DNA of 64,000 nt from the IMG/VR virus record IMGVR_UViG_3300030503_000212, positions 43,764 to 107,763 of that record; one strand, 5' to 3'. A model generated the notes under the pieces. That model was given only the letters and a program-made list of their open reading frames with translations, was not told where the DNA came from and did no database searches. How positions within the stretch are numbered: position 1 is the first letter of the stretch; the number at the start of each line of letters is the position of its first letter. This DNA comes from a virus. This document shows positions 1 to 64,000 of this stretch, piece by piece. The translations under genes and the position numbers were made by a program.

Positions 1-1
1 A

Positions 2-187
2 TCACTCACCCGAAAAGTATGGTGATAATGCAGCCGGGGAATTGCCCAGAACAGCGTCTACCATGTGCCCAGCAGCAATGTTCAGGGCGATGTTATAGGA
101 ATGTACACGGCCAGCTTTGAGATGAGTCTTAGCGATGTACAGGAATTGGCGGGCGTATTCGTACGCGGTTATAGACTTGACAGGCAT
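2..187 (-). CDS. Small phage protein of unknown function
   Basis: A 61-residue protein read on the minus strand. The ATG at 187 is preferred over an in-frame GTG six bases upstream because GAGGTG lies at Shine-Dalgarno distance from it. The sequence is mixed and soluble-looking (begins MPVKSITAYEYARQF) with no motif I recognise. A motif palindrome at 213-227 lies 26 bases upstream, between this gene and the divergent gene at 278, so the two probably share a control region. Confidence 0.6.
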   Translation of the reverse strand: MPVKSITAYEYARQFLYIAKTHLKAGRVHSYNIALNIAAGHMVDAVLGNSPAALSPYFSGE

Positions 188-212
188 AATCACCTCGTAT
201 CTATGAGATGTG

Positions 213-227
213 TCAACAGTAAGTTGG
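213..227. promoter_or_regulatory. Motif palindrome (divergent control region)
   Basis: TCAACAGTAAGTTGG is a near-perfect inverted repeat, TCAAC-N5-GTTGR, and contains the exact dispersed 11-mer in reverse orientation. It lies between the divergent genes ending at 187 and starting at 278. A role as a regulator-binding site is inferred from position and recurrence. Confidence 0.7.
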
Positions 228-250
228 GATGCAATAGAGTTTAGGCGCTC

Positions 251-256
251 TATAAT
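251..256 (+). promoter_or_regulatory. TATAAT -10 box
   Basis: A perfect TATAAT inside CTATAATC, 21 bases before the ATG at 278. No good -35 stands at 16-18 bases; TTGGGA at 224-229 would need a 21-base spacer. The same CTATAATC context recurs before other genes in the window. Confidence 0.5.
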
Positions 257-277
257 CTTGGTGAAAGGGGATTACAA

Positions 278-571
278 ATGTCAAAAGTGTTGTCACACAA
301 AGTCGTTAAAAACAATCCAAAGGAGGTTGAGGGTGTCGATCCTTACGATTCGTCAGAAGGTGATTATGAGGGCGACAGTAAGAATGTTGACGAGCCTAAT
401 TATCAAACACAAGCTCACATGCGGTTGCTAGAGATCGAGAAGCTGGAGGCTACCAAAGAGCGTCTGGAGGATGTGTTGCTGGAGGAATACATATATCATC
501 AGCTCCGGTCCCAAGCACTTAAGCGCCAACTGAACGATCTCGGTATCCAGGTGCCGGGCCAAGTCGACTAA
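278..571 (+). CDS. Hypothetical acidic/coiled-coil protein
   Basis: A 97-residue protein with an acidic, disordered-looking first half (many Asp, Glu and Ser) and a helical second half rich in Leu, Glu and Lys that could form a coiled coil (residues about 48-90). AAAGGGG lies at good distance before the ATG. It is the only plus-strand gene in a minus-strand block and has its own -10-like box. I do not recognise the family. Confidence 0.6.
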   Translation: MSKVLSHKVVKNNPKEVEGVDPYDSSEGDYEGDSKNVDEPNYQTQAHMRLLEIEKLEATKERLEDVLLEEYIYHQLRSQALKRQLNDLGIQVPGQVD

Positions 572-576
572 TAATC

Positions 577-608
577 AAAAAGATGCCCCGGGTAAATTCT
601 CCCGGGGC
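577..608 (-). terminator. Rho-independent terminator
   Basis: GCCCCGGG (585-592) pairs with CCCGGGGC (601-608) around an 8-base loop. On the minus strand the stem is followed by a run of five T (plus-strand A at 577-581). It lies just past the minus-strand genes ending at 651 and 664; the stem could also stop plus-strand transcription from the gene ending at 571. Confidence 0.75.
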
Positions 609-650
609 GTATTGGCAATCAAAGAAAAAGGATGTTTTGAGTGTAGCAGA

Positions 651-776
651 TTACTCATCCTTTTTAGCCGGTGGGGGTGGCGGTGGCGGCAGCACTGGGG
701 GATTGGTTGCGGGAACAGCCTTGCTCGTCTTGGGCGTATTGCGAGGTGCGGCCTTGGGTGGATATTCGTTGCTCAT
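651..776 (-). CDS. Overlapping proline-rich microprotein
   Basis: A 41-residue frame ending in seven consecutive prolines and AKKDE, inside and just past the 3' end of the membrane-protein gene at 664-1242 in another frame. The ATG at 776 has AAAGGA seven bases upstream. It could be a separate overlapping protein, or a tail joined to the membrane protein by frameshifting. Rz/Rz1-like nesting was considered, but there is no signal peptide or lipobox. Confidence 0.4.
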   Translation of the reverse strand: MSNEYPPKAAPRNTPKTSKAVPATNPPVLPPPPPPPAKKDE

Positions 777-1242
777 GGGTATTCCTTTCGGGCGACGTAT
801 CGCCGTGGTAAGGCCGATAGTAGCAGATAGCAATGATTACCAGATTGATTAAAAAGCTGGAGTGGAAATAAAGCATAAATTGGATGTCTTTGGCGAAGTC
901 CCAGTCCTCATAATCGTGGATCACAAGACAGTATTTGGCGAAGGTCGCTATGGGCGTCAAGTAGAACTGAGCCAGGAGCAGGATCGCAACAGGCAGTAGG
1001 CTGCGTAGCTGTAAGCAGAACCCAATAGCGATGATGTCCAAAATAATGTCGACAAGGGTCAGGGAGTTGTACGCAGTACGCTGCACAACATAGGGTGCGT
1101 ACTGATAGAGGAGCAGCAGTATTGGTACCTGCAAAATCTGTACGATCTGAATGACAGTGAAACCGCAGGCTCGTTTCCAATAGCCACGATAGATCAGCAT
1201 GAACACCATGAGAGCGTCTGTGATGTATTCGATCTTGAGCAT
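664..1242 (-). CDS. Membrane protein, about four transmembrane helices
   Basis: A 192-residue protein with about four hydrophobic helices (roughly residues 8-20, 30-50, 65-95 and 125-145), followed by a polar tail from about residue 150 rich in Ser, Arg, Gln and Thr. GAGGGG precedes the ATG at 1242. The polar tail overlaps the proline-rich frame at 651-776 and looks less natural than the helical part, so the true C-terminus could lie in the other frame. It is probably an inner-membrane protein; function unknown. Confidence 0.6.
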   Translation of the reverse strand: MLKIEYITDALMVFMLIYRGYWKRACGFTVIQIVQILQVPILLLLYQYAPYVVQRTAYNSLTLVDIILDIIAIGFCLQLRSLLPVAILLLAQFYLTPIATFAKYCLVIHDYEDWDFAKDIQFMLYFHSSFLINLVIIAICYYRPYHGDTSPERNTHEQRISTQGRTSQYAQDEQGCSRNQSPSAAATATPTG

Positions 1243-1286
1243 TTAGGTTGCCCCTCGATAATTGTGTTGAGAACGGCAACAGTTTA

Positions 1287-1853
1287 TCACCGCAGTACCT
1301 TGCGCGATGGCCATTGATTGAAAAGTTTTCCGAGTTTGGATACGTTGACAATTTGTTGCGTTTTCCAAGACTGGACCGTTCCATCAGGCAGTTCGACGTT
1401 CAGAATGCTGTAGCTCCAGACGTGATCTCCGCGAAGGATAGCAGTTTTTACGTTGCCAATTTTGGTGATGAGCTTTTTGATGAATGAGTCATACTGAGCG
1501 GCGGCGTCCTCCTCCGCATACCGGATGAACTTTGCAATGCGCTCTTGGCTGACGTCAGCATAATGTGGCTCGTGCATTCGGTAGCTGCTTTGCCGCCATT
1601 CACACAAGCCAGAAAACAGCTTGTACTTATTGTGTGCTTCGTGCCACTTGAAATCGCTTAGGGCTTGGGTGCTTGGGTAGGGAGCGGCGATATTCAAATC
1701 GTTACCAGCTTGTTCTAGTTCTGCCGTGACTTCAGCAATGATTTTGAGAGCCTCGATCTTGGCACGTTTTACAGCCTCGACCCGGAGCGGGAGAACAGCG
1801 ATGGCAACCGGGTGGGTAGCGTCGTATTCGAGTTTGTTGATTGGCTGTTTCAT
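1287..1853 (-). CDS. Conserved-looking hypothetical protein, 188 aa
   Basis: A soluble protein with an Ala/Glu-rich helical first half (residues about 20-55) and a C-terminal half with alternating hydrophobic residues. It has no catalytic motif I can name. The motif palindrome at 1867-1881 is only 13 bases upstream of the ATG, so regulator binding there would directly affect this start. The Shine-Dalgarno is weak. Confidence 0.65.
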   Translation of the reverse strand: MKQPINKLEYDATHPVAIAVLPLRVEAVKRAKIEALKIIAEVTAELEQAGNDLNIAAPYPSTQALSDFKWHEAHNKYKLFSGLCEWRQSSYRMHEPHYADVSQERIAKFIRYAEEDAAAQYDSFIKKLITKIGNVKTAILRGDHVWSYSILNVELPDGTVQSWKTQQIVNVSKLGKLFNQWPSRKVLR

Positions 1854-1866
1854 ACTTATTTGATGT

Positions 1867-1881
1867 TCAACTTACTGTTGA
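1867..1881. promoter_or_regulatory. Perfect motif palindrome TCAAC-TTACT-GTTGA
   Basis: TCAACTTACTGTTGA is a perfect 5+5 inverted repeat between the minus-strand genes starting at 1853 and ending at 1886. Read on the minus strand it continues as ACATCAAATA, resembling the GAGCATC(A)AAT extension seen at other sites. Confidence 0.75.
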
Positions 1882-1885
1882 CGAC

Positions 1886-2116
1886 TCAATTTTCGATAAT
1901 TTCTCCACAAACGTCAAAGCCATGAGCCGAGCGCTGGGCAGACTGGAACGCTATAGCTGCTTTTTTCGTTTTGAAAGCGCGTGCTCCAGCTTTTTGGACA
2001 AAGATCGTGGGCGCGTCAATGCTCGAAGTATCGCCAGACGCGGACATTACGACGAGATGTCCGATACTTGTTTCAACGTCTCGATTGAGCATAACGGAAT
2101 ACTTTGCACGTGCCAT
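1886..2116 (-). CDS. Small hypothetical protein, 76 aa
   Basis: Starts at the ATG at 2116 (MARAKYSVML), with GAGGT upstream, rather than at an earlier in-frame start at 2128. The protein has a central Ser/Asp stretch and a basic C-terminal half (KTKKAAIAFQSAQR). Family not recognised. It sits between two motif palindromes (1867-1881 and 2156-2170). Confidence 0.55.
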   Translation of the reverse strand: MARAKYSVMLNRDVETSIGHLVVMSASGDTSSIDAPTIFVQKAGARAFKTKKAAIAFQSAQRSAHGFDVCGEIIEN

Positions 2117-2155
2117 TTGGAACCTCATTTCTCAGCTACACGTATTTGATGCTCG

Positions 2156-2170
2156 TCAACAGTAAGTTGA
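2156..2170. promoter_or_regulatory. Perfect motif palindrome
   Basis: TCAACAGTAAGTTGA, perfect 5+5 arms, 39 bases upstream of the minus-strand gene at 2116. On the minus strand it reads on into GAGCATCAAATACG three bases later, the extended form of the site. It lies between the terminator at 2183-2214 and the gene start, where a promoter would be expected. Confidence 0.75.
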
Positions 2171-2182
2171 TTCTAGACAAAG

Positions 2183-2214
2183 AAAAGCCCGGCCTATACG
2201 AGCTCCGGGCTTTT
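2183..2214 (-). terminator. Rho-independent terminator after DUF932 gene
   Basis: AAAAGCCCGG (2183-2192) pairs with CCGGGCTTTT (2205-2214) around a 12-base loop, with T runs available in both directions. It lies six bases past the end of the minus-strand DUF932 gene. Confidence 0.85.
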
Positions 2215-2219
2215 ATGTT

Positions 2220-3341
2220 TTAGAACGATTCAAGCAGTTTGGCAGCAGCGTTATCGATTTTGACCCGCTCGTCGCCGTACTGAGTTTCTTGTGACGCCCG
2301 GGTCAAACCTTGGACCGTACCCCACACGCTGTGTGGGTTGCCGTCAGTAGACTCGTTCTCAGCAGCCAGCTCGTAACCGCGAGCGATGAGCTTTTGTGAG
2401 ACCTGACCCCGGAGCCGTTTGAACACCTCATCAAGCACCTCATCCTTGGTCCCACCCAGGATCGTGTTCTGGGCTGATACGATTTTGGCCTCATCCTCGG
2501 ATGCCGATTCATTGGCATACTTGGTGAGTTCAGCGCTGAATGATTGGAACCGTCTGCGGATGTCTCCGACGTGGCGCAGGCTTAGCTTGGCAACGTCCTT
2601 AGCACCCCAGACTATATGATTCGAGCAAACGAACCGGTAGAGGAAAGTGGTGATCTTGAGAGCACCAGCGCCAACCTCTGAGTTCGAGACAAAGAACCCG
2701 CGTCCAAGTCCGGCATTGTTGCCCTTTTCGGCAAGCCGGTAGTTATTGTTGACGAGGAAAGCGAACAGGTCGTGATCGGACACGTAGATGGTTTTCTCGT
2801 GTTCGCCGTTCGACTCTCCCCAGACGGGACGGTCAGCGTGTTCGAATGCCACTGGAGTATCCCAGCCTGCATCTTTGAACGCCAACAGTCTTTCAAACAC
2901 CTCATGATTCCAGATCCGCTCATAACGGTCTGAGGTGATGGCCCGGATAACCTGCTTGCCATTGCTGTGAGCCAGAATGTTGACCGACCCGTTTTCGGGA
3001 TTGGGGTTGTTGGCGGTCCCGAACTTAGCAGCAAGGCCGTGGTTGAGGTTCTGGACTGCCAAGGTGGCCGGAAGCTCCCTGAGGTAGCCAGCAGGAGCAC
3101 CAATGCGGCTTGCAAGCTGCCCAAAGGCGAAGTGTGTAAGGTCTGTGGGGATGCCACCACGACCGACAAGTTTTACCTCGTCGTCAATGGCTTGAGCACG
3201 AATCGTCGAAGGATCGATGTCCTTACGTTCGGCTGAGTTGTGGGCATAATGAAGGGCTTGATCGTATGCCGTCTGGATGTCGTTGTAACGTTCATCAGCG
3301 GGGCGATTCGCCCATTGGCGGGATGCTGCAAAGAGTTCCAT
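2220..3341 (-). CDS. DUF932 phage/plasmid-like protein
   Basis: A 373-residue protein matching the DUF932 (phage/plasmid-like) family in overall pattern: the central region has SDRYERIWNHEV, the YVSDHDLFAFLVNNNYR segment, FFVSNSEVGAGAL and FLYRFVCSNHIVWG, which I recall as the conserved core. The molecular function of DUF932 is not established; members occur in phages and plasmids, often with replication or early genes. The ATG at 3341 follows GAGGTG; an in-frame GTG at 3350 is less likely. It is flanked by a good promoter and a strong terminator, so it appears to be a single-gene transcription unit. Confidence 0.85.
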   Translation of the reverse strand: MELFAASRQWANRPADERYNDIQTAYDQALHYAHNSAERKDIDPSTIRAQAIDDEVKLVGRGGIPTDLTHFAFGQLASRIGAPAGYLRELPATLAVQNLNHGLAAKFGTANNPNPENGSVNILAHSNGKQVIRAITSDRYERIWNHEVFERLLAFKDAGWDTPVAFEHADRPVWGESNGEHEKTIYVSDHDLFAFLVNNNYRLAEKGNNAGLGRGFFVSNSEVGAGALKITTFLYRFVCSNHIVWGAKDVAKLSLRHVGDIRRRFQSFSAELTKYANESASEDEAKIVSAQNTILGGTKDEVLDEVFKRLRGQVSQKLIARGYELAAENESTDGNPHSVWGTVQGLTRASQETQYGDERVKIDNAAAKLLESF

Positions 3342-3399
3342 ACTGTTCACCTCTGTCCGACTGTGCCTTTGATCGTGCTTGGCAACCGTGGATATCTAT

Positions 3400-3428
3400 A
3401 AGATACATCTACGAGGAAAAGGATTCAA
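3400..3428 (-). promoter_or_regulatory. Promoter whose -35 overlaps a motif palindrome
   Basis: On the minus strand TTGAAT (3428-3423) is followed by exactly 17 bases and TATCTT (3405-3400). The TTGAA is the right arm of the palindrome at 3425-3439, so a protein bound there would block RNA polymerase. It drives the DUF932 gene. Confidence 0.65.
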
Positions 3429-3439
3429 CTTTCTGTTGA
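3425..3439. promoter_or_regulatory. Perfect motif palindrome (operator-like)
   Basis: TCAACTTTCTGTTGA, with perfect 5+5 arms and the ACTTTCTGTTG variant of the core. It lies immediately past the stop of the minus-strand gene at 3440 and overlaps the -35 of the promoter for the DUF932 gene. Confidence 0.75.
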
Positions 3440-3751
3440 TTAGACGTGATTCTGTATAAACCCAATGAATTCCAGATCCGTAGCAGGATCAGCAAACGCA
3501 ACACCGTTGGGCAAGTGATAGAGCTTGCTGGCTTTGAGCACGACCACTACACCATTCGAGGTGTGGATGATGAGATCGCCTTTGAAATGTTCACCACCTT
3601 GAGCAAACAAAGCGTTTTGGAGAACGTAGACGTGTCTATGGGGCTTGTCGTGCGATCTACTGCATTCCGTACCAATGATGACGTTGTCAATCTGGAGCAC
3701 GTGCTCAGCAGCCTCACTAATTTTCAGGTGGGTTACGGTTTTGAATGACAT
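3440..3751 (-). CDS. Small hypothetical beta-rich protein, 103 aa
   Basis: Begins at the ATG at 3751, which has GGAGG at ideal distance. The sequence alternates hydrophobic and polar residues, with a HDKPHRHVYV segment and a GDLIIHTSNGVVVVLK strand pair, which suggests a small beta-rich fold. Function unknown. It is divergent from the gene at 3853, with two motif palindromes between them. Confidence 0.6.
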   Translation of the reverse strand: MSFKTVTHLKISEAAEHVLQIDNVIIGTECSRSHDKPHRHVYVLQNALFAQGGEHFKGDLIIHTSNGVVVVLKASKLYHLPNGVAFADPATDLEFIGFIQNHV

Positions 3752-3793
3752 ATGAACCTCCAATCAGTCAGATGCTTTCGATGGGAGAAGGAC

Positions 3794-3827
3794 TCAACAT
3801 AAAGTTGAATCGTCAACAATAAGTTGA
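3794..3827. promoter_or_regulatory. Tandem operator array between divergent genes
   Basis: Two perfect palindromes, TCAACATAAAGTTGA (3794-3808) and TCAACAATAAGTTGA (3813-3827), with centres 19 bases apart, roughly two helical turns. They lie between genes diverging at 3751 and 3853. The flanks (GGACT before, GAGCATCTAAT after) match the array at 60236-60290. On the minus strand TTGAGT-17-CATCTG forms a weak promoter like the one before the DUF932 gene. Confidence 0.75.
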
Positions 3828-3852
3828 GCATCTAATTGGGGGTGAGGTGCTT

Positions 3853-4059
3853 ATGTCACGTCAGAAAGCTGTTAAAGTTACGGTCAGCAAATATCATGTT
3901 GACACATACAAGCTAAAACTTACGTGTGGTTGTGAGTACACTGTTCACACGTCGAAAGAGGCGGCAGAGGCTTTCAGTGACGCTGGTTTCGAATGCAAGC
4001 GTTGCCCAGTTTCTATTGAAACTGTTGGCACCCATCCAATACATAAAGTTTATAGGTGA
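3853..4059 (+). CDS. Small Cys-containing protein, 68 aa
   Basis: The ATG at 3853 follows GGGGTGAGG. The protein has Cys-Gly-Cys near residue 28 and a CKRC pair near residue 51, which could hold a zinc ion. It is the first gene of the long plus-strand run and sits directly downstream of the two-site operator array. Function unknown. Confidence 0.6.
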   Translation: MSRQKAVKVTVSKYHVDTYKLKLTCGCEYTVHTSKEAAEAFSDAGFECKRCPVSIETVGTHPIHKVYR

Positions 4060-4062
4060 GCA

Positions 4063-4371
4063 ATGTTTGAAGTGTATCCAGATGTAGATTGGTTTCCATC
4101 ACCGTTTGAAGTGATGGAACTCCAAACCCGCATACGTGAGCTTGAGAGAATGAACGCTGATTGTCACGTGCGTACCGGTAACGCTATGGCTGGCTTGGGG
4201 CGTGAAATAGTTCGGGCCGGAAACATGGAGGCCAAACTAGGCGTTGCCATTATGGACCGCATCGTCGTCGAAAGAACGACGGGTGTAACACGGGAAAATA
4301 TTCAGAGGTTCACGAATGAGAGCTATTCCAAAGAGTTGTGTGAAATCCAAAAGACAAAGGTGAGAACGTGA
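4063..4371 (+). CDS. Hypothetical protein, 102 aa
   Basis: Starts three bases after the previous stop and overlaps the next start by four bases (GTGA), so it is translationally coupled. The predicted chain is mostly helical, with a charged heptad-like stretch at residues about 18-35. No family recognised. Confidence 0.55.
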   Translation: MFEVYPDVDWFPSPFEVMELQTRIRELERMNADCHVRTGNAMAGLGREIVRAGNMEAKLGVAIMDRIVVERTTGVTRENIQRFTNESYSKELCEIQKTKVRT

Positions 4372-4670
4372 GCGAGAAAGTTTTGACCGACGCAGAGCTG
4401 CGTAAAACGTATTACAAGGATTACGGCCTTCTACTGGATCGTTTTCCAAATTATCCAATTGTGATGGACGGCAATGTCCTCCGTTGGAAACGCAAGCCGC
4501 TTATGGATTGGATATCTGATCAGATTCCAGAGGGCATGAATGCTGTTTGGATAGCAGCTCATCGTAATAAGTTTCCCCGTGAGGATCTCTATGAGTTCTA
4601 TCAAGAGGTCGGTTACTCGCTGGCGGGGTTTCTTGAGGTATTCGGTGATGAGCTGGATCTGAATTGTTAG
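4368..4670 (+). CDS. Hypothetical protein, 100 aa
   Basis: Uses a GTG start overlapping the preceding TGA. Rich in aromatic residues (many Tyr and Trp) with an acidic C-terminus. No known domain recognised. The -10-like box that follows (4686-4691) suggests a new transcript begins after this gene. Confidence 0.5.
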   Translation: MSEKVLTDAELRKTYYKDYGLLLDRFPNYPIVMDGNVLRWKRKPLMDWISDQIPEGMNAVWIAAHRNKFPREDLYEFYQEVGYSLAGFLEVFGDELDLNC

Positions 4671-4685
4671 AGCCATAGCAGACGC

Positions 4686-4691
4686 TACAAT
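4686..4691 (+). promoter_or_regulatory. TACAAT -10-like box
   Basis: TACAAT within GCTACAATCAG, 17 bases before the ATG at 4709. It shares the CTAYAAT(C) context of other boxes in this window and also lacks a clear -35. Confidence 0.35.
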
Positions 4692-4708
4692 CAGTATGAG
4701 GGTGCTTT

Positions 4709-4942
4709 ATGTTGATTACAACACTAAGTGAAATACGACACGCATTGGGCAGCATGATTTGCCGGGCATCGAACAGCGGCTGTACGTTGACACAGGAGAT
4801 CAATGGTGTGTCTGTAACGGCCATCCCCTACAAGAAACAAGCCGGAGCTCATTTTCAAGCCTACAATCAGGACATTGGCCGTAAGGTGCTGGCTCAGAGC
4901 CTACTTGGGGAGCTGTCAAAACAAAGTCAGGAGCAGGCATGA
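4709..4942 (+). CDS. Hypothetical protein, 77 aa
   Basis: Follows the -10-like box and overlaps the next gene through ATGA at 4939. Polar protein with a Gln/Ser-rich C-terminus. Its start lies in a CTTTATGTTGA sequence, one base from the dispersed motif variant. Function unknown. Confidence 0.5.
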   Translation: MLITTLSEIRHALGSMICRASNSGCTLTQEINGVSVTAIPYKKQAGAHFQAYNQDIGRKVLAQSLLGELSKQSQEQA

Positions 4943-5481
4943 GTGGTTTGGAGATCAGAAAAATGACCAATTCGACAGCTAAGAGTCACACAGCACCTCG
5001 AATTACGCTAGGCGCAGCGATACGAGGGGTATGGGAAGTACATCCACAAGCTATCGACAGTTGGAGCGGTAGGATATGGACATCGCAGCACGGGTTTAAG
5101 AAGAGTGCATCCCTTGCTCCAAAGATGCCACACGAGACGGAGTATTTCTTGGGAGAGGATTGGATTGACGCGTTCCCCAAGCTCCCAGTGAAAACCGCGC
5201 CCGAATCCTATGACGTTGCATATGGTCACTCGGGTATGCAAATCGAGACCGAGAGTGAAGACGAAGCTAGTCCCCTGCCCGTCGAGGAAAAGTTCACAAT
5301 ATTCTTGGACGACGAAGGAGACTACGTCATCCAAGCCAATCGCGAAGCACAGCATGAGTTTTTGACCGCGCACGGATCGACGCCAAACGAAGCAGTTTAT
5401 GCCATGCGTCAGACGCTTGATTTAATCACCCGAGCGCGGATGAAAGCAAACGGAGGCAATCATGAGCACCCCAGAGATTGA
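4939..5481 (+). CDS. Hypothetical protein, 180 aa
   Basis: Start overlaps the previous stop (ATGA). The N-terminal third carries several Trp residues and the C-terminal half has a beta-strand pattern (FTIFLDDEGDYVIQA) followed by helix, resembling a small alpha/beta domain. The last 20 bases overlap the next gene. No family recognised. Confidence 0.55.
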   Translation: MSGLEIRKMTNSTAKSHTAPRITLGAAIRGVWEVHPQAIDSWSGRIWTSQHGFKKSASLAPKMPHETEYFLGEDWIDAFPKLPVKTAPESYDVAYGHSGMQIETESEDEASPLPVEEKFTIFLDDEGDYVIQANREAQHEFLTAHGSTPNEAVYAMRQTLDLITRARMKANGGNHEHPRD

Positions 5482-5830
5482 CTGGACGAACGACCGTGAA
5501 GTTGTGGAAGCTGCCATACCTGGAGTTGCTGACGGAACCTATCGTGGTCCCATGCTTGGCTGGTACTGGTCGCAGGCTCGCAAGGACCCTCTGGTCGTTG
5601 AGTGGGAGGCCAAGCACAGACCTACTGTTGCTGATGAGTACATTGCGGATTTGGCTAAGATCAAAGCAGAACAAGTTCCAGCGGTTGACTTGCCTAAGGT
5701 GCTCTATGACGCGCTGAAAGGTTTAGAGTCTTTGCACTTCGATGATTGGTATGACGATCTAGTACAAATACAGCAAGCCCGCGAGGCCATCAAACTCTAC
5801 GAGGCGAAAGGGGCAGTAAATGAGGTGTGA
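5462..5830 (+). CDS. Hypothetical protein, 122 aa
   Basis: Overlaps the preceding gene by 20 bases and the next by 11. Acidic, helical protein ending in KLYEAKGAVNEV. The C-terminal codons lie in a 20-base perfect repeat (5799-5818 and 5983-6002) that also supplies the ribosome-binding site of the following gene. Function unknown. Confidence 0.5.
   Translation: MSTPEIDWTNDREVVEAAIPGVADGTYRGPMLGWYWSQARKDPLVVEWEAKHRPTVADEYIADLAKIKAEQVPAVDLPKVLYDALKGLESLHFDDWYDDLVQIQQAREAIKLYEAKGAVNEV
5799..5818 (+). repeat. 20-bp RBS-bearing direct repeat, copy 1
   Basis: ACGAGGCGAAAGGGGCAGTA occurs identically here and at 5983-6002, 184 bases apart. Each copy encodes the C-terminal EAKGAV of one gene and carries the GAAAGGGG ribosome-binding site just before the next ATG. 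A partly similar GAGGCGAAAGGGACGAA stands before the start at 61353. Confidence 0.8.
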
Positions 5831-6041
5831 GAGTTGTCTCAGTGACGAGCCGCTAACGGTGGAACTGCACCAAGAGTTCGCCGTTGTAATAGTTCATTGC
5901 CCAGCCTGCGGTGTGGGCAAAGAGTACGCTATTGGTGATTGCAGATGCTGCGGACACCCTAGATGTGGACTACATGGTAGTGACGAGGCGAAAGGGGCAG
6001 TAGATGAAACGAAGCAGGAACAGACGAATCATCATGGGTGA
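5820..6041 (+). CDS. Small zinc-ribbon-like protein, 73 aa
   Basis: Carries CESC near residue 3, CPAC near residue 28 and CRCC with a following HPRC near residue 42, enough Cys pairs for one or two zinc sites. Its 3' end includes the second copy of the 20-base repeat and overlaps the next gene. Function unknown; probably a small zinc-binding phage protein. Confidence 0.55.
   Translation: MRCESCLSDEPLTVELHQEFAVVIVHCPACGVGKEYAIGDCRCCGHPRCGLHGSDEAKGAVDETKQEQTNHHG
5983..6002 (+). repeat. 20-bp RBS-bearing direct repeat, copy 2
   Basis: Identical to 5799-5818; provides the GAAAGGGG ribosome-binding site for the start at 6004. Confidence 0.8.
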
Positions 6042-6213
6042 CATTGTTACGTTCAAAACAGGCGACAAGCGTATCGGCGTAGTGGGCTATGCTCCATATT
6101 CTCTCGATCTTTGTCAGGTGACATGGAAGGGCCGCAAGAGGCATGCCATCGTGCGGAAGAGCCTACTTGAGGTCGTCACCAATGCCAAAGGCTCGACGAG
6201 GCGCAGAACATAA
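6004..6213 (+). CDS. Small basic protein, 69 aa
   Basis: The ATG at 6004 is served by the repeat-borne GAAAGGGG; an internal ATG at 6034 (MGDIVTFKTGDKRIG) is a weaker alternative. The sequence GDIVTFKTGDKRIGVV followed by a basic C-terminus looks like a small beta-barrel (SH3/KOW-like), a guess from pattern only. Confidence 0.5.
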   Translation: MKRSRNRRIIMGDIVTFKTGDKRIGVVGYAPYSLDLCQVTWKGRKRHAIVRKSLLEVVTNAKGSTRRRT

Positions 6214-6253
6214 CCATACGCAGGCTACAGGCGCACGTAGCGGAGGTCTAGAA

Positions 6254-6481
6254 ATGTACGCATTGCTTAACAAAGACAAAGAACTGTTCTGGTACAAAAT
6301 CCCAGGAATTGCTGGGGAGTTTCGATCTGTCTCAATATTCAATACTAGGGAAGATGCCATCCTTGCAGCCAAGGCGCTCTACATGGAAAACCTGCATATC
6401 GCAGAAATAAGCGTGGCAGTAACCATCAATCGAAACGTAGCAGTACAGTTGTTCGCGGATCTACCGCAGGAGGCTGTATGA
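6254..6481 (+). CDS. Hypothetical protein, 75 aa
   Basis: The ATG at 6254 follows GGAGGT; an upstream in-frame extension to 6143 lacks a ribosome-binding site and overlaps the previous gene. The protein (MYALLNKDKELFWYK) has an alpha/beta pattern. It overlaps the next start by ATGA. Function unknown. Confidence 0.55.
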   Translation: MYALLNKDKELFWYKIPGIAGEFRSVSIFNTREDAILAAKALYMENLHIAEISVAVTINRNVAVQLFADLPQEAV

Positions 6482-6948
6482 GCAAGTGGAGCTGGTGTGC
6501 AGCGGAAGACACGGATACACCATCGACAGATATATCGGCGGTGCTTGAGCGATTGGAGGAACAAGGCAATGAAGTTGTTTCCATTGTCATAACTGGCGAG
6601 CGCAACGGCAAGCACTACTATCGTATTTTCTACCGCGAACCCTTATCCCAAGACGCCCGCATTGTCGAGTTGGCGGCTGAAGTCGAAAAGCGAAAATACT
6701 TTCCGGCGCAGCTCCTGGTTGGAGGCGGACCCGTCGTGACACAAGTTGCTTTCGACGAAATGAAAGAACTTGCAAACGCCCGCATCGCAGAACTGGAGCG
6801 GGAGATCCGAGAGGCGCACCGTCTTTTGGATTACGCAGTTTGTTTGCATGTAAGAGATACAGATGAATGGGGCAATTGGTGTGAAACGAGAATGGAATGG
6901 ATAGATCGCGACGATAAGCGCAACGCAGAGAGGGCGACCGAACAATGA
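6478..6948 (+). CDS. Coiled-coil hypothetical protein, 156 aa
   Basis: Contains a central helix RIAELEREIREAHRLL (residues about 102-117) encoded by a 34-base segment nearly identical to one in the gene at 61574, 55 kb away. The N-terminal part has a short beta-pattern domain and the C-terminus is charged. Overlaps the next gene by ATGA. Function unknown. Confidence 0.5.
   Translation: MSKWSWCAAEDTDTPSTDISAVLERLEEQGNEVVSIVITGERNGKHYYRIFYREPLSQDARIVELAAEVEKRKYFPAQLLVGGGPVVTQVAFDEMKELANARIAELEREIREAHRLLDYAVCLHVRDTDEWGNWCETRMEWIDRDDKRNAERATEQ
6781..6814 (+). repeat. 34-bp dispersed repeat, copy 1
   Basis: Matches 61754-61787 at 33 of 34 positions. Both copies encode RIAELE(R/Q)EIRE coiled-coil helices in otherwise different genes, which suggests duplication or recombination between the two small-gene regions. 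Confidence 0.75.
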
Positions 6949-7199
6949 GCGAAATGAAGATGGCTCCAGCTCAGATAGGGCGACACGGAACCGGCAAGAT
7001 TCCTTGGGCTATGCATATGGCAGCGTACGAGGTATACAGTGAGGTATTCGAGCCACAACTAGCGTTGGTCCAAGGTGGTTGCCGTGGAGGATTTGGGGAG
7101 GTCGAACTTATGGCCTTTCTGTATGCACGATCTTTCCCAAGGCAAGAATGGCGTCAGCGGTCGGACGAAGTATTCAAGAATGTGGAGATAACTCGATGA
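6945..7199 (+). CDS. Hypothetical protein, 84 aa
   Basis: Coupled to its neighbours by ATGA overlaps at both ends. Residues VYSEVFEPQLALVQGGCRGGFGEVELMAF suggest a small helical domain with a Gly-rich turn. No family recognised. Confidence 0.5.
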   Translation: MSEMKMAPAQIGRHGTGKIPWAMHMAAYEVYSEVFEPQLALVQGGCRGGFGEVELMAFLYARSFPRQEWRQRSDEVFKNVEITR

Positions 7200-7651
7200 G
7201 CAAGCTATGTGACAATACACCAACAAAAGCTGGATTCCCTCAAGATGTTTTTACTGCACATCCAGAGATGCGAAATCACAAATGCTGTAGATTAGCTGGG
7301 CACGCTGAGGCTTGTTTCTTTTGTGCTCCAGATGTTCAGCCAGCCGATCCTAAGGTAGAGGGTGTGGTCCTGCCCGACCTGCATCCTGTCTGCGCCCTAT
7401 GTAAAGGAAAAGGTTCCAAGCATCAAACCGGGTTCACTGGGAAGCTGGTAGAGCATACCTGCACTCTCTGCAAAGGTAAGGGAACCGTGCTGTTATGTGC
7501 GGAAGAACTTACGGAACTTCTAAAGGGGGTCATCGCCCAGAGAGACGCTGCCCGAGAGGATCATGCTAGGGCGATCAAGAGCCTAGTCGAAGCATACGAG
7601 GCCACTCTTGCTGCCGAGAGAGCGCGAGCGCTGCAACAGTCTGCAACCTAA
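7196..7651 (+). CDS. Protein with DnaJ-like CxxCxGxG motifs, 151 aa
   Basis: The ATG at 7196 overlaps the previous stop; an upstream reading to 7079 is a shadow of the preceding gene. It carries CALCKGKG (residues about 67-74) and CTLCKGKG (about 88-95), two copies of the CxxCxGxG zinc motif of DnaJ cysteine-rich domains, plus CC and CFFC nearer the N-terminus. No J domain is present. The C-terminal 50 residues form an Ala/Glu/Arg-rich helix. Likely a zinc protein; function unknown. Confidence 0.6.
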   Translation: MSKLCDNTPTKAGFPQDVFTAHPEMRNHKCCRLAGHAEACFFCAPDVQPADPKVEGVVLPDLHPVCALCKGKGSKHQTGFTGKLVEHTCTLCKGKGTVLLCAEELTELLKGVIAQRDAAREDHARAIKSLVEAYEATLAAERARALQQSAT

Positions 7652-7720
7652 AATCTGTTGACAGCAGGGGCCATCTTGTAGTCTGCTTGGGATTAAGCAG
7701 TTCCCCAGGAGACTACTCAC

Positions 7721-7876
7721 ATGGAAAACGGACCCGCAATCGGCAAGACGACTGCCAAAGTCATCCAGCCCGCAGTCGATACAGCCGCTGGCAGCAATAA
7801 GCCCACAACCGGCACGTCGAAAGAGATGCTTGAGCGTCTCCCTACCAACCATCCCATTGACGTAACCAAGATTTAA
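7721..7876 (+). CDS. 51-residue hypothetical protein
   Basis: ATG at 7721 preceded by AGGAG; reads MENGPAIGKTTAKVIQPAV and ends HPIDVTKI. It is polar and probably unstructured. A perfect-stem terminator follows 11 bases after the stop and TTGACA stands upstream at 7658-7663, so it looks like a short separate transcript. Confidence 0.55.
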   Translation: MENGPAIGKTTAKVIQPAVDTAAGSNKPTTGTSKEMLERLPTNHPIDVTKI

Positions 7877-7887
7877 CTTTATGGTGA

Positions 7888-7920
7888 GCGGAGCCTATAA
7901 CGGGCTCCGCAACTTGTTTT
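7888..7920 (+). terminator. Rho-independent terminator
   Basis: GCGGAGCC (7888-7895) pairs with GGCTCCGC (7903-7910), loop of seven bases, followed by AACTTGTTTT. It ends the transcript containing the 51-residue gene. Confidence 0.75.
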
Positions 7921-7938
7921 GTATGAGGTGGGTAACGA

Positions 7939-8111
7939 TGGCAGAGCAGAAAACACCCCCACAAGCAGCACCAGTGGTCATAACAGCCGCTGCAAGCCCC
8001 AAGCCGATGTCCAACGAGGCAAGAGCGTCCAAGGCCGGTACGGCATGCCTACAGCGCCACGGCACAGAGTTCTACAGGCACATAGTGGCACAGCGCTGGG
8101 GTAAGGAATAG
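7939..8111 (+). CDS. 57-residue basic hypothetical protein
   Basis: ATG at 7939 with GAGGTGGG upstream. The N-terminal half is Ala/Pro-rich and probably disordered; the C-terminal half (ASKAGTACLQRHGTEFYRHIV) is helical and basic. Short proteins ending with a similar Ala-Gly-x-His/Arg-Gly pattern occur in phages, but I cannot name a family. Confidence 0.5.
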
Positions 8112-8113
8112 CC

Positions 8114-8455
8114 ATGGCGCTCGACGGACTCAAAATCGATGGGGCCGGTGGTGTCGTCTCAGAGTCTGGTTTAGCGTCGTCTTTAGGGATGACAGCTGGG
8201 CATCTTAAGACTCTTGAGCACGAAATACGCAACATTCTGTTGCTAGATGATGATGAGTCGGCTCAGGCTCAAGCTACAATAGCAAACATTCTTGTGACGC
8301 AACTTACTCATGAGGAGCGGATGTGTGCTTTACATCTACTCTATCAGGCGGACGTTGCTCCATATTCAGGTGAAAAGTTATGCCGACTGCAAAAAAAGGT
8401 GCTCAAAAAGCTCAAGGCCGTTCCAGAGCTAAAAAGCATGTGGCATCTGCTGTAG
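8114..8455 (+). CDS. Helical hypothetical protein, 113 aa
   Basis: Starts two bases after the previous stop. Helical, ending in a basic segment (KKVLKKLKAVPELKSMW). Its last 76 bases overlap the following gene in another frame, an unusually long overlap, so one of the two ends may be misread. Function unknown. Confidence 0.45.
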   Translation: MALDGLKIDGAGGVVSESGLASSLGMTAGHLKTLEHEIRNILLLDDDESAQAQATIANILVTQLTHEERMCALHLLYQADVAPYSGEKLCRLQKKVLKKLKAVPELKSMWHLL

Positions 8456-9210
8456 AGATCGTTAAGCCAGTGACGACCGACCCGCGACAGTTCTTTATCG
8501 ATCAGGACTGGGAGGTTTGGTTTCATGAGTTCGCTACGGAGAGACAGTCTCGGGGCGGTGGGTATCGCTATGTCTCTACATTTGAGTTTGCCAAGGCCAA
8601 GAGTTCTAATCGTGTGATTCGCGATCTGATCCTGCACGTTATAGGGCCTGTAGCAGCGGGCAAGACGCCCATGTACAAGGACATACCTCAGTATGACTGG
8701 GAACGCCGCCGCAAGGCCGGTTTCTGGCTTGGGCCGGAGCCGCTCAAGGATAAGATCGAGGCTATCGTTGCCCAGGCAGATACTATTGACGAGGTAAAGA
8801 GTTCAGCAAGATCGGCGTTGCTGCCGTTGCTGCTGCAAACAGCTGCGATGTTTGACAAGATTGAGGCAGCATTCGGCGGACAGATATTTCTCCCCAATGG
8901 AACACTCAAAGATAATGAGGCACGGGCAAGCCTGTACATGCGATTGTCAGATCAGGCCATCAACGGTACGATCCGCATTCAAGAGGCGTATTCTCGCGCC
9001 CTGGGCATCAACATGAGCGATATGCAGGGAACGATCCTGTTCCACGAGGCGGCGGCGTCTAGAATCTCTGGTAAGAGTCATGAGCTTGACGGGGCCAGAT
9101 CAGTAATCGGAAAAATTCTTGAGATGACTATCGACAAGGGTCATACTCATGGGATACCGCTACCGGACCCGGATATGGCTGACATTGCTCTGAAATCATC
9201 CAGAGGTTAA
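8380..9210 (+). CDS. Hypothetical protein, 276 aa
   Basis: A long soluble protein with a basic, Lys/Ala-rich N-terminal tail (residues 1-28) and a predominantly helical body. The basic tail and size might suit a DNA-binding packaging protein, and no small terminase was found elsewhere, but there is no recognisable helix-turn-helix, so this is only a thought. It overlaps the preceding frame by 76 bases. Confidence 0.5.
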   Translation: MPTAKKGAQKAQGRSRAKKHVASAVEIVKPVTTDPRQFFIDQDWEVWFHEFATERQSRGGGYRYVSTFEFAKAKSSNRVIRDLILHVIGPVAAGKTPMYKDIPQYDWERRRKAGFWLGPEPLKDKIEAIVAQADTIDEVKSSARSALLPLLLQTAAMFDKIEAAFGGQIFLPNGTLKDNEARASLYMRLSDQAINGTIRIQEAYSRALGINMSDMQGTILFHEAAASRISGKSHELDGARSVIGKILEMTIDKGHTHGIPLPDPDMADIALKSSRG

Positions 9211-9213
9211 CCA

Positions 9214-9684
9214 GTGAGCTATTCAGATCGTGCGAAAGCGTCGTACTCAAGAGTAAGTCGTGACTTGATGTTGCGTGCGTCGATTTCCGAAAGTGTGTTG
9301 GCAGAGGCGTTACGAGGTCGTGTGACTCCAGCAGCATCGCCGTTCGATATTATTATTGACGACATTAGTGTGGCTATTGAGCTTAAGGTGCTAGTGAGTT
9401 CAGCCCGTGAGGGCCAAGTGTTCGTCAACAAACATGCTATGGGTCGCAAACAACAGTATCTCGTTGAGCGTGGGATGCAGCCATTCATGATAGCGATTGA
9501 TTACAGAGCGGGTGAACCTGCGTATTACATTCGTGAGGGTGTGGCATCGTATAGACTTAAAAACATGCAGCGTTGCAAGAGTCCACGAGCGATGAGGATG
9601 TACCTCAATCGTTATGTCAGGGCTACTGCAATGGCTCTAGAGATAGCCACAGGTGCTCAGAATGCCGCGTTCAATGATGCCTAG
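9214..9684 (+). CDS. PD-(D/E)XK-like nuclease family protein
   Basis: A 156-residue protein with the spacing of a PD-(D/E)XK nuclease core: SPFDIII (Asp about residue 45), then IELKV (Glu-x-Lys about residues 56-58), then a Lys/Gln-rich helix RKQQYLVERG. The gene at 56876 encodes a related protein with FDLL, IEVK and RKQQYVEAHG in the same order. Both are small, as in phage single-domain nucleases. Catalytic activity is inferred from the motif only. It overlaps the start of the zeta-like gene. Confidence 0.6.
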   Translation: MSYSDRAKASYSRVSRDLMLRASISESVLAEALRGRVTPAASPFDIIIDDISVAIELKVLVSSAREGQVFVNKHAMGRKQQYLVERGMQPFMIAIDYRAGEPAYYIREGVASYRLKNMQRCKSPRAMRMYLNRYVRATAMALEIATGAQNAAFNDA

Positions 9685-11083
9685 TGAGGTTCCCAAGCCC
9701 ACACCCCTCTACGATCAGCAGCCTAGTAGGGATAACGAGTTCGCCAAAATTCTTAGGGACAAGAAAGCACGCATCAAGCACACCTCGGAACAGCCAGCAA
9801 ATTTCTTTGAGAATCGTCCTACGCCCGGCGTAACAGCTGGTGGGCCGGGATCTGGTCGTTATCCTAAAGGTTCGCATCAAGATATTGGTGAGACTCTCAG
9901 CAAAAAGATTGGCAAGAACTGGGATGGTGCCGTTAAGTATTACAACAGTATTCCGAATACGGACGGCGGGCGAATCCTAAATACGGATGAGGCACGAGAA
10001 CTATCGTCAGCCTATCGCGCTGACCGTACGCGTTCTGCCGAGGTACACGAACCTGCCAGTCAGTTCATTAAGGATCTGTACGCACACAAGCTCTCACAAC
10101 CCACGCCTGCCGGGTATAAGCCAGTCGTGCTGTTTACAGCGGGTGGTACCGGAGCTGGTAAATCAGTATCGTTGCGGGCTGCTGATCCGCAGGACTTAGC
10201 CAGTAAAGCTGAAATCGTTTACGACACAAATATGAACAATGTGCCGTCTGCAACCGCCAAAATCAATCAGGCTTTGTCTGCTGGACGCAACGTCCGTATC
10301 GCATACACCTACCGAGATCCGGTTGAGGCTATGACGGGTGGGGCGCTGCCCCGGGCAATGCGGATGGGGAGAACCGTTCCACTTGCAGAGCACATCAAAA
10401 CCCATGTGGGAGCTTATGCAACAGTAAGTTCATTACAAAAGATTTATGCGGACAACCCGAATGTGCAGTTTCGGTTGTTCGATAATTCGCGTGGTCCGGG
10501 CAATGCTGCACAGGTACTTACTGTTGACGATCTGCCCAAAATGGCAGATAATGGACTCGAAGGGAGACTACATGAAGCACTTAATCAAGCACGAACCTCC
10601 GGGCGAATCTCGGAGGCCGTCTACCAAGGAACCCTCGGAAAAGGACTGGGGCGAGCAGTTGGTAGCCAATCTGAATCGAAACGTGTTAGCGGAGCAAGAG
10701 CAGGAACAGCACGAAGCTCAACAGTAAGTGCTGGCGGTCCAGGTTCAGGACGCTATCCCAAGGGTTCTGGTAAGCAGAATGGCCCGGTCGGTCGTGCTCC
10801 AGCAGGCCGTGACAGCGGAGGAGTACGAGACGGGGCCGGTGGGTCGGATCTTTATCGGGATCGGCGGATTCAAGCCGCCTATCAGGTAAAACCAGATCAG
10901 GCATCATTGGCACGTCTGATGGGTCCAGGTTGTTACCGTGTTGTTGGAGACCAACTCCTGACGGTTACAAAACATGCTGGCTTGGCTCGTTCGTTTGCAG
11001 ACCGTATGGCGACCGGTGCCCAAATAGTTCAGGTGTACAACGGTGAGGGTAGGGTTATCTATGCAAAGGGTGGTGGAATCTGA
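9662..11083 (+). CDS. Zeta-toxin-like kinase with two GGPGSG motifs
   Basis: About 473 residues. Order: short N-terminus; first AGGPGSGRYPKGS motif (residues about 59-71); helical segment; a P-loop kinase domain from about residue 155 with VVLFTAGGTGAGKS as Walker A, DTNMNN after the next strand and TYRDPVEA, the pattern of zeta-toxin-type UDP-sugar kinases; then a second AGGPGSGRYPKGS (about residues 359-371) and a C-terminal domain of about 100 residues I cannot place. Zeta domains occur in phage polyvalent proteins delivered with the genome; that role here is inference. Contains three exact copies of the dispersed motif. The start is uncertain (ATG 9662 or a GTG at 9653). Confidence 0.7.
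   Translation: MPRSMMPSEVPKPTPLYDQQPSRDNEFAKILRDKKARIKHTSEQPANFFENRPTPGVTAGGPGSGRYPKGSHQDIGETLSKKIGKNWDGAVKYYNSIPNTDGGRILNTDEARELSSAYRADRTRSAEVHEPASQFIKDLYAHKLSQPTPAGYKPVVLFTAGGTGAGKSVSLRAADPQDLASKAEIVYDTNMNNVPSATAKINQALSAGRNVRIAYTYRDPVEAMTGGALPRAMRMGRTVPLAEHIKTHVGAYATVSSLQKIYADNPNVQFRLFDNSRGPGNAAQVLTVDDLPKMADNGLEGRLHEALNQARTSGRISEAVYQGTLGKGLGRAVGSQSESKRVSGARAGTARSSTVSAGGPGSGRYPKGSGKQNGPVGRAPAGRDSGGVRDGAGGSDLYRDRRIQAAYQVKPDQASLARLMGPGCYRVVGDQLLTVTKHAGLARSFADRMATGAQIVQVYNGEGRVIYAKGGGI
10419..10429 (-). repeat. Intragenic dispersed motif (reverse)
   Basis: CAACAGTAAGT, exact core, read in codons as Ala-Thr-Val-Ser. Confidence 0.8.
10516..10526 (+). repeat. Intragenic dispersed motif (forward)
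   Basis: ACTTACTGTTG, exact core, within codons for Val-Leu-Thr-Val-Asp. Confidence 0.8.
10719..10729 (-). repeat. Intragenic dispersed motif (reverse)
   Basis: CAACAGTAAGT, exact core; encodes the Ser-Thr-Val-Ser just before the second AGGPGSG motif. Confidence 0.8.
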
Positions 11084-11331
11084 TGATCGATCTTAAGGAT
11101 ACGGAGACTGCTGTTCAATCGGAATATGGTTGGTTACTGGACAACGGCTTGTTGTGCATCGGCCTTGGCTCGTGCAGCATGGTGGATTGGGTAACGTATA
11201 CCGATGAGAATGCCATTCGATTTGCTCGCGCCCAAGATGCGGTGAATATGCGATCAGCGCTTAGAGGCGTCAACATGGGAATCTCTATGATGATGGATCG
11301 GTGTAAGCCGGTGGAGCATGCTTGGGGCTAG
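11083..11331 (+). CDS. Hypothetical protein, 82 aa
   Basis: Overlaps the zeta-like gene's stop (TGATGA), so it is coupled to it. Such close coupling raises the possibility of a partner or immunity protein for the kinase, but nothing in the sequence proves it. It ends in a helix rich in Met (NMGISMMMDRC). Confidence 0.5.
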   Translation: MIDLKDTETAVQSEYGWLLDNGLLCIGLGSCSMVDWVTYTDENAIRFARAQDAVNMRSALRGVNMGISMMMDRCKPVEHAWG

Positions 11332-11403
11332 TCAACGATATTTCGTGACACCAGAATCTCGCTTGTGGTATTTGTATTGCAGCGCGGTGAAAGGAACACC
11401 CCC

Positions 11404-11889
11404 ATGAATCTTGAACAGACATTGAGCCTACAAGCAGCGAAAAAGGCTCCTGAGGGTGACGGAGAGCCCGGACCCGGACACAAGATTTTCAATGGTTTCT
11501 TTGTTAAGGTTGAGCACCCAGCAGGCAGTGTACGCACTGGGATCGCTCCCGATGGTCAGACATGGGCCGTACGAATGGCTAATGACTACGGTGAGCTCCC
11601 AGGCTCGATTGGGAGCGACGGAGATCCGGTGGATGCCTATCTAGGTCCCCACAATGATGCTAAACTCGTACACGTCATCCATATGCATGATCCTGACGGG
11701 GCATATAACGAGGACAAAGCCATGATCGGGTTCAAGGGCCAGAAGTCTGCTATCGCCGCGTTTCGTAAGCATTATGCGCCGGGCGTAGCCAAAATCGGGG
11801 CTATTACATCACATACTGTTGCTGGTTTTCGTAAGCAAGTGCGACTGTCGAAAAAGGCAGGCGGCAAAAAGCTACACGCAACTTACTAA
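11404..11889 (+). CDS. Inorganic-pyrophosphatase-like (InPase) phage domain protein
   Basis: A 161-residue protein starting at the ATG at 11404 (AAAGGA upstream). The central sequence GSDGDPVDAYLGP, then VHVIHMHDPDGAYNEDKAMIGF and a segment around AFRKHYAP, matches the inorganic-pyrophosphatase-like domain described in phage polyvalent proteins (Iyer and colleagues), where the same GsDGDxVDxYlGP and DExKvmlGF pattern recurs. In most relatives it is part of a long multidomain protein; here it stands alone next to a zeta-like kinase. Enzymatic activity is not shown. Confidence 0.7.
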   Translation: MNLEQTLSLQAAKKAPEGDGEPGPGHKIFNGFFVKVEHPAGSVRTGIAPDGQTWAVRMANDYGELPGSIGSDGDPVDAYLGPHNDAKLVHVIHMHDPDGAYNEDKAMIGFKGQKSAIAAFRKHYAPGVAKIGAITSHTVAGFRKQVRLSKKAGGKKLHATY

Positions 11890-11946
11890 TGATTTACCTG
11901 TGCAGCGAGCAATCGCTCTCTAGAACATTCTTATGAGGGCGTGACG

Positions 11947-13440
11947 ATGGCAGCTCCTACAGGACCCATTCAACTCATCGGTACAATAGAAAGTTCCTTG
12001 GGAGTTCCGTTCAACGGGGCTTTTCTATTGCAGTTGAATACATACGGCTCCGTTTTACCATCAGCCGGTGGTGGGAAATACATCGGAGTCAGTCCAACTA
12101 CTGTTGTACGTGTTCCGGTTATCAATGGACAGGTACAGGCATCACCCCAGATTTATGTTTGGGGCAACGATGCAATGCAGGGCAATACGTGGTACATCGT
12201 CAAGCAGATAGACAGTAACGGCAACATTCTGATGACGATTAATGTGCTGATCGTTGGCAGCTCTCCCTATGATTTGGGATCGATGCAGCCCTATCAGACA
12301 GCCGGACTTCCGTCGTATCTGGCTATCGGGCAGCTCCTGGGCCAACCCGGCCCTCCATTAGTCCCGTACGGCGCGTGGTCGTCAACAGTAAATTACCCTG
12401 CTGGAGCTGTGGTCTCGAACGGTGGCCAATCCTTTATCAGCTTGCAGGCCGGAAACATTGGATACCCTCCTACGCTTGCAGGATCAGCTCCATTCTGGAT
12501 GCTACTGGCGAACGGCTATCAGCTCAATGAGTACATTGCATCGATCACATTCACAGGCGTTCAGACAATGGTCGTTACACATGGGCTTAATACGCTAACG
12601 CCTATCATCCAAGCATTTGTAGCATCTGGAACGACGCAGTACACAGCAAATGTTATTGACGCGAACAATATTCAGCTCAAGTGGTTTGGAGCAGCGGTTG
12701 TTCAGTTGCTCGTTGCCACACCCTCCGAGTTCATCAACACAGCAGCCTCATACAACGCATCAGCTCTGCCGACTGGTGGACTTGTAGCCCATTGGCCGAT
12801 GAACGAGGGTTCAGGATCGACGTTCTACAACACACAAAATAGTGCGAACAACATTACAGCCACTGGTGTTACCTGGGCTGATCTACCGGGTACATCTCAG
12901 CTTGCTCCAACATTTGCTGATGGTAGTTCTGCTGTTGCTGCTGTCGTCGATCCTCTAGCGGACTTTGATGGGTCAAAACCGTTCTGTGTTTCGATGTGGA
13001 TTGAGAACAATGCGCCGGATACACACATCAGAAATCTGTTGACAGGTTTGTTTCCAGGTGGGATCGCAAACCAGAACACAACGGGTTTCAACTGGACGAT
13101 TCAAGGGGCAACCGGGTCTCTCGTTCGGAATTTCAGTACACCCACAACAGTCGGCACGCTTTATCACATTGTTTGGATGTATGACGGATCAAAGAGTGCT
13201 GGAGCTGTCAGCTCGTTGACCGGATTGTTCCGATACGTCAATGGTGCGGCTGATAATAATACGTTCGGACCGACAACCAGCAATCTCACAGTCACACAGT
13301 TCTCAGCCACGCCCGTTACATTGGGTGGCGCTGCTAGTGGCGGCTTTGTGGGCAAGATTGCTGGTCTCCGTGTCTACAACAGAATGTTGCAGGCTTTTGA
13401 AATCACACAGCTTTATCAAGCTGGACCGGCAGGAGTGTAG
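11947..13440 (+). CDS. Tail-associated protein with LamG-like lectin domain
   Basis: A 497-residue protein with GAGGG before the ATG at 11947. The N-terminal ~130 residues form a beta-rich domain. Residues about 140-185 contain YGAWSSTVNYPAGAVVSNGG, like a small carbohydrate-binding (CBM5/12-type) module. From about residue 280, GLVAHWPMNEGSGSTFYN begins a concanavalin/LamG-like jelly roll that ends with GKIAGLRVYNRMLQAFEI, a typical final strand. It probably lies on the tail and binds surface glycans; the tailspike gene follows directly. Confidence 0.75.
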   Translation: MAAPTGPIQLIGTIESSLGVPFNGAFLLQLNTYGSVLPSAGGGKYIGVSPTTVVRVPVINGQVQASPQIYVWGNDAMQGNTWYIVKQIDSNGNILMTINVLIVGSSPYDLGSMQPYQTAGLPSYLAIGQLLGQPGPPLVPYGAWSSTVNYPAGAVVSNGGQSFISLQAGNIGYPPTLAGSAPFWMLLANGYQLNEYIASITFTGVQTMVVTHGLNTLTPIIQAFVASGTTQYTANVIDANNIQLKWFGAAVVQLLVATPSEFINTAASYNASALPTGGLVAHWPMNEGSGSTFYNTQNSANNITATGVTWADLPGTSQLAPTFADGSSAVAAVVDPLADFDGSKPFCVSMWIENNAPDTHIRNLLTGLFPGGIANQNTTGFNWTIQGATGSLVRNFSTPTTVGTLYHIVWMYDGSKSAGAVSSLTGLFRYVNGAADNNTFGPTTSNLTVTQFSATPVTLGGAASGGFVGKIAGLRVYNRMLQAFEITQLYQAGPAGV

Positions 13441-13443
13441 ATC

Positions 13444-15816
13444 ATGTCCATCGTAGCGTTTCCAGCACAAGTTTCGAGCACTACTTTCTATGCCAGTCAA
13501 TGCGGCTGTGCCCTTGATGGTGTGACAGATGATGCTCCAATCATCAATGCCATTCTCGCTACAGCAACACAGGCTACGCCCATTAAGTTCATCATTGATG
13601 GCTTAGCAGCGGTATCTGACCTTACGATCTCGCCCCTTGGTTTCACAACGATTGAGGGTTTGGGTTGGTCAACAGGATTTATCCGGATTCCCTCGGGTAC
13701 GTTCTCCAATAACGGTATCAGCATTGGGCCGTATTCGTTATCCAATCCTTATCAGGATGGACAGACTGTTGCGTCGCCTGCAATAACAGCGAACTACATT
13801 GAGTTGCGTGATTTCAGTATGAATCTGAATTTCCCATCGGGGAATCCGTCGTTTACAGCAGCGAATTTCCCTGTGTCTGGCGCACCACCTCATGCAACGT
13901 TTGGAATTTGTCTATTCGGTTGCAATGAAGTATTGATCGATCATCTCCTGCTTTTAGCACCTCCGTACTACAACATTCTTGTGTCGAACTGCACGAACGT
14001 AACGGTCCAAAATTGTGATCTCTTGTCCAACACGCAACTGCGTGATGGTGTTCACATTGACGGGCCGTCATCCAACATCAAGGTGCTCAATTGCGATATT
14101 GCAACTGGCGATGACGGTATCGCGATTAACTGCCCTGAGGGTGCTGGTGGTGATATCAACGGTGTGTTCATTGACAACTGCCGGTTCACAGCTGCGGGTA
14201 GCTTGGTGCGTATTTACACGTCAACATCCGCACTCCCAGGAGCTATTTATCATGCCCGCAACATTGTGATTTCGAACTGCACTGGAACATCACTCGGTGC
14301 GCCGATTCATATTGGTGTTGAGGGTGCTCCAGCATCTACTGTGGAGCAGGTGCATGATGTCATTGTGAGCAATTGCAGCTTTGGATCAAATGCAGCTGAG
14401 AGTGTTGGTTTCCTTTCAATCAACATGCCGTTCGATCTGGTCATCATCCGTGACTGCATATATTTGCCGACAACAACGAGCCCGGTGGTGGCTGTACAGT
14501 CGCTTTCGACAGCAGGTACATTGGAACTGCGCAACCTCAAGGTCATGCGGAATGCAGATGGCAACGCGGCACCTGCGTTTATTTCACTGCAAAACTGCAC
14601 GATTAACAAATTGGTCCTTGATATTAGTGTTGAGGATTTGGTGGGGAGTTCCTACACACCACTCCCAACAGTAATAACTGCATCAGGAGCATTCGGCAGC
14701 GGCAGCGGCTCAACAATAAGTCATCTTGTCATTGAGCGAATCGGTACGCTCCATATTACTCAGCTATTTGACTCTACGTTTGGACCCGCCTTTACGGTTA
14801 CATCCGTTGAGGGCAGCGGTGTTCTGAACACAGGCTGGGAGATACCAGATGCCAACATGGGCAACAACTCGCCTTATATCTCCAGCACAGAGGCCGGGGA
14901 TGTGTCGATCAAAATTAGTGGTGTGCCTTATGCGTTTCAGTTCTCATCCGGGGTTGCTCCGCTTGCATTCAATTTGCTGTCTAGCGGAGTAAATCTTTCA
15001 GCAGCGATGGTCCTGGGTAGTGGGGCGAGCCTGACAGCGAGCGGTGGTGGTTCGATTAGTGCTAACGAGCTGAACGGTGCGCTTGTTCCCGCATCGAGCG
15101 CGGTACTAGGCTCAAATTCGTTGGGACAGCTTACCAATAACTCAGCGTCGTTCCCATCGTTGACAGGGACCAACCTGCACACAGGGGCTAATACGTTTTC
15201 TGGTGTGGTGACGGGAGCAGGCTTTACGGCAACCGGTGCAGCCCCACTCCTTATCCCCAATAGCACGTTCATCGAAGCACTAACGAGCGGTGGCGGCGCT
15301 GCTGCAATCATTGGGGTGAGTGGTGGCGCGGGCAATGCACTGTTGGTGGGATCTCCAGCAGCAACTGGCACAGGCGGTGTTCATCTTTACGCCAGCGGTA
15401 CGGATGCGTTGGATGTCACAAGTCTTGGTGTATTTTCCAACGTGCCGCTCACAGCTCCGAATATTAATCAGGTTTTGTATGCCGAGTTTTTCCTGGGGCT
15501 AACTGGAGCAGTCCTTTCGACGACTGGTGCAATAACACCAAGTACGGGTTTATATCGGATATCGACGCAGGTTCGAGTTGTTGGTGGAGCTACAGCTGGG
15601 ACTGTTGTGTTGACAGCGAACTGGACGGACAGCCATGCAGTTGAGGGCAATACGATGGCGAATGTTTCCTTAGTAAACGCGTCTAATACGTTCCAAAGTA
15701 TTATGGTGATAGCCAACGGCGGAACAGCTTTGAAATTCAATACCACATGCGCCGCGACAGGATCTTATTCGTATGATCTTGCAGTCATGTTCGAGTTAAT
15801 ACCCGCAGTAGCTTAG
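13444..15816 (+). CDS. Tailspike with right-handed beta-helix (GH28-like)
   Basis: A 790-residue protein three bases after the LamG-like gene. The N-terminal half has repeated turns of a parallel beta-helix (VLIDHLLLL, VTVQNCDLL, IKVLNCDIA, VFIDNCRF), with RDGVHIDG and ATGDDGIAIN resembling the NTDG and DD motifs of polygalacturonases (GH28). The last ~110 residues (TGAVLSTTGAITPSTGLYRIS and on) look like a C1q/TNF-type jelly roll, often a trimerisation or receptor-binding end. It probably depolymerises a host surface polysaccharide. Some GH28 catalytic residues do not line up clearly. Confidence 0.75.
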   Translation: MSIVAFPAQVSSTTFYASQCGCALDGVTDDAPIINAILATATQATPIKFIIDGLAAVSDLTISPLGFTTIEGLGWSTGFIRIPSGTFSNNGISIGPYSLSNPYQDGQTVASPAITANYIELRDFSMNLNFPSGNPSFTAANFPVSGAPPHATFGICLFGCNEVLIDHLLLLAPPYYNILVSNCTNVTVQNCDLLSNTQLRDGVHIDGPSSNIKVLNCDIATGDDGIAINCPEGAGGDINGVFIDNCRFTAAGSLVRIYTSTSALPGAIYHARNIVISNCTGTSLGAPIHIGVEGAPASTVEQVHDVIVSNCSFGSNAAESVGFLSINMPFDLVIIRDCIYLPTTTSPVVAVQSLSTAGTLELRNLKVMRNADGNAAPAFISLQNCTINKLVLDISVEDLVGSSYTPLPTVITASGAFGSGSGSTISHLVIERIGTLHITQLFDSTFGPAFTVTSVEGSGVLNTGWEIPDANMGNNSPYISSTEAGDVSIKISGVPYAFQFSSGVAPLAFNLLSSGVNLSAAMVLGSGASLTASGGGSISANELNGALVPASSAVLGSNSLGQLTNNSASFPSLTGTNLHTGANTFSGVVTGAGFTATGAAPLLIPNSTFIEALTSGGGAAAIIGVSGGAGNALLVGSPAATGTGGVHLYASGTDALDVTSLGVFSNVPLTAPNINQVLYAEFFLGLTGAVLSTTGAITPSTGLYRISTQVRVVGGATAGTVVLTANWTDSHAVEGNTMANVSLVNASNTFQSIMVIANGGTALKFNTTCAATGSYSYDLAVMFELIPAVA
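14711..14721 (-). repeat. Intragenic dispersed motif variant (reverse)
   Basis: CAACAATAAGT, in codons for Ser-Thr-Ile-Ser of the tailspike. Confidence 0.7.
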
Positions 15817-15818
15817 CG

Positions 15819-15829
15819 CAACATAAAGT
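15819..15829 (-). promoter_or_regulatory. Intergenic dispersed motif variant
   Basis: CAACATAAAGT in the 34-base gap between the tailspike and the membrane-protein gene at 15851; the right arm is GTC rather than GTTGA. Confidence 0.65.
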
Positions 15830-15850
15830 CAGTGGGAAAGGGACTTATTT

Positions 15851-16336
15851 ATGACGGTCAATCAAATATGGATCAGGATCATTGACAGTATTCTCAGTGG
15901 GGCAGCATTCTCGATATTTGCCTGCATCTTGATGTTTGCCCGGTACAGGAAACAGAACAGTAAAGGTGTGTTGTTCGCAATTGCATTTTGCATCATTACA
16001 GCAGGCAACGCCTTTTGTGTGGCATACGACCTGTACAACAATTCTCACGTACTGATGACAATCATAGGGCCGCTTGCATCAGTCACTAAGATTCTGTTCG
16101 CACTGTACTGCTGGCATAATTTCAGTGCGATTGCTATTGTTGTCCGCAAGCACATACAAGACTACTTTTTGCAGAACAATCCTGAGGCGCATATTGACCG
16201 GCAGCAGCGTCGGATAAATCTGGGATACCTATCAGAGATGACACGAGCACGGGCCACTGCGGTTTTGTCTTGGACGATGATGAGGAGCACGGCAAATGAC
16301 AATCCCGATTCCGGCGTGGGTATCAACCCTCGGTAG
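15851..16336 (+). CDS. Three-helix membrane protein, 161 aa
   Basis: Three hydrophobic helices at roughly residues 8-30, 40-60 and 70-92, followed by a basic cytoplasmic-looking tail. Placed between the tailspike and other membrane proteins upstream of the endolysin, it could be a holin or an accessory of lysis. No family recognised; the tail overlaps the next gene by 41 bases. Confidence 0.6.
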   Translation: MTVNQIWIRIIDSILSGAAFSIFACILMFARYRKQNSKGVLFAIAFCIITAGNAFCVAYDLYNNSHVLMTIIGPLASVTKILFALYCWHNFSAIAIVVRKHIQDYFLQNNPEAHIDRQQRRINLGYLSEMTRARATAVLSWTMMRSTANDNPDSGVGINPR

Positions 16337-16649
16337 TTTGTCGCCCCTCATCGTGGGGGTGGCTGGCATTCTGGTGGGCCGTAAAACAAAAGCGGCGACG
16401 GACGATGTCAGGTACAGTGATTTGCATACGCGCATCACCACTCTTGAGGAGGTCCAGTCAAAGCATGTGCAGACTTTAGCAGCCGTGCAACAGACTTTAG
16501 AGTTCTTTGAGGATCGGTTTATTCGCATAGAGCAGGTTGGCGATGCTACAGCTGGAATGGTTGCTGAAATGCGTGGAATGCTTTATGCCATGAACGGACA
16601 AGTTCCGCCCCCGATACAAATAGCTCCGATGCTGCCGAGGCGCAGATAG
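16296..16649 (+). CDS. Small membrane-anchored coiled-coil protein, 117 aa
   Basis: One N-terminal transmembrane helix (residues about 8-28), then a coiled coil (about 40-90) and a Pro-rich basic end. A single helix plus coiled coil is the design of haemolysin XhlA-like holin accessories and of some phage structural anchors, but the match is only architectural. It is located between another membrane protein and the MuF-like gene. Confidence 0.55.
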   Translation: MTIPIPAWVSTLGSLSPLIVGVAGILVGRKTKAATDDVRYSDLHTRITTLEEVQSKHVQTLAAVQQTLEFFEDRFIRIEQVGDATAGMVAEMRGMLYAMNGQVPPPIQIAPMLPRRR

Positions 16650-17371
16650 TGAATCAGTTCGATATACAAACCGCAGCGCTCTCTAATCGCAGGTGCTGGC
16701 AGATAGCACGTAAGACATTACGGGTTGACCCACGCTGTGCCCAGAGAGATCAGCTCCAACTTTATGTTGCACGTTTACACGATGCATTGGATACGATAGG
16801 CGACGAGTACCTGAACGATCCAGATACTGTTGAGGACAACACGAACAAGCATCATGGGATCTTGCTGGCAGTGGCTACCCCCATGATTGCCGGAGCCTAT
16901 CTGGCAGGCTATCGCCAGACGAGTGCAATCCTTGATCAGAAAGTATCTCCGGCAACGGTCCAGCTGATTCAAGCTGAGGCTCAAGGCCGGGCCGGGTACA
17001 TGGCGTCAACCATGACCCAGACGACGCGGGAACGGGCTCCTGTGCTCTCGGGCGACCCAGACAGCGATCAGGAGCTTACCCAGGCATTCAGGGGTGGTTA
17101 TACGTTCTCTAAAGATCGTGCTAAGGCTGCTACGACCTACGAGATGGTCAAAGGCTATAAGGCCATGGTGGAACGCTCCCTGAGAGCCTCAGGACAGTCT
17201 TGGGGCAAGTGGTGGGAAGTTTCTGATGCTCATGAGGTTCAGGATGACTGCGATTTGAACGAGGATGCTGGCGTAATCCCGATAGGGCAGGAGTTTCCGT
17301 CTGGAGATCAACAGGAACCTCAACACCTTTTTTGCCAATGTAGTGTTTTCTATACAAGGATGGATCTATGA
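16649..17371 (+). CDS. MuF-like minor head protein
   Basis: A 240-residue protein starting with GTG directly after the previous gene. The C-terminal part has WWEVSDAHEVQDDCDLNEDAG, then IGQEFPSG and ending in QHLFCQCSVFY, the conserved W-x-S-D...D-x-C...G...FP...H-x-x-C-x-C layout of phage Mu gpF-type head morphogenesis proteins. MuF proteins usually sit next to the portal; here the gene is 18 kb upstream of it among tail-fibre and lysis genes. It is probably a minor capsid protein. Confidence 0.7.
   Translation: MNQFDIQTAALSNRRCWQIARKTLRVDPRCAQRDQLQLYVARLHDALDTIGDEYLNDPDTVEDNTNKHHGILLAVATPMIAGAYLAGYRQTSAILDQKVSPATVQLIQAEAQGRAGYMASTMTQTTRERAPVLSGDPDSDQELTQAFRGGYTFSKDRAKAATTYEMVKGYKAMVERSLRASGQSWGKWWEVSDAHEVQDDCDLNEDAGVIPIGQEFPSGDQQEPQHLFCQCSVFYTRMDL
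16759..16769 (+). repeat. Intragenic dispersed motif variant
   Basis: ACTTTATGTTG within CAAC-TTTAT-GTTG, so both arms are kept; codons read Gln-Leu-Tyr-Val-Ala. Confidence 0.65.
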
Positions 17372-18138
17372 CGATCAACAAATGGTGTTTGGTAGCTCTT
17401 ACGGTGTGTGGTTGTGCCTGCTTAATTGTGTTGACGATGTTTCTGTTGACAGCACGCCATACTGACTTAGTGTTGCAGAATCGTACAGCCGTGTTTATGG
17501 ACTCTACAACGGCAGTTGTCAAAACGTTGACTAAGGCATGCCCTATTGGGGTCAGTGCAGGACCCGATTGCGGTCTACTGGTACAGCTCAACAACTCCAT
17601 TGTGCAGCTCAATAATGTCACTGTGCAATTGAAATCGGTTGCTGGTGGTGTCAATAATCTTATGTTTGCCAGCACCCAGACAGTCAACAGTCTTAACGCT
17701 ACGGTTGAAAAGATCAATCGGGACTGTGGGGATAAAGCTGACGATGCATGCGGAACATTAGCCGACGTTGCCAAGACACTCAACACTTTTCGGAGGACGG
17801 CGGGATACGCTGAGATAGCTGCGGATCACGAGGATAAAAACCTTACGAAACTGGATGGACAAGAGGCTATGCTGTTTAGCGATTTTCATAATACGTTGGG
17901 ATCAGGCAGAGATAGTATTGACAGTCTGACCATTCTGTTGAAAAACACAAACATTCCTGTAGTCATAAAGAACGTAGCTGACATGACGACAACCGGCAAT
18001 CACATGTTGGTTACGGCTGACGCCGTGGAGACCAAGTTGACGAAATGCACACTACACCCTACGTTCGGCTGCACGTTCAAGGCTGATGCAATCTTTGGAG
18101 CTCAGGTGAGCGGCTATATCCTGTCAGGCTTGCACTAA
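17368..18138 (+). CDS. Membrane-anchored periplasmic-type protein, 256 aa
   Basis: An N-terminal hydrophobic helix (residues about 6-28, preceded by MTINKW) acts as signal anchor. The rest is long helical/coiled-coil sequence rich in Asn, Thr and Val with paired Cys (CPIGVSAGPDC, CGDKADDAC, CTLHPTFGC) that could form disulfides outside the cytoplasm. The layout resembles MCE/MlaD-type or tether proteins but I cannot assign a family. The start overlaps the MuF-like stop by ATGA. Confidence 0.55.
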   Translation: MTINKWCLVALTVCGCACLIVLTMFLLTARHTDLVLQNRTAVFMDSTTAVVKTLTKACPIGVSAGPDCGLLVQLNNSIVQLNNVTVQLKSVAGGVNNLMFASTQTVNSLNATVEKINRDCGDKADDACGTLADVAKTLNTFRRTAGYAEIAADHEDKNLTKLDGQEAMLFSDFHNTLGSGRDSIDSLTILLKNTNIPVVIKNVADMTTTGNHMLVTADAVETKLTKCTLHPTFGCTFKADAIFGAQVSGYILSGLH

Positions 18139-18201
18139 TTGTTGTAGAGTAGACGTATTCCTGTGGCAGCATTCATAAGTAAGTTTTGAGGTATAGAGGC
18201 G

Positions 18202-18351
18202 ATGGCACACGTCGGACACAAAGTCATGAAATGTCGCCAGTGCGGCGCAGTCGTTTTGCAGTGCCGTTGTATGGAACCAGATAAGACTGTTGAGTATGTC
18301 GACAGCTGTTCGCGTTGTGAATTAGTAGCTGCGACACCAGGGAGGGTTTAG
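18202..18351 (+). CDS. 49-residue zinc-ribbon microprotein
   Basis: ATG at 18202 after AGAGGCG; sequence contains CRQC (residues 11-14), CRC (21-23) and CSRC (36-39), suited to one zinc site. It ends two bases before the endolysin start, and its last codons include that gene's GGGAGGG ribosome-binding site. Function unknown. Confidence 0.65.
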   Translation: MAHVGHKVMKCRQCGAVVLQCRCMEPDKTVEYVDSCSRCELVAATPGRV

Positions 18352-18353
18352 CT

Positions 18354-18800
18354 ATGCCGAACGTAAATAACTTTGTGTACGACCATGCCGGATTAGTACT
18401 GACAGAGGGTTTTGAGGGTCTACGGTTGGTAGGCTACCCGGATGTCAGGGGTGTTCCGACGAACGGCTACGGGCATACAGGACCTGATGTGTATATCGGG
18501 CAGATCATCGAACAAGCACAGGCTGAGGCATGGCTGGCAAGCGATATCGCTTGGGCGGCTCAGGCTGTCAACGATATGGTGACTGTCCCTATCGATCAGA
18601 ATCAGTTTGATGCCTTGGTAGATTTCGTGTTCAATGATGGAGCTCAGGCATTCAAAACTTCACACCTTTTGATATTCATCAACGAAAATAATTTTGCAGC
18701 AGCTGAGGACCAGTTTATGTTGTGGGTCAACTCCGGTGGCAAACGGTTCGATGGTCTGGTACGTCGTCGGACAGCCGAAGTCGCATTATTCAAGCAGTAA
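18354..18800 (+). CDS. Endolysin, GH24 phage lysozyme (muramidase)
   Basis: A 148-residue T4/P21-type lysozyme that hydrolyses the N-acetylmuramic acid to N-acetylglucosamine bond of peptidoglycan. The catalytic region is clear: TEGFEGLRL (Glu 18-21 region), YPDVRGVPTNGYGHT (the E-D-T triad layout), later QFDALVDFVFNDG and the ending RRRTAEVALF. No signal peptide is visible, so a holin would be needed; membrane proteins at 15851, 16296, 20850 and 21818 are candidates. Confidence 0.9.
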   Translation: MPNVNNFVYDHAGLVLTEGFEGLRLVGYPDVRGVPTNGYGHTGPDVYIGQIIEQAQAEAWLASDIAWAAQAVNDMVTVPIDQNQFDALVDFVFNDGAQAFKTSHLLIFINENNFAAAEDQFMLWVNSGGKRFDGLVRRRTAEVALFKQ

Positions 18801-18840
18801 AACGCGAACAAGTTCATAGATTCAAAATGGGAGAAACACA

Positions 18841-20769
18841 ATGATTGCCAATCGTAGTTTGGTTCAGCAGCATGTACCGGGCGACGCTAAAGTGCGTGCT
18901 CGTTGGGCGCGAACGTTCGCGCCCTCGTCCAAGTTCTATTACACACGTGTTCGCTTGTTGAATGCGGCGCTGCCTGAGGAAACTGCGAACATCACAGCCA
19001 ATACCACGATCAAGCGTCAGCCACTTATTATTGACGCGAATACCCGCAATTACGGTCGTGTTGGAACGTTCATTCCCAAGTGCCTCGTCATAGCTGGCAA
19101 TGCGGTACGGCGTGAGGCTCTAGGACAAGGCAAGAGCTATGCGATGGCATGGGTCGGTGAGAATGCGCTGCGAGACATGAACGTATTCGCCTCGGATGGC
19201 ATCAGCTACGACGAGCTGTATCAGAAACTCAGTGCGGCGCTGCGTAAAAAGTTCAAACAGGGATCTGGTGATGGCTACGATGATGTTGCCGAGGTCGGGT
19301 ACTCCTTAGGTGGCCCTTACATCAGTTCCGTGTTTCCGTTTGACAACAACGTTATTTTTTCACTCAACGGACAGACATTTCAACTGGATTACACCATCGA
19401 TACGCAGGCTCGTACCGTGGCGTTCACGGGTACGCCTGTCAAGGTGGAGCAAGAGTATGTGGATGTGGACGGATGCGGCAGTATAGATTCGTTCGATCCT
19501 CGTTCCCGTGCTCCGTATGTCCCTACAGGGCTGCGAGTGAACCCAACGATGGTTCTGCCAAGCCTGTTTACTGTCTCGCTTGGTGCCGTTAATTCCGAGT
19601 TGCGGAATCCTATGTTTGGTGAGGCATTCTTGAACGTAGACAAGGTGGTTAATGCCTATCTCAGCGACATCAAGAACGGTACTCATCAGGCCGTGGTTCC
19701 GTGGGGATCTCCCATCCCTCTTACACGGATGGTGTTTGCCGGTGAGCTGCGAAATCGCGGTGTGAATTCGCCAGCAGATTTCTTTGTATGGGTCGATGCC
19801 AACAAGTCCAAAACGGTTAGCGGAGATCCTGTTGACGCGGACGACTTTGCGTACATCGGCGACCCCAAGAAAAAGGAGACTTGGAAATTGCCCATTCATG
19901 ATAAGGGACATGTGCGGGATGCGATGTCACGGTTCGATCAGACGGATCTGCCGTCTGAGGCCAAACCCAAGGTCGCCCGTAAGATTTCCAAGCGGGCTAA
20001 GGGCATGGGTATCGATACGACCGACTTTGACAAGGAATACACTGTCAAGGCCGGTGGTCCTGGGAGTGGGCCGCGTCCCCACGGTGGCTCGGGAACAGGG
20101 CACAGCAACAGTAACGATCAGGCGGCAACAGTAAGTGAGTTTAAGAATCGTGGTTATAGCGGACACGAGACACCAGACCCAGACGGAACAGTTCATCTGT
20201 CCAAGTCCAGTGACGATCCGAACACGGGCGACCGTGATGCCCACATTCATGAGGATGGATCATGGACACATTCTGATGAGCACTACAACACTAAGAAAGG
20301 CGGCGCGTCATACGACGTGGCTAAGCAGCTTGGGCCTGTTGCAGTGAAAGCTGGAGGTCCAGGCAGCGGTCCCAGACCTGGCGGTGGCCACGATGCTTAT
20401 GATGACGGACAGCACGGTAAAAAACCCAGCAATGATGAACGTGGTTATGAGGACGGACAGAGAGATCCAGCCGGTTTCAAGCATGACCATGACTCACGAG
20501 ATGCTACAGTTGCAGCGTTTAAGGACAAGGGTTACAAAGAGGATACTCCTGAACCCGGTACAGAAACAGTGGACCATGGTGGACGCTCTTTGAGTCGCGA
20601 TGACGGTGCTAAGGGGTTCAAACATGCTGAGGTGCATCCTGACGGCACGTTCACACACACTGCTGGACCGTGGGATACGTATCGCGGGCGGAATGCGGGT
20701 GAGGTAGGCAAACTGCTAGGAGCCACCAGTAAGAAAAAGTCACTACGTGCAAAGCTGTTGGGCCGGTAG
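18841..20769 (+). CDS. Multidomain protein: DUF6582 plus duplicated GGPGSG-linked modules
   Basis: A 642-residue protein. Residues 1 to about 320 form a structural-looking alpha/beta region (EVGYSLGGPYISSVFPF, then NVIFSLNGQTFQLDY). Residues about 338-395, from FAYIGDPKKKETWKLPIHD to RISKRAKGMGID, resemble DUF6582, found in many phage head-associated proteins. Then KAGGPGSGPRPHGG is followed by a ~75-residue module beginning ATVSEFKNRGYSG, and KAGGPGSGPRPGGG by a linker and a second such module beginning ATVAAFKDKGYKE. The modules share Gly-Tyr, the HxxEDG/HPDG turn and WTH/FTH. The repeats may be virion-borne effector or decoration modules; this is inference. Confidence 0.65.
   Translation: MIANRSLVQQHVPGDAKVRARWARTFAPSSKFYYTRVRLLNAALPEETANITANTTIKRQPLIIDANTRNYGRVGTFIPKCLVIAGNAVRREALGQGKSYAMAWVGENALRDMNVFASDGISYDELYQKLSAALRKKFKQGSGDGYDDVAEVGYSLGGPYISSVFPFDNNVIFSLNGQTFQLDYTIDTQARTVAFTGTPVKVEQEYVDVDGCGSIDSFDPRSRAPYVPTGLRVNPTMVLPSLFTVSLGAVNSELRNPMFGEAFLNVDKVVNAYLSDIKNGTHQAVVPWGSPIPLTRMVFAGELRNRGVNSPADFFVWVDANKSKTVSGDPVDADDFAYIGDPKKKETWKLPIHDKGHVRDAMSRFDQTDLPSEAKPKVARKISKRAKGMGIDTTDFDKEYTVKAGGPGSGPRPHGGSGTGHSNSNDQAATVSEFKNRGYSGHETPDPDGTVHLSKSSDDPNTGDRDAHIHEDGSWTHSDEHYNTKKGGASYDVAKQLGPVAVKAGGPGSGPRPGGGHDAYDDGQHGKKPSNDERGYEDGQRDPAGFKHDHDSRDATVAAFKDKGYKEDTPEPGTETVDHGGRSLSRDDGAKGFKHAEVHPDGTFTHTAGPWDTYRGRNAGEVGKLLGATSKKKSLRAKLLGR
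20126..20136 (-). repeat. Intragenic dispersed motif (reverse)
   Basis: CAACAGTAAGT, exact core, in codons Ala-Thr-Val-Ser at the start of the first duplicated module; a weaker AGCAACAGTAACG lies 20 bases before it. Confidence 0.8.
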
Positions 20770-20798
20770 TTCTAAGGCAACAGTTTCTCCCTCAGTGC

Positions 20799-20834
20799 AT
20801 GGCCGGGCTCATTGTCCCGGCCATCTCTGTTTTG
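20799..20834 (+). terminator. Rho-independent terminator
   Basis: ATGGCCGGG (20799-20807) pairs with CCCGGCCAT (20816-20824), followed by CTCTGTTTTG. It ends the transcript of the 642-residue protein gene and rules out 20799 as the next start codon. Confidence 0.85.
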
Positions 20835-20849
20835 CTAGAGGGTGTCATA

Positions 20850-21239
20850 ATGAGAACTTTTCTTTTGGGAGTTTGTTATGCGTTGTTAGGATTAGGCGGC
20901 GGAATACTGTTGGGAATGTTCTTTGACAGTCATGACTTTTTCGATACCGTTCTGAAAAACAAGGGTGTCATCATTTTCAACGGCGGATTACTGTTGACAT
21001 CGGCTATCAAAGTGCTGCCTCCTCCAGGCGTTCCGTTCGACATCTACACATTTGTCTACGACTGGACACATCAGTTTCTCAACATTACGAATACACGGTT
21101 GCAATCAAACCCAATCATTCAGCCGCCGATTAACGCACCGACTACAATCATAGAGCAACAGAAAGTCATACCAGATGTACCCACATCTACTGTTGCGTCC
21201 CCAAAAAGTACGAGTGGCTCAGGCCGCTACAATCTGTAA
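20850..21239 (+). CDS. Two-helix membrane protein, 129 aa
   Basis: Starts at the ATG at 20850 (AGAGGGTG upstream), after the terminator. Two hydrophobic helices at residues about 3-22 and 34-58, then a polar tail with Pro/Thr/Ser. The first helix is Gly/Leu-rich (LLGLGGGILLGMF). Size and helix number fit a holin, but no family match is claimed. Confidence 0.55.
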   Translation: MRTFLLGVCYALLGLGGGILLGMFFDSHDFFDTVLKNKGVIIFNGGLLLTSAIKVLPPPGVPFDIYTFVYDWTHQFLNITNTRLQSNPIIQPPINAPTTIIEQQKVIPDVPTSTVASPKSTSGSGRYNL

Positions 21240-21251
21240 GGAGGTCAGTAA

Positions 21252-21758
21252 ATGGATATCAAGTTGTCCGGTACAACACCCGGATCATTGTCAGGCAGCG
21301 GTGGTACAGCAGGATTCGTACCACTCGACAACACGAATACAGAGGTAATTTCAAACGAAAGTGCTAAGTTTGCCTCCGGAGCCAAACGCAGTGAGATCAA
21401 GCCGTCATTTCACCTGATTCCACCTGAGGCCAAAGAACGGCTTGCCATCAGATATACGATGGGAGCTGAAAAGTACGGTATGCTCAACTATTTGGTGGGC
21501 ATCAACGATCCAGCATTTGTTCGTCAGCTCATCGATCATCTTGAGGACCATCTTGAGGATTTCAAGATCAACGGATGTCTTACGGACGATAATCTGGCGG
21601 CAATTATGTGGGCTGCTGCTACGCTGATCGTGGTTGAGACCTACAATCCGACCATTCTTACGGAGGGGATTTTTGCTCCGCGCCGGAAAGTTATTGCTGA
21701 CGCCCTGGCAGCAGCCCGCGCTCCGCAAAACCTGTTTGAGGGAAAGCCCAAAACGTAG
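21252..21758 (+). CDS. dATP/dGTP diphosphohydrolase-like protein (DUF5664 type)
   Basis: A 168-residue protein. After a Gly/Ser-rich N-terminus, residues about 44-125 read SEIKPSFHLIPPEAKERLA, then YTMGAEKYG, LNYLVGI and HLEDHLEDFKINGCLTDDNLAAIMWAA. This is the pattern of the phage dATP/dGTP diphosphohydrolase N-terminal family (LIPPEAL, GAxKYG, N-W, RHLxAW...D-E-x-G-L-HLAHA), which trims deoxynucleotide pools. The usual terminal HLAH is changed to DDNLAAIMWAA, so the metal site may be altered. No purZ-like gene accompanies it here. Confidence 0.65.
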   Translation: MDIKLSGTTPGSLSGSGGTAGFVPLDNTNTEVISNESAKFASGAKRSEIKPSFHLIPPEAKERLAIRYTMGAEKYGMLNYLVGINDPAFVRQLIDHLEDHLEDFKINGCLTDDNLAAIMWAAATLIVVETYNPTILTEGIFAPRRKVIADALAAARAPQNLFEGKPKT

Positions 21759-21817
21759 ATCAAAATCCGCGTATACTTACAACAGTTTTTCAACCCGCTG
21801 CACACAGGAGTTCCAAA

Positions 21818-22231
21818 ATGAACCTTTCGCTGATTCTCCCATTTCTGGCGCACTACTTTGTAGGGCTCTGGACCGCATTCCTCGGTGCCGACGCCAAAGA
21901 GCTTGAGCAGGGCATCGTCGCTTTCGTAAAAACGGACATCGGCAAGCTCGCCGTGGACGCCGTTGCAGCCGTCAACACGCAGACGCTAACCAATACAGCC
22001 AAGCGTGATGCTGCTGTTGCTTTGCTGAAACAGGATCTCGTAACAGCTGGTAAAGATGCTGCCAGCCTTGCAGAGTCCGATTTCAACCTGTTCGTTGAGA
22101 TGGCCTACAGCTACGTTAAGGGAACGTTGGGTGGGCTTGCCAAGGCAACACCTCCTCCGGTGACTGCTGCGGTAGTGGCTCCTGCACTGGCTACCGGCGA
22201 CGAACCAGCAAACGAATCGCCTACGGCCTAA
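21818..22231 (+). CDS. Holin-like protein, 137 aa
   Basis: An N-terminal hydrophobic helix (MNLSLILPFLAHYFVGLW) is followed by amphipathic Ala-rich helices (VDAVAAVNTQTLTNTAKRDAAVALLKQDL and on) and a disordered Ala/Pro tail. The arrangement resembles LLH-type phage holins: one membrane helix plus Ala-rich helix with a K-x-x-A-x-x-x-L pattern. AGGAG precedes the ATG. Codon choice is more C-rich than in the neighbouring genes. Confidence 0.5.
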   Translation: MNLSLILPFLAHYFVGLWTAFLGADAKELEQGIVAFVKTDIGKLAVDAVAAVNTQTLTNTAKRDAAVALLKQDLVTAGKDAASLAESDFNLFVEMAYSYVKGTLGGLAKATPPPVTAAVVAPALATGDEPANESPTA

Positions 22232-22235
22232 AGCC

Positions 22236-22622
22236 ATGGCGACCGGGTACGATTGGGCGGGTCACGTAAAAAGCGTGGCTCGCCTTTTACATGCTGATGG
22301 TAGTGGCTGGACGAACAAGGCTGTGTATGCCTTGGACCGATCAGGCCGTGCTGTAACGTTCCTCGATCCAGGGGCTGTTGCATGGACGCTGCTGGGTGCT
22401 AACGCGACTGTCCTGTACGATGCCGGTACGCCTGCAACTGTAGCTCTCCATATACGGCGAACAGAAATCATGATGAAACTGTACGCTAAGGCTGGTATAC
22501 CGCTTATAGCAAAATCTCATGCTACGACAGCACTCATCAAGTTCAATGAGGTAGCAGAGTGGGCTGACGTAGAAAAAGTGTTGCGTGCGGCGTATGCTAT
22601 TGCGAGAAAGGTTCAAGGGTAA
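22236..22622 (+). CDS. DUF6197-like protein, 128 aa
   Basis: The layout W-(T)-N-K-A-V-Y-A-L-D-R-S-G, then DPGAVAWTLLGA and finally IKFNEVAEWADVEKVLRAA matches what I recall of the DUF6197 family of phage and actinobacterial proteins, which has a gWt...A-D...G, p-A-vcWCl-GA and fNDapg-t...V pattern. Function of that family is unknown. It lies four bases after the holin-like gene. Confidence 0.5.
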   Translation: MATGYDWAGHVKSVARLLHADGSGWTNKAVYALDRSGRAVTFLDPGAVAWTLLGANATVLYDAGTPATVALHIRRTEIMMKLYAKAGIPLIAKSHATTALIKFNEVAEWADVEKVLRAAYAIARKVQG

Positions 22623-22625
22623 GTC

Positions 22626-22841
22626 ATGGAATTTCCTAAAGAGGCCCGGTGCAAGAACTGTTGCCACTATACAGAGCCTGTACAGTCTGGTAGCTATGGG
22701 CAATGTGGCCTAATGAGTGGGAGTAAAGGTGTAGCTATGAATGTGAGCACGCTCGCATTTGCAGAGGATGGCGATATGTACTCAGCATGGGTTAATACAT
22801 ACCCTGATTTTGGGTGCGTTCAGTTCGAGGTGAAAAAGTAA
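22626..22841 (+). CDS. Small Cys-rich protein, 71 aa
   Basis: CKNCCHY near residue 9, CGLM near residue 27 and a final FGCVQFE give four Cys spaced as in small phage zinc-binding proteins with the ending 'DFGCVQFE'. The stop overlaps the next start (TAATG). Function unknown. Confidence 0.6.
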   Translation: MEFPKEARCKNCCHYTEPVQSGSYGQCGLMSGSKGVAMNVSTLAFAEDGDMYSAWVNTYPDFGCVQFEVKK

Positions 22842-23320
22842 TGCCAGTCACATTGACCAAAAAAGAGATCAATGACTTACTTGTGAAAGAGCGGGCCAAG
22901 AGCCGAACTCGTCAACAGCAATCTGCATTCATGAAACGTACTCTCCAGATGTACAACGGAGATAAAGGACGAATCCGTGAGAAAACCGGAGATCCTAAAG
23001 CTGAGCTGCCTTACACACTTGAGGAGCTGCGAGCTCTTGTACAGGCGTGTTTAGGCAAGCCATGCAAGTACAACAGTAAGATCAAACTTTCTGTTGCGAA
23101 TATTGCTGCCGATCATAATGTTCCGTTGGCACGCGGCGGCACGTTTGACATCTTGAATTTGGACATCATCTCTCAGCAGAGTAATTATCGTAAGGGCGCA
23201 TGGACGGGAGATGAGTGGCAAAAATTTGTAAAGGGTTTGGAAAAAAACTTTCCCCCTGAGGCTGTTGAGGATATGTACCGCAGGCTCGTATTAGGCGGGA
23301 AATGGACCAGAACTTTATAG
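22841..23320 (+). CDS. HNH endonuclease
   Basis: A 159-residue protein starting at 22841; an earlier in-frame start would overlap the previous gene. CKYNSKIKLSVANIAADH-NVPLARGG, followed by NLDIISQQSNYRKG, is the HNH layout (DH before PLxxGG, Asn-Leu, Gln-x-x-N-x-x-K-G). Phage HNH nucleases act in packaging, homing or DNA processing; the location away from terminase favours a free-standing enzyme. The last 19 bases overlap the GT4 gene. Confidence 0.75.
   Translation: MPVTLTKKEINDLLVKERAKSRTRQQQSAFMKRTLQMYNGDKGRIREKTGDPKAELPYTLEELRALVQACLGKPCKYNSKIKLSVANIAADHNVPLARGGTFDILNLDIISQQSNYRKGAWTGDEWQKFVKGLEKNFPPEAVEDMYRRLVLGGKWTRTL
23086..23096 (+). repeat. Intragenic dispersed motif variant
   Basis: ACTTTCTGTTG in codons Lys-Leu-Ser-Val-Ala of the HNH gene. 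A reverse CAACAGTAAG lies six bases before it (23071-23080), giving two convergent copies. Confidence 0.75.
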
Positions 23321-24363
23321 AGGAGATTCTGTTGAGCATCGAAACGTATGGCAAGAGTATTGCATTCTTGGCTGGCGGGGTAGACGCGTGCGCACTCTGG
23401 CGTGCATGGACTCCCTACATCAATATGCCTAATTCAGGTTTCTACTATCAGTTCAAGGCTGAGGACGTACTTACTCATGACTACGTGATGGTGCAGCGTC
23501 TGGGATTGCAAAACAATCTTACGGCGATGAAAGGTCTGCGGTCGGTAGATATGAAAATCATTTACGATTTGGATGATTTTCTGTGGGATGTTCCAGATTG
23601 GAATCCGCATGTAGAACTGCTGCGTCAGGTGGCACACGGCTACTCGGTATGTCTGAAGCACTCCGACGTGGCCACGGTGAGCACCTACCCCCTAAAGAAA
23701 GCGATCCTCAAGCATCACAAGCACGATCTGATAAACGTGTTGACGGGTAAAGAGATTGAAATCGTGGTATGCCCGAACAAGATCGATACCAGGATCGTAG
23801 CGCCATACCAAGAACGCGACGAGTTGATCGTAGGGTGGGCTGGGTCCAATACTCATGAGAAAGACTTCGACATTATCATGCCTGCGTTGCAGAGACTTAT
23901 TGTTGAGTTTCCGCAGGTAGTGTTTGAGTTTGCCGGATGGATGCCAGAGGTCCTGAAACAGCACTCCAATACACGATTCAGGTATTGGACACCAGTAAGT
24001 GAGTTCTTTACCCGGTATCCACGTTGGGGTTGGAGCATTATGCTTGCCCCACTGTATTCGCATCCGTTTAATAATTGCAAATCTGCAAATAAAATGTCCG
24101 AGGCTGCTGCTATTGGAGTGCCGTGTTTGGCCTCGAACGAGACACCCTATATTGATTGGTGCCGCACAGGCGATGCTGATTTGAACTGGCTGTTATGTCA
24201 TGGAACGGAAACATGGTATACAAAGCTCAAGACACTTATTGTTGACGAGCAACGGCGTAAAACTTTAGGCCAGCTATGCAAACAAAATGTTGACGAAAAC
24301 CATTCGTGGAAAGGGGAACACAAAGGATGGGACAGAGTATTCGAGATTTTGGAGACTTTATAG
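23302..24363 (+). CDS. Glycosyltransferase, GT4 (GT-B fold)
   Basis: A 353-residue protein. The N-terminal half has IIYDLDDFLWDVP; the C-terminal Rossmann half has ELIVGWAGSNTHEKDFDII, VVFEFAGWMP, then the donor-site segment FNNCKSANKMSEAAAIGVPCLASNETPY, typical of GT4-family enzymes that transfer sugars from nucleotide donors. In phages such enzymes glycosylate virion proteins, modified DNA bases or host surface polymers; the acceptor here is unknown. A GT9-type gene lies at 32024 and another GT-B-like gene at 24625. Confidence 0.75.
   Translation: MDQNFIEEILLSIETYGKSIAFLAGGVDACALWRAWTPYINMPNSGFYYQFKAEDVLTHDYVMVQRLGLQNNLTAMKGLRSVDMKIIYDLDDFLWDVPDWNPHVELLRQVAHGYSVCLKHSDVATVSTYPLKKAILKHHKHDLINVLTGKEIEIVVCPNKIDTRIVAPYQERDELIVGWAGSNTHEKDFDIIMPALQRLIVEFPQVVFEFAGWMPEVLKQHSNTRFRYWTPVSEFFTRYPRWGWSIMLAPLYSHPFNNCKSANKMSEAAAIGVPCLASNETPYIDWCRTGDADLNWLLCHGTETWYTKLKTLIVDEQRRKTLGQLCKQNVDENHSWKGEHKGWDRVFEILETL
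23895..23905 (+). repeat. Intragenic dispersed motif variant
   Basis: ACTTATTGTTG in codons Arg-Leu-Ile-Val-Glu of the GT4 gene. Confidence 0.65.
24234..24244 (+). repeat. Intragenic dispersed motif variant
   Basis: ACTTATTGTTG in codons Thr-Leu-Ile-Val-Asp of the GT4 gene. Confidence 0.65.
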
Positions 24364-24677
24364 CACAGTACCAGCATACGATTGGCTGGATCAGCTTAGG
24401 CATCCTGGCTATTGGTTTGCTATACGGAGCAATCGGTATATTCATGGCATGGTGGAGTGTACTGACGGCGGATCGCGACAACTATTTCATCTGCGATCAG
24501 CATGGGGCTATACGCGATGTCGACATGCTTACGATGATCGAGGGTGGTATGACGCCTGAGGGGGTGTACGAGGAGCCTATCAGGATGTGTCCAGTGTGCT
24601 ACACAGAGAGAGGTAAAGAGGCGTATGCAAAGCTCACCAGAGAAATCGACAAGCGAAATTCCCTTAGAGATCATTAG
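24327..24677 (+). CDS. Single-helix membrane protein with Cys pairs, 116 aa
   Basis: The ATG at 24327 (MGQSIRDFGDF) lies inside the 3' end of the GT4 gene. One transmembrane helix at about residues 20-42; the following domain has CDQH and CPVCYTERGKEAY, possibly one zinc site. The 3' end overlaps the next gene by 53 bases. Function unknown. Confidence 0.5.
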   Translation: MGQSIRDFGDFIAQYQHTIGWISLGILAIGLLYGAIGIFMAWWSVLTADRDNYFICDQHGAIRDVDMLTMIEGGMTPEGVYEEPIRMCPVCYTERGKEAYAKLTREIDKRNSLRDH

Positions 24678-25455
24678 ATTCGTATTTCCTAAGAGTCCGG
24701 AGCTGGCTTTGTATGCGTTGGCCACGTTGCAAAGTTTTGTAGAGCACTACTACAAGGCCATAGAGCGTTTGCGAATATGGCATGAGTATCCAGAACTACA
24801 ACGTCGGCTGCACGTCTACGTGCATTGTGAGCAACAGTTTTACACGACATTTATTGACTCGTTTCCAGAGTGTGCTGAGTTTGTGTTGCCGGGTGACAAA
24901 CTGGTAACAGACGAACTTTGTGTTGTACTGCATGAGAAAGTCCTCGATCAGTTTGATCTAGCATCTGGCTACTCAGTACAGTGGGCTATGGGCCAGCTTG
25001 CCGGAACAAAGCCCCAACTGGTACCGACAATCAAGGCTCCTGTTACAGAGTCTGTTGCCTACGTCCATCATCACTACCGCGTGGACATGCCCAACGTCCA
25101 GTACATCGCAACCGAAGCTGTGGATCGTAGTTGTATGCTGGCGTACTCCATAGCATCTCAGGCAAGCGTGGTTGTTGCCCCTCAGGGGCTGCTGACGGTG
25201 CTTGCTGTGTCGATGGGTAAGGCTGTAATCGAGGTGACGAAAACAGCCACACACAGGCCGTTCAATGGAGCTCGCAACTATGTTCAGGTATCGATGCTCA
25301 CGCCGGACAAGTTCTTTCAGAATTCGCTACAAAGAGGTGTCAAATGGCTGCACAAAAAGATTACATCACCGTTGCCTGTGTCGAGTGTGGAAATACCATC
25401 AGCAGGCTCTCAGCCTCTCTTGGAATCGGCACTGCAACCTGCGAAATCTGCATGA
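24625..25455 (+). CDS. GT-B-like glycosyltransferase (GT9-like), tentative
   Basis: A 276-residue protein. The C-terminal part has SIASQASVVVAPQGLLTVLAVSMGKAVIEV, closely like the donor-binding segment of GT9 heptosyltransferase-type enzymes (a VVGPxxGLTHLAAALGKPVVEI pattern). The N-terminal half (LQSFVEHYYKAIERL) is divergent. Overlaps neighbours at both ends. It may be a partner of the GT9 gene at 32024. The assignment rests on one segment. Confidence 0.45.
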   Translation: MQSSPEKSTSEIPLEIIRFVFPKSPELALYALATLQSFVEHYYKAIERLRIWHEYPELQRRLHVYVHCEQQFYTTFIDSFPECAEFVLPGDKLVTDELCVVLHEKVLDQFDLASGYSVQWAMGQLAGTKPQLVPTIKAPVTESVAYVHHHYRVDMPNVQYIATEAVDRSCMLAYSIASQASVVVAPQGLLTVLAVSMGKAVIEVTKTATHRPFNGARNYVQVSMLTPDKFFQNSLQRGVKWLHKKITSPLPVSSVEIPSAGSQPLLESALQPAKSA

Positions 25456-25730
25456 GGACAGCAGCGGGTTTACCGATTCCAACCCGAGAGCAATACGAGA
25501 CACAGAGTGACTTTCTGTTGCAGGCTGGGCAGATGTTGGGCGACGAGTCATTGATTGCACAACACACGCAACAAAAAGTCGCAATTATGATTCCCGAAAC
25601 ATTATTTGAACGGTTGATGGGTGTCGTAAAAGAGGTCACGCATTTTAAGCGTAAGCAACCATCAGTACCCGCAGGCTCGCGTAGCTCTGCGAGCGTGTCT
25701 AAAGGTAAGCGTAGAGAGTCATTGTTCTAG
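25344..25730 (+). CDS. Zinc-ribbon protein, 128 aa
   Basis: CVEC (residues 12-15) and CEIC (33-36) form a likely zinc ribbon at the N-terminus, followed by a helical middle and a basic Ser-rich C-terminal tail (KRKQPS...KGKRRESLF). Its start overlaps the preceding gene by 112 bases. A small nucleic-acid-binding protein is possible. Confidence 0.55.
   Translation: MAAQKDYITVACVECGNTISRLSASLGIGTATCEICMRTAAGLPIPTREQYETQSDFLLQAGQMLGDESLIAQHTQQKVAIMIPETLFERLMGVVKEVTHFKRKQPSVPAGSRSSASVSKGKRRESLF
25510..25520 (+). repeat. Intragenic dispersed motif variant
   Basis: ACTTTCTGTTG in codons Asp-Phe-Leu-Leu-Gln, a different codon phase from the copies at 23086 and 40412. Confidence 0.75.
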
Positions 25731-25739
25731 GCTCCCCGC

Positions 25740-25745
25740 TACAAT
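25740..25745 (+). promoter_or_regulatory. TACAAT -10-like box
   Basis: TACAAT in CGCTACAATGGG, only nine bases before the ATG at 25755, which would give a very short or absent leader. Confidence 0.3.
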
Positions 25746-25754
25746 GGGATCAGG

Positions 25755-25976
25755 ATGGAACACACGAAACAGACCAAAATACCTTGTCCCCATTGTGGTC
25801 AGCCAATAACGGTACAGATCGTGGCTGAGGTGGAAACAGTAAAGGCTGACAGCAGGACGCAAGTGCATATCGACGATATTGCACCTATACGCTGCTCCAG
25901 CTGCAAAGAGTATGTACAGGCACAGATATCAAACCTCTATGTGGGCTACGAAGTGGTTCCCTTAGAAACAAACTGA
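25755..25976 (+). CDS. Zinc-ribbon microprotein, 73 aa
   Basis: CPHCGQPI (residues 10-17) and CSSCKEYV (46-53) form a two-knuckle zinc ribbon like those of rubredoxin-type or transcription-factor ribbons. Function unknown. Confidence 0.6.
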   Translation: MEHTKQTKIPCPHCGQPITVQIVAEVETVKADSRTQVHIDDIAPIRCSSCKEYVQAQISNLYVGYEVVPLETN

Positions 25977-25992
25977 AAGGTAAAATCTTGCA

Positions 25993-26604
25993 ATGAATAA
26001 CGACGAACTGCGTCAACTCATTCCGAACTATCCGCGCATTGTCATCGAACGGCTACCCCGTACACAAGAGGTCGGCGGGATTGTGTTGACGGATGATAAC
26101 AACAAGCCGCTGCATGAGGGCATTGTTATCAGAACATGGGCTCCGTGGACTAAGCAGATATCTGCTAGTGCTCTAGATGCACAGGACTTGGCAGTCCTTA
26201 TTTCGACCATGAAAACTGAGCTGCGGTCTACAGGTGGTGAATACGACCACCTGTACCGAGAGGGTGTAAAACTTTGTCTTGATAACTTGGGTCGTGTCCG
26301 GAAATCTATAGCGATGGAGTCTCAAGTCAAGCCCGGCGATCATGTAGTGTTTCCCCACTGGGCTCCAAAGACTGATGACACTGCTGAGAAAATTGTGGTC
26401 GTCAATGAATTCGAGATCACGGGTAGCGTACATCCTGATCCTGAGACGTTACACAAGAAACTTATTTCAGTGCTGGTGGGATACACAGGAGATGATGCCG
26501 AGACTGTTGAATCTTTAGCACAAGCTGTTGAGGAGCATTTCGTCATCGTTCCCAAGCTCTCTATCACACGGTCGGGATCGGGTAATCGAGCAGACTGGGA
26601 ATAA
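25993..26604 (+). CDS. GroES-like co-chaperonin
   Basis: A 203-residue protein. PRIVIERLPRTQEVGGIVLTD corresponds to the GroES start (D-R-V-I-V-k-x-x-x-x-x-x-s-a-G-G-I-V-L), with the mobile loop at about residues 21-36; VKPGDHVVFPHWAP (about residues 113-126) corresponds to the VKVGDIVLF strand. Between them an extra ~50-residue helical insertion (LDAQDLAVLISTMKTELRS and on) replaces the short GroES turn, and ~50 residues follow. Phage co-chaperonins (T4 gp31 type) redirect host GroEL to fold capsid proteins. The fold assignment is likely; the insertion is unusual. Confidence 0.65.
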   Translation: MNNDELRQLIPNYPRIVIERLPRTQEVGGIVLTDDNNKPLHEGIVIRTWAPWTKQISASALDAQDLAVLISTMKTELRSTGGEYDHLYREGVKLCLDNLGRVRKSIAMESQVKPGDHVVFPHWAPKTDDTAEKIVVVNEFEITGSVHPDPETLHKKLISVLVGYTGDDAETVESLAQAVEEHFVIVPKLSITRSGSGNRADWE

Positions 26605-26825
26605 TGACACGGCAACAGGTCCTCCGTCGTTGGCGGTTCACACATGGTTTGTGTTGGCGGTGTGGTGAGATCAAAATATCTCCCTACAAGCGAACGTGCG
26701 GAGGATGTAGGGCCAGAGCTAAAAAGAATCTTGACAAGTGGAGAGCTAAACACGATGGGATGGGCGGCGAACGACAAAAAGACACGCGAGGATCTGGAAG
26801 TACAACTCAGTCTGACGCGACGTGA
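26604..26825 (+). CDS. Small zinc-finger protein, 73 aa
   Basis: CWRCGE (residues 17-20) and CGGC (32-35) 12 residues apart, in a strongly basic chain, as in small phage DNA- or RNA-binding zinc knuckles. Start overlaps the co-chaperonin stop. Its 3' third overlaps the next gene. Confidence 0.6.
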   Translation: MTRQQVLRRWRFTHGLCWRCGEIKISPYKRTCGGCRARAKKNLDKWRAKHDGMGGERQKDTRGSGSTTQSDAT

Positions 26826-26949
26826 GGGGTATAGGCTGTATCGTTTAATAGCTCAGGTGGAGCATGATGAAAAGCGCAGGGCATTAGAAAGTGCTTATGC
26901 CAAGCTCAATATTGAGTTAGACTCAATAGCATTCACTCTAAGCAGGTAA
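26755..26949 (+). CDS. Helical hypothetical protein, 64 aa
   Basis: ATG at 26755 with GGAGAG upstream; a longer frame from 26644 is a shadow of the preceding gene. The protein is a single long charged helix with heptad-like spacing (DLEVQLSLTRREGYRLYRL). It ends three bases before the terminase start, where a small terminase often sits, but it is too short to claim that. Confidence 0.5.
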   Translation: MGWAANDKKTREDLEVQLSLTRREGYRLYRLIAQVEHDEKRRALESAYAKLNIELDSIAFTLSR

Positions 26950-26952
26950 TTC

Positions 26953-28701
26953 ATGGCTGTTTCTGTAATCGTCAAGGGTAAGCAATCCGATCCTGTATTG
27001 GTGAAGGATCAATTCGAGGCACTACAGATATGTAGGCAGGCATGGGGCAATGAGGCTTTCATGGCCTATTTCATGTGGATTCTAGCCAAAGAGCCGGACC
27101 CACTGACAAATTCCCGCTACGTACCATTCAAACTCAATAGACTCCAGTCTAATCTGCATAACAATCTTTCCAATCAGAACTTACTGTTGAAAGGTCGTCA
27201 GCAGGGCGGCACTACGTTTTTCATGCTGGATAGATTATTGTTGCCCGCAATATCTCAGTACGGATGGCGCGGGCTATTTGTCAGTCAGAAACAGGCATAT
27301 GCTAATCAACACTTTCTCATTTTGGATCGTGCTCGTCGTACATTTGGAATGGCACGTCCAGGTGCCGGTGACGAAGTCAATCATTTAGCTGACGATTTAC
27401 GCAAGCATCTGTTAAAACGCAGATTAGCCAATCGTCGTGAGTTGTTGTTTGAAAATCTTGACTCATCAATTTTTGTAGACACAGCCGAAAACACTGAGGC
27501 CGGGCAAGGCTTCAGCATCAACGGATTTGTGGGATCTGAGTTCTCACGTTGGCCAAAAGATCCAGCCGAAACCTTGGCTAACATTCGCGGATCATTTGCT
27601 CCCAATGCAACACAGGATTTGGAATGTACTGCTAACGGCGCGTTTGGTCCGTTCTATGAGTTTGTTAATAAGGCACTGCATGGTGAGGGAATCTATAACC
27701 TGAACTTTTATGAGTGGTGGTGGACTGAGGAATATAAGCTCGATATAGATTCTGATGAAAAGAAAGCTCTCAGGAAAGAGCTGGCTGAGATCGATCAAAA
27801 ACTGTTGGCTGAAAAGGAAACGCAGGAAAAATCTGATCTGGAGATTTGGCAGCGAGAGGAGGCTATAGCCCGTGACAAGGGTCATCTAGCCTTGGCTCAA
27901 ATTAAGTGGCGTCGTCATCAGATCAAGGCCGATCCAAAACGGTTTCGTGAAAACTATCCGGAGGATGCTCAGAGTGCGTTTCTCATTGAGGGCAATAATT
28001 TCTTTGACAACGAACTGATGGGACGGCGCAAGGCTGAACTGGAGAACTGGAAACCATACAAGGTGGGTCGTAACTCTGAGGCGATCCTGTTCTGGAAACC
28101 ACGACCTAAGGTTCGTTACCTCATTGGTGCCGACGTTGCAGAGGGCATGTCTGCTAATGACAGCGGTACGGATCTTGACTACTGTGCGGCATGGGTTATC
28201 GACCTGGAGAGTGGAGAGCAGGTAGCCCAGTTCCGAGCTCGCGTACGACCCGATCAGTACGCAACCGATCTTGCCTATTTAGGGCACATGTACAACGATG
28301 CCATCATAGCGGTGGAGCGCAACTCGTTCGGTACAGCAGTTCTCTTATTCCTCGAAACAAATGAGGCATACCCGAATCTGTACCATCATCCGCACCGCGA
28401 GGACATTACCGGCACGGTTGGCGGCAAGCTGGGATTTCCTACGGACAAGTCCACGCGGCCCATCGCTCTCAGCTATCTCCAAAAGTGGACAGACGAAAAT
28501 CCTCATATGATTTGGAGTTATGAGTTTTGCAAAGAGGCCCTATCGTTCATCAGAACACCTACTGGACGGCCCCAGGCGGCTGCTGGTGCTCATGATGATA
28601 TCGTGGCGGCTGGTTGGGTGACTCACGGTGCCCGGGCGTTCCTACTTGGGTTCTGGGTGCCCATCCGTGATCCTAATGCTCAGGGTGAGGATGACGAGTA
28701 A
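26953..28701 (+). CDS. Terminase large subunit
   Basis: A 582-residue packaging motor. LKGRQQGGTT (residues about 79-88) is the degenerate Walker A seen in many phage terminases; INGFVGSEFSRW (about 177-188) supplies the Walker B carboxylates. The C-terminal RNase H-like nuclease begins YLIGADVAEG (about residue 394), followed by YCAAWVIDLESGE, IIAVERNSFG and, near the end, AAGAHDDIVAAG. It cuts concatemeric DNA and pumps it into the prohead. A small terminase is not recognised immediately upstream. Confidence 0.92.
   Translation: MAVSVIVKGKQSDPVLVKDQFEALQICRQAWGNEAFMAYFMWILAKEPDPLTNSRYVPFKLNRLQSNLHNNLSNQNLLLKGRQQGGTTFFMLDRLLLPAISQYGWRGLFVSQKQAYANQHFLILDRARRTFGMARPGAGDEVNHLADDLRKHLLKRRLANRRELLFENLDSSIFVDTAENTEAGQGFSINGFVGSEFSRWPKDPAETLANIRGSFAPNATQDLECTANGAFGPFYEFVNKALHGEGIYNLNFYEWWWTEEYKLDIDSDEKKALRKELAEIDQKLLAEKETQEKSDLEIWQREEAIARDKGHLALAQIKWRRHQIKADPKRFRENYPEDAQSAFLIEGNNFFDNELMGRRKAELENWKPYKVGRNSEAILFWKPRPKVRYLIGADVAEGMSANDSGTDLDYCAAWVIDLESGEQVAQFRARVRPDQYATDLAYLGHMYNDAIIAVERNSFGTAVLLFLETNEAYPNLYHHPHREDITGTVGGKLGFPTDKSTRPIALSYLQKWTDENPHMIWSYEFCKEALSFIRTPTGRPQAAAGAHDDIVAAGWVTHGARAFLLGFWVPIRDPNAQGEDDE
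27179..27189 (+). repeat. Intragenic dispersed motif (forward)
   Basis: ACTTACTGTTG, exact core, in codons Asn-Leu-Leu-Leu-Lys just before the terminase Walker A. Confidence 0.8.
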
Positions 28702-28712
28702 GGGCTTGAATC

Positions 28713-28727
28713 CTAACTTACTGTTGA
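28713..28727. promoter_or_regulatory. Intergenic motif site after terminase
   Basis: CTAACTTACTGTTGA contains the exact 11-mer (28716-28726); the left arm is CTAAC rather than TCAAC. It is followed by ATCATCC, near the GAGCATC extension. It lies between the terminase stop and the gene at 28753. Confidence 0.7.
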
Positions 28728-28752
28728 ATCATCCTATGTGCGGAGGTGGTAT

Positions 28753-29163
28753 ATGAACGGATTTTCAAGGAATACGGTGATGTTTGTGTTGCTTTTCGGA
28801 GTAGCTTTTGGGTTGGCTGTCCCAGTGCTATCGGTCAAGATTGCCGGAAAGACTGTTGTATCAAAGACATCGGCTCAGTATGCATATGAACCTGATCTCA
28901 AGCCGACCGACGAGCAGATCACGGATTGTCAAGCGTCACTAGAGACCTTACAGGAATGGCTGTTTAGGGATGCGGCTAAGGCTGGCGGTGCCGCTAGTCA
29001 GATTACGTTTGACAATCTGAGTCGCAACAACAGTATTTTTATCGAGGGGTATGTGGCTGTAGGAGAACGGCGTCCAGGCGCGTTTGCGAATTACTGCGAC
29101 AAGTCCAAGCTGGACAGCTCAATCGAGACGCTTGCTCAGTTGGCGAATCGAAACTACTATTGA
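28753..29163 (+). CDS. Signal-anchored small protein, 136 aa
   Basis: ATG at 28753 with GGAGGTGG upstream. N-terminal hydrophobic helix (VMFVLLFGVAFGLAVPVLSV) with possible signal-peptidase site, then a soluble domain with two Cys (ITDCQAS and NYCDKS) that could pair outside the cytoplasm. Function unknown. Confidence 0.6.
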   Translation: MNGFSRNTVMFVLLFGVAFGLAVPVLSVKIAGKTVVSKTSAQYAYEPDLKPTDEQITDCQASLETLQEWLFRDAAKAGGAASQITFDNLSRNNSIFIEGYVAVGERRPGAFANYCDKSKLDSSIETLAQLANRNYY

Positions 29164-29325
29164 CGCATCTTATACGTAGCGGTTTGGATATCGGCGAAAA
29201 ATGTAGTAGCCGATGGAAACGCATGACAATGTACGGCGATGCCGGGGAGGTATCCATATGCGCCTGTAGTCCAAGCAAAATTTGAAAGTAAAAGCCAGTA
29301 ACGGCTATAGATATGCATTGGGACG
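29164..29325. other. Gene-free stretch before a terminator
   Basis: No frame above about 25 codons with a credible ribosome-binding site. A 20-codon frame from 29224 (MTMYGDAGEVSICACS) has no Shine-Dalgarno and is not called. It could be a 3' untranslated leader to the terminator at 29326. Confidence 0.5.
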
Positions 29326-29350
29326 ACCGGGCAGAGATGTCCGGTTTTCC
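29326..29350 (+). terminator. Rho-independent terminator with GAGA loop
   Basis: ACCGGGCA (29326-29333) pairs with TGTCCGGT (29338-29345) through one G-T wobble, with a GAGA tetraloop, and is followed by TTTTCCC. It separates the terminase transcript from the next unit, which begins with the palindrome at 29365. Confidence 0.75.
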
Positions 29351-29364
29351 CGTTAAGGTGAATC

Positions 29365-29379
29365 TCAACTTACTGTTGA
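29365..29379. promoter_or_regulatory. Perfect motif palindrome with extension
   Basis: TCAACTTACTGTTGA followed directly by GCATCAAATAAGG: the full extended form of the motif. It stands 16 bases after a terminator T run and 26 bases before the start at 29406, the expected promoter position. Confidence 0.8.
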
Positions 29380-29405
29380 GCATCAAATAAGGTGTGAGGT
29401 GATGT

Positions 29406-29576
29406 ATGACACGCGAATTTGCAATATATGAGGCACGGCGTCGGACCAACGTCCTAAAAAGGACGCACTTTGTGGTGCATGTTGTCACAAGCACAGATCC
29501 AGATAGTGCTTTTATCGTGGTTGATCGTCCAATCCCCGGTTATGAGCCCGTAGATGTAGCTGTCTATGGGGAGTAA
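29406..29576 (+). CDS. 56-residue hypothetical protein
   Basis: ATG at 29406 with GAGGTG at good distance; reads MTREFAIYEARRRTNVL and ends VAVYGE. Alternating hydrophobic strand segments (HFVVHVVTST, SAFIVVDRP) suggest a small beta protein. It is the first gene after the extended palindrome. Confidence 0.65.
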   Translation: MTREFAIYEARRRTNVLKRTHFVVHVVTSTDPDSAFIVVDRPIPGYEPVDVAVYGE

Positions 29577-29580
29577 TGTT

Positions 29581-29793
29581 ATGTCGGTGAACAGTAAGTA
29601 TCTCGAAAAACACGGGTGGCGGAAAGACTCCAGCCGTAAGCAGGGTATGATTACTATTGTCCGTTGGTATCACCCGGACCACGGTATACATAATCAGGAG
29701 CAAGCTGTGTGGTTGCAGCGCGATCACAACAAATTCGTCAAAATGCAGGCTGCTAAACAGCGTTTGGAGGTTGTCAGTGTCAACCAAAACTAA
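29581..29793 (+). CDS. Hypothetical protein, 70 aa
   Basis: Starts at 29581 (MSVNSKYLEKHGWRK) after GGGGAG. Contains WYHPDHGIH and a basic helix; pattern resembles small phage domains with a beta-hairpin and helix. The start region also holds a one-mismatch motif copy (GAACAGTAAGT). Overlaps the next gene by 17 bases. Confidence 0.55.
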   Translation: MSVNSKYLEKHGWRKDSSRKQGMITIVRWYHPDHGIHNQEQAVWLQRDHNKFVKMQAAKQRLEVVSVNQN

Positions 29794-30127
29794 CGGAGTG
29801 CGTTTAAATTATCTGGCAGATGGAATACCAGACGGATTCGAGTTAGCGACGGATATGGAGGATGCATTCCCAGAGGACAACTCGGGTAAACGCCTTGCAG
29901 GTCCGGTATCTGAAACGCGTACGGCGTACGCTATTAGGTGTTGGACTCATGGTCAGGTATTTTTGACTTATGCCGAGTACATGGGGCAAATGTCACGCCC
30001 CGATTCCAGGTGGGAGTGTCCTCATTGCCGGGAGATGGCATCCTTTGATGACCAGAACTATGATGAGGTAATGGATCAGGAATATGAAGCCTATCTCGAT
30101 AAAGAGTCCAAAGGTAATCAACAGTAA
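29777..30127 (+). CDS. Hypothetical protein with one CxxC, 116 aa
   Basis: Starts at the GTG at 29777, which has GGAGG six bases upstream; longer readings have no ribosome-binding site. It contains CPHC near residue 84 with another Cys at about 53, perhaps a zinc site, and an acidic C-terminus. The stop lies in a motif copy, TCAACAGTAAATGA, which also carries the next ribosome-binding region. Confidence 0.55.
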   Translation: MSTKTNGVRLNYLADGIPDGFELATDMEDAFPEDNSGKRLAGPVSETRTAYAIRCWTHGQVFLTYAEYMGQMSRPDSRWECPHCREMASFDDQNYDEVMDQEYEAYLDKESKGNQQ

Positions 30128-30141
30128 ATGAGGTGAGCATC

Positions 30142-30378
30142 ATGGCAGGAACAGCGTTTCTAACAGAGATCATCGTAAGGCTCCCAGCATCCCACGATCA
30201 CGAAAAAGAGGCGGTCTCGAAACACATCAATGAATCCGAACAGCAGTATGGCCGTCATCTCTTGGATTCGATCAATGACGAGTTTGGCTTTGTTCCCGAT
30301 ATAACGGTGAATGGCGAACCGCTCAACACTAATTCGCATGAGTCTCATGTGACTATACCGAAGTACACACAACCTTGA
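30142..30378 (+). CDS. Hypothetical protein, 78 aa
   Basis: ATG at 30142 after GAGGTGAG. Alpha/beta pattern with a charged helix (DHEKEAVSKHINESEQQ). No family recognised. The stop is followed within ten bases by a TATAAT box for the next gene. Confidence 0.55.
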   Translation: MAGTAFLTEIIVRLPASHDHEKEAVSKHINESEQQYGRHLLDSINDEFGFVPDITVNGEPLNTNSHESHVTIPKYTQP

Positions 30379-30384
30379 GCCGCC

Positions 30385-30390
30385 TATAAT
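30385..30390 (+). promoter_or_regulatory. TATAAT -10 box, leaderless candidate
   Basis: CTATAATATCGACATG: only six bases separate the box from the ATG at 30397, so transcription would start at or next to the start codon. No Shine-Dalgarno precedes this ATG. A leaderless mRNA is inferred. Confidence 0.45.
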
Positions 30391-30396
30391 ATCGAC

Positions 30397-30888
30397 ATGG
30401 CAGATCAAAAGAAAGTCGTTCGTTGGCACAGTGCAATGGGTAAACTTGCATCTGACGTTCTCCCCAAGACCAATATACCGTTACAGCCTGCGCATAGTGT
30501 CTTGGAAAAGGCTCATGCGTTTATGGCTCCGTTCGTTAAAAAGCTGTCGACAAATACCGGCGACGCAAGTATTGCAATTACTGTTGAGTACGAGGAAAAG
30601 AACCGTGCGGGTGGTTTTATAGCATCCCTCCAAAAACAAGCAGTAAGCATTAGCGACCGTCTGTCAGCGGACCCAGCTTACAGCACCGATCCATTTCGCC
30701 CCGCTCCGCGTGACGTTGTGCGACACTCTACGGATTTGCCGTGTCCCACATGTAAAGCTGTAGCTGGGATTGGATGTGGTCCGGACGCTACGATTATTGT
30801 TCATGGCAACGGCTACACATTGGAGGACACAATCAAGATTCATGAATCCCGGGCTCGTTTGTTCAGTCTGTATGCCAGTCTCGTTTAG
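30397..30888 (+). CDS. Protein with CPTC zinc motif, 163 aa
   Basis: The N-terminal two thirds are helical and basic. The C-terminal part has CPTCKAVAGIGC, followed by a conserved-looking HGNGYTLEDTIKIHESRAR. The same CPTCxAxxGxxC zinc-binding pattern occurs in the gene at 33531 and in many small phage proteins. A TATAAT lies six bases before the ATG. Confidence 0.6.
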   Translation: MADQKKVVRWHSAMGKLASDVLPKTNIPLQPAHSVLEKAHAFMAPFVKKLSTNTGDASIAITVEYEEKNRAGGFIASLQKQAVSISDRLSADPAYSTDPFRPAPRDVVRHSTDLPCPTCKAVAGIGCGPDATIIVHGNGYTLEDTIKIHESRARLFSLYASLV

Positions 30889-30897
30889 GAGAGTCTT

Positions 30898-31509
30898 ATG
30901 CGTTTGCTTTTGGAGATCATCGCGATTGCTATTGCCATTTACATTACCTGGGATACAACCCGGGCCGAATGGCGCTGTTACCATTGTGGGTTCTGTACGA
31001 ACCAAGAGGATGAGGCGCAAGCTCATTTTGGTGATGACCAGAACGGAGAGCCATTGTGCGTGTTCTGGTATAGACAGAGTCCAGAGGAACGCCTCAAAGA
31101 ATTCCAGAGTGTGGTTCGAGAACTTGATGGCGAACGTGAGGAAGTTCGTACGCTTAGACAACAGAATGAAACGCTTGAATATCGTGTTGGGAATCTAGAG
31201 TTCGACATCCGTACTCGATTCCCAGGCTGCACGTGCCTACAGGATGTTTGGAACAAGATGGATTCGCTACGCGGCGAAGTGTTGTCAGCTCGTGAGCAGA
31301 TAACGTCAGATGAGTTCTGGAAACGCGCATGCCCATCAGATGAACAGCCGGAGTGGATCGCATGCGAGTTACGTGAGTATAGACAACTCGTGACGACATT
31401 GGCTGAGGTCTATCCCTACATCTCGGGAGGCAGACTCATCAGTCTCGATACGACGGCTGAGGGTGTCAAGAAAGCTGTTGATCGTCATTATGGTACTGGA
31501 CAGAACTAA
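30898..31509 (+). CDS. Membrane-anchored coiled-coil protein with zinc-finger-like motif, 203 aa
   Basis: N-terminal hydrophobic helix (residues about 4-20), then CYHCGFC (27-33) with later HF...C, a long coiled coil (about 60-100, ERLKEFQSVVRELDGEREE and on) and a C-terminal domain with CTCLQD. The combination of anchor, Cys cluster and coiled coil is unusual; function unknown. Confidence 0.55.
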   Translation: MRLLLEIIAIAIAIYITWDTTRAEWRCYHCGFCTNQEDEAQAHFGDDQNGEPLCVFWYRQSPEERLKEFQSVVRELDGEREEVRTLRQQNETLEYRVGNLEFDIRTRFPGCTCLQDVWNKMDSLRGEVLSAREQITSDEFWKRACPSDEQPEWIACELREYRQLVTTLAEVYPYISGGRLISLDTTAEGVKKAVDRHYGTGQN

Positions 31510-31524
31510 TCAACATAAAGTTAG
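31510..31524. promoter_or_regulatory. Intergenic motif variant overlapping an RBS
   Basis: TCAACATAAAGTTAG, core variant CAACATAAAGT, running directly into GGAG, the ribosome-binding site of the gene at 31534. A bound protein or the hairpin could affect translation as well as transcription. Confidence 0.65.
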
Positions 31525-31533
31525 GAGATGGTC

Positions 31534-31683
31534 ATGCCTTGGATCGATGTGCGTTTCGACACCCGGTGTTCAGAGTGTGGTTCCGGTGTGGATGCGGGTG
31601 AGCGCGTTTGGTACGACGGGCAGATGTATTGTGCAGAGTGTTCTGAGGATATAGCCGACTACCCAGATCCGGAGAGTGTGTGA
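31534..31683 (+). CDS. 49-residue zinc-ribbon microprotein
   Basis: ATG at 31534 after AGGAG. CSEC (residues 12-15) and CAEC (33-36) with an acidic tail form a minimal zinc ribbon. The stop overlaps the next start (TGATG). Confidence 0.65.
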   Translation: MPWIDVRFDTRCSECGSGVDAGERVWYDGQMYCAECSEDIADYPDPESV

Positions 31684-32021
31684 TGTATCTTTACATCTAC
31701 AAAGTGGCTGCGTGTGAGGAGTACCATGATGGCCTCTATGTTGTAGCAGCTGAAAGTGACGAGCGTGCCAGAGAGCTAATGCTTGAGCATGCTCGTATGG
31801 AATACGAAAAGGACGGTAGTGATTTTAATCGTTGTTCGTACAATCCGTTACTGGATTTCTACATGACGGAGGCTGAGGCGGAGGCGAGCCCGCGCTGTAA
31901 TGGTTATGATGATCCTGTTAGAAAAACATGGCGTGGTCCGCGTTGGGTGTACCAGACCATGCTTACAGTTGCATTCGGTACGCTTGAGGGTGTTGTAGCT
32001 TACGCAGAACATGAGGGGTAA
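31683..32021 (+). CDS. Hypothetical protein, 112 aa
   Basis: ATG at 31683 overlapping the previous TGA, GGAGAG upstream. Ferredoxin-like alternation in the first half (YLYIYKVAACEE, LYVVAAESDERARELML), an arrangement common to small phage proteins of unknown role. Ends two bases before the GT9 gene. Confidence 0.55.
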   Translation: MYLYIYKVAACEEYHDGLYVVAAESDERARELMLEHARMEYEKDGSDFNRCSYNPLLDFYMTEAEAEASPRCNGYDDPVRKTWRGPRWVYQTMLTVAFGTLEGVVAYAEHEG

Positions 32022-32023
32022 CG

Positions 32024-32857
32024 ATGTCTAGAAATACTGTTGTATTCAAATCCCAAATGTTAATGGGAGATGCAATTTATGTGTCAGCAGTAATTGGCCG
32101 ATACATGCGTGAGAATCCAGAGGATCGAGTTATTATTGAAACGCTGGATGAGTACCCTAAAGAGGTTTACTCTTGGCTCCCGGGACGACCGGAGATCACA
32201 TTTGCAACCGATACAGATTGCGATGTTCTTGTTGAATTTGATGTGACCGATGCCATGCACTCAGCAGTCAAAAAGGATCATGGTATCTGGCATGGGTTGG
32301 CCGACACAGCAAAGATCAGTGGCCTTTACAGACCGCAGCTTACTGCCGATGACATCCCGATATTAAACATTCCGCGAGTTGAGATTCCTGAGCAGTGGAA
32401 AGGGGCATTCGTCATCTGCCCGTTTAGTCGCAGTTGTACGAGCCACCAGGGACAACCGCCCAATAAAACACTCCCTACAGCTACGTGGTTGCCTTTGCTG
32501 CGGTTTCTGCGTCGCCGGGGTAAGGTTCTATTCGTTGGAGGACCCGACGACCGTATGCAGGGCTTTGCTATCGACGAATCCGAACGTATCGCCGGACTCC
32601 CACTTGTTATTGCAGCCAATGTGTTCAAAGAGGCACGCTGCATAATTAGTGTTGACAACGGACTAGCCAGAATATCGACACTAGTTGGAGCCAACACCGT
32701 TACGCTTATGCCGGAGTTCTTACCACTAGAGGTGTTTGCGCCTGCCAAATGGAACATAGGTAAGTCTCGCGTTGTCCAGATGACCTCTCAGATACCACCC
32801 TTGGCGTTTACAGCATCAATGAAACATCTATTGCGGATCTACGCGGAGGTGTTGTAA
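32024..32857 (+). CDS. Glycosyltransferase family 9-like protein
   Basis: A 277-residue GT-B protein. The N-terminus VVFKSQMLMGDAIYVSAVIG parallels the GDAil-t-P start of GT9 heptosyltransferases; the C-terminal half has TATWLPLLRFL, KVLFVGGPDDR, CIISVDNGLARISTLVGANTVTLM, matching the GGP and DNGxxHlAaalG donor-site motifs. GT9 enzymes usually add heptose to lipopolysaccharide; in a phage it may alter the host surface or modify virion or DNA. The usual Asp-x-Gly-x-x-His is DNGLAR here, so the donor site is altered. Confidence 0.7.
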   Translation: MSRNTVVFKSQMLMGDAIYVSAVIGRYMRENPEDRVIIETLDEYPKEVYSWLPGRPEITFATDTDCDVLVEFDVTDAMHSAVKKDHGIWHGLADTAKISGLYRPQLTADDIPILNIPRVEIPEQWKGAFVICPFSRSCTSHQGQPPNKTLPTATWLPLLRFLRRRGKVLFVGGPDDRMQGFAIDESERIAGLPLVIAANVFKEARCIISVDNGLARISTLVGANTVTLMPEFLPLEVFAPAKWNIGKSRVVQMTSQIPPLAFTASMKHLLRIYAEVL

Positions 32858-33057
32858 TGGAAACATCTCCCAGACCAAGCAGCCATGGTTCAGCACGTAA
32901 GACAGGTGTCAACGTGAGCGGTGTCTCAGCAAATTGTCGCCGCAAAGACTGTAGAGTGTGTAAGGGTATATGTAATTTTGCAGGTACTAGACAAGCGTGC
33001 GATTGCCGGTGTCACAAGAAAGTCAAACCTGCGGTAGAACTTGATCCTAATCTCTAA
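32857..33057 (+). CDS. Cys-rich microprotein, 66 aa (tandem copy 1)
   Basis: Start overlaps the GT9 stop (TAATG). Basic N-terminus, then CRRKDCRVCKGIC and CDCRCH, ending AVELDPNL. The following gene has the same layout and identical last eight residues. The Cys/His spacing fits a zinc-binding domain. Function unknown. Confidence 0.6.
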   Translation: METSPRPSSHGSARKTGVNVSGVSANCRRKDCRVCKGICNFAGTRQACDCRCHKKVKPAVELDPNL

Positions 33058-33072
33058 AAGGTGCTTATCTAC

Positions 33073-33315
33073 ATGCGACAATCAATGTCAACATTCTTGA
33101 CCGGTTCTAGTCCATTGCGTGCAGCTATATCGTCAGTAGGCGTTAGGGCTGGAATCTCTAAAAAGTGCCGGGCACGTGATAAGACCAAAGGTCAACACGC
33201 AAAATGCTCGGGCAAGTATCGTGGCGGCGACAATCGTATCCATCAATGCCAATGCTCGTGTCATAGGATACAAATAAAGGCCGCTTGTGCTGTGGAGCTT
33301 GATCCGAATCTTTGA
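33073..33315 (+). CDS. Cys-rich microprotein, 80 aa (tandem copy 2)
   Basis: Starts at the ATG at 33073 after AAAAGGTG. Contains ISKKCRARDKTKGQHAKC, CQCSCH and the same ending AVELDPNL as the preceding gene, so the pair arose by tandem duplication and has diverged in the middle. Confidence 0.6.
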   Translation: MRQSMSTFLTGSSPLRAAISSVGVRAGISKKCRARDKTKGQHAKCSGKYRGGDNRIHQCQCSCHRIQIKAACAVELDPNL

Positions 33316-33339
33316 GATACTGTTGAGCATCGAATCATC

Positions 33340-33531
33340 ATGAGCATAAATATTCTTAGACACGGAAAAGCTCTGGATGATAAACGGTACGAATTTGATT
33401 GTTCTCGTTGCCATTGTAGGTTTACAGCTCACCGTGTAGACGGAGTTGTCGAATCTGATTATCGCAATGGGACAATGCTGAGGGTTACATGTCCGGAGTG
33501 TAAAAATTCCAACTGTTATGCGGATCTCTAA
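33340..33531 (+). CDS. Zinc-ribbon microprotein, 63 aa
   Basis: CSRCHC (residues 21-26) and CPECKNSNC (51-59) form a zinc ribbon of the TFIIS/C4 type. The ATG is 18 bases after a GATACTGTTGAGCATCGAATC sequence (split here by its role: motif core TACTGTTG plus the GAGCATC extension). Stop overlaps the next start. Confidence 0.6.
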   Translation: MSINILRHGKALDDKRYEFDCSRCHCRFTAHRVDGVVESDYRNGTMLRVTCPECKNSNCYADL

Positions 33532-33797
33532 TGGCAGCTCAACTAACACAACTTGAACGGACGCGAGTTTATGTTGCGTTCAAGGCATGTCCCACATGCG
33601 GAGCGCATCGCGGAGAGATGTGTTTCAAGTTATCGAGGTTGGGTGTTCGTATCCCGTATAGACAGGGTTATCACTGGACACGTGGCCCTTATACCAGACG
33701 CTATCCATTGGATGGCAATTGGGAAAAGGAAAAAGCCCGCTATCAAAAATTGCGGCAACAGATCTTAGATCAGCGTGAGGTTATCGGTCATGAGTGA
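33531..33797 (+). CDS. Small protein with CPTC zinc motif, 88 aa
   Basis: CPTCGAHRGEMC (residues 20-31) is the CPxCxAxxGxxC motif also seen at 30397; the rest is basic and aromatic (YRQGYHWTRGPYTRRYPLDG) with a C-terminal helix. Likely a nucleic-acid-binding zinc protein, inferred from charge and motif. Confidence 0.6.
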   Translation: MAAQLTQLERTRVYVAFKACPTCGAHRGEMCFKLSRLGVRIPYRQGYHWTRGPYTRRYPLDGNWEKEKARYQKLRQQILDQREVIGHE

Positions 33798-34227
33798 TGG
33801 TTCAGTAGAAAGTAATGACGACCGCAATGGTCTGCTGGAGAAAACCGCCCGGGAGAAAGACTGTGAGATTGTGTTGCCTAAGGACAATGAGCTACAGCTG
33901 GACCTTGACAGCAAACAGGCACTCAGAGAGTTTCGTGAAACGTGGCTTATATGCTGCGACGCACCTGTGTTCAAAAATGCAAAGCTCACGTGGTGGAGAT
34001 CCTCAGGCGGAAATGTTCATGTGGTAATCGCATTGGCGAGTAAATTACCACTTACTGTTGAGGATCGTATTCGTTGGCAGACAAGACTGGGCAGCGATCC
34101 AGTTCGAGACCGTGTAAGCCTCCAGCGTGTCGAATACGGTCACGACCGGCCAGTAGCACTCCTCAGGCCGCGAAATGCTGTTGTAAAGGATTTGGTAATC
34201 CGTCAACAACAAGTCAATATTGAATAG
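33790..34227 (+). CDS. Hypothetical protein, 145 aa
   Basis: Starts at the ATG at 33790, overlapping the previous gene by eight bases. TWWRSSGGNVHVVIALASKLP, then WQTRLGSDPVRDRVSLQRVE resembles a phage family with an S-G-K-G-x-H-x-x-V-x-L and LGSDPxRE pattern that I associate with small primase-like or AEP-like domains; this is a weak recollection. It contains one exact motif copy. Confidence 0.5.
   Translation: MSDGSVESNDDRNGLLEKTAREKDCEIVLPKDNELQLDLDSKQALREFRETWLICCDAPVFKNAKLTWWRSSGGNVHVVIALASKLPLTVEDRIRWQTRLGSDPVRDRVSLQRVEYGHDRPVALLRPRNAVVKDLVIRQQQVNIE
34050..34060 (+). repeat. Intragenic dispersed motif (forward)
   Basis: ACTTACTGTTG, exact core, in codons Pro-Leu-Thr-Val-Glu. Confidence 0.8.
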
Positions 34228-34260
34228 AATCAACTACTTACAGGTAGACGTATGAGAGTG

Positions 34261-34277
34261 TTGACATCTAATGTCAA
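34261..34277. promoter_or_regulatory. Inverted repeat before portal gene
   Basis: TTGACA-TCTAA-TGTCAA, a perfect 6+6 inverted repeat with a five-base centre, nine bases before the portal GTG. TTGACA is a consensus -35, but a -10 at 17 bases would fall on the start codon. It has the same arm-N5-arm geometry as the dispersed motif with a different sequence. Confidence 0.5.
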
Positions 34278-34286
34278 GATTCTTTT

Positions 34287-36284
34287 GTGTTTACGTTACT
34301 CAAACGACTGCATCAGGCTTTCACCTCTCGCGTTACGGCGTATTTCCGTAAGCGTGAGATTGTGCGTGTGCTGAGAGCAACGCACATGGTGGAGCTGGCA
34401 CAGACGCCGGTGCATCGACATCCCCAGCTCATAGCTCAACAGCGCCATGAAATTGAGGGAATACGAGCTGGGAAACTACCACTCGTGAATCGCCGGACAT
34501 TAGCCAATACAGGCTTGCCGATCACGTTCACACGCATCAATGCTCCGGTAGCAAAACAAACTCCGTTATCGATGCGCCGATTCTCCCGCACGCCAGTACC
34601 ATCACGGGCGATCAATCTAGTTAAGGCAGGCTTGCTTGGATTGAATTGGGAGATCCGGGCGATTGAGGGTAAGGCTAATCCTGATAATCCGGATGTCAAG
34701 GCTCGCATCAATATTGCGACCGACTGCATGAACAAGCCGAACGATGACGATTCGTTTCGCACGTGGATCGAACAGGTGCTCAACGACTATCTGATCTTTG
34801 GTATGGGTTGCACTGAAACCCAGGCGAATCCATTTGACAATCGTCCTGTCAAAATGTGGGCCGTTGACGGCAACACTATTCAGATTGTTGGTCAATGGAA
34901 AGAGTCTGAGAAAGACATTCTGCCGCGTTACGTGCAGCAGCTCCCCTACACGACAGCCACGAATCAAGGTGTGATGCTGTTCGATGACGAGTTGATGTGT
35001 ATTCGTGACAACATCGCTACAGACTCACCATTTGGTTTTGGATGCTTAGAGATTGCCTATAAGTGCATTGCGGATTTGTTAGGAGCTCAACGTCAGGCGG
35101 GTAACGCAGCGTCGGACCAGCTGGGCAGGAGTATTTTCTGGTGGTCTGGAGCTGTAGCCCCGCAGGCAATGACGGATCTGCGCGATTACATCCAAGGTGA
35201 GCTTGAGGGTGCAGCTCGTTTGGGTATGATTGGCGGTGCTCCCAAGCCCGATCTGATCGAGACGAATCCAACGCAACCCAATGACTTACTGTTGCCGTGG
35301 CATGAAATGCTAATCCGGATGATTGGCAACTCATTCAATCTGTCTGGTATGGCGTTGGGTATCGAGCGCGATGTCAACAGAAATACAGGCGAAGTTCTTG
35401 ATGACAAGGATTTTCGCTCAGCAGTAGTTCCGGTAGCCAAGCGTTTCCAAGAGGCGATTACACGTCGCATTATTCACGTCAAAATGGGTTGGGATGACCT
35501 TGAGCTTGTGTTCAAGGGTACCGAAGATCCTGACATGGAAACGAAGCTCGCTATCCAGCAGGCACGGTATCAGGCAAATGCTATGACTGGGAACGACATG
35601 AATGTAGAGATGGGCTATAAGAAAATCGACAGCCCATTTGCAGACATCACGAGCATTGAGTGCCAATTCTTGATGGCCTACATCGCCAAGCTGCCTGCTC
35701 AGGTCAATCCTAATGCGCCACCAATGCTCCCAGGCGGGCCGGGACAGCCTCCAATGGGACAGCCTCCAATGGGCCAGCCTGCTCCCGGTGGAGGTGGATT
35801 CAAGCCCAAGCCGCCTGTGGGCGTTAAACAGCTCAGTCTGCCTAAGCCCGGACCTCTCAAGCTGCCTATGAGTGCGAATGAATTGCTGGGAATGAACAAG
35901 ACGTATCTGCGAGCACTACAGTACGCCAGTGTGTTGCCGAAATCGTCTATCGTTCTGGCTGATGCAATGGAGGCCGATCAGCCCGGTGTGCTCAAGGAAC
36001 TTTCTGATGAGGTGTGGGACTATTTCGAGGAGTTGGCAGAGCGCGAGATCGACAAGAGTAAGTCGCGTAAGGCTACGCTCAGTAAAAAGTGGACGGACTT
36101 GGCTAAAAAGCGTTATGGTAGGGATGCAAAGCGGTATAAGAATCTCCACGAGCATGGTGGGTTCTTTGGATTACCGTTGAGCAGTGCTGCTGCATCCTCT
36201 CCCGTGAAAGCTCCCCGTAAAGTTGGCAATCGTCAACAAATTGGTGGGCGTCAAAAGAAAGTCAAAACGGGATTGAGGTACTAA
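34287..36284 (+). CDS. Portal protein
   Basis: A 665-residue portal, the dodecameric ring at the capsid vertex through which DNA enters and leaves. Typical segments: SRAINLVKAGLLGLNWEIRA, FRTWIEQVLNDYLIFGMGC, WAVDGNTIQIVG, DDELMCIRDNIATDSPFGFG, then the long helical stem and LELVFKGTEDPD. Residues about 475-510 are Pro/Gly/Gln/Met-rich (PPMGQPPMGQ), a flexible spacer before a basic C-terminal domain. The GTG at 34287 lacks a clear ribosome-binding site; an ATG at 34386 is an alternative. Confidence 0.88.
   Translation: MFTLLKRLHQAFTSRVTAYFRKREIVRVLRATHMVELAQTPVHRHPQLIAQQRHEIEGIRAGKLPLVNRRTLANTGLPITFTRINAPVAKQTPLSMRRFSRTPVPSRAINLVKAGLLGLNWEIRAIEGKANPDNPDVKARINIATDCMNKPNDDDSFRTWIEQVLNDYLIFGMGCTETQANPFDNRPVKMWAVDGNTIQIVGQWKESEKDILPRYVQQLPYTTATNQGVMLFDDELMCIRDNIATDSPFGFGCLEIAYKCIADLLGAQRQAGNAASDQLGRSIFWWSGAVAPQAMTDLRDYIQGELEGAARLGMIGGAPKPDLIETNPTQPNDLLLPWHEMLIRMIGNSFNLSGMALGIERDVNRNTGEVLDDKDFRSAVVPVAKRFQEAITRRIIHVKMGWDDLELVFKGTEDPDMETKLAIQQARYQANAMTGNDMNVEMGYKKIDSPFADITSIECQFLMAYIAKLPAQVNPNAPPMLPGGPGQPPMGQPPMGQPAPGGGGFKPKPPVGVKQLSLPKPGPLKLPMSANELLGMNKTYLRALQYASVLPKSSIVLADAMEADQPGVLKELSDEVWDYFEELAEREIDKSKSRKATLSKKWTDLAKKRYGRDAKRYKNLHEHGGFFGLPLSSAAASSPVKAPRKVGNRQQIGGRQKKVKTGLRY
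35284..35294 (+). repeat. Intragenic dispersed motif (forward)
   Basis: ACTTACTGTTG, exact core, in codons Asp-Leu-Leu-Leu-Pro of the portal. Confidence 0.8.
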
Positions 36285-36285
36285 G

Positions 36286-37791
36286 ATGGCCAAGCTCATC
36301 ACAATGTTGCGGGCACAAACCAGAACCTCAGGACTTACTATTGAGGCTGATGCGGCGCATCCCAATAAGCTCAAGTTTAAGGGCATATTAACGCGTTTAG
36401 ACGAACCCAGCACCAAGCCTCCTCAGGGTTCGATGGAACATCTTATTCAGATGCCCTCGGATGTTGCCAAAAAGCGTCTAGAGACGTTGATTGGCATGGG
36501 TGTCAACTATGCGGAAAATCTGGATGCCCATGAGATCACACATAAGGTTGGCGTGATTGAAAAGGCATGGATCAAGGGCAACGCGTTATGGGTATCCGGT
36601 TATGTTTGGGTCGGGGACTTTCCCGATGCCGAAAAAGTTTTGTCGACTAAAGGACTAGGTATGTCTATGGAGTTGACACACGTGCTGGTGGAGGACAGAG
36701 ATGCGGACCCTTGGGTTCTCAAAGACTTTGTTTTCACAGGAGCAACTTTCTTGCGTAAGACGAATGCCGCGTACTTCGATACTGAGGCTATTGCGGCATC
36801 CGCCTCTACATCAATTTTCATTACGACGGAGGCAGCGATGCCCAAGACGAATGCAACCACCCGTGCAGGCAGCAAAAAGCCTGTAATCAAATTGTCTGCT
36901 CAGGAGATCAAGCTCGCCAATCTTACGGCGGCGTCGGCCTCTGCGAGCATTACCAAGGCGCTAGGCACTCCGCTGGCATCGATTGCAGCCAGCCTCGACC
37001 GCAGCAACAAGGTTAACGAGGAGATCCTGGCACGCCTCAATGCCGAGGGCGACGATGAGGATGACGACGATACCATGGCCTCCGGAGACGGGGACGATGA
37101 TGATAACGACGTTCTCGACGAAAAAGGCACAAAGGTAAAAGCAGGCAAGAAAAAGCCTGCCAAAAAGGACGACGACGATTCGGATGACGACTTCGACGAG
37201 GACGAGGATGATCCGGACGGCGACGATGACGACGATGAGGATGACGACGATGTCGATTCGTCCAATGCGCTTGTTGACGCTGCCACTGAAACCGGCACTG
37301 ACCCCGATGCCGGGGATTGCGATGAACCGGGCCACGTGAACGAGGATGCTGAGGATCGTGGCAACACCACGACTCTTGAGGACAAACAGGGGCCGATCAA
37401 GAGTGCCAAAATGGCAGCTGCCAAGTACAAAAAGGCAGCTGGCAAGTGGAAAACCAAAGCGCTCAAGTTCTCTGGGCTTGCGAAGTCGTTACAGGCAGAG
37501 AATGCTCGTCTGCGGGCCAAGGCTGAGGCTGCTGGTACCAAGGTGTCGGCTGCGAGCCGTGAGGCTGTACGGCAGACTTTGACATCATCGGCGCTGACGA
37601 TCCTCACAAAGAACGGTATGGACGCGGGCGATCTGCGGGCCTCGGGTCAGGCGCTCTCGACAGAGGAAGTCGACGCCATGCTCAAGAACCTGCCGCATCC
37701 TCTGGAGGTTGAGGATCGCATTGCATTCAAGCGCGAGCTACAGGCAGCTGGGCTCATGGTTGTCACCGCAGCTCGTAAGACTCGTGCGTAG
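36286..37791 (+). CDS. Prohead protease fused to acidic scaffold
   Basis: A 501-residue protein. Residues 1-170 form a maturation protease-like domain: KLKFKGILTRLDEPS, MGVNYAENLDAHEITHKVG (candidate His), GKGLGMSMEL-type segment around residue 125 (candidate Ser) and VLKDFVFTGATFLRK. Residues about 185-501 look like a scaffold: helical start, a run of about 70 mostly Asp/Glu residues (about 245-325) and a helical C-terminus. A strong internal start at 36838 could give free scaffold. The protease would cleave scaffold and capsid during maturation. Confidence 0.8.
   Translation: MAKLITMLRAQTRTSGLTIEADAAHPNKLKFKGILTRLDEPSTKPPQGSMEHLIQMPSDVAKKRLETLIGMGVNYAENLDAHEITHKVGVIEKAWIKGNALWVSGYVWVGDFPDAEKVLSTKGLGMSMELTHVLVEDRDADPWVLKDFVFTGATFLRKTNAAYFDTEAIAASASTSIFITTEAAMPKTNATTRAGSKKPVIKLSAQEIKLANLTAASASASITKALGTPLASIAASLDRSNKVNEEILARLNAEGDDEDDDDTMASGDGDDDDNDVLDEKGTKVKAGKKKPAKKDDDDSDDDFDEDEDDPDGDDDDDEDDDDVDSSNALVDAATETGTDPDAGDCDEPGHVNEDAEDRGNTTTLEDKQGPIKSAKMAAAKYKKAAGKWKTKALKFSGLAKSLQAENARLRAKAEAAGTKVSAASREAVRQTLTSSALTILTKNGMDAGDLRASGQALSTEEVDAMLKNLPHPLEVEDRIAFKRELQAAGLMVVTAARKTRA
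36838..37791 (+). CDS. Nested scaffold protein from internal start
   Basis: In frame with the protease gene, ATG at codon 185 is preceded by GGAGG at ideal spacing (GGAGGCAGCGATG). It would yield a 317-residue scaffold without the protease, as in the lambda C/Nu3 arrangement. The split coincides with the boundary between the protease-like part and the scaffold-like part. Confidence 0.6.
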   Translation: MPKTNATTRAGSKKPVIKLSAQEIKLANLTAASASASITKALGTPLASIAASLDRSNKVNEEILARLNAEGDDEDDDDTMASGDGDDDDNDVLDEKGTKVKAGKKKPAKKDDDDSDDDFDEDEDDPDGDDDDDEDDDDVDSSNALVDAATETGTDPDAGDCDEPGHVNEDAEDRGNTTTLEDKQGPIKSAKMAAAKYKKAAGKWKTKALKFSGLAKSLQAENARLRAKAEAAGTKVSAASREAVRQTLTSSALTILTKNGMDAGDLRASGQALSTEEVDAMLKNLPHPLEVEDRIAFKRELQAAGLMVVTAARKTRA

Positions 37792-37857
37792 TATCCCACT
37801 ACTCTTACTTGTGAACTTTCTGTTGTAAGCAACACAAATTCGAGAAAGGTGGGATAC
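37791..37857 (+). other. Leader inverted repeat masking the capsid gene RBS
   Basis: GTATCCCAC (37791-37799) is perfectly complementary to GTGGGATAC (37849-37857), nine pairs. The second arm covers the region between the AAAGGTGGG ribosome-binding site and the ATG at 37864. The motif variant ACTTTCTGTTG (37815-37825) lies in the loop. In RNA this could hold back translation of the major capsid protein. Confidence 0.5.
37815..37825 (+). promoter_or_regulatory. Intergenic dispersed motif variant
   Basis: ACTTTCTGTTG within GAACTTTCTGTTGTAAG, between scaffold and capsid genes, central in the nine-pair inverted repeat. Confidence 0.65.
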
Positions 37858-37863
37858 CCCATC

Positions 37864-38871
37864 ATGAGCAAAGCAATGTTTATAGACCGCATGAGTGCGG
37901 CGGCTACGTACCTGGGGCCGGGCGTGATCGAAGTCGATTCGTATCAGACTGAGATTACCGACCTTGTACGCCGTCGTTTCCAGTTCGGACAGCGCATCAA
38001 GCAGACTCGGGCAACCGGCCAGCCGTCGCGTTATTTCGAGCAGTTCACCATTCCGCTCGGTGAATTTACCAACCCACGGCAGATCGTCAGCGAGGCAGCT
38101 CAGCCGTCGCGTGGTGAGCGTGCCCTGAACCTGAAGGCCATCGTTTCGGCGATGAATTTCAGCTTGTTCGATGTTGAGGTAACGCAGCAGCAGGGTGAGT
38201 TTCAGGGCTTGCAGGCCAAGGATCTTACGGACCTCGTGAACGGCGTCATGTACACACATGATCTCGCTCTCTGGGCCGGTAATGACACCGATCTGCTTGC
38301 GAACACCACCACACAGTATGTGGGCTGTTCGGGACAGATCCTGCGTGGCGCTGAGTTGGCTAACATCGGCAACGGTGTGACCACGATCACGCCTGTAACC
38401 GGTTCCGGCATCGTGTCGGGAGCTTCGTCCATCGTCGATCAGATCAAGACTTACATTGCATCCATGGTGGCACGTGAGGATTACGAGGTGCTGCCTACCA
38501 GCATCTATGCAAATCCTCTCACCTGCGATCAGTTGGATCGTGAGGCCAAGCTGCTCAACCTGAACGTGGATAAGGTTCAGATCACTCCCGGTCTGGTGGT
38601 TACGGCCATCATGACGCAGGCGGGTTTGATTCCGATCATCCCCGATGCATCGATCAAGGTGTTCCCCCAGGGCAACGGCACGTTCCTGCACACGTTCTTT
38701 GTCACGACAGACAACATGATCGAGTACCACTACCTGACTGATCCAAATCCCCGTGTATTCCAGCTGGGACTGACGGGTAACTTGGGTGGTTCGTTCTCCG
38801 TCGTGAAGTTCGGAGCGCCGGTTGTTAAGGGTGCTCCGTATGCTCACGGCGCACTAATCATGATTCGGTAA
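37864..38871 (+). CDS. Major capsid protein
   Basis: A 335-residue protein directly after the scaffold, with the size and position of an HK97-fold capsid subunit. Features: N-terminal MSKAMFIDRMSAAATYLGPGV, VRRRFQFGQRIKQTRATG, an E-loop-like region, and the C-terminal SVVKFGAPVVKGAPYAHGALI. Codon use is C-ending and uniform compared with the neighbours, as expected for a highly expressed gene. The ATG at 37864 is preferred to a GTG at 37849. The fold is inferred from order and size. Confidence 0.8.
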   Translation: MSKAMFIDRMSAAATYLGPGVIEVDSYQTEITDLVRRRFQFGQRIKQTRATGQPSRYFEQFTIPLGEFTNPRQIVSEAAQPSRGERALNLKAIVSAMNFSLFDVEVTQQQGEFQGLQAKDLTDLVNGVMYTHDLALWAGNDTDLLANTTTQYVGCSGQILRGAELANIGNGVTTITPVTGSGIVSGASSIVDQIKTYIASMVAREDYEVLPTSIYANPLTCDQLDREAKLLNLNVDKVQITPGLVVTAIMTQAGLIPIIPDASIKVFPQGNGTFLHTFFVTTDNMIEYHYLTDPNPRVFQLGLTGNLGGSFSVVKFGAPVVKGAPYAHGALIMIR

Positions 38872-38893
38872 AGCGAGTCGTGAATTACTTGTG

Positions 38894-38927
38894 ATGCCGG
38901 GTGGGTTAGTTTCCTGCCCGGCATTTC
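38894..38927 (+). terminator. Terminator or attenuator after capsid gene
   Basis: ATGCCGGG (38894-38901) pairs with CCCGGCAT (38917-38924), 15-base loop, followed by only TTTC. The short T run suggests partial termination, lowering expression of the neck genes relative to capsid. The motif palindrome follows immediately. Confidence 0.6.
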
Positions 38928-38940
38928 AACAATAAGTTGG
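38926..38940. promoter_or_regulatory. Motif palindrome after capsid terminator
   Basis: TCAACAATAAGTTGG, arms TCAAC/GTTGG, directly after the hairpin at 38894-38924 and 12 bases before the ATG at 38953. The GTTGGAATGAG to its right provides little Shine-Dalgarno. Confidence 0.7.
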
Positions 38941-38952
38941 AATGAGATTATT

Positions 38953-39792
38953 ATGCCCGCTGACAACTTTCAACCGCTGTATCTGACACAAGGTGAGCTG
39001 GGAACATTCGGCTTGCCATCTCCTTGTCAGACCGCGAACATCATGACGTTGGTTGCAGCGGCAAGTACGGCAATTGATGTGTTTTGTCAGAAACAGGATT
39101 CAGATGGTTACGGCTCTTTGGTCTATTCGACGTATACCGACATCGTGCCGATCAAGCGCAACAGCATACCTACGGTATTTCGGATCACCAAGCGGCCTAT
39201 GGCAGCAGTTTCTGCTATCGATCTTGCGATGATAGTGTCCTCAGGTTCAGTGTTTGCCAGTTCGGCGACTGGTGCTATGGCAGATTTACAGCCGTACGAC
39301 AATGGGGCCATAGCGTCGACGCAGACGCCCCTCAATACAGACCTTACGGGCGGTCTATGCTCGATCATAGCCATCTCAGGCAGGTTTGCTCCTACACGCC
39401 CAAGCCAAGTTCCAGAGATGCCCTTGAATTACATCAATCCCCTTGCGATAGGCGGTCTATATGGTGGTGTACCTCTTTGGTTTGCTCTTGACCCTACACT
39501 CTGTGACTATGACCCGAAAATGGGCCGAATCATGGCTCCATCCGGTCTCTATTTCACTCAGTTTAGCGAGATGTCCGTCACCTATACCTCAGGGTTCAAT
39601 CCGTTTGCCATGCCGCGCAACATCAAACAGGCTTGCGCTAATATCGTCCAGAATATGCTTACCAAACCAATCCCGGGCGTTACAGCGGCAACGTATTCGC
39701 AGGCGGCGATGAGCTTGCAGTTCTCAAAGACGTACATCGACGACTGGACATGCATGCTGCTGCGTCCATATGTCAACACTATTTACGGTTAG
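38953..39792 (+). CDS. Head-tail connector (adaptor) protein, tentative
   Basis: A 279-residue protein at the adaptor position after the capsid gene. The N-terminal helix (TANIMTLVAAASTAIDVFCQ) and C-terminal helix (PRNIKQACANIVQNML) around a beta-rich middle with KRNSIPTVFRITKRPM resemble gp6/gp15-type head completion proteins. Assigned from order and pattern. Confidence 0.6.
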   Translation: MPADNFQPLYLTQGELGTFGLPSPCQTANIMTLVAAASTAIDVFCQKQDSDGYGSLVYSTYTDIVPIKRNSIPTVFRITKRPMAAVSAIDLAMIVSSGSVFASSATGAMADLQPYDNGAIASTQTPLNTDLTGGLCSIIAISGRFAPTRPSQVPEMPLNYINPLAIGGLYGGVPLWFALDPTLCDYDPKMGRIMAPSGLYFTQFSEMSVTYTSGFNPFAMPRNIKQACANIVQNMLTKPIPGVTAATYSQAAMSLQFSKTYIDDWTCMLLRPYVNTIYG

Positions 39793-39801
39793 GACTTACT
39801 G

Positions 39802-40284
39802 ATGAGTTCATGTCCAATAGTCTCGTACGGAATACAAGCGATGCTGGATGCATCACTTACTGTTGCGGGTACTGGCTTGCCTGTGTACTACCGGGTTAAG
39901 AATGCACCACCCACAACAAATACAGCGGCTCAGGAGCATGGGTTCACGACATCAGCAGCAGTAGGCATAGGGGGTACGACCGATATCCTGATTAACCCAC
40001 AACCATCGGTAAATGCAGTGTCGATGTTCAATATTGCTCAGAGTATGGGAAAGTTGAATGCTGAGTCCAAACAGTTTGTGATCTCGGACACGTTCGTAGA
40101 TTTCATCCTAGCCAAGTATCCGGGGTTGATTGCCCAAGCCGATAACGTTTGGGATGGGTTCAATCAATTTGTAGGGCTTGTGTATAGCAACAGGCTTTAC
40201 AATGTCGTTAGCTATGCCAGCAAGCAAATTGCCGGATCATCAGTAAGTTGGATTTTACGCTGTAGCGCAACTGGGCAAGAGTAA
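39802..40284 (+). CDS. Neck/head-closure protein, tentative
   Basis: A 160-residue protein between adaptor and tail-completion genes. Residues DTFVDFILAKYPGLIAQADNVWDG and the final WILRCSATGQE suggest a small beta-barrel stopper with helix. No family named with certainty. Contains an exact motif copy near its start and two degenerate ones at its end. Confidence 0.5.
   Translation: MSSCPIVSYGIQAMLDASLTVAGTGLPVYYRVKNAPPTTNTAAQEHGFTTSAAVGIGGTTDILINPQPSVNAVSMFNIAQSMGKLNAESKQFVISDTFVDFILAKYPGLIAQADNVWDGFNQFVGLVYSNRLYNVVSYASKQIAGSSVSWILRCSATGQE
39855..39865 (+). repeat. Intragenic dispersed motif (forward)
   Basis: ACTTACTGTTG, exact core, in codons Ser-Leu-Thr-Val-Ala. Confidence 0.8.
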
Positions 40285-40304
40285 GTTGCTTGCTGGAGGT
40301 AGGG

Positions 40305-40541
40305 ATGAAAGATACATTGAATGTTCTAGATTATGTGGTGGTCAAAACCCATATTCCTGGGTGCGGAGCCCAGATCACAAATGCCCAGATTGTAGCCCGT
40401 GATGGCGATAAACTTTCTGTTGTCGCAATGGGCTCTAAAGATGTTCGTGAGGTGTCAGCGGCGAACGTAGAGTCGTATAAATCTGTGTACGGGACATCGG
40501 TGCCGACACCCGGCGCTCGTCCCCTCGTAAAGCAATACTAA
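40305..40541 (+). CDS. Small hypothetical neck-region protein, 78 aa
   Basis: ATG at 40305 with GGAGGTAG just upstream. VLDYVVVKTHIPGCGAQITNAQIVARDGDKLSVVAMG forms a small beta-barrel-like sequence. Likely structural or assembly protein from its place in the neck cluster. Confidence 0.5.
   Translation: MKDTLNVLDYVVVKTHIPGCGAQITNAQIVARDGDKLSVVAMGSKDVREVSAANVESYKSVYGTSVPTPGARPLVKQY
40412..40422 (+). repeat. Intragenic dispersed motif variant
   Basis: ACTTTCTGTTG in codons Lys-Leu-Ser-Val-Val. Confidence 0.75.
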
Positions 40542-40564
40542 GTCAACTCACAGGAGAAACCACC

Positions 40565-40795
40565 ATGGCAGTTCTTACGCCCCTCAAGAATCTTGCAGCC
40601 CCTACCGCGCTGACAATCGCTCAGAGCAACAACATCAACGGTCCCATCGGGGACGTACCCGGCATGATCCTGCTGGCTGTTGAACAGACCGAGGAACTCA
40701 TTATCCTGCTCCAGAACATCGAGGCCCTCACGGATTCGACAGCTCCCGATCCTAACCTTGCGGTATTGACTGCCGCGATTACCAACCTGGGATAA
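40565..40795 (+). CDS. Small hypothetical protein, 76 aa
   Basis: CAGGAG precedes the ATG. Hydrophobic helical sequence (MILLAVEQTEELIILLQNIEAL), not clearly membrane-spanning. Well-biased codons like the capsid gene, so perhaps abundant in the virion. No family recognised. Confidence 0.5.
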   Translation: MAVLTPLKNLAAPTALTIAQSNNINGPIGDVPGMILLAVEQTEELIILLQNIEALTDSTAPDPNLAVLTAAITNLG

Positions 40796-40799
40796 TCCT

Positions 40800-41300
40800 A
40801 TGCCGGTACGAGTGCTCCAACGTCCAGCCTTGATTACCCGGATTAGAGCGTTGCCTGACCGGGTAAAAGCTGGTGTAGCAGTGAAAGGCTATGCTGCTCG
40901 CTATGCGTTGGTTTGGGAATGGGGCACTCTCCGGTTTAGCACTCCGGGTCCTAAAACGATGTACGGATCTAACCCGGATGGTGTGGGTACCAAGATATTC
41001 ACCAAGACCGCACCGTCTGGTTACATTCGGATTCACAAGCAACAGTTTTATGGCATGGTGCAGTTAGCCGTCAAGAGTATTTCAGCCCAGCAAGCATTTA
41101 GTGATGGGACATACGCGGTGCAGCTCACAGACAATGCCAATCGTGCAGCAACAGAAATTGCTCAGATTATGGCCAAAGATGCCCCAATAGATACAGGTCT
41201 ATTGCGGTCGTCCATCGTAGCTGTAGACGGTAGTGATGTTGACTCTCTCTTGCAGGCGTCTTTCCGCCCCTTATTGATTGGAGATTTCTCAAATGGTTGA
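40800..41300 (+). CDS. HK97 gp10-like neck/tail completion protein
   Basis: A 166-residue protein with the hallmark APIDTGLLRSSIVAV (residues about 137-151), the 'P-x-D-T-G-x-L-R-x-S' signature of HK97 gp10/tail completion proteins, preceded by helices with AATEIAQIMAKD. It joins the tail tube to the neck. The 3' end overlaps the pentapeptide gene by eight bases. Confidence 0.7.
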   Translation: MPVRVLQRPALITRIRALPDRVKAGVAVKGYAARYALVWEWGTLRFSTPGPKTMYGSNPDGVGTKIFTKTAPSGYIRIHKQQFYGMVQLAVKSISAQQAFSDGTYAVQLTDNANRAATEIAQIMAKDAPIDTGLLRSSIVAVDGSDVDSLLQASFRPLLIGDFSNG

Positions 41301-41778
41301 GCCTATTTCTATTGCAGATCCGGTGACTATACCCGCAGTGATGAGCAACAAAAAGTTCTACAACCAGAATTTTAAAGGTGCGGATCTCAAGAAACGAGAT
41401 TTGCGCCGGTCAACGTTCATGTACTGCACATTCGATGAGTGTGACATGACTGAAACAGACTGCACGGGATGCGAGTTTTTCGGCTCTAGTTTCAGACAGA
41501 CGAATTGTCACCACACGAATTTCAAAGATGCCAAGTTGCACGCAACACTCTTTGAGCCTAGCGATTGTTACGGTATGACGATCACGCTGACATGCCATAC
41601 GTTTCAGGACATGAAAATTGCTCGTGTTTGGTGGGATGGTCTGATGTTCTTTCTGTGCGGCCTCTTGATTCCGCCACGGGATGCTGAGGGGTTCGATCCG
41701 CGTGATGCAGTGATTTCCGCTTTGGGTCCTGAGTATTTCGTTCGTAACTCTGAAAAGTTCAAAGCAAGGAATTACTAA
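41293..41778 (+). CDS. Pentapeptide-repeat protein
   Basis: A 161-residue protein. Residues about 15-80 contain pentapeptide repeats of the A(D/N)LXX type: NFKGADLKKRDLRRSTFMYC, TFDECDMTETDCTGCEFFG and SSFRQTNCHHTNFKDAKLHA, with a Phe or Leu every fifth residue. This forms a right-handed quadrilateral helix; some such proteins mimic DNA and protect gyrase. Being within the neck-tail cluster is unusual. The rest has a hydrophobic stretch (GLMFFLCGLLIPP). Confidence 0.7.
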   Translation: MVEPISIADPVTIPAVMSNKKFYNQNFKGADLKKRDLRRSTFMYCTFDECDMTETDCTGCEFFGSSFRQTNCHHTNFKDAKLHATLFEPSDCYGMTITLTCHTFQDMKIARVWWDGLMFFLCGLLIPPRDAEGFDPRDAVISALGPEYFVRNSEKFKARNY

Positions 41779-42353
41779 TGCCCAACCCGACCCAGCAGAT
41801 GCGCGACATGATCGACACATACTATGAGTATGTGAAAGGTCGTATCGTCAATGGTGATCCTGCTGGGAGCGGTTTGCCGCCGATCAACCCAGAACGCCAG
41901 TTTGGAGGCATTATCCAAGCTGAGGCATGGCCTCCTACAGACATCATCCTGGGTGGTCTGTATCTTACGATCCTCCAGATGACACCCAATATTCGGTTTG
42001 GGACACGCGGTAATCCCTATTACACAGTAGTTAGTCAGTGGCTATGGGCTAACCAGGGAACGGATTTGACGGCGACGCAGCAGGGAGCAAACCGGGGCAA
42101 TCGATTCCCTGACGACGTGGCAATTCGGAATGAGCTCTTGCAGGCAAATTTTCCGTTGTTCACAGCGCTAAACTCAATTTCTGTTGATCCAGTTTCAGGT
42201 GATATCATCATGACGCCATACAGTCCTACACAAGTATGTCGTTGGACAGCATTAGCCTTTGGGCCGAAAACGTCTGGTACTGATGATTCGGGTGTTCTTT
42301 ACGGTGCGGCGGCTGTGGATGTTAGTACATTCCAGCAACCCTTGACTCAGTAA
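41778..42353 (+). CDS. Tail terminator-like protein, tentative
   Basis: A 191-residue protein immediately before the tail tube gene, the usual site of the tail terminator that stops tube growth. Contains an RFGTRGNPYYTVVSQWLW segment. No strong family match from reading; assignment depends on gene order. Its start overlaps the pentapeptide stop (TAATG). Confidence 0.5.
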   Translation: MPNPTQQMRDMIDTYYEYVKGRIVNGDPAGSGLPPINPERQFGGIIQAEAWPPTDIILGGLYLTILQMTPNIRFGTRGNPYYTVVSQWLWANQGTDLTATQQGANRGNRFPDDVAIRNELLQANFPLFTALNSISVDPVSGDIIMTPYSPTQVCRWTALAFGPKTSGTDDSGVLYGAAAVDVSTFQQPLTQ

Positions 42354-42368
42354 CCTACGAGGTCTGAA

Positions 42369-43478
42369 ATGGCTAATCTGCCCAAGAGTTTATACCAGCC
42401 CCTCCGTCAAGGGATGCTGTCGGTTGGTGTGGGATGGCGTGCTTTTTATGCGCCGTTCAACACGGTAGCGGCACTCTCTACCCCATTCTCCACAATCGGG
42501 CCATCGATGCTGGACCTCCAGAATCAGGGACCGTTCATCGATTCGTCGCTGCCTGCTCACTGGAACGACCTTGGCTATGTCAAGGACGTAAAGGTCAGTC
42601 CGGCGACAAAATGGGGATCTATCAAAACCGGATATCGCAATGTCATTCGCGCTATGTACGCGGGTGATCTTGCCGAGACGTTCGAGGTTAAGTTCGCGGA
42701 GCGCTCGCGCATCGTGGATCAGATTTCGAGCGGCATGCAGGTGTTCAACCTGTTGTCCAACCCCGCATTCTCCGGTAGTGTTGCCGGGCCGCTGTCGGCC
42801 TCAGGCACAACAGCTATCCCCATGGGTGCCTCTGGGTACCTAGCTCTGGGCATCACAGGCACAGCGACCGCTGGGTTGCCTACCCTGTGCGTCCCAGCAG
42901 GCTCAGGTGCATCGTTCCAGGTCGGAGAGTACATCGTCTGCGATCAGAATTACACGCCCGGTACTGGTGGCTATGTGGGCGATGCTGCTGCATTGGCATT
43001 CCCCGGCATCGTGACGGATATCGACTTTATCCGTAAGACCTCGGATTACGTTGCTCGCGTTGTGGGTATTGTTCCAACAGTCGTTGCCGGTCAGGATGCA
43101 TTGGTCCTCAACAAGGCGTTTGTTGGCGGCGGCAACAATATCATTGTCGGCAGCGCTACGTACGGTCCTACGGCTGGGGCTATGATCCAGCCGATCAAGG
43201 GAACAGTACGGCGCAACGGTGGCATCAAGATCAATGAGTGGTCGGCATTGTTCTTGCTGGAGACGGAGGATTTTTCACAGTTCGCTCTCTACTACCCGCG
43301 TGTAGCACCCAGTTCCATGAAGGGCTTGGCATCGGACGCTGTAACCGATACCTCTCTGTTCGATTGGAGCATGGATACGGAGTTTACCGCGCTCGGATTC
43401 GATGATCCAGTCGACGGCGAGACGGTGCTTTCGTACATGGCCTATTACCCGAATGCCAACCAGGACATTCAGATTTAG
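42369..43478 (+). CDS. Major tail tube protein
   Basis: A 369-residue protein followed by the tail chaperone and tape measure genes, the standard siphovirus order. Ends FDDPVDGETVLSYMAYYPNA. A Gly/Ala-rich insertion (SGSVAGPLSASGTTAIPMGASG region, residues about 137-175) may be an exposed loop or domain. C-rich codon bias matches high expression. It stacks into the tail tube through which DNA passes. Confidence 0.75.
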   Translation: MANLPKSLYQPLRQGMLSVGVGWRAFYAPFNTVAALSTPFSTIGPSMLDLQNQGPFIDSSLPAHWNDLGYVKDVKVSPATKWGSIKTGYRNVIRAMYAGDLAETFEVKFAERSRIVDQISSGMQVFNLLSNPAFSGSVAGPLSASGTTAIPMGASGYLALGITGTATAGLPTLCVPAGSGASFQVGEYIVCDQNYTPGTGGYVGDAAALAFPGIVTDIDFIRKTSDYVARVVGIVPTVVAGQDALVLNKAFVGGGNNIIVGSATYGPTAGAMIQPIKGTVRRNGGIKINEWSALFLLETEDFSQFALYYPRVAPSSMKGLASDAVTDTSLFDWSMDTEFTALGFDDPVDGETVLSYMAYYPNANQDIQI

Positions 43479-43487
43479 TTCTGGCTG

Positions 43488-43498
43488 CAACAGTAAGT
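43488..43498 (-). promoter_or_regulatory. Intergenic dispersed motif (reverse)
   Basis: CAACAGTAAGT, exact core, nine bases after the tail-tube stop and eight bases before the 10-pair hairpin at 43506. Confidence 0.75.
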
Positions 43499-43505
43499 CT
43501 CGTGT

Positions 43506-43539
43506 GTGGAGTGGGACGACCTATAAACCCCCACTCCAC
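43506..43539 (+). other. 10-bp hairpin without U-tract
   Basis: GTGGAGTGGG (43506-43515) is perfectly complementary to CCCACTCCAC (43530-43539), 14-base loop. The downstream sequence GACATACTC lacks T, so it is not a standard terminator; it may stabilise the tail-tube transcript end or serve as a processing site. Confidence 0.6.
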
Positions 43540-43568
43540 GACATACTCTTGATTGAGGTATCAAAATC

Positions 43569-44357
43569 ATGGCATCCACTCGTAAGGCCGCTCCCCGCAA
43601 AGTCGTCGAAGCTCCGGTAGAAACTACTGTTGAGCAAGCTGCAACAGAAACTCCCCAACCTGCACCCACACCAGAATCTTACGTTGATTTGCTGAACGAA
43701 CTGAACAAATTCATTCCAGAGGATAAGTTCGAGCACTTTGACAAAGTGTTGAGCAATTTCACGCAGCGTCGGATCAATCTTATTCGCCAGGAGATGGAGG
43801 CGAATTCCGCTCGTGAGATCGTAAAGATTCGGGAGGATCTGAATGCCAAGGTCAAGGAAACCGTCACAGCTAAGTTGGCAGAGATTGAAAGAGCTGCTGG
43901 TCCTTCATCGTCTGAGGATATGCGTAAACTCGTTACGCAGGAATATCTCAAGTTTCCTATCACTATAGTTTCTGTTGACGATGAGGATTTTGAGCAGACG
44001 CGGAATTTTACGATTCGCGAGATTTCCCAAACGGCCGAAAAACGGCTGGTATTAATGCTTGCTGATCGTATCGCTCCGCTCATGCAAAAGTTCGCTGGGA
44101 TCAAGTTTACGGACGCTATGACCAACGCTGACAAGTTGCAAAAGGCTATCAAGGTAGCTCCGGAAATCTTGGACATTACAGCCGCAGCTTGTGTCATCGT
44201 CCTGAACCCGTACGGGCGTGACGCGGAAATTACTGTTGAGTGGGTGCAGCAACATGTCAGCTCTGCGCGACAGATGGCCTATATCGAAGCTCAGTTTATG
44301 GCTAACAGGATTCGGGATTTTTTTTACAGCGTCTCCCGCGTTTCCCAAGGGACGTAG
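43569..44357 (+). CDS. Tail assembly chaperone G (pre-frameshift)
   Basis: A 262-residue protein between tail tube and tape measure, the place of lambda gpG-type chaperones. Pro/Thr/Ala-rich N-terminus, central coiled-coil (RINLIRQEMEANSAREIVK) and a C-terminal domain ending FFYSVSRVSQGT. A run of eight T at 44318-44325 near its end allows -1 slippage into the next frame, giving a 387-residue G-T fusion. Confidence 0.75.
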   Translation: MASTRKAAPRKVVEAPVETTVEQAATETPQPAPTPESYVDLLNELNKFIPEDKFEHFDKVLSNFTQRRINLIRQEMEANSAREIVKIREDLNAKVKETVTAKLAEIERAAGPSSSEDMRKLVTQEYLKFPITIVSVDDEDFEQTRNFTIREISQTAEKRLVLMLADRIAPLMQKFAGIKFTDAMTNADKLQKAIKVAPEILDITAAACVIVLNPYGRDAEITVEWVQQHVSSARQMAYIEAQFMANRIRDFFYSVSRVSQGT

Positions 44358-44731
44358 AGGCAGACGAGAGTGCGAATCCGCAGGCAGCAGCGGCGGCATC
44401 TTGGATGGAGGCGTTGCACATGCCTCTGCGTGATATCGAGGATAAGTACACGCTGTCAGAGATCACCCTGATGGCGTGGCGCTCACAAGAGCAGGCTTAT
44501 CAGATGCGTAGCAAAATGGCAGCAGCCCGTGCGAATACACCTCGTAAAGCTATTGATGCTGGACCTGTGAACAAGAACGAACAACGCATTACAGGACTCG
44601 AACAAGTTGCGGAATCATTCGATAAACCCCTAGAGGATAGTAAGGGCAATTTCACACTCAAGCATCAATCGGGTGAGAACGCAGCCAAGTTCTTAGCCTC
44701 CATGGGATTCGCGGTCAGCTCAATGGGTTAA
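43569..44731 (+). CDS. Tail assembly chaperone GT fusion (-1 frameshift product)
   Basis: A -1 slip on T-TTT-TTT (44318-44324) moves the ribosome from DFF into LQRLPRFPRDVEADES and on through PLRDIEDKYTLSEITLMAWRS to the stop at 44731, 135 added residues. The downstream frame is open from before the slip site and has no credible start of its own before the ATG at 44405. Tail chaperones of this kind coat the tape measure during assembly, with the T part recruiting tube subunits. Confidence 0.7.
44318..44325 (+). other. Slippery poly-T for -1 frameshifting
   Basis: TTTTTTTT; in the zero frame the codons are GAT-TTT-TTT-TAC, so both tRNAs can re-pair after a -1 shift. Located 33 bases before the zero-frame stop of the G protein. 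Confidence 0.7.
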
Positions 44732-44747
44732 AACAGGAGTAAGCACA

Positions 44748-47700
44748 ATGGCCGATTTCAGTATGGATCAACTGCTGATGGCTTTCGACATCGACTTAAC
44801 GCCGATGAAATCGAAAGCTGCGGATGCTGACAAGATTATTGACGAGTTAGAGGCAAAATGGTCTAAGTCGTCGTCATCTATGGCGTCTGCCGGTCAGTCT
44901 GTTGCGGCATCCCAACAGGAAACGAGTGCTGCTGTGTCAGAGGTTGTCTCTCAGACGCAGCAAGCCGTTACTGCGAGTAGAGAACAGACTGTTGCGGCCA
45001 AAGAAACTACTGCTGAGGTTCGTCAACAGATTCTCCAGGCTCAGGCACGTAAAGCTGCACTGTCAGCAGAAACTGCTGAAATCACGAAACAGACAGCAGA
45101 GCTCCGCAAGCAGCGTTTGGAGACTGCAACATCCGGGTCAGCCGGTGAGGGTAAGAGCAAGGGTGAGGGTGGCGGATCTGGCGTCATGGGCGTTGCCGGT
45201 GCTGGAATCAAGGATGTCACCAAGGGCATCTTTGGTGAGGGCCTAGCTAGTGAGGTAGCCGCTGGTGCTATTGCTGGTGAGGGAATAGGTGCAGCTCTCG
45301 CACTTATCAATGAGGGACTCACTAAGTTCGTCGAAATGATGAAAGACGCTGTAGAGGAATCCAGCGAACTTGCCCAGGTCAAAGCACGGTTTACCGCGCT
45401 GGCTGAGGGTGCCGGATCTGAAATGCCGTCAGCTATGGATAAGATGCGCGATGCTACGCGTGGTCTGATTCCTGATATTGATCTTGCTCGCGCTGGTATC
45501 GCGGCATGGCAAACTGGGTTACACCTGTCTGCCGATCAAGTGTCAAAGTTTACAGGCGCTGTAGTAAACATGGCACTGCATATGGGACGCGATCCTGTGC
45601 AGGCGTTGAAAGCTGCTGAGCAAGCAATGGCGACGGGTCGTGCTGCAAGCCTAGCCTATGAGCTAGGCGTGAGTCGTGCATCACTTTCTCTTGAGGGAAT
45701 TGGGATGTCGGCACGCGGTGCTGCCGGTGCTATGACACAGACAGCTCACATGATGTCTGCTGTTGAGCAGATGTCTGCTAAAGCAGGTCCCGCGCAACTT
45801 ACCTTGGCCAACAGTATGCAAGTGCTTAAGGTTGCAACAGAAAGTATGTTCGAGGAATTTGCGGCTGGTTTTCAAGGATCAGCTGGTATCAAGCAGGTAG
45901 GTACCGTACTCACGGATATAGCCGCAAAGTTCCACGATCTATCAGATGAGGTAAAGCCGTTTGGACTTGCATTCGGCGAATCATTCGGAGCAGCAGCTGA
46001 CGGTTTAAAATCGATATTTGGTGCTTTGGGAGATGTCGTAAGTCTGTTCAGTAAGCTGTCCGGATTCTCAGAGATTTCCAAGCTATTTCACATTACCGGT
46101 CCTGATGGACAGGCAGTCAGTGGTTGGCGCTTGTTTGGGACAATTATTGTTGCGTTGGCTGGCAACATCGACATGATGGCGCGAGCTCTCAAAGATTCTC
46201 TTGACGTAGCACTGGCTGTGACAGATGCCAACATGCAACGAATGGCGGCTACATTCAAATTGGTTACAGACGATCTTATAGCTGTAGACTCAGCAATCGA
46301 TACTATGACAGGCCGTTCTGCCAAGCTCAAGGCTATGGAGGCTGATGTAAAGTCGTTTGGTGGCGAGGTCAAAAATCTCAGTCAGCGATTCCAAGACTGG
46401 CAAGACCATATGATTACGTCCATCATTCCTTTGGATGCGATTATCACGTGGTTTGAAAATCTTGTGCCTAAAATACGTGCTGCAAACGACGAGGTAGGCG
46501 AGTTCATCAAAAAGTTCTCCGGTTTTGAATATGTAGCCGGACTGCTGAAATCAATCCTATCCGGCAAGAGTATTTCTGATGCTATTTCTACGATGGATAA
46601 GCAGCTGGCGAATTCTGGCAATTCATACCAGAAAAGCATGACCGATGCGAACCAAAAAGTGGTTGCAGCAGTCAAAGCTGGGGCTAAGGACATGTCCAAT
46701 GCCGTGTCCGAGAACATGAATCGTATTAAGACAACACTAAGTGGTTCGGTTGAGGACAAGGCAACTCCAGATACTGTTGCACCGCCGAAACAGTTGCCGA
46801 ATACTGGCTTGATGGAGGAGCTGGCTAAGGCCAAGGAGAAAATGGAGGAGGCGCTGGCTAAAGCAGCGCTAGAGCGGCAGTTAGCTGACAATCAGGCAGA
46901 ACGTGATGCTAACGAATTGAGCTACAAGCAGGGTTTGGAAAGCCTTGAGGACTACATTGCTCAAAAGCGTGCGTTACAAGCCAAAGACTCAGCGGCGTCA
47001 TTGGCTCAAATCAATCTCGACGAGCGTGCTCAGCTTTCTGAGGCTAAAGAGGCGTTTGCAGCCAAGATGCAGCAGCGCTCGGTGCTTGAGTCACAAATAA
47101 GTGCTGTTTCCACATCCAAGGACGGCGACGCAAAAAGCCGCAGCAATCAGATCACGGATCTATCGTCTCAGCTGTCACAATACAGCGGTGCCGATGAGAT
47201 GTTAGCCGATCAGCTCAAAGCAATTACTGCTGAGGCTGATGCTAAGCGCTACGCACTAACAAAGAGCGACGGTACCAAGCTCGCTGATCTACAGGCACAA
47301 TTGGACGCCGCGACCATGGCAGCGGCCCGAAAGACTGCTGACGGATTGCTCAAGCTCACGACGGATCGTATCGACAAGCAGCAAGCAGCAGAGAAAGCTC
47401 AATTCGAGCAAGGCCGGGTTTCTCCTGCTGACTATCAAACATCGCAGCAGAATGCCGCTGTACAAACGGCACAAGCGCAAGGCCAGCATGCTCAGAGTGT
47501 ACTTGCGGCGTCACCCCAAACGCCTGCATCATTGGCTGCATACAACGATTCGATTGCCCAAGCTGCTCAGTCTTTACAAGAGAAAGTCACGCAGATTTAC
47601 AGTAGCGCGACGACCGAACAGCTACAGTTCATTCAAAATGTGTTTGATCGTCAAGAGAAAGCTATCGACGTACAGTTAGCGTTCATCAAACAGTATGGGT

Positions 47701-49958
47701 ATCAGTTCACAACTGGATCTGATGCTGCCGCACTGTTGCAGGCTGGAATCGCAGCAGCTAGTAAAGAGTTGCAGGCATACGAGGCCACATTCCAGCAGCT
47801 CAACAGTAATCCAGATACACAGTTTGATGCTCAGTGGCAAGAGGTTGTAGACAAAACGCAACAGGCTTTTGACAAGCTGCAACAGTACAAGTTGAGCTTG
47901 GCTGAGACAGTGAATATTGCTACACCATTGGGCAGCATTTGGGACTCCCTGGGTAAGGGATTGTCAACACTATTTGCGAATGCTGGGCCTCAGACTTATT
48001 CGATGGCTACAGCAAATGCGGGCGGTGCTAATCGTGGTGCTGAATCGTTCAGAACTGTGTCTAATCCACGAGCTCAATTTGCAGATATTGGTGAGTCTTT
48101 ATCTGCTGGCGGCGGTATGCTTTCGAGTTTGGCTGCTACCAACGAAAAGATCAAGAATCTGACACACCCTCAGCAGCTCGATCCGGTCATGCAACAGATG
48201 CATGATCTAACGTTGTCGTCCAGCACATCAATCAAGACAGCGGCTGATGCATTTGGTGGTTCTACAGGGACACTTACAACAAACTTTCAGTCCCTTAGCG
48301 ATGTAGTGACAAAACTTGTCGGCCAGTTCAATGACTTTTTGGGTGGCAAGCCTGCATCGACGACTGCCAGCACGAGTACGCCGAGTATGAGTGGATTGGG
48401 AGTCCATGACGTAATCCCGGGCACGAGCATTCCCAGTACCGGTACCACGGGTTTGACGCCTTATATAGCGGCTCCTGAGGGCAGAGCTGTTCCGGGTTCG
48501 TCCGCACCCTTTTCTGCGTCGCCGTTGGGCATGCCTAGCTCTGCTGAGATCATGGCCGGTGGTGATGAGGGCGCGTCGCTAGATACAACGGATTCCACGA
48601 CAAACTCAATGATTGCTGAAAAGCCTATGCCGTCATTCGCTAACTCAGGAGCAGTGCCCAGCATGGGAGGCACAGCAGCAGATTCAACAGCTAAATTCGC
48701 ATCGGGGCTTGGTATTGCTGTGTCCACACTGACATCGTTTGTGGGAGCTATAACGAGTGCCAAGAGTGCTATCTCAGGAGCTTTTGCTGGAGGTGCTGGA
48801 GGTGCTGCTATCGGATCACAGGCCAGCTCAGCATTGGGCGGCTCTACGGGGAACGCAGCGAGCGCCGCTATGGGCATCTCTGGGTCATTGAGTGCTGCTA
48901 TGCCTGCTATCGGTGCAGGGTTGGGTGTCATCATGGGCGTGTTCATGGGCGAAAAAAATGCCATGGTGCAAACGGAGTTGACGGATCTAAAAAACACATA
49001 CACCCAAATGCAAGAGGCGTACTCGTCAGGCAACGCCACACTGCAACAGACAATTTCTCAGCTGGAGACATTGATTGCCGAGGCTCAGGCAGACATGGCC
49101 AATAGCAAAAAGGGCAGTTCACAGTTTCAGTCTCTTATTACGCAGTACAACCAACAGCTGCAACAGTATGAGGACCAAGCTCAGACTTTGATGATTCAGC
49201 TGAATCAACAGGTCAAGCAATTAGTGTTGCCGAATGAGGGTGTTGACTACACGAGCTATATCAGTTCGCTACAACAGATTGTGCAACAATACGAGGCATT
49301 TGCCGGTGCTGCGAGCACGGCAGCTCAATCTCTCCAGGCGCAACAGTATTTGCAGGAATCATTGGCAAGTCAGGTACAGCAGTGGTCGCAGCAGATGCAG
49401 CAGGATGAAATCAACGCAGTACAAAGTGCATTGCAGCTCAATCAGCTCACATTGCAGTATCAGCAGCTGTTGCAGAATACAGCACAGACTGAGCGCGGCA
49501 TTTTGGAACAGGGCGTTCTAACTCGTCAACAGACTTTTGCTCAGTCCAAGGCGCAACAGCTGGCTCAGACACAGTATCAGGCTGGATTACAAGAGGATCA
49601 AATGGAGCAGCAGATTCTGTTGACGCAGGCACAAGTAAGTGCGGCATCTCAGGTATTTGATCTTGCGACTACGCGTGTCGGTCTAGAGTCACAGCTCTTG
49701 ACGTTGCAGGAGAGCGCTGCAACACGTTCTGAGCAGAGTGTGCAGGCGCTGGCTAACTTGTTGCAGGCGATGGGTGCTAATGGTCAGGGCGTCGTCAGTA
49801 ACAACTCTGCAACACCCACAGCTAACAATTTCATCACCCAACTGCTTGCACTGTTGGCTGGAAACTCGAATGCCAGCTCATCGACTATCATGGGCTTGCT
49901 GGCACAATACGAACAGTACACATCGTCCGGTTTGGGCGTGAATGGATCGACACTCTAA
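44748..49958 (+). CDS. Tape measure protein
   Basis: A 1736-residue protein directly after the chaperone. Long Ala/Gln/Lys/Glu-rich coiled coils (for example residues about 60-125, 700-760, 1430-1660), a Gly/Ala-rich hydrophobic segment around residues 1315-1410 (GLGIAVSTLTSF, GGAGGAAIG, AGLGVIMGVFMG) likely to interact with the host membrane, and a Gln-rich C-terminus. At about 0.15 nm per residue it predicts a tail near 260 nm. It sets tail length and may help DNA entry. Confidence 0.9.
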   Translation: MADFSMDQLLMAFDIDLTPMKSKAADADKIIDELEAKWSKSSSSMASAGQSVAASQQETSAAVSEVVSQTQQAVTASREQTVAAKETTAEVRQQILQAQARKAALSAETAEITKQTAELRKQRLETATSGSAGEGKSKGEGGGSGVMGVAGAGIKDVTKGIFGEGLASEVAAGAIAGEGIGAALALINEGLTKFVEMMKDAVEESSELAQVKARFTALAEGAGSEMPSAMDKMRDATRGLIPDIDLARAGIAAWQTGLHLSADQVSKFTGAVVNMALHMGRDPVQALKAAEQAMATGRAASLAYELGVSRASLSLEGIGMSARGAAGAMTQTAHMMSAVEQMSAKAGPAQLTLANSMQVLKVATESMFEEFAAGFQGSAGIKQVGTVLTDIAAKFHDLSDEVKPFGLAFGESFGAAADGLKSIFGALGDVVSLFSKLSGFSEISKLFHITGPDGQAVSGWRLFGTIIVALAGNIDMMARALKDSLDVALAVTDANMQRMAATFKLVTDDLIAVDSAIDTMTGRSAKLKAMEADVKSFGGEVKNLSQRFQDWQDHMITSIIPLDAIITWFENLVPKIRAANDEVGEFIKKFSGFEYVAGLLKSILSGKSISDAISTMDKQLANSGNSYQKSMTDANQKVVAAVKAGAKDMSNAVSENMNRIKTTLSGSVEDKATPDTVAPPKQLPNTGLMEELAKAKEKMEEALAKAALERQLADNQAERDANELSYKQGLESLEDYIAQKRALQAKDSAASLAQINLDERAQLSEAKEAFAAKMQQRSVLESQISAVSTSKDGDAKSRSNQITDLSSQLSQYSGADEMLADQLKAITAEADAKRYALTKSDGTKLADLQAQLDAATMAAARKTADGLLKLTTDRIDKQQAAEKAQFEQGRVSPADYQTSQQNAAVQTAQAQGQHAQSVLAASPQTPASLAAYNDSIAQAAQSLQEKVTQIYSSATTEQLQFIQNVFDRQEKAIDVQLAFIKQYGYQFTTGSDAAALLQAGIAAASKELQAYEATFQQLNSNPDTQFDAQWQEVVDKTQQAFDKLQQYKLSLAETVNIATPLGSIWDSLGKGLSTLFANAGPQTYSMATANAGGANRGAESFRTVSNPRAQFADIGESLSAGGGMLSSLAATNEKIKNLTHPQQLDPVMQQMHDLTLSSSTSIKTAADAFGGSTGTLTTNFQSLSDVVTKLVGQFNDFLGGKPASTTASTSTPSMSGLGVHDVIPGTSIPSTGTTGLTPYIAAPEGRAVPGSSAPFSASPLGMPSSAEIMAGGDEGASLDTTDSTTNSMIAEKPMPSFANSGAVPSMGGTAADSTAKFASGLGIAVSTLTSFVGAITSAKSAISGAFAGGAGGAAIGSQASSALGGSTGNAASAAMGISGSLSAAMPAIGAGLGVIMGVFMGEKNAMVQTELTDLKNTYTQMQEAYSSGNATLQQTISQLETLIAEAQADMANSKKGSSQFQSLITQYNQQLQQYEDQAQTLMIQLNQQVKQLVLPNEGVDYTSYISSLQQIVQQYEAFAGAASTAAQSLQAQQYLQESLASQVQQWSQQMQQDEINAVQSALQLNQLTLQYQQLLQNTAQTERGILEQGVLTRQQTFAQSKAQQLAQTQYQAGLQEDQMEQQILLTQAQVSAASQVFDLATTRVGLESQLLTLQESAATRSEQSVQALANLLQAMGANGQGVVSNNSATPTANNFITQLLALLAGNSNASSSTIMGLLAQYEQYTSSGLGVNGSTL

Positions 49959-52900
49959 TGCTGAGAATGATTGTCAAAAACGACAACGGGACATTCGACT
50001 ATTCAAACTATGTCGACTGGACAACCTTGCAGATCACCAGTCAGCTCTCTGTGCCCACACAGATGCAGGTTGTGTTCTATCAGTACGATCAGAATTTCAT
50101 TCCGCCATTCGAGCGCTGCTACGTTCAGATATGGAGCGATAAAGACGGCAAGACCCTGTTTACTGGGTTTGTTGCAGCAACACCCGACATTCAGTTTGTA
50201 GCTGTAGGCAGTTCTCAGCAACAATTTTTCAAATACTCCGTAACGTGTACCTCGGATGAGTATCTGTTGAATTTCAAGTCGCCGCCATACATCCCAGCGA
50301 TCATCAACCAGACACAGGGGCAGATCCTAGCTCAGCTTGCAGAGATCCTAGCTCCCGGGTTTTATGACACTTCGTTGATTCAGCCGGGCTTTCTGGTGCC
50401 GTACTATACTTGGGACCCAACGCAGACGTGGTCAATGGTGGCCAAGACGTTTGCTGACTCTGCACGTTATTTCTACACATGCAAAGATAAAAAGATCGTC
50501 TATGCCCCGTACGGCCAAGGCGATCTGGGAATTTCTTATGACGAGGTAAATACACCCTCTACACGCTGGAATGCGGCCAAGCTACAGACTACGGTTCTCC
50601 AGGTACCAACCGTCAACGATGTACTAGTGGTTGGTGATGTTGAGGCGGGCAACTCTCATACGGACTATTTCATCGGAGACGGGTTTACAGGCGAATTCCC
50701 ACTTACTTATGCCACATTCCAGTCGCGTTCAGCATTGCTACTTGAGGACGACTTTACTCAAGATTCAATGAACACGCAGAACTGGACGCTGAACGATCCG
50801 CAAAACAATTTCAATTTTAGTGTTGGAGCCTTGAATCTGGTTTCGCCTGCTACCGGTCCTGCATCCACTGGACAGCTCATTGCGAACAACGGTGTTGAGC
50901 TTGCTGGGGGTATGGAATTTCAGCACGGCGAAGTTCAGTTCAATGATGTATCGAGTGGAGAGATTGGCGGTCTCTATTTTGATGCATCGGTCATAGATCA
51001 GTTTTGTGCGTTTGAAATATCGACGCCGGGCAGCGTAACGCTTACAGCATCTGGGGCTGGCGGTATCGCTATGCAGCCAAGTTTGTCCGGAGCACTCTTG
51101 GGACCGCAGATCATATCGCAGCCCAATCATCACTATGTGCTCAACACAAAGATTCAGTGCCCATCCGAGACACGATTTCAACAAGTGTTCGCTACCAAGG
51201 ATGGTACGTACTTTGCAGGTCAAGCACAGTCGATGTTCGGTAATGTCACATTCTCTATCGAGGATGTGGATATCGGAGCAACTTACAATCAGTCGTTGAC
51301 TGGTATCTACAATGATCCAGTTTCAACGACAACAGTATTTACAGCGTCAGGTGTGCTGTTGCCAGCTTATGCAGCGTATGCGCTGATTAAGAATGGGCGT
51401 CAAAATCTCACACTTAACTACTGTTTGTTGAGCAAGACCCCAGCAGGATCACTTTCTATTGCGGGCAGCACATCAGGAGCGTTCTTACCCACGGGTGCGA
51501 TCCTGCCATTTACAGGACCTGAGTCGGAATACGCTGGTGCTGTGTCACCCTACTTGAGCGGTCAGATTGTGTTGTCATCAGGCATCACAGGATCGTTGGC
51601 AGCTCCTACACCTCTGTATCCGGCGAATCAGCATACGCTGGGATTTGGGCTTGATGAACAAGACGCATCAGTCATCCAGGGAGCTAACAATAATAATGTT
51701 GATACCTTGGGGTTCTATCTCACCACTACGCCTGCAGCTGGATCGCGTGTGGCATTTACGAGCAATGAGTCACAACGAGCCGTTGCTCGCGTTGTAGACA
51801 TGGTGGATGTCGACTATGAGGCCGGGCTTGTAGGGGACGATGGGCATCGAAGTGCCATTGTCTCGAACATGAGTCCATTGCCCCGTACATCCGAGGATTG
51901 CGACGCAGCATGCCAAGCCTATATTTACGACCGCGAACAGATTTTCTATAACGGAACGTATACGGCTGAGAGCGATCTGTTCCAGCAGGACATCAACGAC
52001 TTTCCGTACTATCCATTTGCAGGTCGCAACATCAACATAAACTGCCCAGCACGAAATATTGTGGACACAGACTATCTGGTTACACAGGCAGTGTTGAGTG
52101 TTTTAGAGGCTGGGAGTGAAACACTAAGTTGGGCGTTCACATTCGGCGCTGATACTCGCACTGAGAAACTGTTGAGCGCATTCACGCCGTCACAACCAAC
52201 GAATATCCTAACGACAATCGGCGGCGGCAGCACATCACAGCAAGCTGGAGACACAGCTAACATTCCATTGCCACAAGCACTAGCTCAGGTTGTTACCGGT
52301 TCGTACTTGCCCGATCTTATCGACGTGAGTGCTTACGCGATTGTGGACACATCCGTCTACATCACAGTCAATAGTCCTTTGGTGGCAGCTGTACCACCTG
52401 TCAGTGTCACATACCCAGTAGCTCCGGGCGGTCCCGGTTTCCCATACGCCCCGCCGATCATCTCGCGACCAATCCAAGCGATGTCTTTGGCGCGATCTCA
52501 AGCTCAGGCTATTGTGGGCACGTGGTCTCCTGTAAGCGGCTCTGGAGGTGTAGGTGTTGTCTCACAGCCTGTTCAGCGTATCGGACCAGCACAGTCCACA
52601 CCACCAGCACCGCCAATCATTGCAGCACCAGGTCAGACGTATGTCGAAGTTCGCCTCTCAGATCAGAACTGGGGACAGAACAGTGCCAATCTTATTGCAC
52701 GTTATCAGGTAAGCTCGTTCACACTGTTAAAAAATAACTACGATCAAACGTGGTACATGAGGCTTGTGCAGTTCGATGAGAATGACAATCCTTACATGTT
52801 CAGTCGCCGGACCAAAGTAATACGCGTCGTGTATCCATTCAGGCCCACATCGCCAACGATTGTGTTTGCAACTACTGCCGACATCCAGTTAGATTTCTCA

Positions 52901-54313
52901 GGAGATCAGCGTAACATTTACGGAATCGAAGTTAGGGCAACAGACGACGCAACGATCCTGTTCCAACAGTCGGCTAATGACACGACCGATATGTATTTCA
53001 ATCTGCAACAGTATTTGCCGGAGTTGGCACTTATTGCTGAGAACACATCGGCGTTTACCCCAACCGGAACATTCTTGCGTGGATATACCGCACGATTCTT
53101 TAATCATCAGTGGCTGTACTCTGTGCCGACAGAGATTTATATCCCACCACCACCTGCACCTGAGCTTAGTATCGGTGTGCGGTTCTCCCAGATGTTGCAG
53201 ATCAATTCAGATATCATTACGCGTGACGATATTGCTCAACAGACTTTGGAACTTTCTTTTGACAACTTTGCATCAGTTTGGCAGACAGTTCAGAGCTCCG
53301 GCCAGCCGGGATCGTGGGCAATCACTGTACCGAGTACGGGCGATGTATGGGCTCAGTCGTATCGCAATGATCTGTTGGGATCTGGTGCAATGTCTGCTGT
53401 CCTGCATATTCCCCAAGGCCAGCTGATTGCAAGTGATTACTTGGCAACACAGGGATCTGTACCACCTGTTGTAACGAACAACGTCAATTCGCTGTTCTCA
53501 TATTTTGCAACGAGCGGTTCACTTACTATTGTCTCGTTGCCATTTGGTATTTCGTTTCCCAACGGTGCTGTGTCTGAGTTGCCATCTGTGACGGGCATAT
53601 ACACCACAGCCATCGGAGCTACAGGTACAGGATTGCAGCCGTCCACGGTGTATAACTATTTCCCGGCGATTGCTAATGTATTGACGGCTGACGAAACGGT
53701 AGAAATCAATGGACTGTATGCAACGGTTGCACCTACTGTCATCCAAGCTCTTATAGGCGATGGGATGGTCGTTCTGTCAAATGGGGCGTTGCAGGCGACG
53801 ACAGCGGCATCAGGTAGCAGTGGAGGCACATCGGGCGGCGGCAGCTATCACCCGGGTACAGGTGGGAGTGGTGCCTGCACTGAGGAGTCAGAACTAATTA
53901 CGATGGCCGATGGTAGTGATCGGCGCGGCGGCGACTTGATGGCAGGTCATCTCCTCAAAGGACCAAAAACTGTTGCGGGCAAGATTCGTACGATCACTAA
54001 GGTTCCACATACGCCTTTGTTTCTGATTACAACAGTAACTGGGCGACATGTTAAAGCATCAGAATCTCACGCATTCAAAATCAACAAGCGATGGGCGTCT
54101 GTAGGCGAGATGATCGAACGTTTTGCCGAGGGCGAAATATTGACTGCAACTACTGTTGACGGAGATGAGCAGATACTTTCTATTGATTATGCCGGATCTG
54201 GTACGGTAGTATGCCTCAAATTAGTAAAGGGTCAACACGTCTATTATGCAGGTGGATTTGAATCGCACAATGCTGTGTACAAGCCCGCAATACCATCATC
54301 GGAGACTGCGTAA
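49958..54313 (+). CDS. Tail-tip/hub protein with C-terminal Hint domain
   Basis: A 1451-residue protein overlapping the tape measure stop (TAATG). N-terminal region is a distal-tail/hub-like beta domain (IVKNDNGTFDYSNYVDWTTL); a lectin-like insert follows (about residues 265-435, EDDFTQDSMNTQNWTLNDPQ); then further beta domains to about 1290. After a Gly/Ser linker, residues 1307-1438 resemble a Hint (intein/hedgehog) domain: Cys1307 at CTEESELITMADGS, KASESHAFKI with the block-B-like His, RWASVGEMIERFAEGE, and the end VYYAGGFESHN. Thirteen residues (AVYKPAIPSSETA) remain after His-Asn. Self-cleavage is inferred. Confidence 0.75.
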   Translation: MLRMIVKNDNGTFDYSNYVDWTTLQITSQLSVPTQMQVVFYQYDQNFIPPFERCYVQIWSDKDGKTLFTGFVAATPDIQFVAVGSSQQQFFKYSVTCTSDEYLLNFKSPPYIPAIINQTQGQILAQLAEILAPGFYDTSLIQPGFLVPYYTWDPTQTWSMVAKTFADSARYFYTCKDKKIVYAPYGQGDLGISYDEVNTPSTRWNAAKLQTTVLQVPTVNDVLVVGDVEAGNSHTDYFIGDGFTGEFPLTYATFQSRSALLLEDDFTQDSMNTQNWTLNDPQNNFNFSVGALNLVSPATGPASTGQLIANNGVELAGGMEFQHGEVQFNDVSSGEIGGLYFDASVIDQFCAFEISTPGSVTLTASGAGGIAMQPSLSGALLGPQIISQPNHHYVLNTKIQCPSETRFQQVFATKDGTYFAGQAQSMFGNVTFSIEDVDIGATYNQSLTGIYNDPVSTTTVFTASGVLLPAYAAYALIKNGRQNLTLNYCLLSKTPAGSLSIAGSTSGAFLPTGAILPFTGPESEYAGAVSPYLSGQIVLSSGITGSLAAPTPLYPANQHTLGFGLDEQDASVIQGANNNNVDTLGFYLTTTPAAGSRVAFTSNESQRAVARVVDMVDVDYEAGLVGDDGHRSAIVSNMSPLPRTSEDCDAACQAYIYDREQIFYNGTYTAESDLFQQDINDFPYYPFAGRNININCPARNIVDTDYLVTQAVLSVLEAGSETLSWAFTFGADTRTEKLLSAFTPSQPTNILTTIGGGSTSQQAGDTANIPLPQALAQVVTGSYLPDLIDVSAYAIVDTSVYITVNSPLVAAVPPVSVTYPVAPGGPGFPYAPPIISRPIQAMSLARSQAQAIVGTWSPVSGSGGVGVVSQPVQRIGPAQSTPPAPPIIAAPGQTYVEVRLSDQNWGQNSANLIARYQVSSFTLLKNNYDQTWYMRLVQFDENDNPYMFSRRTKVIRVVYPFRPTSPTIVFATTADIQLDFSGDQRNIYGIEVRATDDATILFQQSANDTTDMYFNLQQYLPELALIAENTSAFTPTGTFLRGYTARFFNHQWLYSVPTEIYIPPPPAPELSIGVRFSQMLQINSDIITRDDIAQQTLELSFDNFASVWQTVQSSGQPGSWAITVPSTGDVWAQSYRNDLLGSGAMSAVLHIPQGQLIASDYLATQGSVPPVVTNNVNSLFSYFATSGSLTIVSLPFGISFPNGAVSELPSVTGIYTTAIGATGTGLQPSTVYNYFPAIANVLTADETVEINGLYATVAPTVIQALIGDGMVVLSNGALQATTAASGSSGGTSGGGSYHPGTGGSGACTEESELITMADGSDRRGGDLMAGHLLKGPKTVAGKIRTITKVPHTPLFLITTVTGRHVKASESHAFKINKRWASVGEMIERFAEGEILTATTVDGDEQILSIDYAGSGTVVCLKLVKGQHVYYAGGFESHNAVYKPAIPSSETA

Positions 54314-54703
54314 ATGCTTAGAATTCGCTACATGATCGTGGATCACCCAGCAGCATCAGACGGGCAGCTGCACGTAGCCAACGGCAAAATGCAGCACGTG
54401 CCGTTTGTCCATCCTTATGTCCCCCTTTACCATTGGGTACGGATGGACGACTCAACAATATTTCTCAAAGCTACCTACTACAACCTCAATCATAAGAAAC
54501 TCATGGATGAGCCTAAGGTAACGGTTTTACCGTCGACGTTCAGTCGTCAAACGGTGAAGTCCGCTATTGACGAGCAAAATAATCCTCATCATCATGACGC
54601 ACTGCATCATCACCAAGTTCCTTATACCGATCAGACAACAACGTCGGATCTAGTGGACTGGTTTGCTAAATACGAAAGCGGGATTTTCGATCATGAGGTC
54701 TAG
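54314..54703 (+). CDS. His-rich hypothetical protein, 129 aa
   Basis: Begins directly after the tail-tip stop. Contains HHHDALHHHQVP (about residues 92-103), a possible metal-binding stretch, and an aromatic N-terminal half (HPYVPLYHWVRMDD). Could be a small tail component from its position. No family recognised. Confidence 0.5.
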   Translation: MLRIRYMIVDHPAASDGQLHVANGKMQHVPFVHPYVPLYHWVRMDDSTIFLKATYYNLNHKKLMDEPKVTVLPSTFSRQTVKSAIDEQNNPHHHDALHHHQVPYTDQTTTSDLVDWFAKYESGIFDHEV

Positions 54704-55151
54704 CCGGAGTCACAGAACGTACTCTGCTATACGCGCAACTATCTGGGGTGGATTCGGTTACACGGATCTCCGAAAAAAGCACAATATGACCTCTGAGGAG
54801 GCAACACACAAAGCTATTTGGCTACGCGGTCTCCTCAAAGAGCTTGGGCTAGCTCCCATCACAATCGATACATTCAGGCTTGATAATCCATTCATGGACC
54901 CGGATGCTCGCGCCGTGCTTATAGCCGATGCCATACGTCTAAAATCAGAGTATGGAACAGGTGCGTGTAACAGGCGATCACGTCAGTGTGAAATTCGAGA
55001 AACCGTATCCGGAACAACTGTTTCGAGAGGCGATGAGCTACCGGGTCAAAGGGTGGTTCTTTATCCCAGCAGTCAAGAATGGGACATGGGACGGATACAA
55101 GTCCCTCATCACCAGGGGCAAAGTTTCGACGGGGCTGTATCGGGCGATTAA
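54693..55151 (+). CDS. Hypothetical protein overlapping helicase start
   Basis: Starts at the ATG at 54693 and overlaps the helicase gene by 200 bases in another frame. The first ~85 residues (YSAIRATIWGGFGYTDLRKKHNM, LLKELGLAPITIDTF) look like a genuine helical domain; the last ~65 (NRRSRQCEIRETVSG and on) look like a frame shadow. A short protein ending near 54960 through sequence error, or a true long overlap, are both possible. Confidence 0.4.
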   Translation: MRSSRSHRTYSAIRATIWGGFGYTDLRKKHNMTSEEATHKAIWLRGLLKELGLAPITIDTFRLDNPFMDPDARAVLIADAIRLKSEYGTGACNRRSRQCEIRETVSGTTVSRGDELPGQRVVLYPSSQEWDMGRIQVPHHQGQSFDGAVSGD

Positions 55152-56412
55152 ACAAGAGCTAGAGCAAACAGGTGGAATTACGTTTGACGAGCACATTGTG
55201 TTGAGTGATCCGCCTCCTATTGTGCCGGGCATCAAGTCTGATAGGCTCCATCAAAATGAATGCGTTGAGGCGATGATAAAGTCCCTCCCTCTCGGTGGGG
55301 GAACGATTCTGGCTGCAACATCCTCAGGAAAGACTGCTGTTGCAGCATTCTTTTACTCACAAGTAAGTGGTAATCATCTGTTCATCGTCGATCAGCGCAA
55401 ACTACTGCATCAGGCACGAGCAGATATAGCCAATTTTCTCAAAGAGCCAGTGGGTATTGTCGGTGATGGGTATTTTGAACCCGGGCGAGTTACTGTTGCC
55501 ACGATTCAGACGCTTGACGGTATAGACAAATGGGGCGTTCAGGCAAAGCAACAACGTCTAATGGAGTATCTTGGATGTTTAGAGACAACCATCGTAGATG
55601 AGGTTCACGTACAGCTCTCGCAGCGTAATTTCGACGTTGTAGGCAATTTGAACCCCAGGGCTAGGTTTGGGCTTACAGCAACACTCCAGCTTTCAGAACG
55701 CGAAGTGTGGCTCAAGGTGAGTGCATTTAGCGGCCCAGTCATCTACACATATCCAATCGAGCGCGGTATTCGTGAGGGCATTTTATCCAAGGTCGTTTAC
55801 TACCAGATCCTGTTCCCGCCATGTGTACCCCAAAAAGAGCTGGATGCTAATCCTGGGATCGATGAGCGTTGGGAATTAGTTGTGACAGCTCCGGATAAGA
55901 ACGCAGCCCTCAAAATGCTTACACGAGGCTATCTAAAACGAAATCGATATCTGGTGACGTTAGCTGATCGGCATGACCATATCGACTACGCCTCCAGAAT
56001 GCTCCACGAGTTCAATCCCATGATTATTACCGGACTTACCAAACGGAATAAGGCCGATGACTATATCGATCAGTTCGAGCGCGGCATCAATCGACATATT
56101 ATTGCCAGCCGCGTATTCAATAAGGGCATCTCAATCAAGCGCATCGACACGATCATCAACATTGGTGAGACTGAGGATGCGAATACCATCGTTCAGCAGA
56201 TAGGCCGCGAACTGCGATTACATGAGGCCAAGGACGGCGCTATATTCGTGGATTTCGGCACGACTACGTACCGCTATGGCAAGGCAGCACGCGCCCGTCT
56301 TGAGGCTGTAAAGGCTGCGGGCATCCCAGTACGCGTATTTCACTGGGGACGTGACCGTGAGGCATTTTTCGCAGCCTGCAAGCCAGCATCACAGATGGAG
56401 CTGCCAATATGA
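54952..56412 (+). CDS. SF2 DNA helicase (UvsW-like)
   Basis: A 486-residue helicase. The N-terminal domain ends with NGTWDGYKSLIT-RGKVSTGLYRAI, as in T4 UvsW. Motif I is AATSSGKT (about residues 120-127), motif II is VDEVH (DEVH, about 214-218), then FGLTATLQ (motif III), and QQIGRELRL (motif VI, about 417-425). UvsW-type helicases unwind R-loops and branched intermediates, helping recombination-dependent replication. Confidence 0.85.
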   Translation: MEQVRVTGDHVSVKFEKPYPEQLFREAMSYRVKGWFFIPAVKNGTWDGYKSLITRGKVSTGLYRAIKQELEQTGGITFDEHIVLSDPPPIVPGIKSDRLHQNECVEAMIKSLPLGGGTILAATSSGKTAVAAFFYSQVSGNHLFIVDQRKLLHQARADIANFLKEPVGIVGDGYFEPGRVTVATIQTLDGIDKWGVQAKQQRLMEYLGCLETTIVDEVHVQLSQRNFDVVGNLNPRARFGLTATLQLSEREVWLKVSAFSGPVIYTYPIERGIREGILSKVVYYQILFPPCVPQKELDANPGIDERWELVVTAPDKNAALKMLTRGYLKRNRYLVTLADRHDHIDYASRMLHEFNPMIITGLTKRNKADDYIDQFERGINRHIIASRVFNKGISIKRIDTIINIGETEDANTIVQQIGRELRLHEAKDGAIFVDFGTTTYRYGKAARARLEAVKAAGIPVRVFHWGRDREAFFAACKPASQMELPI

Positions 56413-56684
56413 TCGGAATTGGCTGCATCATCGGAATCGTCATTACTCTTTGGATCATAAATAGGGGCATGAAAGCTCAACAGAAAGTAAAAGCCCAAAC
56501 ACATACAGTATTGGTATCAACAGAGCAATATGTGTTCGGAAACATTATTGCCGATGAGGCTACTCGTAGAGCTGATATCTACTTAGATTTCATACAAAAG
56601 AATTTAGCAGAACAAGGCTTAGATCACTCACAAGTAAATGCGATCATAAATCGACTCGATGAAATAGTGTTGAGCAAGAAATGA
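56409..56684 (+). CDS. Single-helix membrane protein, 91 aa
   Basis: Overlaps the helicase stop by ATGA. N-terminal membrane helix (MIGIGCIIGIVITLWIINRG), then a charged helical domain of about 65 residues. Contains a motif variant near its start. Function unknown. Confidence 0.55.
   Translation: MIGIGCIIGIVITLWIINRGMKAQQKVKAQTHTVLVSTEQYVFGNIIADEATRRADIYLDFIQKNLAEQGLDHSQVNAIINRLDEIVLSKK
56478..56488 (-). repeat. Intragenic dispersed motif variant (reverse)
   Basis: CAACAGAAAGT, in codons Gln-Gln-Lys-Val, a codon phase different from the other reverse copies. Confidence 0.7.
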
Positions 56685-56875
56685 TGGGTAGAAAATAGCC
56701 AAAACATTGAGGTTTTACGCACTCACAAACATTCAATCAGTTAGTAGTAAGGACCGCCCATTTTTACCCCATATTACTGTTGATTTTCACCTCGTTCTGG
56801 CATGCCCATTTAGAACGACTTACTACTGACAAAACGCGATAAATTTTACTCAATAACAAGTGAGGAATTTCGGCA
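56685..56875. other. AT-rich intergenic region with nested inverted repeats
   Basis: 191 bases without a gene. GTTAGTAGTAAG (56740-56751) and CTTACTACTGAC (56819-56830) are inverted (11 of 12 pair). Inside, TCGTTCT (56792-56798) pairs with AGAACGA (56812-56818). A one-mismatch motif, ATATTACTGTTGAT, lies at about 56771-56784. It is the largest structured gap in the right third, between helicase and nuclease-like genes; a replication origin or control region is possible but not shown. Confidence 0.5.
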
Positions 56876-57244
56876 ATGGATACATACGGAACAGAGGCAA
56901 AACTAGCACCTATTTTACGAGCCCGTACAACAACAACTCATGCCCCTTTTGACCTATTGTCTGAGCGATGGCCAGCTGTAATCGAGGTCAAGACGTATAA
57001 AGGCAAAAGCCAACAGGTAATCATGAACAAACGTGCTCGTGAGCGTAAACAACAGTATGTCGAGGCTCACGGTGTCCAATCGTTTACAGTTGTCGTTCAA
57101 CACGTCGGTACCCGTATTCGCTATTATGTGTGTGAGGGTTTCGGAGGTTTCTCCATCCCAGGGATGACCGAGGTAAAGACTCCAGCAGCTATCAGACGCT
57201 ACATCGATGGGAGAATGGAGCATTATGGCTATCAACCTAACTGA
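56876..57244 (+). CDS. PD-(D/E)XK-like nuclease family protein (paralog)
   Basis: A 122-residue relative of the protein at 9214: APFDLLSERWPAVIEVKTYKGKSQQ gives Asp then Glu-Val-Lys, followed by NKRARERKQQYVEAHGVQSF, matching NKHAMGRKQQYLVERGMQPF of the other, and both end with a helix RRYI/RMYL. Shorter than its paralog at both ends. Likely a small nuclease; it follows the UvsW-like helicase and a structured intergenic region, so a recombination or replication role is plausible. Confidence 0.6.
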   Translation: MDTYGTEAKLAPILRARTTTTHAPFDLLSERWPAVIEVKTYKGKSQQVIMNKRARERKQQYVEAHGVQSFTVVVQHVGTRIRYYVCEGFGGFSIPGMTEVKTPAAIRRYIDGRMEHYGYQPN

Positions 57245-57785
57245 TGTGCTCCAAAAGCTGGATGCACGGTCTCAGCGGGACTTGGCACGATCCTCAATGT
57301 TGGTCGTCAAGACTATCTCAGCACAAGTAAGTCAACAGATTAGGCTCTCTGAGACGGACAAAATACGCTGCCTCAGATGGCTCACATGGGCAAGACGCCA
57401 CGCAGTTCCACTTTCTTATGTAATCCGTAAAGCCTTTGAGTGGGGTGAAGGTACAACCTCCAAATCCCAGAGATTGAAACGGAAAGCTACGTTGTTCCCG
57501 ATATCGCTGGCGGCTATGACTGGCTCTATGTGCTACGAGTGGCTCGTGGAGGAGATTGGCAAGGACTGGGACAATCGGCCTGTCACCGAGGCCCTCAGGC
57601 AAAAGATGCTCAATAGCGTTTTGGTATCACCTGCCGCGAGCCAAGGCAAACTGTTGGACTTTGCTACGATTGACGCTTTTGCAGACGACTATTCAGAACA
57701 TGTACGGCTTCGGCGTAAAGCTCGTGAAAGCGCTGAATTACTGTTGAGCAAGTCAAAACCATTTCGTGGGAATCCATTTAGATAA
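57225..57785 (+). CDS. Helical hypothetical protein, 186 aa
   Basis: ATG at 57225 inside the end of the nuclease-like gene. Basic, helical protein (DKIRCLRWLTWARRHAVPLS). The C-terminal coding region contains a near-motif AATTACTGTTGAGC. No family recognised. A TATAAT box follows the stop by six bases. Confidence 0.55.
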   Translation: MAINLTDVLQKLDARSQRDLARSSMLVVKTISAQVSQQIRLSETDKIRCLRWLTWARRHAVPLSYVIRKAFEWGEGTTSKSQRLKRKATLFPISLAAMTGSMCYEWLVEEIGKDWDNRPVTEALRQKMLNSVLVSPAASQGKLLDFATIDAFADDYSEHVRLRRKARESAELLLSKSKPFRGNPFR

Positions 57786-57791
57786 ACTGGC

Positions 57792-57797
57792 TATAAT
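57792..57797 (+). promoter_or_regulatory. TATAAT -10 box
   Basis: CTATAATCTG, 21 bases before the ATG at 57819, between two genes. Same CTATAATCT context as at 59588 and 59847. No clear -35. Confidence 0.5.
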
Positions 57798-57818
57798 CTG
57801 TTGTGAGGTGGTTCTACG

Positions 57819-58157
57819 ATGTATTACGCATACTTACTGTTGTTGCTGTTCGCCGGTCATGCGCTCTGCGACTATCCGTTGCAGGGCGACTTTTTGTCTA
57901 AGGCCAAAAACCACAAGTCCCCGATTCCCGGCGTCCCGTTCTGGCAGGCACTGACGGCGCACAGTCTGATACACATGGGCATGGTCCTGCTGATTACAAA
58001 CAGTATTGAGCTGGCTATAGCGGAGTTCATCGTTCATTGGGTTACAGACTACTCAAAGTGTGGTGGCTTGATCTCATACAACCAAGATCAGTTCATTCAC
58101 TATTTTTCCAAGGTGCTTTGGATCAGCATCCTGTATACGGCGGTGAGACATGGCTGA
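57819..58157 (+). CDS. DUF3307 membrane protein
   Basis: A 112-residue protein with HALCDYPLQGDFLSKAKN, matching the H-x-x-x-D-(f/y)-x-LQ-x-(d/w)...K signature of DUF3307, then hydrophobic helices (LTAHSLIHMGMVLLITN, LAIAEFIVHWVTDY). The family's function is unknown; it appears in phages and bacteria as a small inner-membrane protein. GAGGTGG precedes the ATG. Confidence 0.75.
   Translation: MYYAYLLLLLFAGHALCDYPLQGDFLSKAKNHKSPIPGVPFWQALTAHSLIHMGMVLLITNSIELAIAEFIVHWVTDYSKCGGLISYNQDQFIHYFSKVLWISILYTAVRHG
57832..57842 (+). repeat. Intragenic dispersed motif (forward)
   Basis: ACTTACTGTTG, exact core, in codons Tyr-Leu-Leu-Leu-Leu at the DUF3307 start. Confidence 0.8.
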
Positions 58158-58998
58158 GATGCCTGACGCGAATGTACGACTACATTTCGATCATCCAGAT
58201 CAACTGAAACTGGACATCGAACTGACTCCGGCACATGCGGCTCTGGAGGCTCTGAACACTAAGTACGCACTCAAGATTGTACATATGCGGGCTGAGCACG
58301 AGCAGCTAAAAAAGCGGCTCCAACAGGTGGATGACTTTCTTGTGACGGAGTGGGTATCGCCTCCGGGTCCGGATGGTGATTACAGAACAGTCCTACAGGA
58401 TGTTGTCAGTCAAAACACGCTGATGGTTAGCGATCCGGCGGTTTCATCCTATGCCAATGCTGCCAATGACCTAGCAAAAGCAGTCCAAGACATATTGATG
58501 CAATTATCGAATCCGCTCGTCTATGTCAATGCCCGACTGTTGCGAGTATCGTTTGATGCTTGGAGAGATGCTGTAAAAGCCGAACAGACAAGCAGATTCC
58601 CATCACTCCGTAATCGAGCAAATCGTCAAAATATTGTTTGGGACTGGATACTCAATACGTTTGGGGCCGAGGAAGCAACGCACGTACCCCAACGTGGCTT
58701 ACGGCTTGTGGAGGAGGCTCTGGAGGCTGGACAAGCGGCAGGTGTGACAAAGTCTGATGCACTCAAAGTGCTCGACTATGTGTATAGCCGACCTGTGGGG
58801 GATCTGTCCCAGGAACTGGGTGGGGTTGAAGTATCAATGCTGGGACTGGCAGCTGCTGCTGGTATCAATGCCGAACTTGCAGCACAGCGTGAGGTGACAC
58901 GTGTTTTGAGTAAACCCAAGGCATATTTCAGAGCACGCAACAAGGCGAAAAACGATGCTGGTTTGAAAGCAAAGGTTTATACCGAATCGGATATGTAG
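58150..58998 (+). CDS. MazG-like NTP pyrophosphohydrolase domain protein
   Basis: A 282-residue protein. The first ~130 residues have a coiled coil (MRAEHEQLKKRLQQVDDFL). From about residue 188, RGLRLVEEALEAGQAAG, then VLDYVYSRPVGDLSQELGG and LGLAAAAGINAELAAQREVTRVL, ending in RARNKAKNDAG, matches the all-alpha MazG-like phage family (E-x-x-E-A-x-E...D-Y-V-f-r-p-x-G...Q-E-l-G-G...K-x-x-K). Such enzymes hydrolyse NTPs or alarmones, tuning nucleotide pools during infection. Confidence 0.7.
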   Translation: MAEMPDANVRLHFDHPDQLKLDIELTPAHAALEALNTKYALKIVHMRAEHEQLKKRLQQVDDFLVTEWVSPPGPDGDYRTVLQDVVSQNTLMVSDPAVSSYANAANDLAKAVQDILMQLSNPLVYVNARLLRVSFDAWRDAVKAEQTSRFPSLRNRANRQNIVWDWILNTFGAEEATHVPQRGLRLVEEALEAGQAAGVTKSDALKVLDYVYSRPVGDLSQELGGVEVSMLGLAAAAGINAELAAQREVTRVLSKPKAYFRARNKAKNDAGLKAKVYTESDM

Positions 58999-59013
58999 TC
59001 AACAGAAAGTTGG
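58999..59013. promoter_or_regulatory. Motif palindrome overlapping an RBS
   Basis: TCAACAGAAAGTTGG, with CAACAGAAAGT core, in the gap between the MazG-like stop and the ATG at 59022. Its right arm merges into GGAG, the ribosome-binding site, as at 31510. Confidence 0.7.
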
Positions 59014-59021
59014 AGATTGAA

Positions 59022-59501
59022 ATGACAACTAGCATCGAACAGACTGCTCTCATGCGTAAAGCGTCGGAGCTCGCAAAGCAATTACACGAGGGGCAGACGG
59101 ACAAATCTGGGGTATCGTACTACGAGCACGTACGCTCTGTGGCGTACACCTCTTACATACGCACAACTGACTATAGGGCTTATATCGTCGGCATGCTCCA
59201 TGACGTGCTGGAGGATACTCCGTACACAGAACATCAGCTTGCAGAGGAGTTTGGAATCGCTATTGCTGAGGCTGTAACGTTGCTGACGTACAACCAAGAG
59301 TGTCCGACGTATGACGAGTACATATGGACTCTGGCGCAGTCCAAAAATTTGCTGGCTATCGAGGTAAAGATAGACGATCTGTTGACCAATACAGATCCGC
59401 GCCGGTATATCGGCGGAACGAATCCATCGAAGAATGCAGGAAAATATCTCAAGGCATTACAAAGTTTGACACTAGCTAGAACTTTCTGTGCTACCATTTA
59501 A
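59022..59501 (+). CDS. HD-domain phosphohydrolase (RelA/SpoT hydrolase-like)
   Basis: A 159-residue protein with YYEHVRSVAY (H of the first motif), GMLHDVLEDTPYTEHQLAEEFG (the HD pair with ED) and AIEVKIDDLLTNTDP (the VKxxDxxxN end). This is the (p)ppGpp hydrolase-like HD layout (H...HDxxEDT...D...N). It could hydrolyse alarmones or nucleotides; it follows the MazG-like gene, so the two may act together on nucleotide or stringent signals. Function inferred from motifs. Confidence 0.75.
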   Translation: MTTSIEQTALMRKASELAKQLHEGQTDKSGVSYYEHVRSVAYTSYIRTTDYRAYIVGMLHDVLEDTPYTEHQLAEEFGIAIAEAVTLLTYNQECPTYDEYIWTLAQSKNLLAIEVKIDDLLTNTDPRRYIGGTNPSKNAGKYLKALQSLTLARTFCATI

Positions 59502-59543
59502 ACATTCGATGGCGTGGTGTGAGAGCCCTCCCCGGCAGCTGGA

Positions 59544-59579
59544 CCCCTTGAGAGGCGAGACTCAAGGGGTTTGGCTTTT
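59544..59579 (+). terminator. Rho-independent terminator
   Basis: CCCCTTGAG (59544-59552) pairs with CTCAAGGGG (59561-59569), loop of eight bases, followed by TTTGGCTTTT. It separates the HD gene transcript from the duplicated small-gene cassette. Confidence 0.85.
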
Positions 59580-59587
59580 AAGGTGGC

Positions 59588-59593
59588 TATAAT
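59588..59593 (+). promoter_or_regulatory. TATAAT -10 box of cassette 1
   Basis: GGCTATAATCTGG, nine bases after the terminator T run and 19 bases before the ATG at 59613. Its place right after a terminator supports promoter function even without a visible -35. Confidence 0.6.
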
Positions 59594-59612
59594 CTGGCAG
59601 GAGCAAATTCTT

Positions 59613-59837
59613 ATGCCGAAACATCCAACCGTAAAAACATTCAAAGAGTTAGAGAAACGTTACCCAAAACTCATTCGCCTTATGAATAAGCTGGGAGACC
59701 AGCAGACAAAGGTAAAACCCAATTTTACCAATATGGCAGCAGCCTGCGATCAGGCCCGGGCGGCGTGTGAGGCTCTGGATGAGGCACTATGCAGCCATTA
59801 CAACGCAGCGATGACCAGTGTTGCGTTCAACAAGTAG
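59613..59837 (+). CDS. Small helical protein, 74 aa (tandem copy 1)
   Basis: ATG at 59613 with CAGGAG upstream. MPKHPTVKTFKELEKRYPKL is paralogous to the next gene (MPKHPSEKSLKEILKAQKKL): same start, a central helix, KVKP/KAKP and an acidic end with ALDEALCSHYNA/LGDALEDHNSN. Function unknown; likely small helical dimer-forming protein. Confidence 0.65.
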   Translation: MPKHPTVKTFKELEKRYPKLIRLMNKLGDQQTKVKPNFTNMAAACDQARAACEALDEALCSHYNAAMTSVAFNK

Positions 59838-59846
59838 TGCAGCGTC

Positions 59847-59852
59847 TATAAT
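59847..59852 (+). promoter_or_regulatory. TATAAT -10 box of cassette 2
   Basis: GTCTATAATCTCG, ten bases after the stop of the first copy, with a 45-base leader to the ATG at 59898. Same context as at 59588, so promoter and gene were duplicated together. Confidence 0.6.
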
Positions 59853-59897
59853 CTCGATGCAGTACATTCTGTTGTATATCTGAAAGGTGAAACTCAA

Positions 59898-60119
59898 ATG
59901 CCCAAGCATCCATCGGAAAAGAGCCTCAAGGAAATTCTTAAGGCGCAAAAGAAACTCAACAGCGCTATTGACAAGATCGTCGCTGCTCACAGCAAGGCCA
60001 AACCCAAGTACGACAAGATCTATGATCTGACAGGTGCTGCTCAGACTCACGCGGATCTCCTGGGAGATGCTCTCGAAGATCACAACTCCAATACGGACAC
60101 AGCTCCGGCAATGGATTAG
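59898..60119 (+). CDS. Small helical protein, 73 aa (tandem copy 2)
   Basis: Begins MPKHPSEKSLKEILKAQKKL. AAAGGTG precedes the ATG. Better codon bias (C/G-ending) than copy 1, suggesting higher expression. Followed by a strong terminator. Function unknown. Confidence 0.7.
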   Translation: MPKHPSEKSLKEILKAQKKLNSAIDKIVAAHSKAKPKYDKIYDLTGAAQTHADLLGDALEDHNSNTDTAPAMD

Positions 60120-60151
60120 TTTTGTCGGCGACGTGAACGAAATGCAGACGA

Positions 60152-60180
60152 GGGTACGCTAAGCGTACCCTTTGCTGTTT
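60152..60180 (+). terminator. Rho-independent terminator
   Basis: GGGTACG(CTAAG)CGTACCC (60152-60170) makes a seven-pair stem, up to nine if the loop tightens, followed by TTTGCTGTTT. Ends the duplicated cassette. Confidence 0.85.
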
Positions 60181-60235
60181 CTGGGATTGGCGAGCTGCCG
60201 GATGAGTTCTCACGATCAGCTCTACAGTATATGAT

Positions 60236-60290
60236 GCAACAGAAAGTGAAAGGACTCAATAATAAGTCGAATCCTAATTACTGTTGATGG
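60236..60290. promoter_or_regulatory. Three-site motif array
   Basis: Three motif-like sites follow a terminator: GCAACAGAAAGTGAA (60236-60250), TCAATAATAAGTCGA (60256-60270) and an ATTACTGTTGATGG site (about 60277-60290). Centres are at about 60243, 60263 and 60280, spacings of 20 and 17 bases. The segment from GGACTCAAT to GGCATCGAAT aligns with the two-site array at 3791-3838, so the two are paralogous control regions. The gene start at 60314 follows. Confidence 0.65.
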
Positions 60291-60313
60291 CATCGAATGG
60301 CGTGAGAGGGAAT

Positions 60314-60409
60314 ATGAGCACGCTTATACGGCGTGAGGATCGTGCTGGTGGACGGAAATGGGAGAGACATGGCAAAGGTGTTAAAGGCGAAAAGAGCAAA
60401 GCTGTCTAA
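60314..60409 (+). CDS. 31-residue leader-like ORF
   Basis: ATG at 60314 has GAGAGGG five bases upstream, better than most starts here. The peptide is strongly basic (MSTLIRREDRAGGRKWERH). It overlaps the next gene by 41 bases in another frame, so it could be a leader peptide coupling translation, or a small real protein, directly after the three-site array. Confidence 0.4.
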   Translation: MSTLIRREDRAGGRKWERHGKGVKGEKSKAV

Positions 60410-60626
60410 CGAGGCGGCAGGGCGTGTGAGTAAGCAATTGGCCACGGGGATCTACGCAGCCATAACTGGCGACTGGGCTCACACTCCTGCTATGCGAACC
60501 CCGCGTTGTGGCGAATCCAGCGTCGCTGTTGTGGTGTTGGATGCCCACAAAATAGCACAACTTTTGGGTAACAGTGAACGTGTACCAGTAACTATTGTTG
60601 TAGAGGGGGATGAAACCGATGAGTAA
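60369..60626 (+). CDS. Hypothetical protein, 85 aa
   Basis: ATG at 60369 (MAKVLKAKRAKLSNEAAG) with GGGAGAG just upstream. Basic helical N-terminus, then a beta-pattern half with VAVVVLDAHKIAQLLG. It overlaps the following gene by eight bases. No family recognised. Confidence 0.5.
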   Translation: MAKVLKAKRAKLSNEAAGRVSKQLATGIYAAITGDWAHTPAMRTPRCGESSVAVVVLDAHKIAQLLGNSERVPVTIVVEGDETDE

Positions 60627-61098
60627 CAGCAAGTTAGTAACAGACTCTTTAGCCAAAATTTTTGCGGCTAACAGGGTTTTGTCTGTACATAACGATCAAC
60701 ATTGCCGGGTATCGGATGCTCCCACGCTGGCAGAGATGAAGGCTCAGCCTTGGTGGAGGTCTATGGACAAGCCAGTAGAGACAGGTGTTCGAGTGGTGTG
60801 TAATCGTTGCACGCGCTGCGGGAGCTATGTGGGGCATGCCAGAGCTGGTTGCTTGACGTGTGGCACGCTCGCGCTGGAGATCGTGGTAACAGACGGCACC
60901 ATTACACCTCACATCGCGGCTGTACAAGCAGCTCAGGAGTCTGCTCAGGCCGTTATAGTAGTGGCTCGGTACCTGGATTCGTTGGAGTGTGACGCTGACG
61001 ATCCTCTGTCAGTGATTCGGCGACAGACTCATGCTCCGTTGCGCCGTGCTCTGAATAAGGCGTTGGACAAAATGACCGAATCCAAGATTGGTCGGTGA
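60619..61098 (+). CDS. Zinc-ribbon-containing protein, 159 aa
   Basis: Start at the ATG at 60619 or, with a closer GAGGGGG, at 60610. CNRCTRCGSYVGHARAGCLTCG (a stretch near residues 61-82, with four Cys in two pairs) makes a zinc ribbon; helices on both sides, ending basic (RRALNKALDKMTESKIGR). Possibly nucleic-acid binding. Function unknown. Confidence 0.55.
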   Translation: MSNSKLVTDSLAKIFAANRVLSVHNDQHCRVSDAPTLAEMKAQPWWRSMDKPVETGVRVVCNRCTRCGSYVGHARAGCLTCGTLALEIVVTDGTITPHIAAVQAAQESAQAVIVVARYLDSLECDADDPLSVIRRQTHAPLRRALNKALDKMTESKIGR

Positions 61099-61101
61099 GT
61101 G

Positions 61102-61356
61102 ATGCTCTCAACAAGCGATGTTATTAGTCTTAGAGTCCCCAAAAATTATCGCGTCAGGTACACGTGGGGCCGGGGCTCTTGGTCCTATACCTATTACGAG
61201 CGCTACGAACAGGCTGTAGCAGGCGTTGATGGAGGGATGTCAAAACCTGCTCTAACGGTGTTTGGACGGGAATACACGCGCGTTGCTATACGGGCAGTGA
61301 TTGAGCATTACACACGCTCTAAATGGCGGCGAGTAGAGGCGAAAGGGACGAAATGA
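61102..61356 (+). CDS. Hypothetical basic protein, 84 aa
   Basis: ATG at 61102, three bases after the previous stop. Aromatic and basic (RYTWGRGSWSYTYYERY), then a helical C-terminus. Overlaps the next gene by four bases, and its last codons carry the GAAAGGGA ribosome-binding site of that gene. Confidence 0.5.
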   Translation: MLSTSDVISLRVPKNYRVRYTWGRGSWSYTYYERYEQAVAGVDGGMSKPALTVFGREYTRVAIRAVIEHYTRSKWRRVEAKGTK

Positions 61357-61577
61357 GTGACGAAATGTTTCAAGGATTAGCAGTCGATCTAACCACAGTT
61401 TTAGAAAGGCGCAACAATGACTGTGCAAAGGCTGGCAAGATTATTGCCAGACTCATTACAGCTCTCATTCTCGATACACAAGGTAGCGAAGAGCGCAGGC
61501 GTGAGGCTATTACTGAGGGCCGCGAGTGGTTGGCCAATTACTATGCGCGTGTTCCGTCTGCAAAGGAAAAGTTATGA
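61353..61577 (+). CDS. Helical hypothetical protein, 74 aa
   Basis: ATG at 61353 (MSDEMFQGLAVDL) with GAAAGGGACGAA upstream, a relative of the 20-base RBS repeat at 5799 and 5983. Entirely helical by pattern. Overlaps the next gene (ATGA). Function unknown. Confidence 0.5.
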   Translation: MSDEMFQGLAVDLTTVLERRNNDCAKAGKIIARLITALILDTQGSEERRREAITEGREWLANYYARVPSAKEKL

Positions 61578-61939
61578 GTATCAATAAACTCCCCGCCCTG
61601 CCGCCGAGACCTCCTGCTGTAACACTCGGTTGTCCATATGAATCTTGGACGGCAGAGGCTTATATGGACGCCGCAGACGCCCGCATTGCCGAGCTAACTG
61701 CAACCGCCGAATTAGTTCCCTACCTTGAGCGGTTAGCCAAGAAACGAGCGAACCGCATCGCAGAACTGGAGCAGGAGATCCGAGAGGTGCGGAAACAGTT
61801 TGACGGTGCGATAAGCGAGATCGTAGCAAACAAAACCATATCGCCGAAAGACGACTACAACAGAGGATGGAATGCAGGCAGTGATAATGCTGTCAAGTTC
61901 ATTCACAAATACATCAGAGGCGAAGGACTATTCCAATGA
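61574..61939 (+). CDS. Coiled-coil hypothetical protein, 121 aa
   Basis: ATG at 61574 after AAAGGAAAA. Pro-rich N-terminus, then helices with DARIAELTATAEL and NRIAELEQEIREVRKQF; the latter is encoded by a near-copy of a segment in the gene at 6478. The C-terminus (RGWNAGSDNAVKFIHKYI) resembles 'R-G-W-N-x-c' endings of phage Ea8.5-like small proteins. Function unknown. Confidence 0.55.
   Translation: MSINKLPALPPRPPAVTLGCPYESWTAEAYMDAADARIAELTATAELVPYLERLAKKRANRIAELEQEIREVRKQFDGAISEIVANKTISPKDDYNRGWNAGSDNAVKFIHKYIRGEGLFQ
61754..61787 (+). repeat. 34-bp dispersed repeat, copy 2
   Basis: Matches 6781-6814 with a single mismatch (GAGCAGGAG against GAGCGGGAG). Confidence 0.75.
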
Positions 61940-62373
61940 GTACCGAAGCACAGAAAATAATTAGCAGTCTTGCAGTCGCATCGGCAGCACTTAACACTAA
62001 GACAGATGCACTGAATCAGCACATCGAACATATCGAGGCGGCACTCAAAGCACTCAATTTTGGAATTGCAGTAACTGTTGAATCTGCCGATGGATCTTTA
62101 GTATTGGGGTATGGTAGGTTTACATCTGCATGGCGACTTTATGTTGAGATCGACGATCCTACTGGAAAGTCTTTTTCCAAAATAAGGGTTCCTTTGCCAG
62201 ATGCCCCACGCTTATACCGATTACAGGCGATAGATCTTATACCGGAGTTGCTGAGAGCCCTTATCTCTGAGGCGAGCGATCTCACAGATCGATTGACATC
62301 GGCAACAGCAGTTGCTCAAAATATTGTTGATCGTTTAGCGAAAGTAGCAGAGGAGGCCGAACGTGGCACGTAA
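61936..62373 (+). CDS. Hypothetical protein, 145 aa
   Basis: Overlaps the previous stop by ATGA. Coiled-coil N-terminus (residues about 5-40) and C-terminus (about 110-143) flank a beta-rich middle (VTVESADGSLVLGYGRF, WRLYVEIDD). The 3' end carries the AGGAGG of the AAA+ gene. No family recognised. Confidence 0.5.
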   Translation: MSTEAQKIISSLAVASAALNTKTDALNQHIEHIEAALKALNFGIAVTVESADGSLVLGYGRFTSAWRLYVEIDDPTGKSFSKIRVPLPDAPRLYRLQAIDLIPELLRALISEASDLTDRLTSATAVAQNIVDRLAKVAEEAERGT

Positions 62374-64000
62374 TTTGAATATCAGCAAAGAGCTTATGAA
62401 TGCTGTCATCAAGGTACTCAAAAAGCACAAATACGATTCCTTGGCAGAGGACATTGATGACAGCAGAAACTACGGCGGCGAAGTATCGATCACGCTCGCG
62501 TGCAACGGTATCGATGCGCCTATTCTCAAAGAGATCGCTCAGGTAATTCCGACAACGGATGGTGCGAATGGGGCTGTGCGTCGTTATCTGACGTCAATCA
62601 TCAGGCTGGCAGAGGACGTGGGCCAACCGGTAGGGCATCTGGACGTGTTTCCTGAGGCTTTCTACCGCTGGCTTACGGTAAAAAGCATTGACGGTTGGCT
62701 GTATCAAGAATCGTTGTCAGGGAATCTGCTGGCATGGGCTGTTAACCGGTGCTGGTATACGGAGGAATCAGGTAGTGGCGACCGTTACGAGGCCGCACAT
62801 GTCACGATTGAGCTTGTAGCTAATCGTGGATCTGAGGGCGAACATACCGGGCGACGATCAGAGGCTGGTGCGGCTGAGGCTACGATTCATCTATCAGGAG
62901 CAAACCTCGCAGGAAAGAATGTTGCGGAGGTCCTGTTCTCTCGCGGTTATCTAAAAGAAACGCTGGAACTACGCGAAGAGTACAACAGAGTCCAGCACCG
63001 ATTTTCCAGATTTCAGGTGATGGGATACAAACAATTCATGGGTGGCGGTAAAGCCATTCAGCACAATGGAGACTGGGGACGGGATGTGGATTCACTGTCC
63101 CCGGGGACGAAATTCGTTAACGAGGAGCCGCTTGTTGACCGTCAGTTTACAGCTCGTAAGAACAATGACGTGTGGCTGAAATATGGCGTGAAAGAGGATG
63201 AATTTACGGCGATTCCGTTACATCACTTTCTGTTAATGTACGATTTGCACCTTGATCGTAGGTATTGGGTGCATGTGGATAACATTGAACCGTATCAGTA
63301 TGACAAGACGGTGACGGATAAGTTAGTGTTGCCGCCTGAGCATCGTGACTTGATTGACATTCTTGTGACGGATATGGATGTATTTGTTGACGACATCGTA
63401 AAGGGCAAGAGCGGTGGTACGCCTATCCTGTGCTATGGTGAGCCCGGTCTAGGCAAGACACTTACTGCTGAGGTGTACTCAGAGATCGCGGAGAAACCGT
63501 TGTACAAGGTTCATTCAGGACAGCTAGGCACATCGGCTGAGGACGTTGAAAGCAACCTTGAGGAGATCCTGCGCCGGGCTGAGCGTTGGGGAGCAATACT
63601 GTTGCTGGATGAGGCGGACGTATACGTAGCTAAACGCGGCAACGATCTTGAGCGGAATGCGGTCGTAGCGTCGTTCTTACGGGCACTGGAGTATTTCAAC
63701 GGCTTGATGTTCCTTACAACGAACAGAATCGATGACATCGACGATGCTATCGTGTCGCGCATGGTGGCGCTGTTCAGGTACGACCGTCCAAATGCTGACA
63801 TGGCCCGGCGTATTTGGAAAGTCATCGGAGTGCAGTTTGGTATGGAGCTGACAGATCCGCAGCTTGATTGGCTGGTAGCTGAGTTCACTACCAAGGTTGA
63901 TCCTGTCAAAGCAATCTCGGGACGGGACATCAAGCAACTGCTTAAGCTGGTTAAAAAGTATTGTGCTCAAAAGAATGTCAAGATCAGTACACAGGCTTTC
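62363..64000 (+). CDS. AAA+ ATPase (3' end outside window)
   Basis: Open from the GTG at 62363 (AGGAGG upstream) to the window end, 546 codons with no stop. The first ~340 residues are an N-terminal region I cannot place. The ATPase core has GEPGLGKT (Walker A, about residues 359-366), LLLDEAD (Walker B, about 413-419), FLTTNR-like sensor 1 (about 450-456, with an Arg finger region after it) and IVSRM. This resembles classical AAA ATPases of the Rubisco-activase/FtsH/BCS1 type that remodel proteins. Partner and substrate are unknown. Confidence 0.8.
   Translation, partial: MARNLNISKELMNAVIKVLKKHKYDSLAEDIDDSRNYGGEVSITLACNGIDAPILKEIAQVIPTTDGANGAVRRYLTSIIRLAEDVGQPVGHLDVFPEAFYRWLTVKSIDGWLYQESLSGNLLAWAVNRCWYTEESGSGDRYEAAHVTIELVANRGSEGEHTGRRSEAGAAEATIHLSGANLAGKNVAEVLFSRGYLKETLELREEYNRVQHRFSRFQVMGYKQFMGGGKAIQHNGDWGRDVDSLSPGTKFVNEEPLVDRQFTARKNNDVWLKYGVKEDEFTAIPLHHFLLMYDLHLDRRYWVHVDNIEPYQYDKTVTDKLVLPPEHRDLIDILVTDMDVFVDDIVKGKSGGTPILCYGEPGLGKTLTAEVYSEIAEKPLYKVHSGQLGTSAEDVESNLEEILRRAERWGAILLLDEADVYVAKRGNDLERNAVVASFLRALEYFNGLMFLTTNRIDDIDDAIVSRMVALFRYDRPNADMARRIWKVIGVQFGMELTDPQLDWLVAEFTTKVDPVKAISGRDIKQLLKLVKKYCAQKNVKISTQAF

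Follow-up and report, generated by a model that had tools for sequence, protein, structure and literature searches.

The locus studied here raises the question of whether a phage gene lying ahead of the terminase encodes a GroES-type co-chaperonin and what the additional helical segment inside it may do. The DNA that we analysed (the window) is a stretch of 64,000 nucleotides from a virus record of 107,763 bases, which is classed as linear. Positions 25993-26604 of the plus strand form an ATG-started ORF of 203 aa, with the same coordinates as in the original prediction. The features to which we refer in the following are:

25755..25976, plus strand: zinc-ribbon (CpXC-like) ORF just upstream (CpXC 25.5 bits against a cut-off of 25.4; a zinc-ribbon-like ORF is likewise placed in the relatives).
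25993..26604, plus strand: probable Cpn10/GroES-type co-chaperonin gene, 203 aa (ORF, Pfam Cpn10, PHROG 3188 and predicted fold).
26035..26094, plus strand: predicted first barrel strand (residues 15-20) and mobile loop with IVL (I30 V31 L32), from alignment and model.
26119..26163, plus strand: predicted second strand, residues 43-57 (GIVIRTWAPWTKQIS), running into the roof hairpin (model strands 40-47 and 52-57; alignment).
26164..26304, plus strand: roof-loop insertion, residues 58-104, with predicted helices 63-79 and 85-97 (alignment, model and counts).
26326..26433, plus strand: remaining barrel, residues 112-147, including VKPGDHVVFPHWAP (model strands 117-121, 134-138 and 144-146; invariant G115).
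26434..26601, plus strand: C-terminal extension, residues 148-203, with a predicted helical hairpin and a low-confidence tail (alignment, model and four of four family members).
26604..26825, plus strand: small zinc-ribbon-like ORF, its ATG overlapping the co-chaperonin stop (weak Pfam zinc-ribbon matches below the cut-off).
26644-26949: alternative small ORF that overlaps 26604..26825 (ORF list).
26953..28701, plus strand: terminase large subunit, 582 aa, in one piece (PHROG terminase match, tblastn to phage TerLs, syntenic homologues).

The family profiles gave a Pfam Cpn10 (PF00166) match of 26.6 bits, above the curated cut-off of 21.1. This match was split into two stretches, of which residues 10-47 were the better one. 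PHROG 3188 ('co-chaperonin GroES') matched the protein with an E-value of 1.3e-4. None of the NCBIfam GroES models came above its cut-off (the best reached 20.8 against 130 bits) so that the protein does not count as a GroES equivalog. When the phage record was searched in six frames with the Cpn10 profile, the co-chaperonin gene was missed (zero of one record at E ≤ 0.001), and phmmer found no match to the protein in the PDB up to E 10. Both relatives that we scanned against the Cpn10 profile were above the cut-off: the match of L031 covers profile positions 2-86 of 93 with 36.2 bits and that of L040 positions 2-86 with 27.6 bits. Judged by sequence, the Cpn10 match of the 203-aa protein is weak when taken alone and it is the relatives that settle its identity.

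For the protein itself we detected no close homologues in the phage records up to E 1 (a tail-fibre match at E 5 is unrelated), and no homologues in the viral contigs or in the genome contigs. With the terminase as bait nothing was found in the viral contigs. L031 was reached by a DNA pattern on the GDHVVFPHW stretch, L040 by a search with the L031 protein and L042 by an alignment of the three. The pattern 'GDxVxFPxW' returned 20 stretches, two of which are GroES-like (L031 and L037) while the other 18 belong to a different protein family. We also searched with two DNA patterns that described a GroES carrying a roof as large as the present one; they returned 7 and 2 stretches, none of which was a GroES (the frames of the first motif were read by eye), and the comparison of the four-member family alignment with the genome contigs gave 167 stretches without a relative.

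All three relatives are syntenic with the window: a zinc-ribbon-like ORF is followed by the co-chaperonin and then by the terminase, and a glycosyltransferase lies upstream in L040 and L042, the two that reach far enough. L040 sits in a phage record of 117,450 bases, which is a sister phage across much of the window; the likely capsid proteins of the two show 54% identity over 332 residues. The co-chaperonins of the sister phages resemble the 203-aa protein in gene order, in the C-terminal extension and in the motifs 'HEG[IV]V' and 'HV[LV]FPHWA', but they lack the roof insertion. The sister phages also differ from the window in having the terminase large subunit in two pieces (L031 1042-3151, L040 6982-9074, L042 7036-8844), cut approximately at the link of the ATPase and nuclease parts. 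Between the pieces we observed a gap of 15 bases with ORFs in the same frame in L042, and about 300-400 bases of differing sequence in L031 and L040; the second piece of L040 shows an apparent frameshift. Rfam found nothing in L031 and L040.

The structure of the protein was predicted with AlphaFold2. Given the sequence alone, the program returned a model of low quality (pLDDT 43.5). When we supplied 18 aligned sequences (the family's 4 members plus 14 further viral GroES proteins), the model reached a mean pLDDT of 72 and a pTM of 0.55. Its strands cover residues 15-20, 40-47, 52-57, 103-108, 117-121, 134-138 and 144-146, helices 63-79 and 85-97 lie within the roof hairpin, and a C-terminal helical hairpin (150-165 and 169-182) is confident, with a low-confidence tail beyond it. 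Foldseek against the PDB placed Cpn10/GroES chains at ranks 1-19 (E about 1e-3 to 3e-2). VIA-align placed them at ranks 1-13 with Z 7.2-8.9 over model residues 5-150, the best match being a Cpn10 chain with Z 8.9 and an rmsd of 3.2 over 85 residues. Named matches in the viral model library were mostly phage GroES proteins. We also considered quinone oxidoreductases, which contain a GroES-like barrel and reached a VIA-align Z of up to 6.7; they rank under the Cpn10 chains and the protein has no space for a nucleotide-binding domain. A GroES-type barrel is thus supported by the model, though partly guided by the alignment: because the alignment contains ordinary GroES proteins, the barrel was partly taught to the model.

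To place the additional residues we measured the spacing between the two glycines G43 and G115. The 203-aa protein has 72 residues between them, compared to 27 in all three relatives and 15-25 in all 14 other viral GroES proteins. The latter are those chosen for the alignment, namely P0004 and 13 of the 27 viral GroES loci. The insertion thus amounts to about 45 extra residues relative to the three relatives and is found in one of the four family members. It falls between model strands 52-57 and 103-108 and aligns with the roof loop of GroES. The codon bias of the insertion is 0.13 bits per codon in frame, with 0.13-0.16 in the flanks, and its G+C is equal to that of the flanks; judged by this unchanged codon bias, it resembles ordinary coding sequence. 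Read from the sequence, the hydrophobic residues of the predicted helices are regularly spaced (L66, L69/I70, M73, L77). We found no sign that the C-terminal hairpin was duplicated to give the insertion (Smith-Waterman scores were below the shuffled mean in four of four comparisons) and no source in the rest of the genome, where the best other short matches had 11-16 bases. It has no match in Pfam, and no phage co-chaperonin with such a roof insertion was found in the titles and abstract starts of the open-licence literature.

The second addition lies at the C-terminus. Past the barrel we counted 57 residues in the 203-aa protein, 46-52 in the three relatives and 1-10 in the 14 other viral GroES proteins. 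The extension is weakly but consistently similar to that of the relatives (shuffle p 0.007-0.039, three of three), and this part alone has no Cpn10 match in Pfam. From the sequences compared, the helical extension at the C-terminus belongs to the whole family (four of four members); it is older than the insertion and a separate event. As a trait of longer standing in this phage group, the hairpin would have an accessory contact role.

With these results the structural part of the original prediction was largely confirmed. It had described a co-chaperonin with a mobile loop, in agreement with the Pfam match, the IVL tripeptide and the predicted barrel. It had further claimed a helical insertion of about 50 residues, which corresponds to the extra residues with their two predicted helices in the roof hairpin, and about 50 residues after the barrel, where we find the predicted hairpin and tail. 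The gene was said to lie just before the terminase; 348 bases with one or two small ORFs separate the two. The original prediction hinged on a GroES-type barrel, and structure prediction did yield one, with Cpn10 chains as the best solved matches to the model. We consider it quite probable that the protein is a co-chaperonin of the Cpn10/GroES superfamily and that its insertion is located at the roof.

Compared with Cpn10/GroES (PF00166) in general, the protein shares the barrel, the IVL mobile loop, the position of the roof hairpin and the GD strand motif, and differs by the insertion and the residues after the barrel. T4 gp31 is thought to be suited to its large substrate partly through having none of the roof loops found in the GroES dome. 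Like the 203-aa protein, gp31 is phage-encoded and has the same fold (1g31; VIA-align Z 7.6 over 84 residues). It increases the chamber by 8% via longer mobile loops and has no roof loops, and its substrate gp23 has 56 kDa (PMC6318259). The 203-aa protein instead shows an enlarged roof, with 72 residues between the anchors, and an ordinary mobile loop, so that the features typical of gp31 were not found in it.

Another long phage protein is gp096 of Cellulophaga phage phi18:3 (PHROG 13932), which has 200 aa and likewise lies ahead of a small ORF and TerL. However, its Cpn10 match is located in the second half (residues 117-198), the first half appears by eye to be another GroES-like unit, and it has no comparable roof insertion. 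Phage phi18:3 (L079) has two co-chaperonin genes, one of 84 aa (31108-31362) and the one of 200 aa before the terminase (41458-42060). We also compared the protein with Cpn20 of plants and apicomplexans, a co-chaperonin of similar size (about 20 kDa) that consists of two linked Cpn10 domains (PMC3542282). The 203-aa protein was rejected as such a double: there is one barrel (residues 5-150) and the C-terminal part is predicted to be helical. The kind of protein is already well known, with E. coli GroES matching 90 of 50,697 phage records at E ≤ 0.01; what is new is a single-domain Cpn10 with an enlarged roof and a family-wide C-terminal helical hairpin. The place just ahead of the terminase is a recurrent one, as it is also occupied by a co-chaperonin in Xanthomonas phage PBR31 and in Cellulophaga phage phi18:3. 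In Shewanella phage 1/44 and Vibrio phage 1.049.O the co-chaperonin lies among the tail genes.

We then looked at the mobile loop for indications of the partner. The GroEL-contact tripeptide is IVL in the 203-aa protein, in L031 and in L040, and IIL in L042. The context GGIVLT is that of the E. coli GroES sequence compared; I25 of GroES contacts GroEL (PMC5575113). The loop has an ordinary length and residues 26-34 show a pLDDT below 50, as expected for a mobile loop. A search for the chaperonin Cpn60 found none in the four phage records, two of which are short fragments and the other two of unstated completeness, and detected it in 14 of 14 control genomes. Since the tripeptide is kept and no chaperonin was found in these four records, the partner is probably the GroEL of the host, capped as T4 gp31 does. 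We infer that a heptameric lid would dock on host GroEL via the IVL mobile loop and would help to fold phage structural proteins encoded by the adjacent late genes.

Elsewhere in the window and in the sister phages we noted several other features. A 340-aa protein of about 37 kDa (37849-38871) is the likely major capsid protein from its position between the portal and the head-tail adaptor; it has no family match of its own. The C-terminal part of a 1451-aa tail-region protein (53810-54313) appears by eye to be a Hint/intein-type module, from CTEESELITMADG to ESHN, and Pfam returned nothing for it at E ≤ 0.05. Near the co-chaperonin of the sister phages we observed a 6-pyruvoyl-tetrahydropterin-synthase-like gene (101.7 bits in L040) and a radical-SAM-like gene, at 1520-2032 and 4838-5515 in L040 and at 2074-2454 and 4919-5629 in L042. 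The pair may serve 7-deazaguanine synthesis; the window lacks the radical-SAM-like gene at the corresponding position. Between co-chaperonin and terminase L042 carries a Tlde1-domain gene (6463-6822; 44.6 bits, cut-off 30.1).

There are several possible explanations for the roof helices. The original prediction had proposed that the insertion could alter the choice of GroEL or give a large capsid protein a wider cage; gp31 does the latter for gp23 in T4. The gene does lie within the head and packaging region, and with gp31 there is a known case of a cage enlarged by a phage co-chaperonin (PMC6318259). However, the insertion is located in the roof loop at the apex of the dome and not in the wall, and gp31 gains its volume by other means. 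Assuming standard protein density we estimated that 7 × 47 residues have about 36 kDa and occupy about 44,000 cubic angstroms. Turned inward, the insertions would fill about one fifth of the 194,000 cubic-angstrom chamber; turned outward, they would form a crown. In neither case would the cage become wider. Furthermore the likely capsid protein has only 340 aa (about 37 kDa), compared to 56 kDa for gp23, and thus there is no obvious need of a bigger chamber. For a changed GroEL choice we found no positive evidence, the length of the mobile loop, its tripeptide and the GGIVLT context all being ordinary. Neither part of this proposal is supported and we regard it as highly improbable. A crown or plug fits better: the seven insertions would come together at the dome top, as an external crown or as a plug over the opening, and would alter substrate retention or provide a docking site and not widen the chamber. 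This role is less certain than the assignment as a co-chaperonin.

The insertion could also be neutral, that is, a lineage-specific expansion of a loop tolerated in an ordinary phage GroES and without a role of its own. As none of the three close relatives carries the roof helices, conservation lends no support to a function and the neutral expansion is a serious rival, which we judge to be a real possibility, if on balance unlikely. It would agree with the lack of likeness to Pfam families or to other parts of the genome and with the varying length of the roof loop across viral GroES proteins (15-25 residues, measured likewise). On the other hand, the insertion is long and has a coding bias like its flanks, and two predicted helices with regular hydrophobic spacing represent more order than a random loop needs. 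Very unlikely, in our view, is a GroES-derived barrel that has lost its function with GroEL and takes part in head assembly or packaging itself, e.g. as a scaffold next to the terminase. The terminase-adjacent place in other phages, the weak resemblance to cellular GroES (all NCBIfam GroES models stay under their cut-offs) and a weak PHROG match (E 7.9e-4) of the GroES-like protein L037 to a family named 'head morphogenesis' would be compatible with it, but the GroEL-contact tripeptide is kept in four of four family members and the low-confidence loop is what the disordered loop of free GroES would give.

Returning to the crown or plug at the dome top, its most specific form remains tentative and rather unlikely: each subunit of a heptamer would contribute two helices to a phage-specific crown of fourteen, which would shut the opening of the dome or recruit an assembly factor of the phage, e.g. 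the adjacently encoded packaging machinery. If the crown does recruit the packaging machinery, folding and head assembly would be physically coupled. The change of the roof is opposite to that of gp31 and occurs in the same place, and with the sister phages that lack the insertion as natural controls it could be used to test the purpose of the GroES dome opening.

What the first reader, a model, noticed from the sequence alone, without database searches (positions are those of the whole stretch)
53876..54313. Intein-like Hint domain at the C-terminus of the tail-tip protein
Residues 1307-1438 begin with Cys, have SESHAF as a block-B-like His, and end GGFESHN, the typical intein end, leaving only 13 residues that start with Ala. 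Ala at +1 cannot complete splicing, so N- or C-terminal self-cleavage, or an ester-linked conjugation as in bacterial intein-like domains, is more likely. Hint domains on phage tail tips are known in outline; what this one releases or attaches is not. It could shed the C-terminal peptide or attach the tip to another protein.
Basis: partly seen in the sequence, partly recalled or inferred. Interest (0 to 1): 0.62.

Follow-up and report, generated by a model that had tools for sequence, protein, structure and literature searches.

The report
Self-processing Hint domain ending phage tail protein
A large tail protein of an uncultivated phage ends in a real intein-like (Hint) domain that probably cuts itself off or passes its thioester to an amine; related domains recur on unrelated phage tail proteins, nearly always with a lysine right behind them, which points to a simple untested chemistry.

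Summary
Residues 1307-1438 of the 1451-aa protein (49958-54313), encoded directly after the tape-measure-like gene, form a Hint domain. An intein profile built without it scores it 49.7 bits (best of 2000 shuffles 9.6). A phage TerL intein aligns over residues 1-132. The AlphaFold2 model matches inteins, BIL domains and Hedgehog. Cys1, block-B His and C-terminal His-Asn are present; +1 is Ala; a Gly/Ser linker precedes it; 13 residues follow.

It is not an ordinary intein. Relatives of the tail protein lack it, the last 13 residues are not conserved, there is no endonuclease, and the F-block Asp is Cys1419. The same phage carries a normal intein in its RecA-like gene (Cys1, Ser+1). Features tested fit an A-type BIL. 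"Ala+1 cannot splice" is too strong: A-type BILs can ligate through an amine, though cleavage dominates.

Pattern searches found many similar Hint domains in viral contigs, several ending unrelated tail proteins. Lys occupies +1 or +2 in 47/47 clusters, and in 12/12 of a sample chosen only by the N-terminal motif. The window's domain is an outlier, with Lys at +4. Best reading: autocatalytic removal of the Hint via the Cys1307 thioester. Activity is untested.

The parts
49958..54313 (+). Tail-tip-like structural protein, 1451 aa, that carries the Hint domain at its C-terminus
   Evidence: ORF. Directly after the 1736-aa ORF 44748-49958 (tape-measure by position and length). Homologous to Tunturiibacter siphophage Tunturi_4 gp15 'virion structural protein', which also follows a tape-measure gene, and to L013/L014 and L015.
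53816..53875 (+). Gly/Ser-rich linker, residues 1287-1306 (SSGGTSGGGSYHPGTGGSGA)
   Evidence: 75% G/S/P against 23% in the whole protein.
53876..54271 (+). Hint domain, residues 1307-1438
   Evidence: Profile, pairwise and structure matches.
53876..53878 (+). Cys1307, block A nucleophile (Cys1)
   Evidence: Aligned with Cys1 of the Cruella intein and of the viral-contig Hint domains.
54068..54070 (+). His1371, block B His of SESH
   Evidence: Aligned with the block-B His in all 9 inteins and all 44 related domains.
54212..54214 (+). Cys1419 at intein position F:4, where class 1 inteins have Asp and class 3 inteins a nucleophilic Cys
   Evidence: Alignment with 4o1r and with the intein set; the register needs a one-residue insertion in the following turn.
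54266..54271 (+). His1437-Asn1438, block G end
   Evidence: Sequence and alignments.
54272..54310 (+). 13-residue C-terminal tail AVYKPAIPSSETA, Ala at +1, first Lys at +4
   Evidence: Sequence. It contains the GGAG at 54301-54304, a probable ribosome-binding site for the next ORF, ATG 54314.
44748..49958 (+). Tape-measure-like protein, 1736 aa, upstream neighbour
   Evidence: ORF. No PHROG match; assigned by length and position, with the same order as Tunturi_4.

Best explanation
The last 145 residues are a C-terminal autoprocessing module of the A-type BIL kind, preceded by a flexible linker: Hint domain plus short expendable tail. Proposed steps: (1) Cys1307 attacks the Ala1306-Cys1307 bond (N-S acyl shift), helped by His1371, and makes a thioester; (2) with no Cys/Ser/Thr at +1 the thioester is not passed to a side chain there but is released by water or an amine, giving a mature 1306-residue tail-tip protein; (3) Asn1438 cyclises with help from His1437 and frees the 13-residue tail. 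In a minority of molecules, or with a suitable amine partner, the thioester may end as an amide or isopeptide instead. Shown here: the domain, its catalytic residues and predicted fold, its modular addition to the tail protein, and its recurrence on other phage tail proteins. Inferred: that the chemistry runs, and which product dominates.
For: Sequence: 49.7 bits to an intein profile built without it, against at most 9.6 for 2000 shuffles; pairwise matches to TerL and DnaB inteins in register. Fold: AlphaFold2 pLDDT 79, pTM 0.72; Foldseek hits gp41-1 intein E 2.5e-9, NpuDnaB intein, BUBL BIL2, Hedgehog 1at0, C. thermocellum BIL 2lwy. Catalytic residues are intact despite a long branch (1.75 changes per column), which is unlikely for a dead relic. 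Modularity: the closest tail-protein relatives (33.8% identity over 2-751 for L013, about 26% for L015 and Tunturi_4) have no Hint, and homology fades by about residue 1060. The processed length, 1306 aa, is close to the full lengths of L015 (1308) and Tunturi_4 (1319), weak support only. Architecture recurs: L141 has a tape measure, then a 208-aa ORF, then a 1547-aa tail protein ending in Gly linker + Hint + IKYN, with no similarity to this protein outside the Hint; L134 has a baseplate wedge gene followed by a DUF4815 protein with Hint, whose Hint matches this one, E 2e-8. Literature: BILs lack the +1 nucleophile; the A type keeps His-Asn and mostly cleaves (PMC4031507; PMC7664689).
Against: No activity data. 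The F-block Asp is replaced by Cys1419, which could slow or change the first or last step. No homologue close enough for a selection test was found. The AlphaFold2 alignment contained intein rows, so the model is not fully independent of the sequence evidence. This domain is an outlier to the recurrent viral-contig group in the tree and in lacking Lys at +1/+2.
Confidence: 0.62

Rival explanations
1. Amine ligase: the Cys1307 thioester is passed to a lysine or other amine (on the released tail, a neighbouring tip subunit or another tail protein), so the Hint leaves the tip covalently joined by an amide or isopeptide bond, as the Tetrahymena BIL2 domain does.
For: BIL2 forms a Lys isopeptide (PMC8616854) and is among the best structural matches (6y75 and 6tmm). 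In the related viral-contig Hint domains Lys is at +1 or +2 in 47 of 47 clusters against 3.3% background, and in 12 of 12 clusters of a sample chosen by the N-terminal motif alone. The window tail has a Lys at +4.
Against: The window domain lacks the conserved +1/+2 Lys. Ligating a 4-14-residue tail has no obvious use. No partner protein was identified. The Lys could have another role.
Confidence: 0.2
2. A decayed or recently mutated intein near the 3' end of the tail gene that no longer splices and is carried as a passive C-terminal extension.
For: The same phage has a normal intein. +1 is Ala. The F-block Asp is missing. Among single sequences the two best matches are TerL inteins.
Against: Cys1, block-B His, F-block His, His and Asn are all kept on a long branch. 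A Gly/Ser linker, not a conserved extein, precedes it. The 13-residue tail is not homologous to the C-termini of relatives. No endonuclease remnant. The same arrangement recurs in many phages.
Confidence: 0.12
3. Non-catalytic use: the Hint stays on the tip as a folded binding or capping module.
For: Nothing direct; it would explain tolerance of the lost +1 nucleophile.
Against: Retention of the full catalytic set, which a purely structural domain would not need.
Confidence: 0.06

Closest known systems
A-type bacterial intein-like (BIL) domains (e.g. C. thermocellum BIL, 2lwy)
   Same: Hint fold, Cys1, block-B His, C-terminal His-Asn, no Cys/Ser/Thr at +1; in a variable part of a host protein; no endonuclease (PMC4031507, PMC7765530).
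   Different: Here it is the last domain of a phage tail protein with only 13 residues behind it and Cys at F:4. Membership in the A-type clade by sequence was not tested against the original BIL set.
Class 1 mini-inteins of phages (Corynebacterium phage Cruella/Zion TerL intein; NpuDnaB; gp41-1)
   Same: Same blocks A, B, F, G in the same order over 132 residues; closest single sequence and fold.
   Different: Those have C/S/T at +1 and conserved exteins on both sides. Here +1 is Ala and the C-terminal flank is a short unconserved tail.
BIL2 of the Tetrahymena BUBL1 polyubiquitin-like locus
   Same: Among the top structural matches (6y75, 6tmm); a precedent for thioester transfer to Lys (PMC8616854).
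   Different: BIL2 sits between two ubiquitin-like domains; here the C-terminal flank is 13 residues and the nearest Lys is at +4.
Uncharacterised Hint domains with Lys at +1/+2 in viral contigs, several at the C-terminus of tail proteins (e.g. L141, L134, L083, L049)
   Same: In the tail-protein examples, C-terminal Hint after a Gly-rich linker, short tail, no +1 nucleophile, F-block Asp missing.
   Different: Those have Lys at +1/+2 and Lys/Arg commonly at F:4; the window domain has Lys at +4, Cys at F:4 and falls outside their clade in a weakly supported tree.

Membership tests
Hint superfamily | Hint fold | tested here: met
   AlphaFold2 model and Foldseek: TM 0.86 by target length to gp41-1 intein, E 2.5e-9; Hedgehog 1at0 E 8e-7.
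Hint superfamily | Blocks A, B, F, G in order | tested here: met
   Full-length profile matches, 50 and 43 bits.
Class 1 splicing intein | Cys/Ser/Thr at +1 of the C-extein | tested here: not met
   Ala1439.
Class 1 splicing intein | Inserted in a conserved site, with both exteins recognisable in intein-free homologues | tested here: not met
   Linker upstream; the 13-residue tail has no counterpart in Tunturi_4, L013 or L015.
Class 3 intein | No Cys/Ser at position 1, Cys at F:4, Trp B:12, Thr G:5 | tested here: not met
   Cys at F:4 is present, but Cys1 is also present, and B:12 is Phe and G:5 is Ser.
A-type BIL | Cys1 and C-terminal His-Asn with no nucleophile at +1 | tested here: met
   definition from PMC4031507.
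A-type BIL | Located in variable, non-conserved part of a host protein | tested here: met
   Tail-protein homology fades by about residue 1060; relatives lack the domain; definition from PMC7765530.
A-type BIL | Sequence clusters with characterised A-type BILs | not tested
   No characterised BIL sequence set was at hand; only the fold comparison with 2lwy.
A-type BIL | Auto-cleavage, with some ligation | not testable with these tools
   Needs expression.
Viral-contig Hint domains with following Lys | Lys at +1 or +2 | tested here: not met
   First Lys at +4, against 47/47 and 12/12.
Viral-contig Hint domains with following Lys | C-terminal Hint after a Gly-rich linker on a tail protein, as seen in several members | tested here: met
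   Linker 75% G/S/P; gene order as in L141. Not every member of that group is C-terminal or on an identified tail protein.

The most novel reading that the evidence does not exclude
Phages use C-terminal Hint domains as self-removing ligases on tail proteins: the Cys1 thioester is transferred to a conserved neighbouring lysine (or, here, another amine), leaving tail-tip or fibre subunits covalently joined by an isopeptide or amide bond while the Hint is expelled. The window's domain would be a divergent example with a changed acceptor.
Probability: 0.2. Interest if true: 0.8.

Novelty: new variant of a known kind. Interest (0 to 1): 0.54.

Why it matters
Self-processing of phage tail proteins by Hint domains was not found in the papers searched here (an open-access subset), yet the arrangement turns up in many environmental phages and is missed by the curated intein models for this sequence. 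If active, it is an energy-free way to mature, trim or covalently join tail proteins. The lysine that follows nearly all related domains gives a direct test of whether the thioester is passed to an amine, and such domains could be useful protein-ligation tools.

Tried and rejected
Ordinary splicing intein: rejected (Ala+1, no conserved C-extein). Class 3 intein: rejected (Cys1 present, no WCT set, only Cys F:4).

A search for YYAGGFxxHN in viral contigs gave three inteins in other genes and no sister domain; YAGGFx[S/T]HN gave none. Direct searches for relatives of the domain or of the whole protein in viral and genome contigs gave none; an alignment query gave only TerL inteins. Phage-record hits in Rhizobium phage RHph_I1_6 and ctQRb9 are on the strand opposite to the annotated genes and are chance.

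The structure model of residues 1-534 failed (pLDDT 35), so the hub fold was not tested. Pfam Herpes_UL73 and zinc-finger matches are noise. Trans-splicing between the tail Hint and the RecA-like intein was considered and dropped: both are complete.

Full report
What is there. The window is bases 43764-107763 of a 107,763-base virus record. The ORF 49958-54313 encodes 1451 aa and starts on the last base of a 1736-aa ORF (44748-49958). Its relatives are gp15 of the Tunturiibacter siphophage Tunturi_4, which lies shortly after a gene annotated as tape measure, and proteins in three viral contigs. Gene order and homology make it a tail-tip or central tail protein. No PHROG or Pfam family confirms this, and a structure model of residues 1-534 failed.

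The Hint domain. Residues 1307-1438 read CTEESELITMADGS...GRHVKASESHAFKINKRW...GQHVYYAGGFESHN, then AVYKPAIPSSETA and stop. A profile from nine other phage inteins scores it 49.7 bits; the best of 2000 shuffles scores 9.6. Single-sequence searches give the TerL intein of Corynebacterium phage Cruella over residues 1-132 and the NpuDnaB mini-intein over 46-132. The predicted structure (pLDDT 79, pTM 0.72) is closest to gp41-1 and DnaB inteins, then BUBL BIL2, Hedgehog and the C. thermocellum BIL. The alignment given to the predictor held intein rows, so this is support, not wholly independent proof.

Active-site inventory. Cys1, block-B His with Ser at -3, F-block His, and Ser-His-Asn at the end are present. 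Position F:4, Asp in class 1 inteins, is Cys1419. In the phiCbK-type TerL intein, which starts with Pro, F:4 is also Cys in this alignment. The window domain has both Cys1 and Cys F:4, an unusual pair; B:12 is Phe and G:5 is Ser, so it is not a class 3 intein. Position +1 is Ala. The register at F:4 needs a one-residue insertion in the next turn and is likely, not certain.

Not an ordinary intein. The same phage carries a full-size intein in a RecA-like gene (record positions 31843-32694; Cys1, His-Asn, Ser+1, with a long endonuclease-like insert) that the Pfam intein model finds; the tail Hint is not found by that model. The relatives of the tail protein lack the Hint, and homology fades by about residue 1060. 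A Gly/Ser-rich linker precedes the domain (75% G/S/P). The codons of the 13-residue tail hold a GGAG 9 bases before the next ATG, so part of the tail may exist only for that.

It is part of a recurrent pattern. The matches form 54 clusters. Seven have S/T/C at +1 and no Lys and look like splicing inteins. The other 47 have Lys at +1 (29) or +2 (18), although the pattern did not ask for it; Lys makes up 3.3% of the residues behind. A second sample, chosen only by the start motif GGCPAPW, gave 23 full-length Hint domains in 12 clusters, all with His-Asn and all with Lys at +2, and ten of twelve with no more than 60 residues behind; some loci are shared with the first sample. In these domains F:4 is mostly Lys or Arg. 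The His, Ser-His-Asn and Cys1 columns of that group were fixed by the search patterns and are not independent evidence. Several of these domains sit on tail proteins: L083 (tail assembly protein I), L134 (DUF4815 protein next to a baseplate wedge gene), L049 (weak match to a tail-fibre connector), and L141, where a tape measure, a 208-aa ORF and then a 1547-aa tail protein ending in Gly linker, Hint and IKYN mirror the window. Others are on proteins of unknown function, and some are internal rather than C-terminal. This protein's only similarity to the L134 and L141 proteins is the Hint region (E 2e-8 and a marginal 0.006), so the module is joined to unrelated tail proteins. In GenBank phage records the two queries tried hit only one unannotated faecal phage.

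Place of the window domain. It scores similarly on the intein profile (50 bits) and on the profile of the Lys group (43 bits). In a tree it is a long branch outside the Lys group, with weak support. It shares the linker, the short tail and the missing F-block Asp with that group but not the Lys at +1/+2; its first Lys is at +4.

Mechanism. A-type BILs have Cys1 and His-Asn but no +1 nucleophile; they mostly cleave and can ligate when an amine attacks the thioester (PMC4031507); one review says they cannot ligate (PMC7765530). Tetrahymena BIL2 transfers its thioester to a Lys side chain (PMC8616854). I therefore take removal of the Hint through the Cys1307 thioester, with loss of the 13-residue tail by Asn cyclisation, as most likely (0.62), amine ligation next (0.2), a decayed intein third (0.12), and a retained non-catalytic domain last (0.06). 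The full catalytic set is kept on a long branch, which argues against decay. No step of the chemistry is shown.

Novelty. Hint domains, BILs and phage inteins are known; BFVD names several 'Hint domain containing protein' entries in uncultured phages. Ten literature searches of an open-access library found no description of Hint self-processing in phage tails; this does not exclude subscription papers. I rate it a new variant of a known kind. The most interesting by-product is the conserved lysine of the related group, which the window's own domain does not share.

Noticed in passing
G000:C1:31573-33543 (L017:11573-13543), upstream of the window: RecA-like gene with a full-size intein (31843-32694; Cys1, His-Asn, Ser+1, insert resembling an HNH endonuclease) placed within the Walker A (P-loop) stretch; found by the Pfam intein model.
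   Followed up: partly
L023-L142 and L143-L201 (viral contigs), e.g. L141:7301-11941, L134:2055-6683, L083:9504-10823: A widespread set of non-splicing Hint domains, several ending tail proteins, with Lys at +1 or +2 after the terminal Asn in 47/47 clusters and 12/12 of a sample chosen by the N-terminal motif.
   Followed up: partly
window 54212-54214 (residue 1419): Cys at intein position F:4 together with Cys1: two possible thiol nucleophiles, or a possible redox-sensitive disulfide, in one Hint active site.
   Followed up: no
window 54301-54316: Probable ribosome-binding site GGAG inside the codons of the 13-residue tail, 9 bases before the ATG of a 129-aa His-rich ORF with no family match.
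   Followed up: no
L019:6980-8002 and L021:3040-4107: TerL inteins that start with Pro and have Cys at the F:4 position (phiCbK-type and a metagenomic relative), resembling class 3 chemistry without the usual Trp.
   Followed up: no
window 11941-15816: Two ORFs (499 and 790 aa), the second with a weak match to tail spike proteins: probable tail fibre or spike genes far from the tail module.
   Followed up: no
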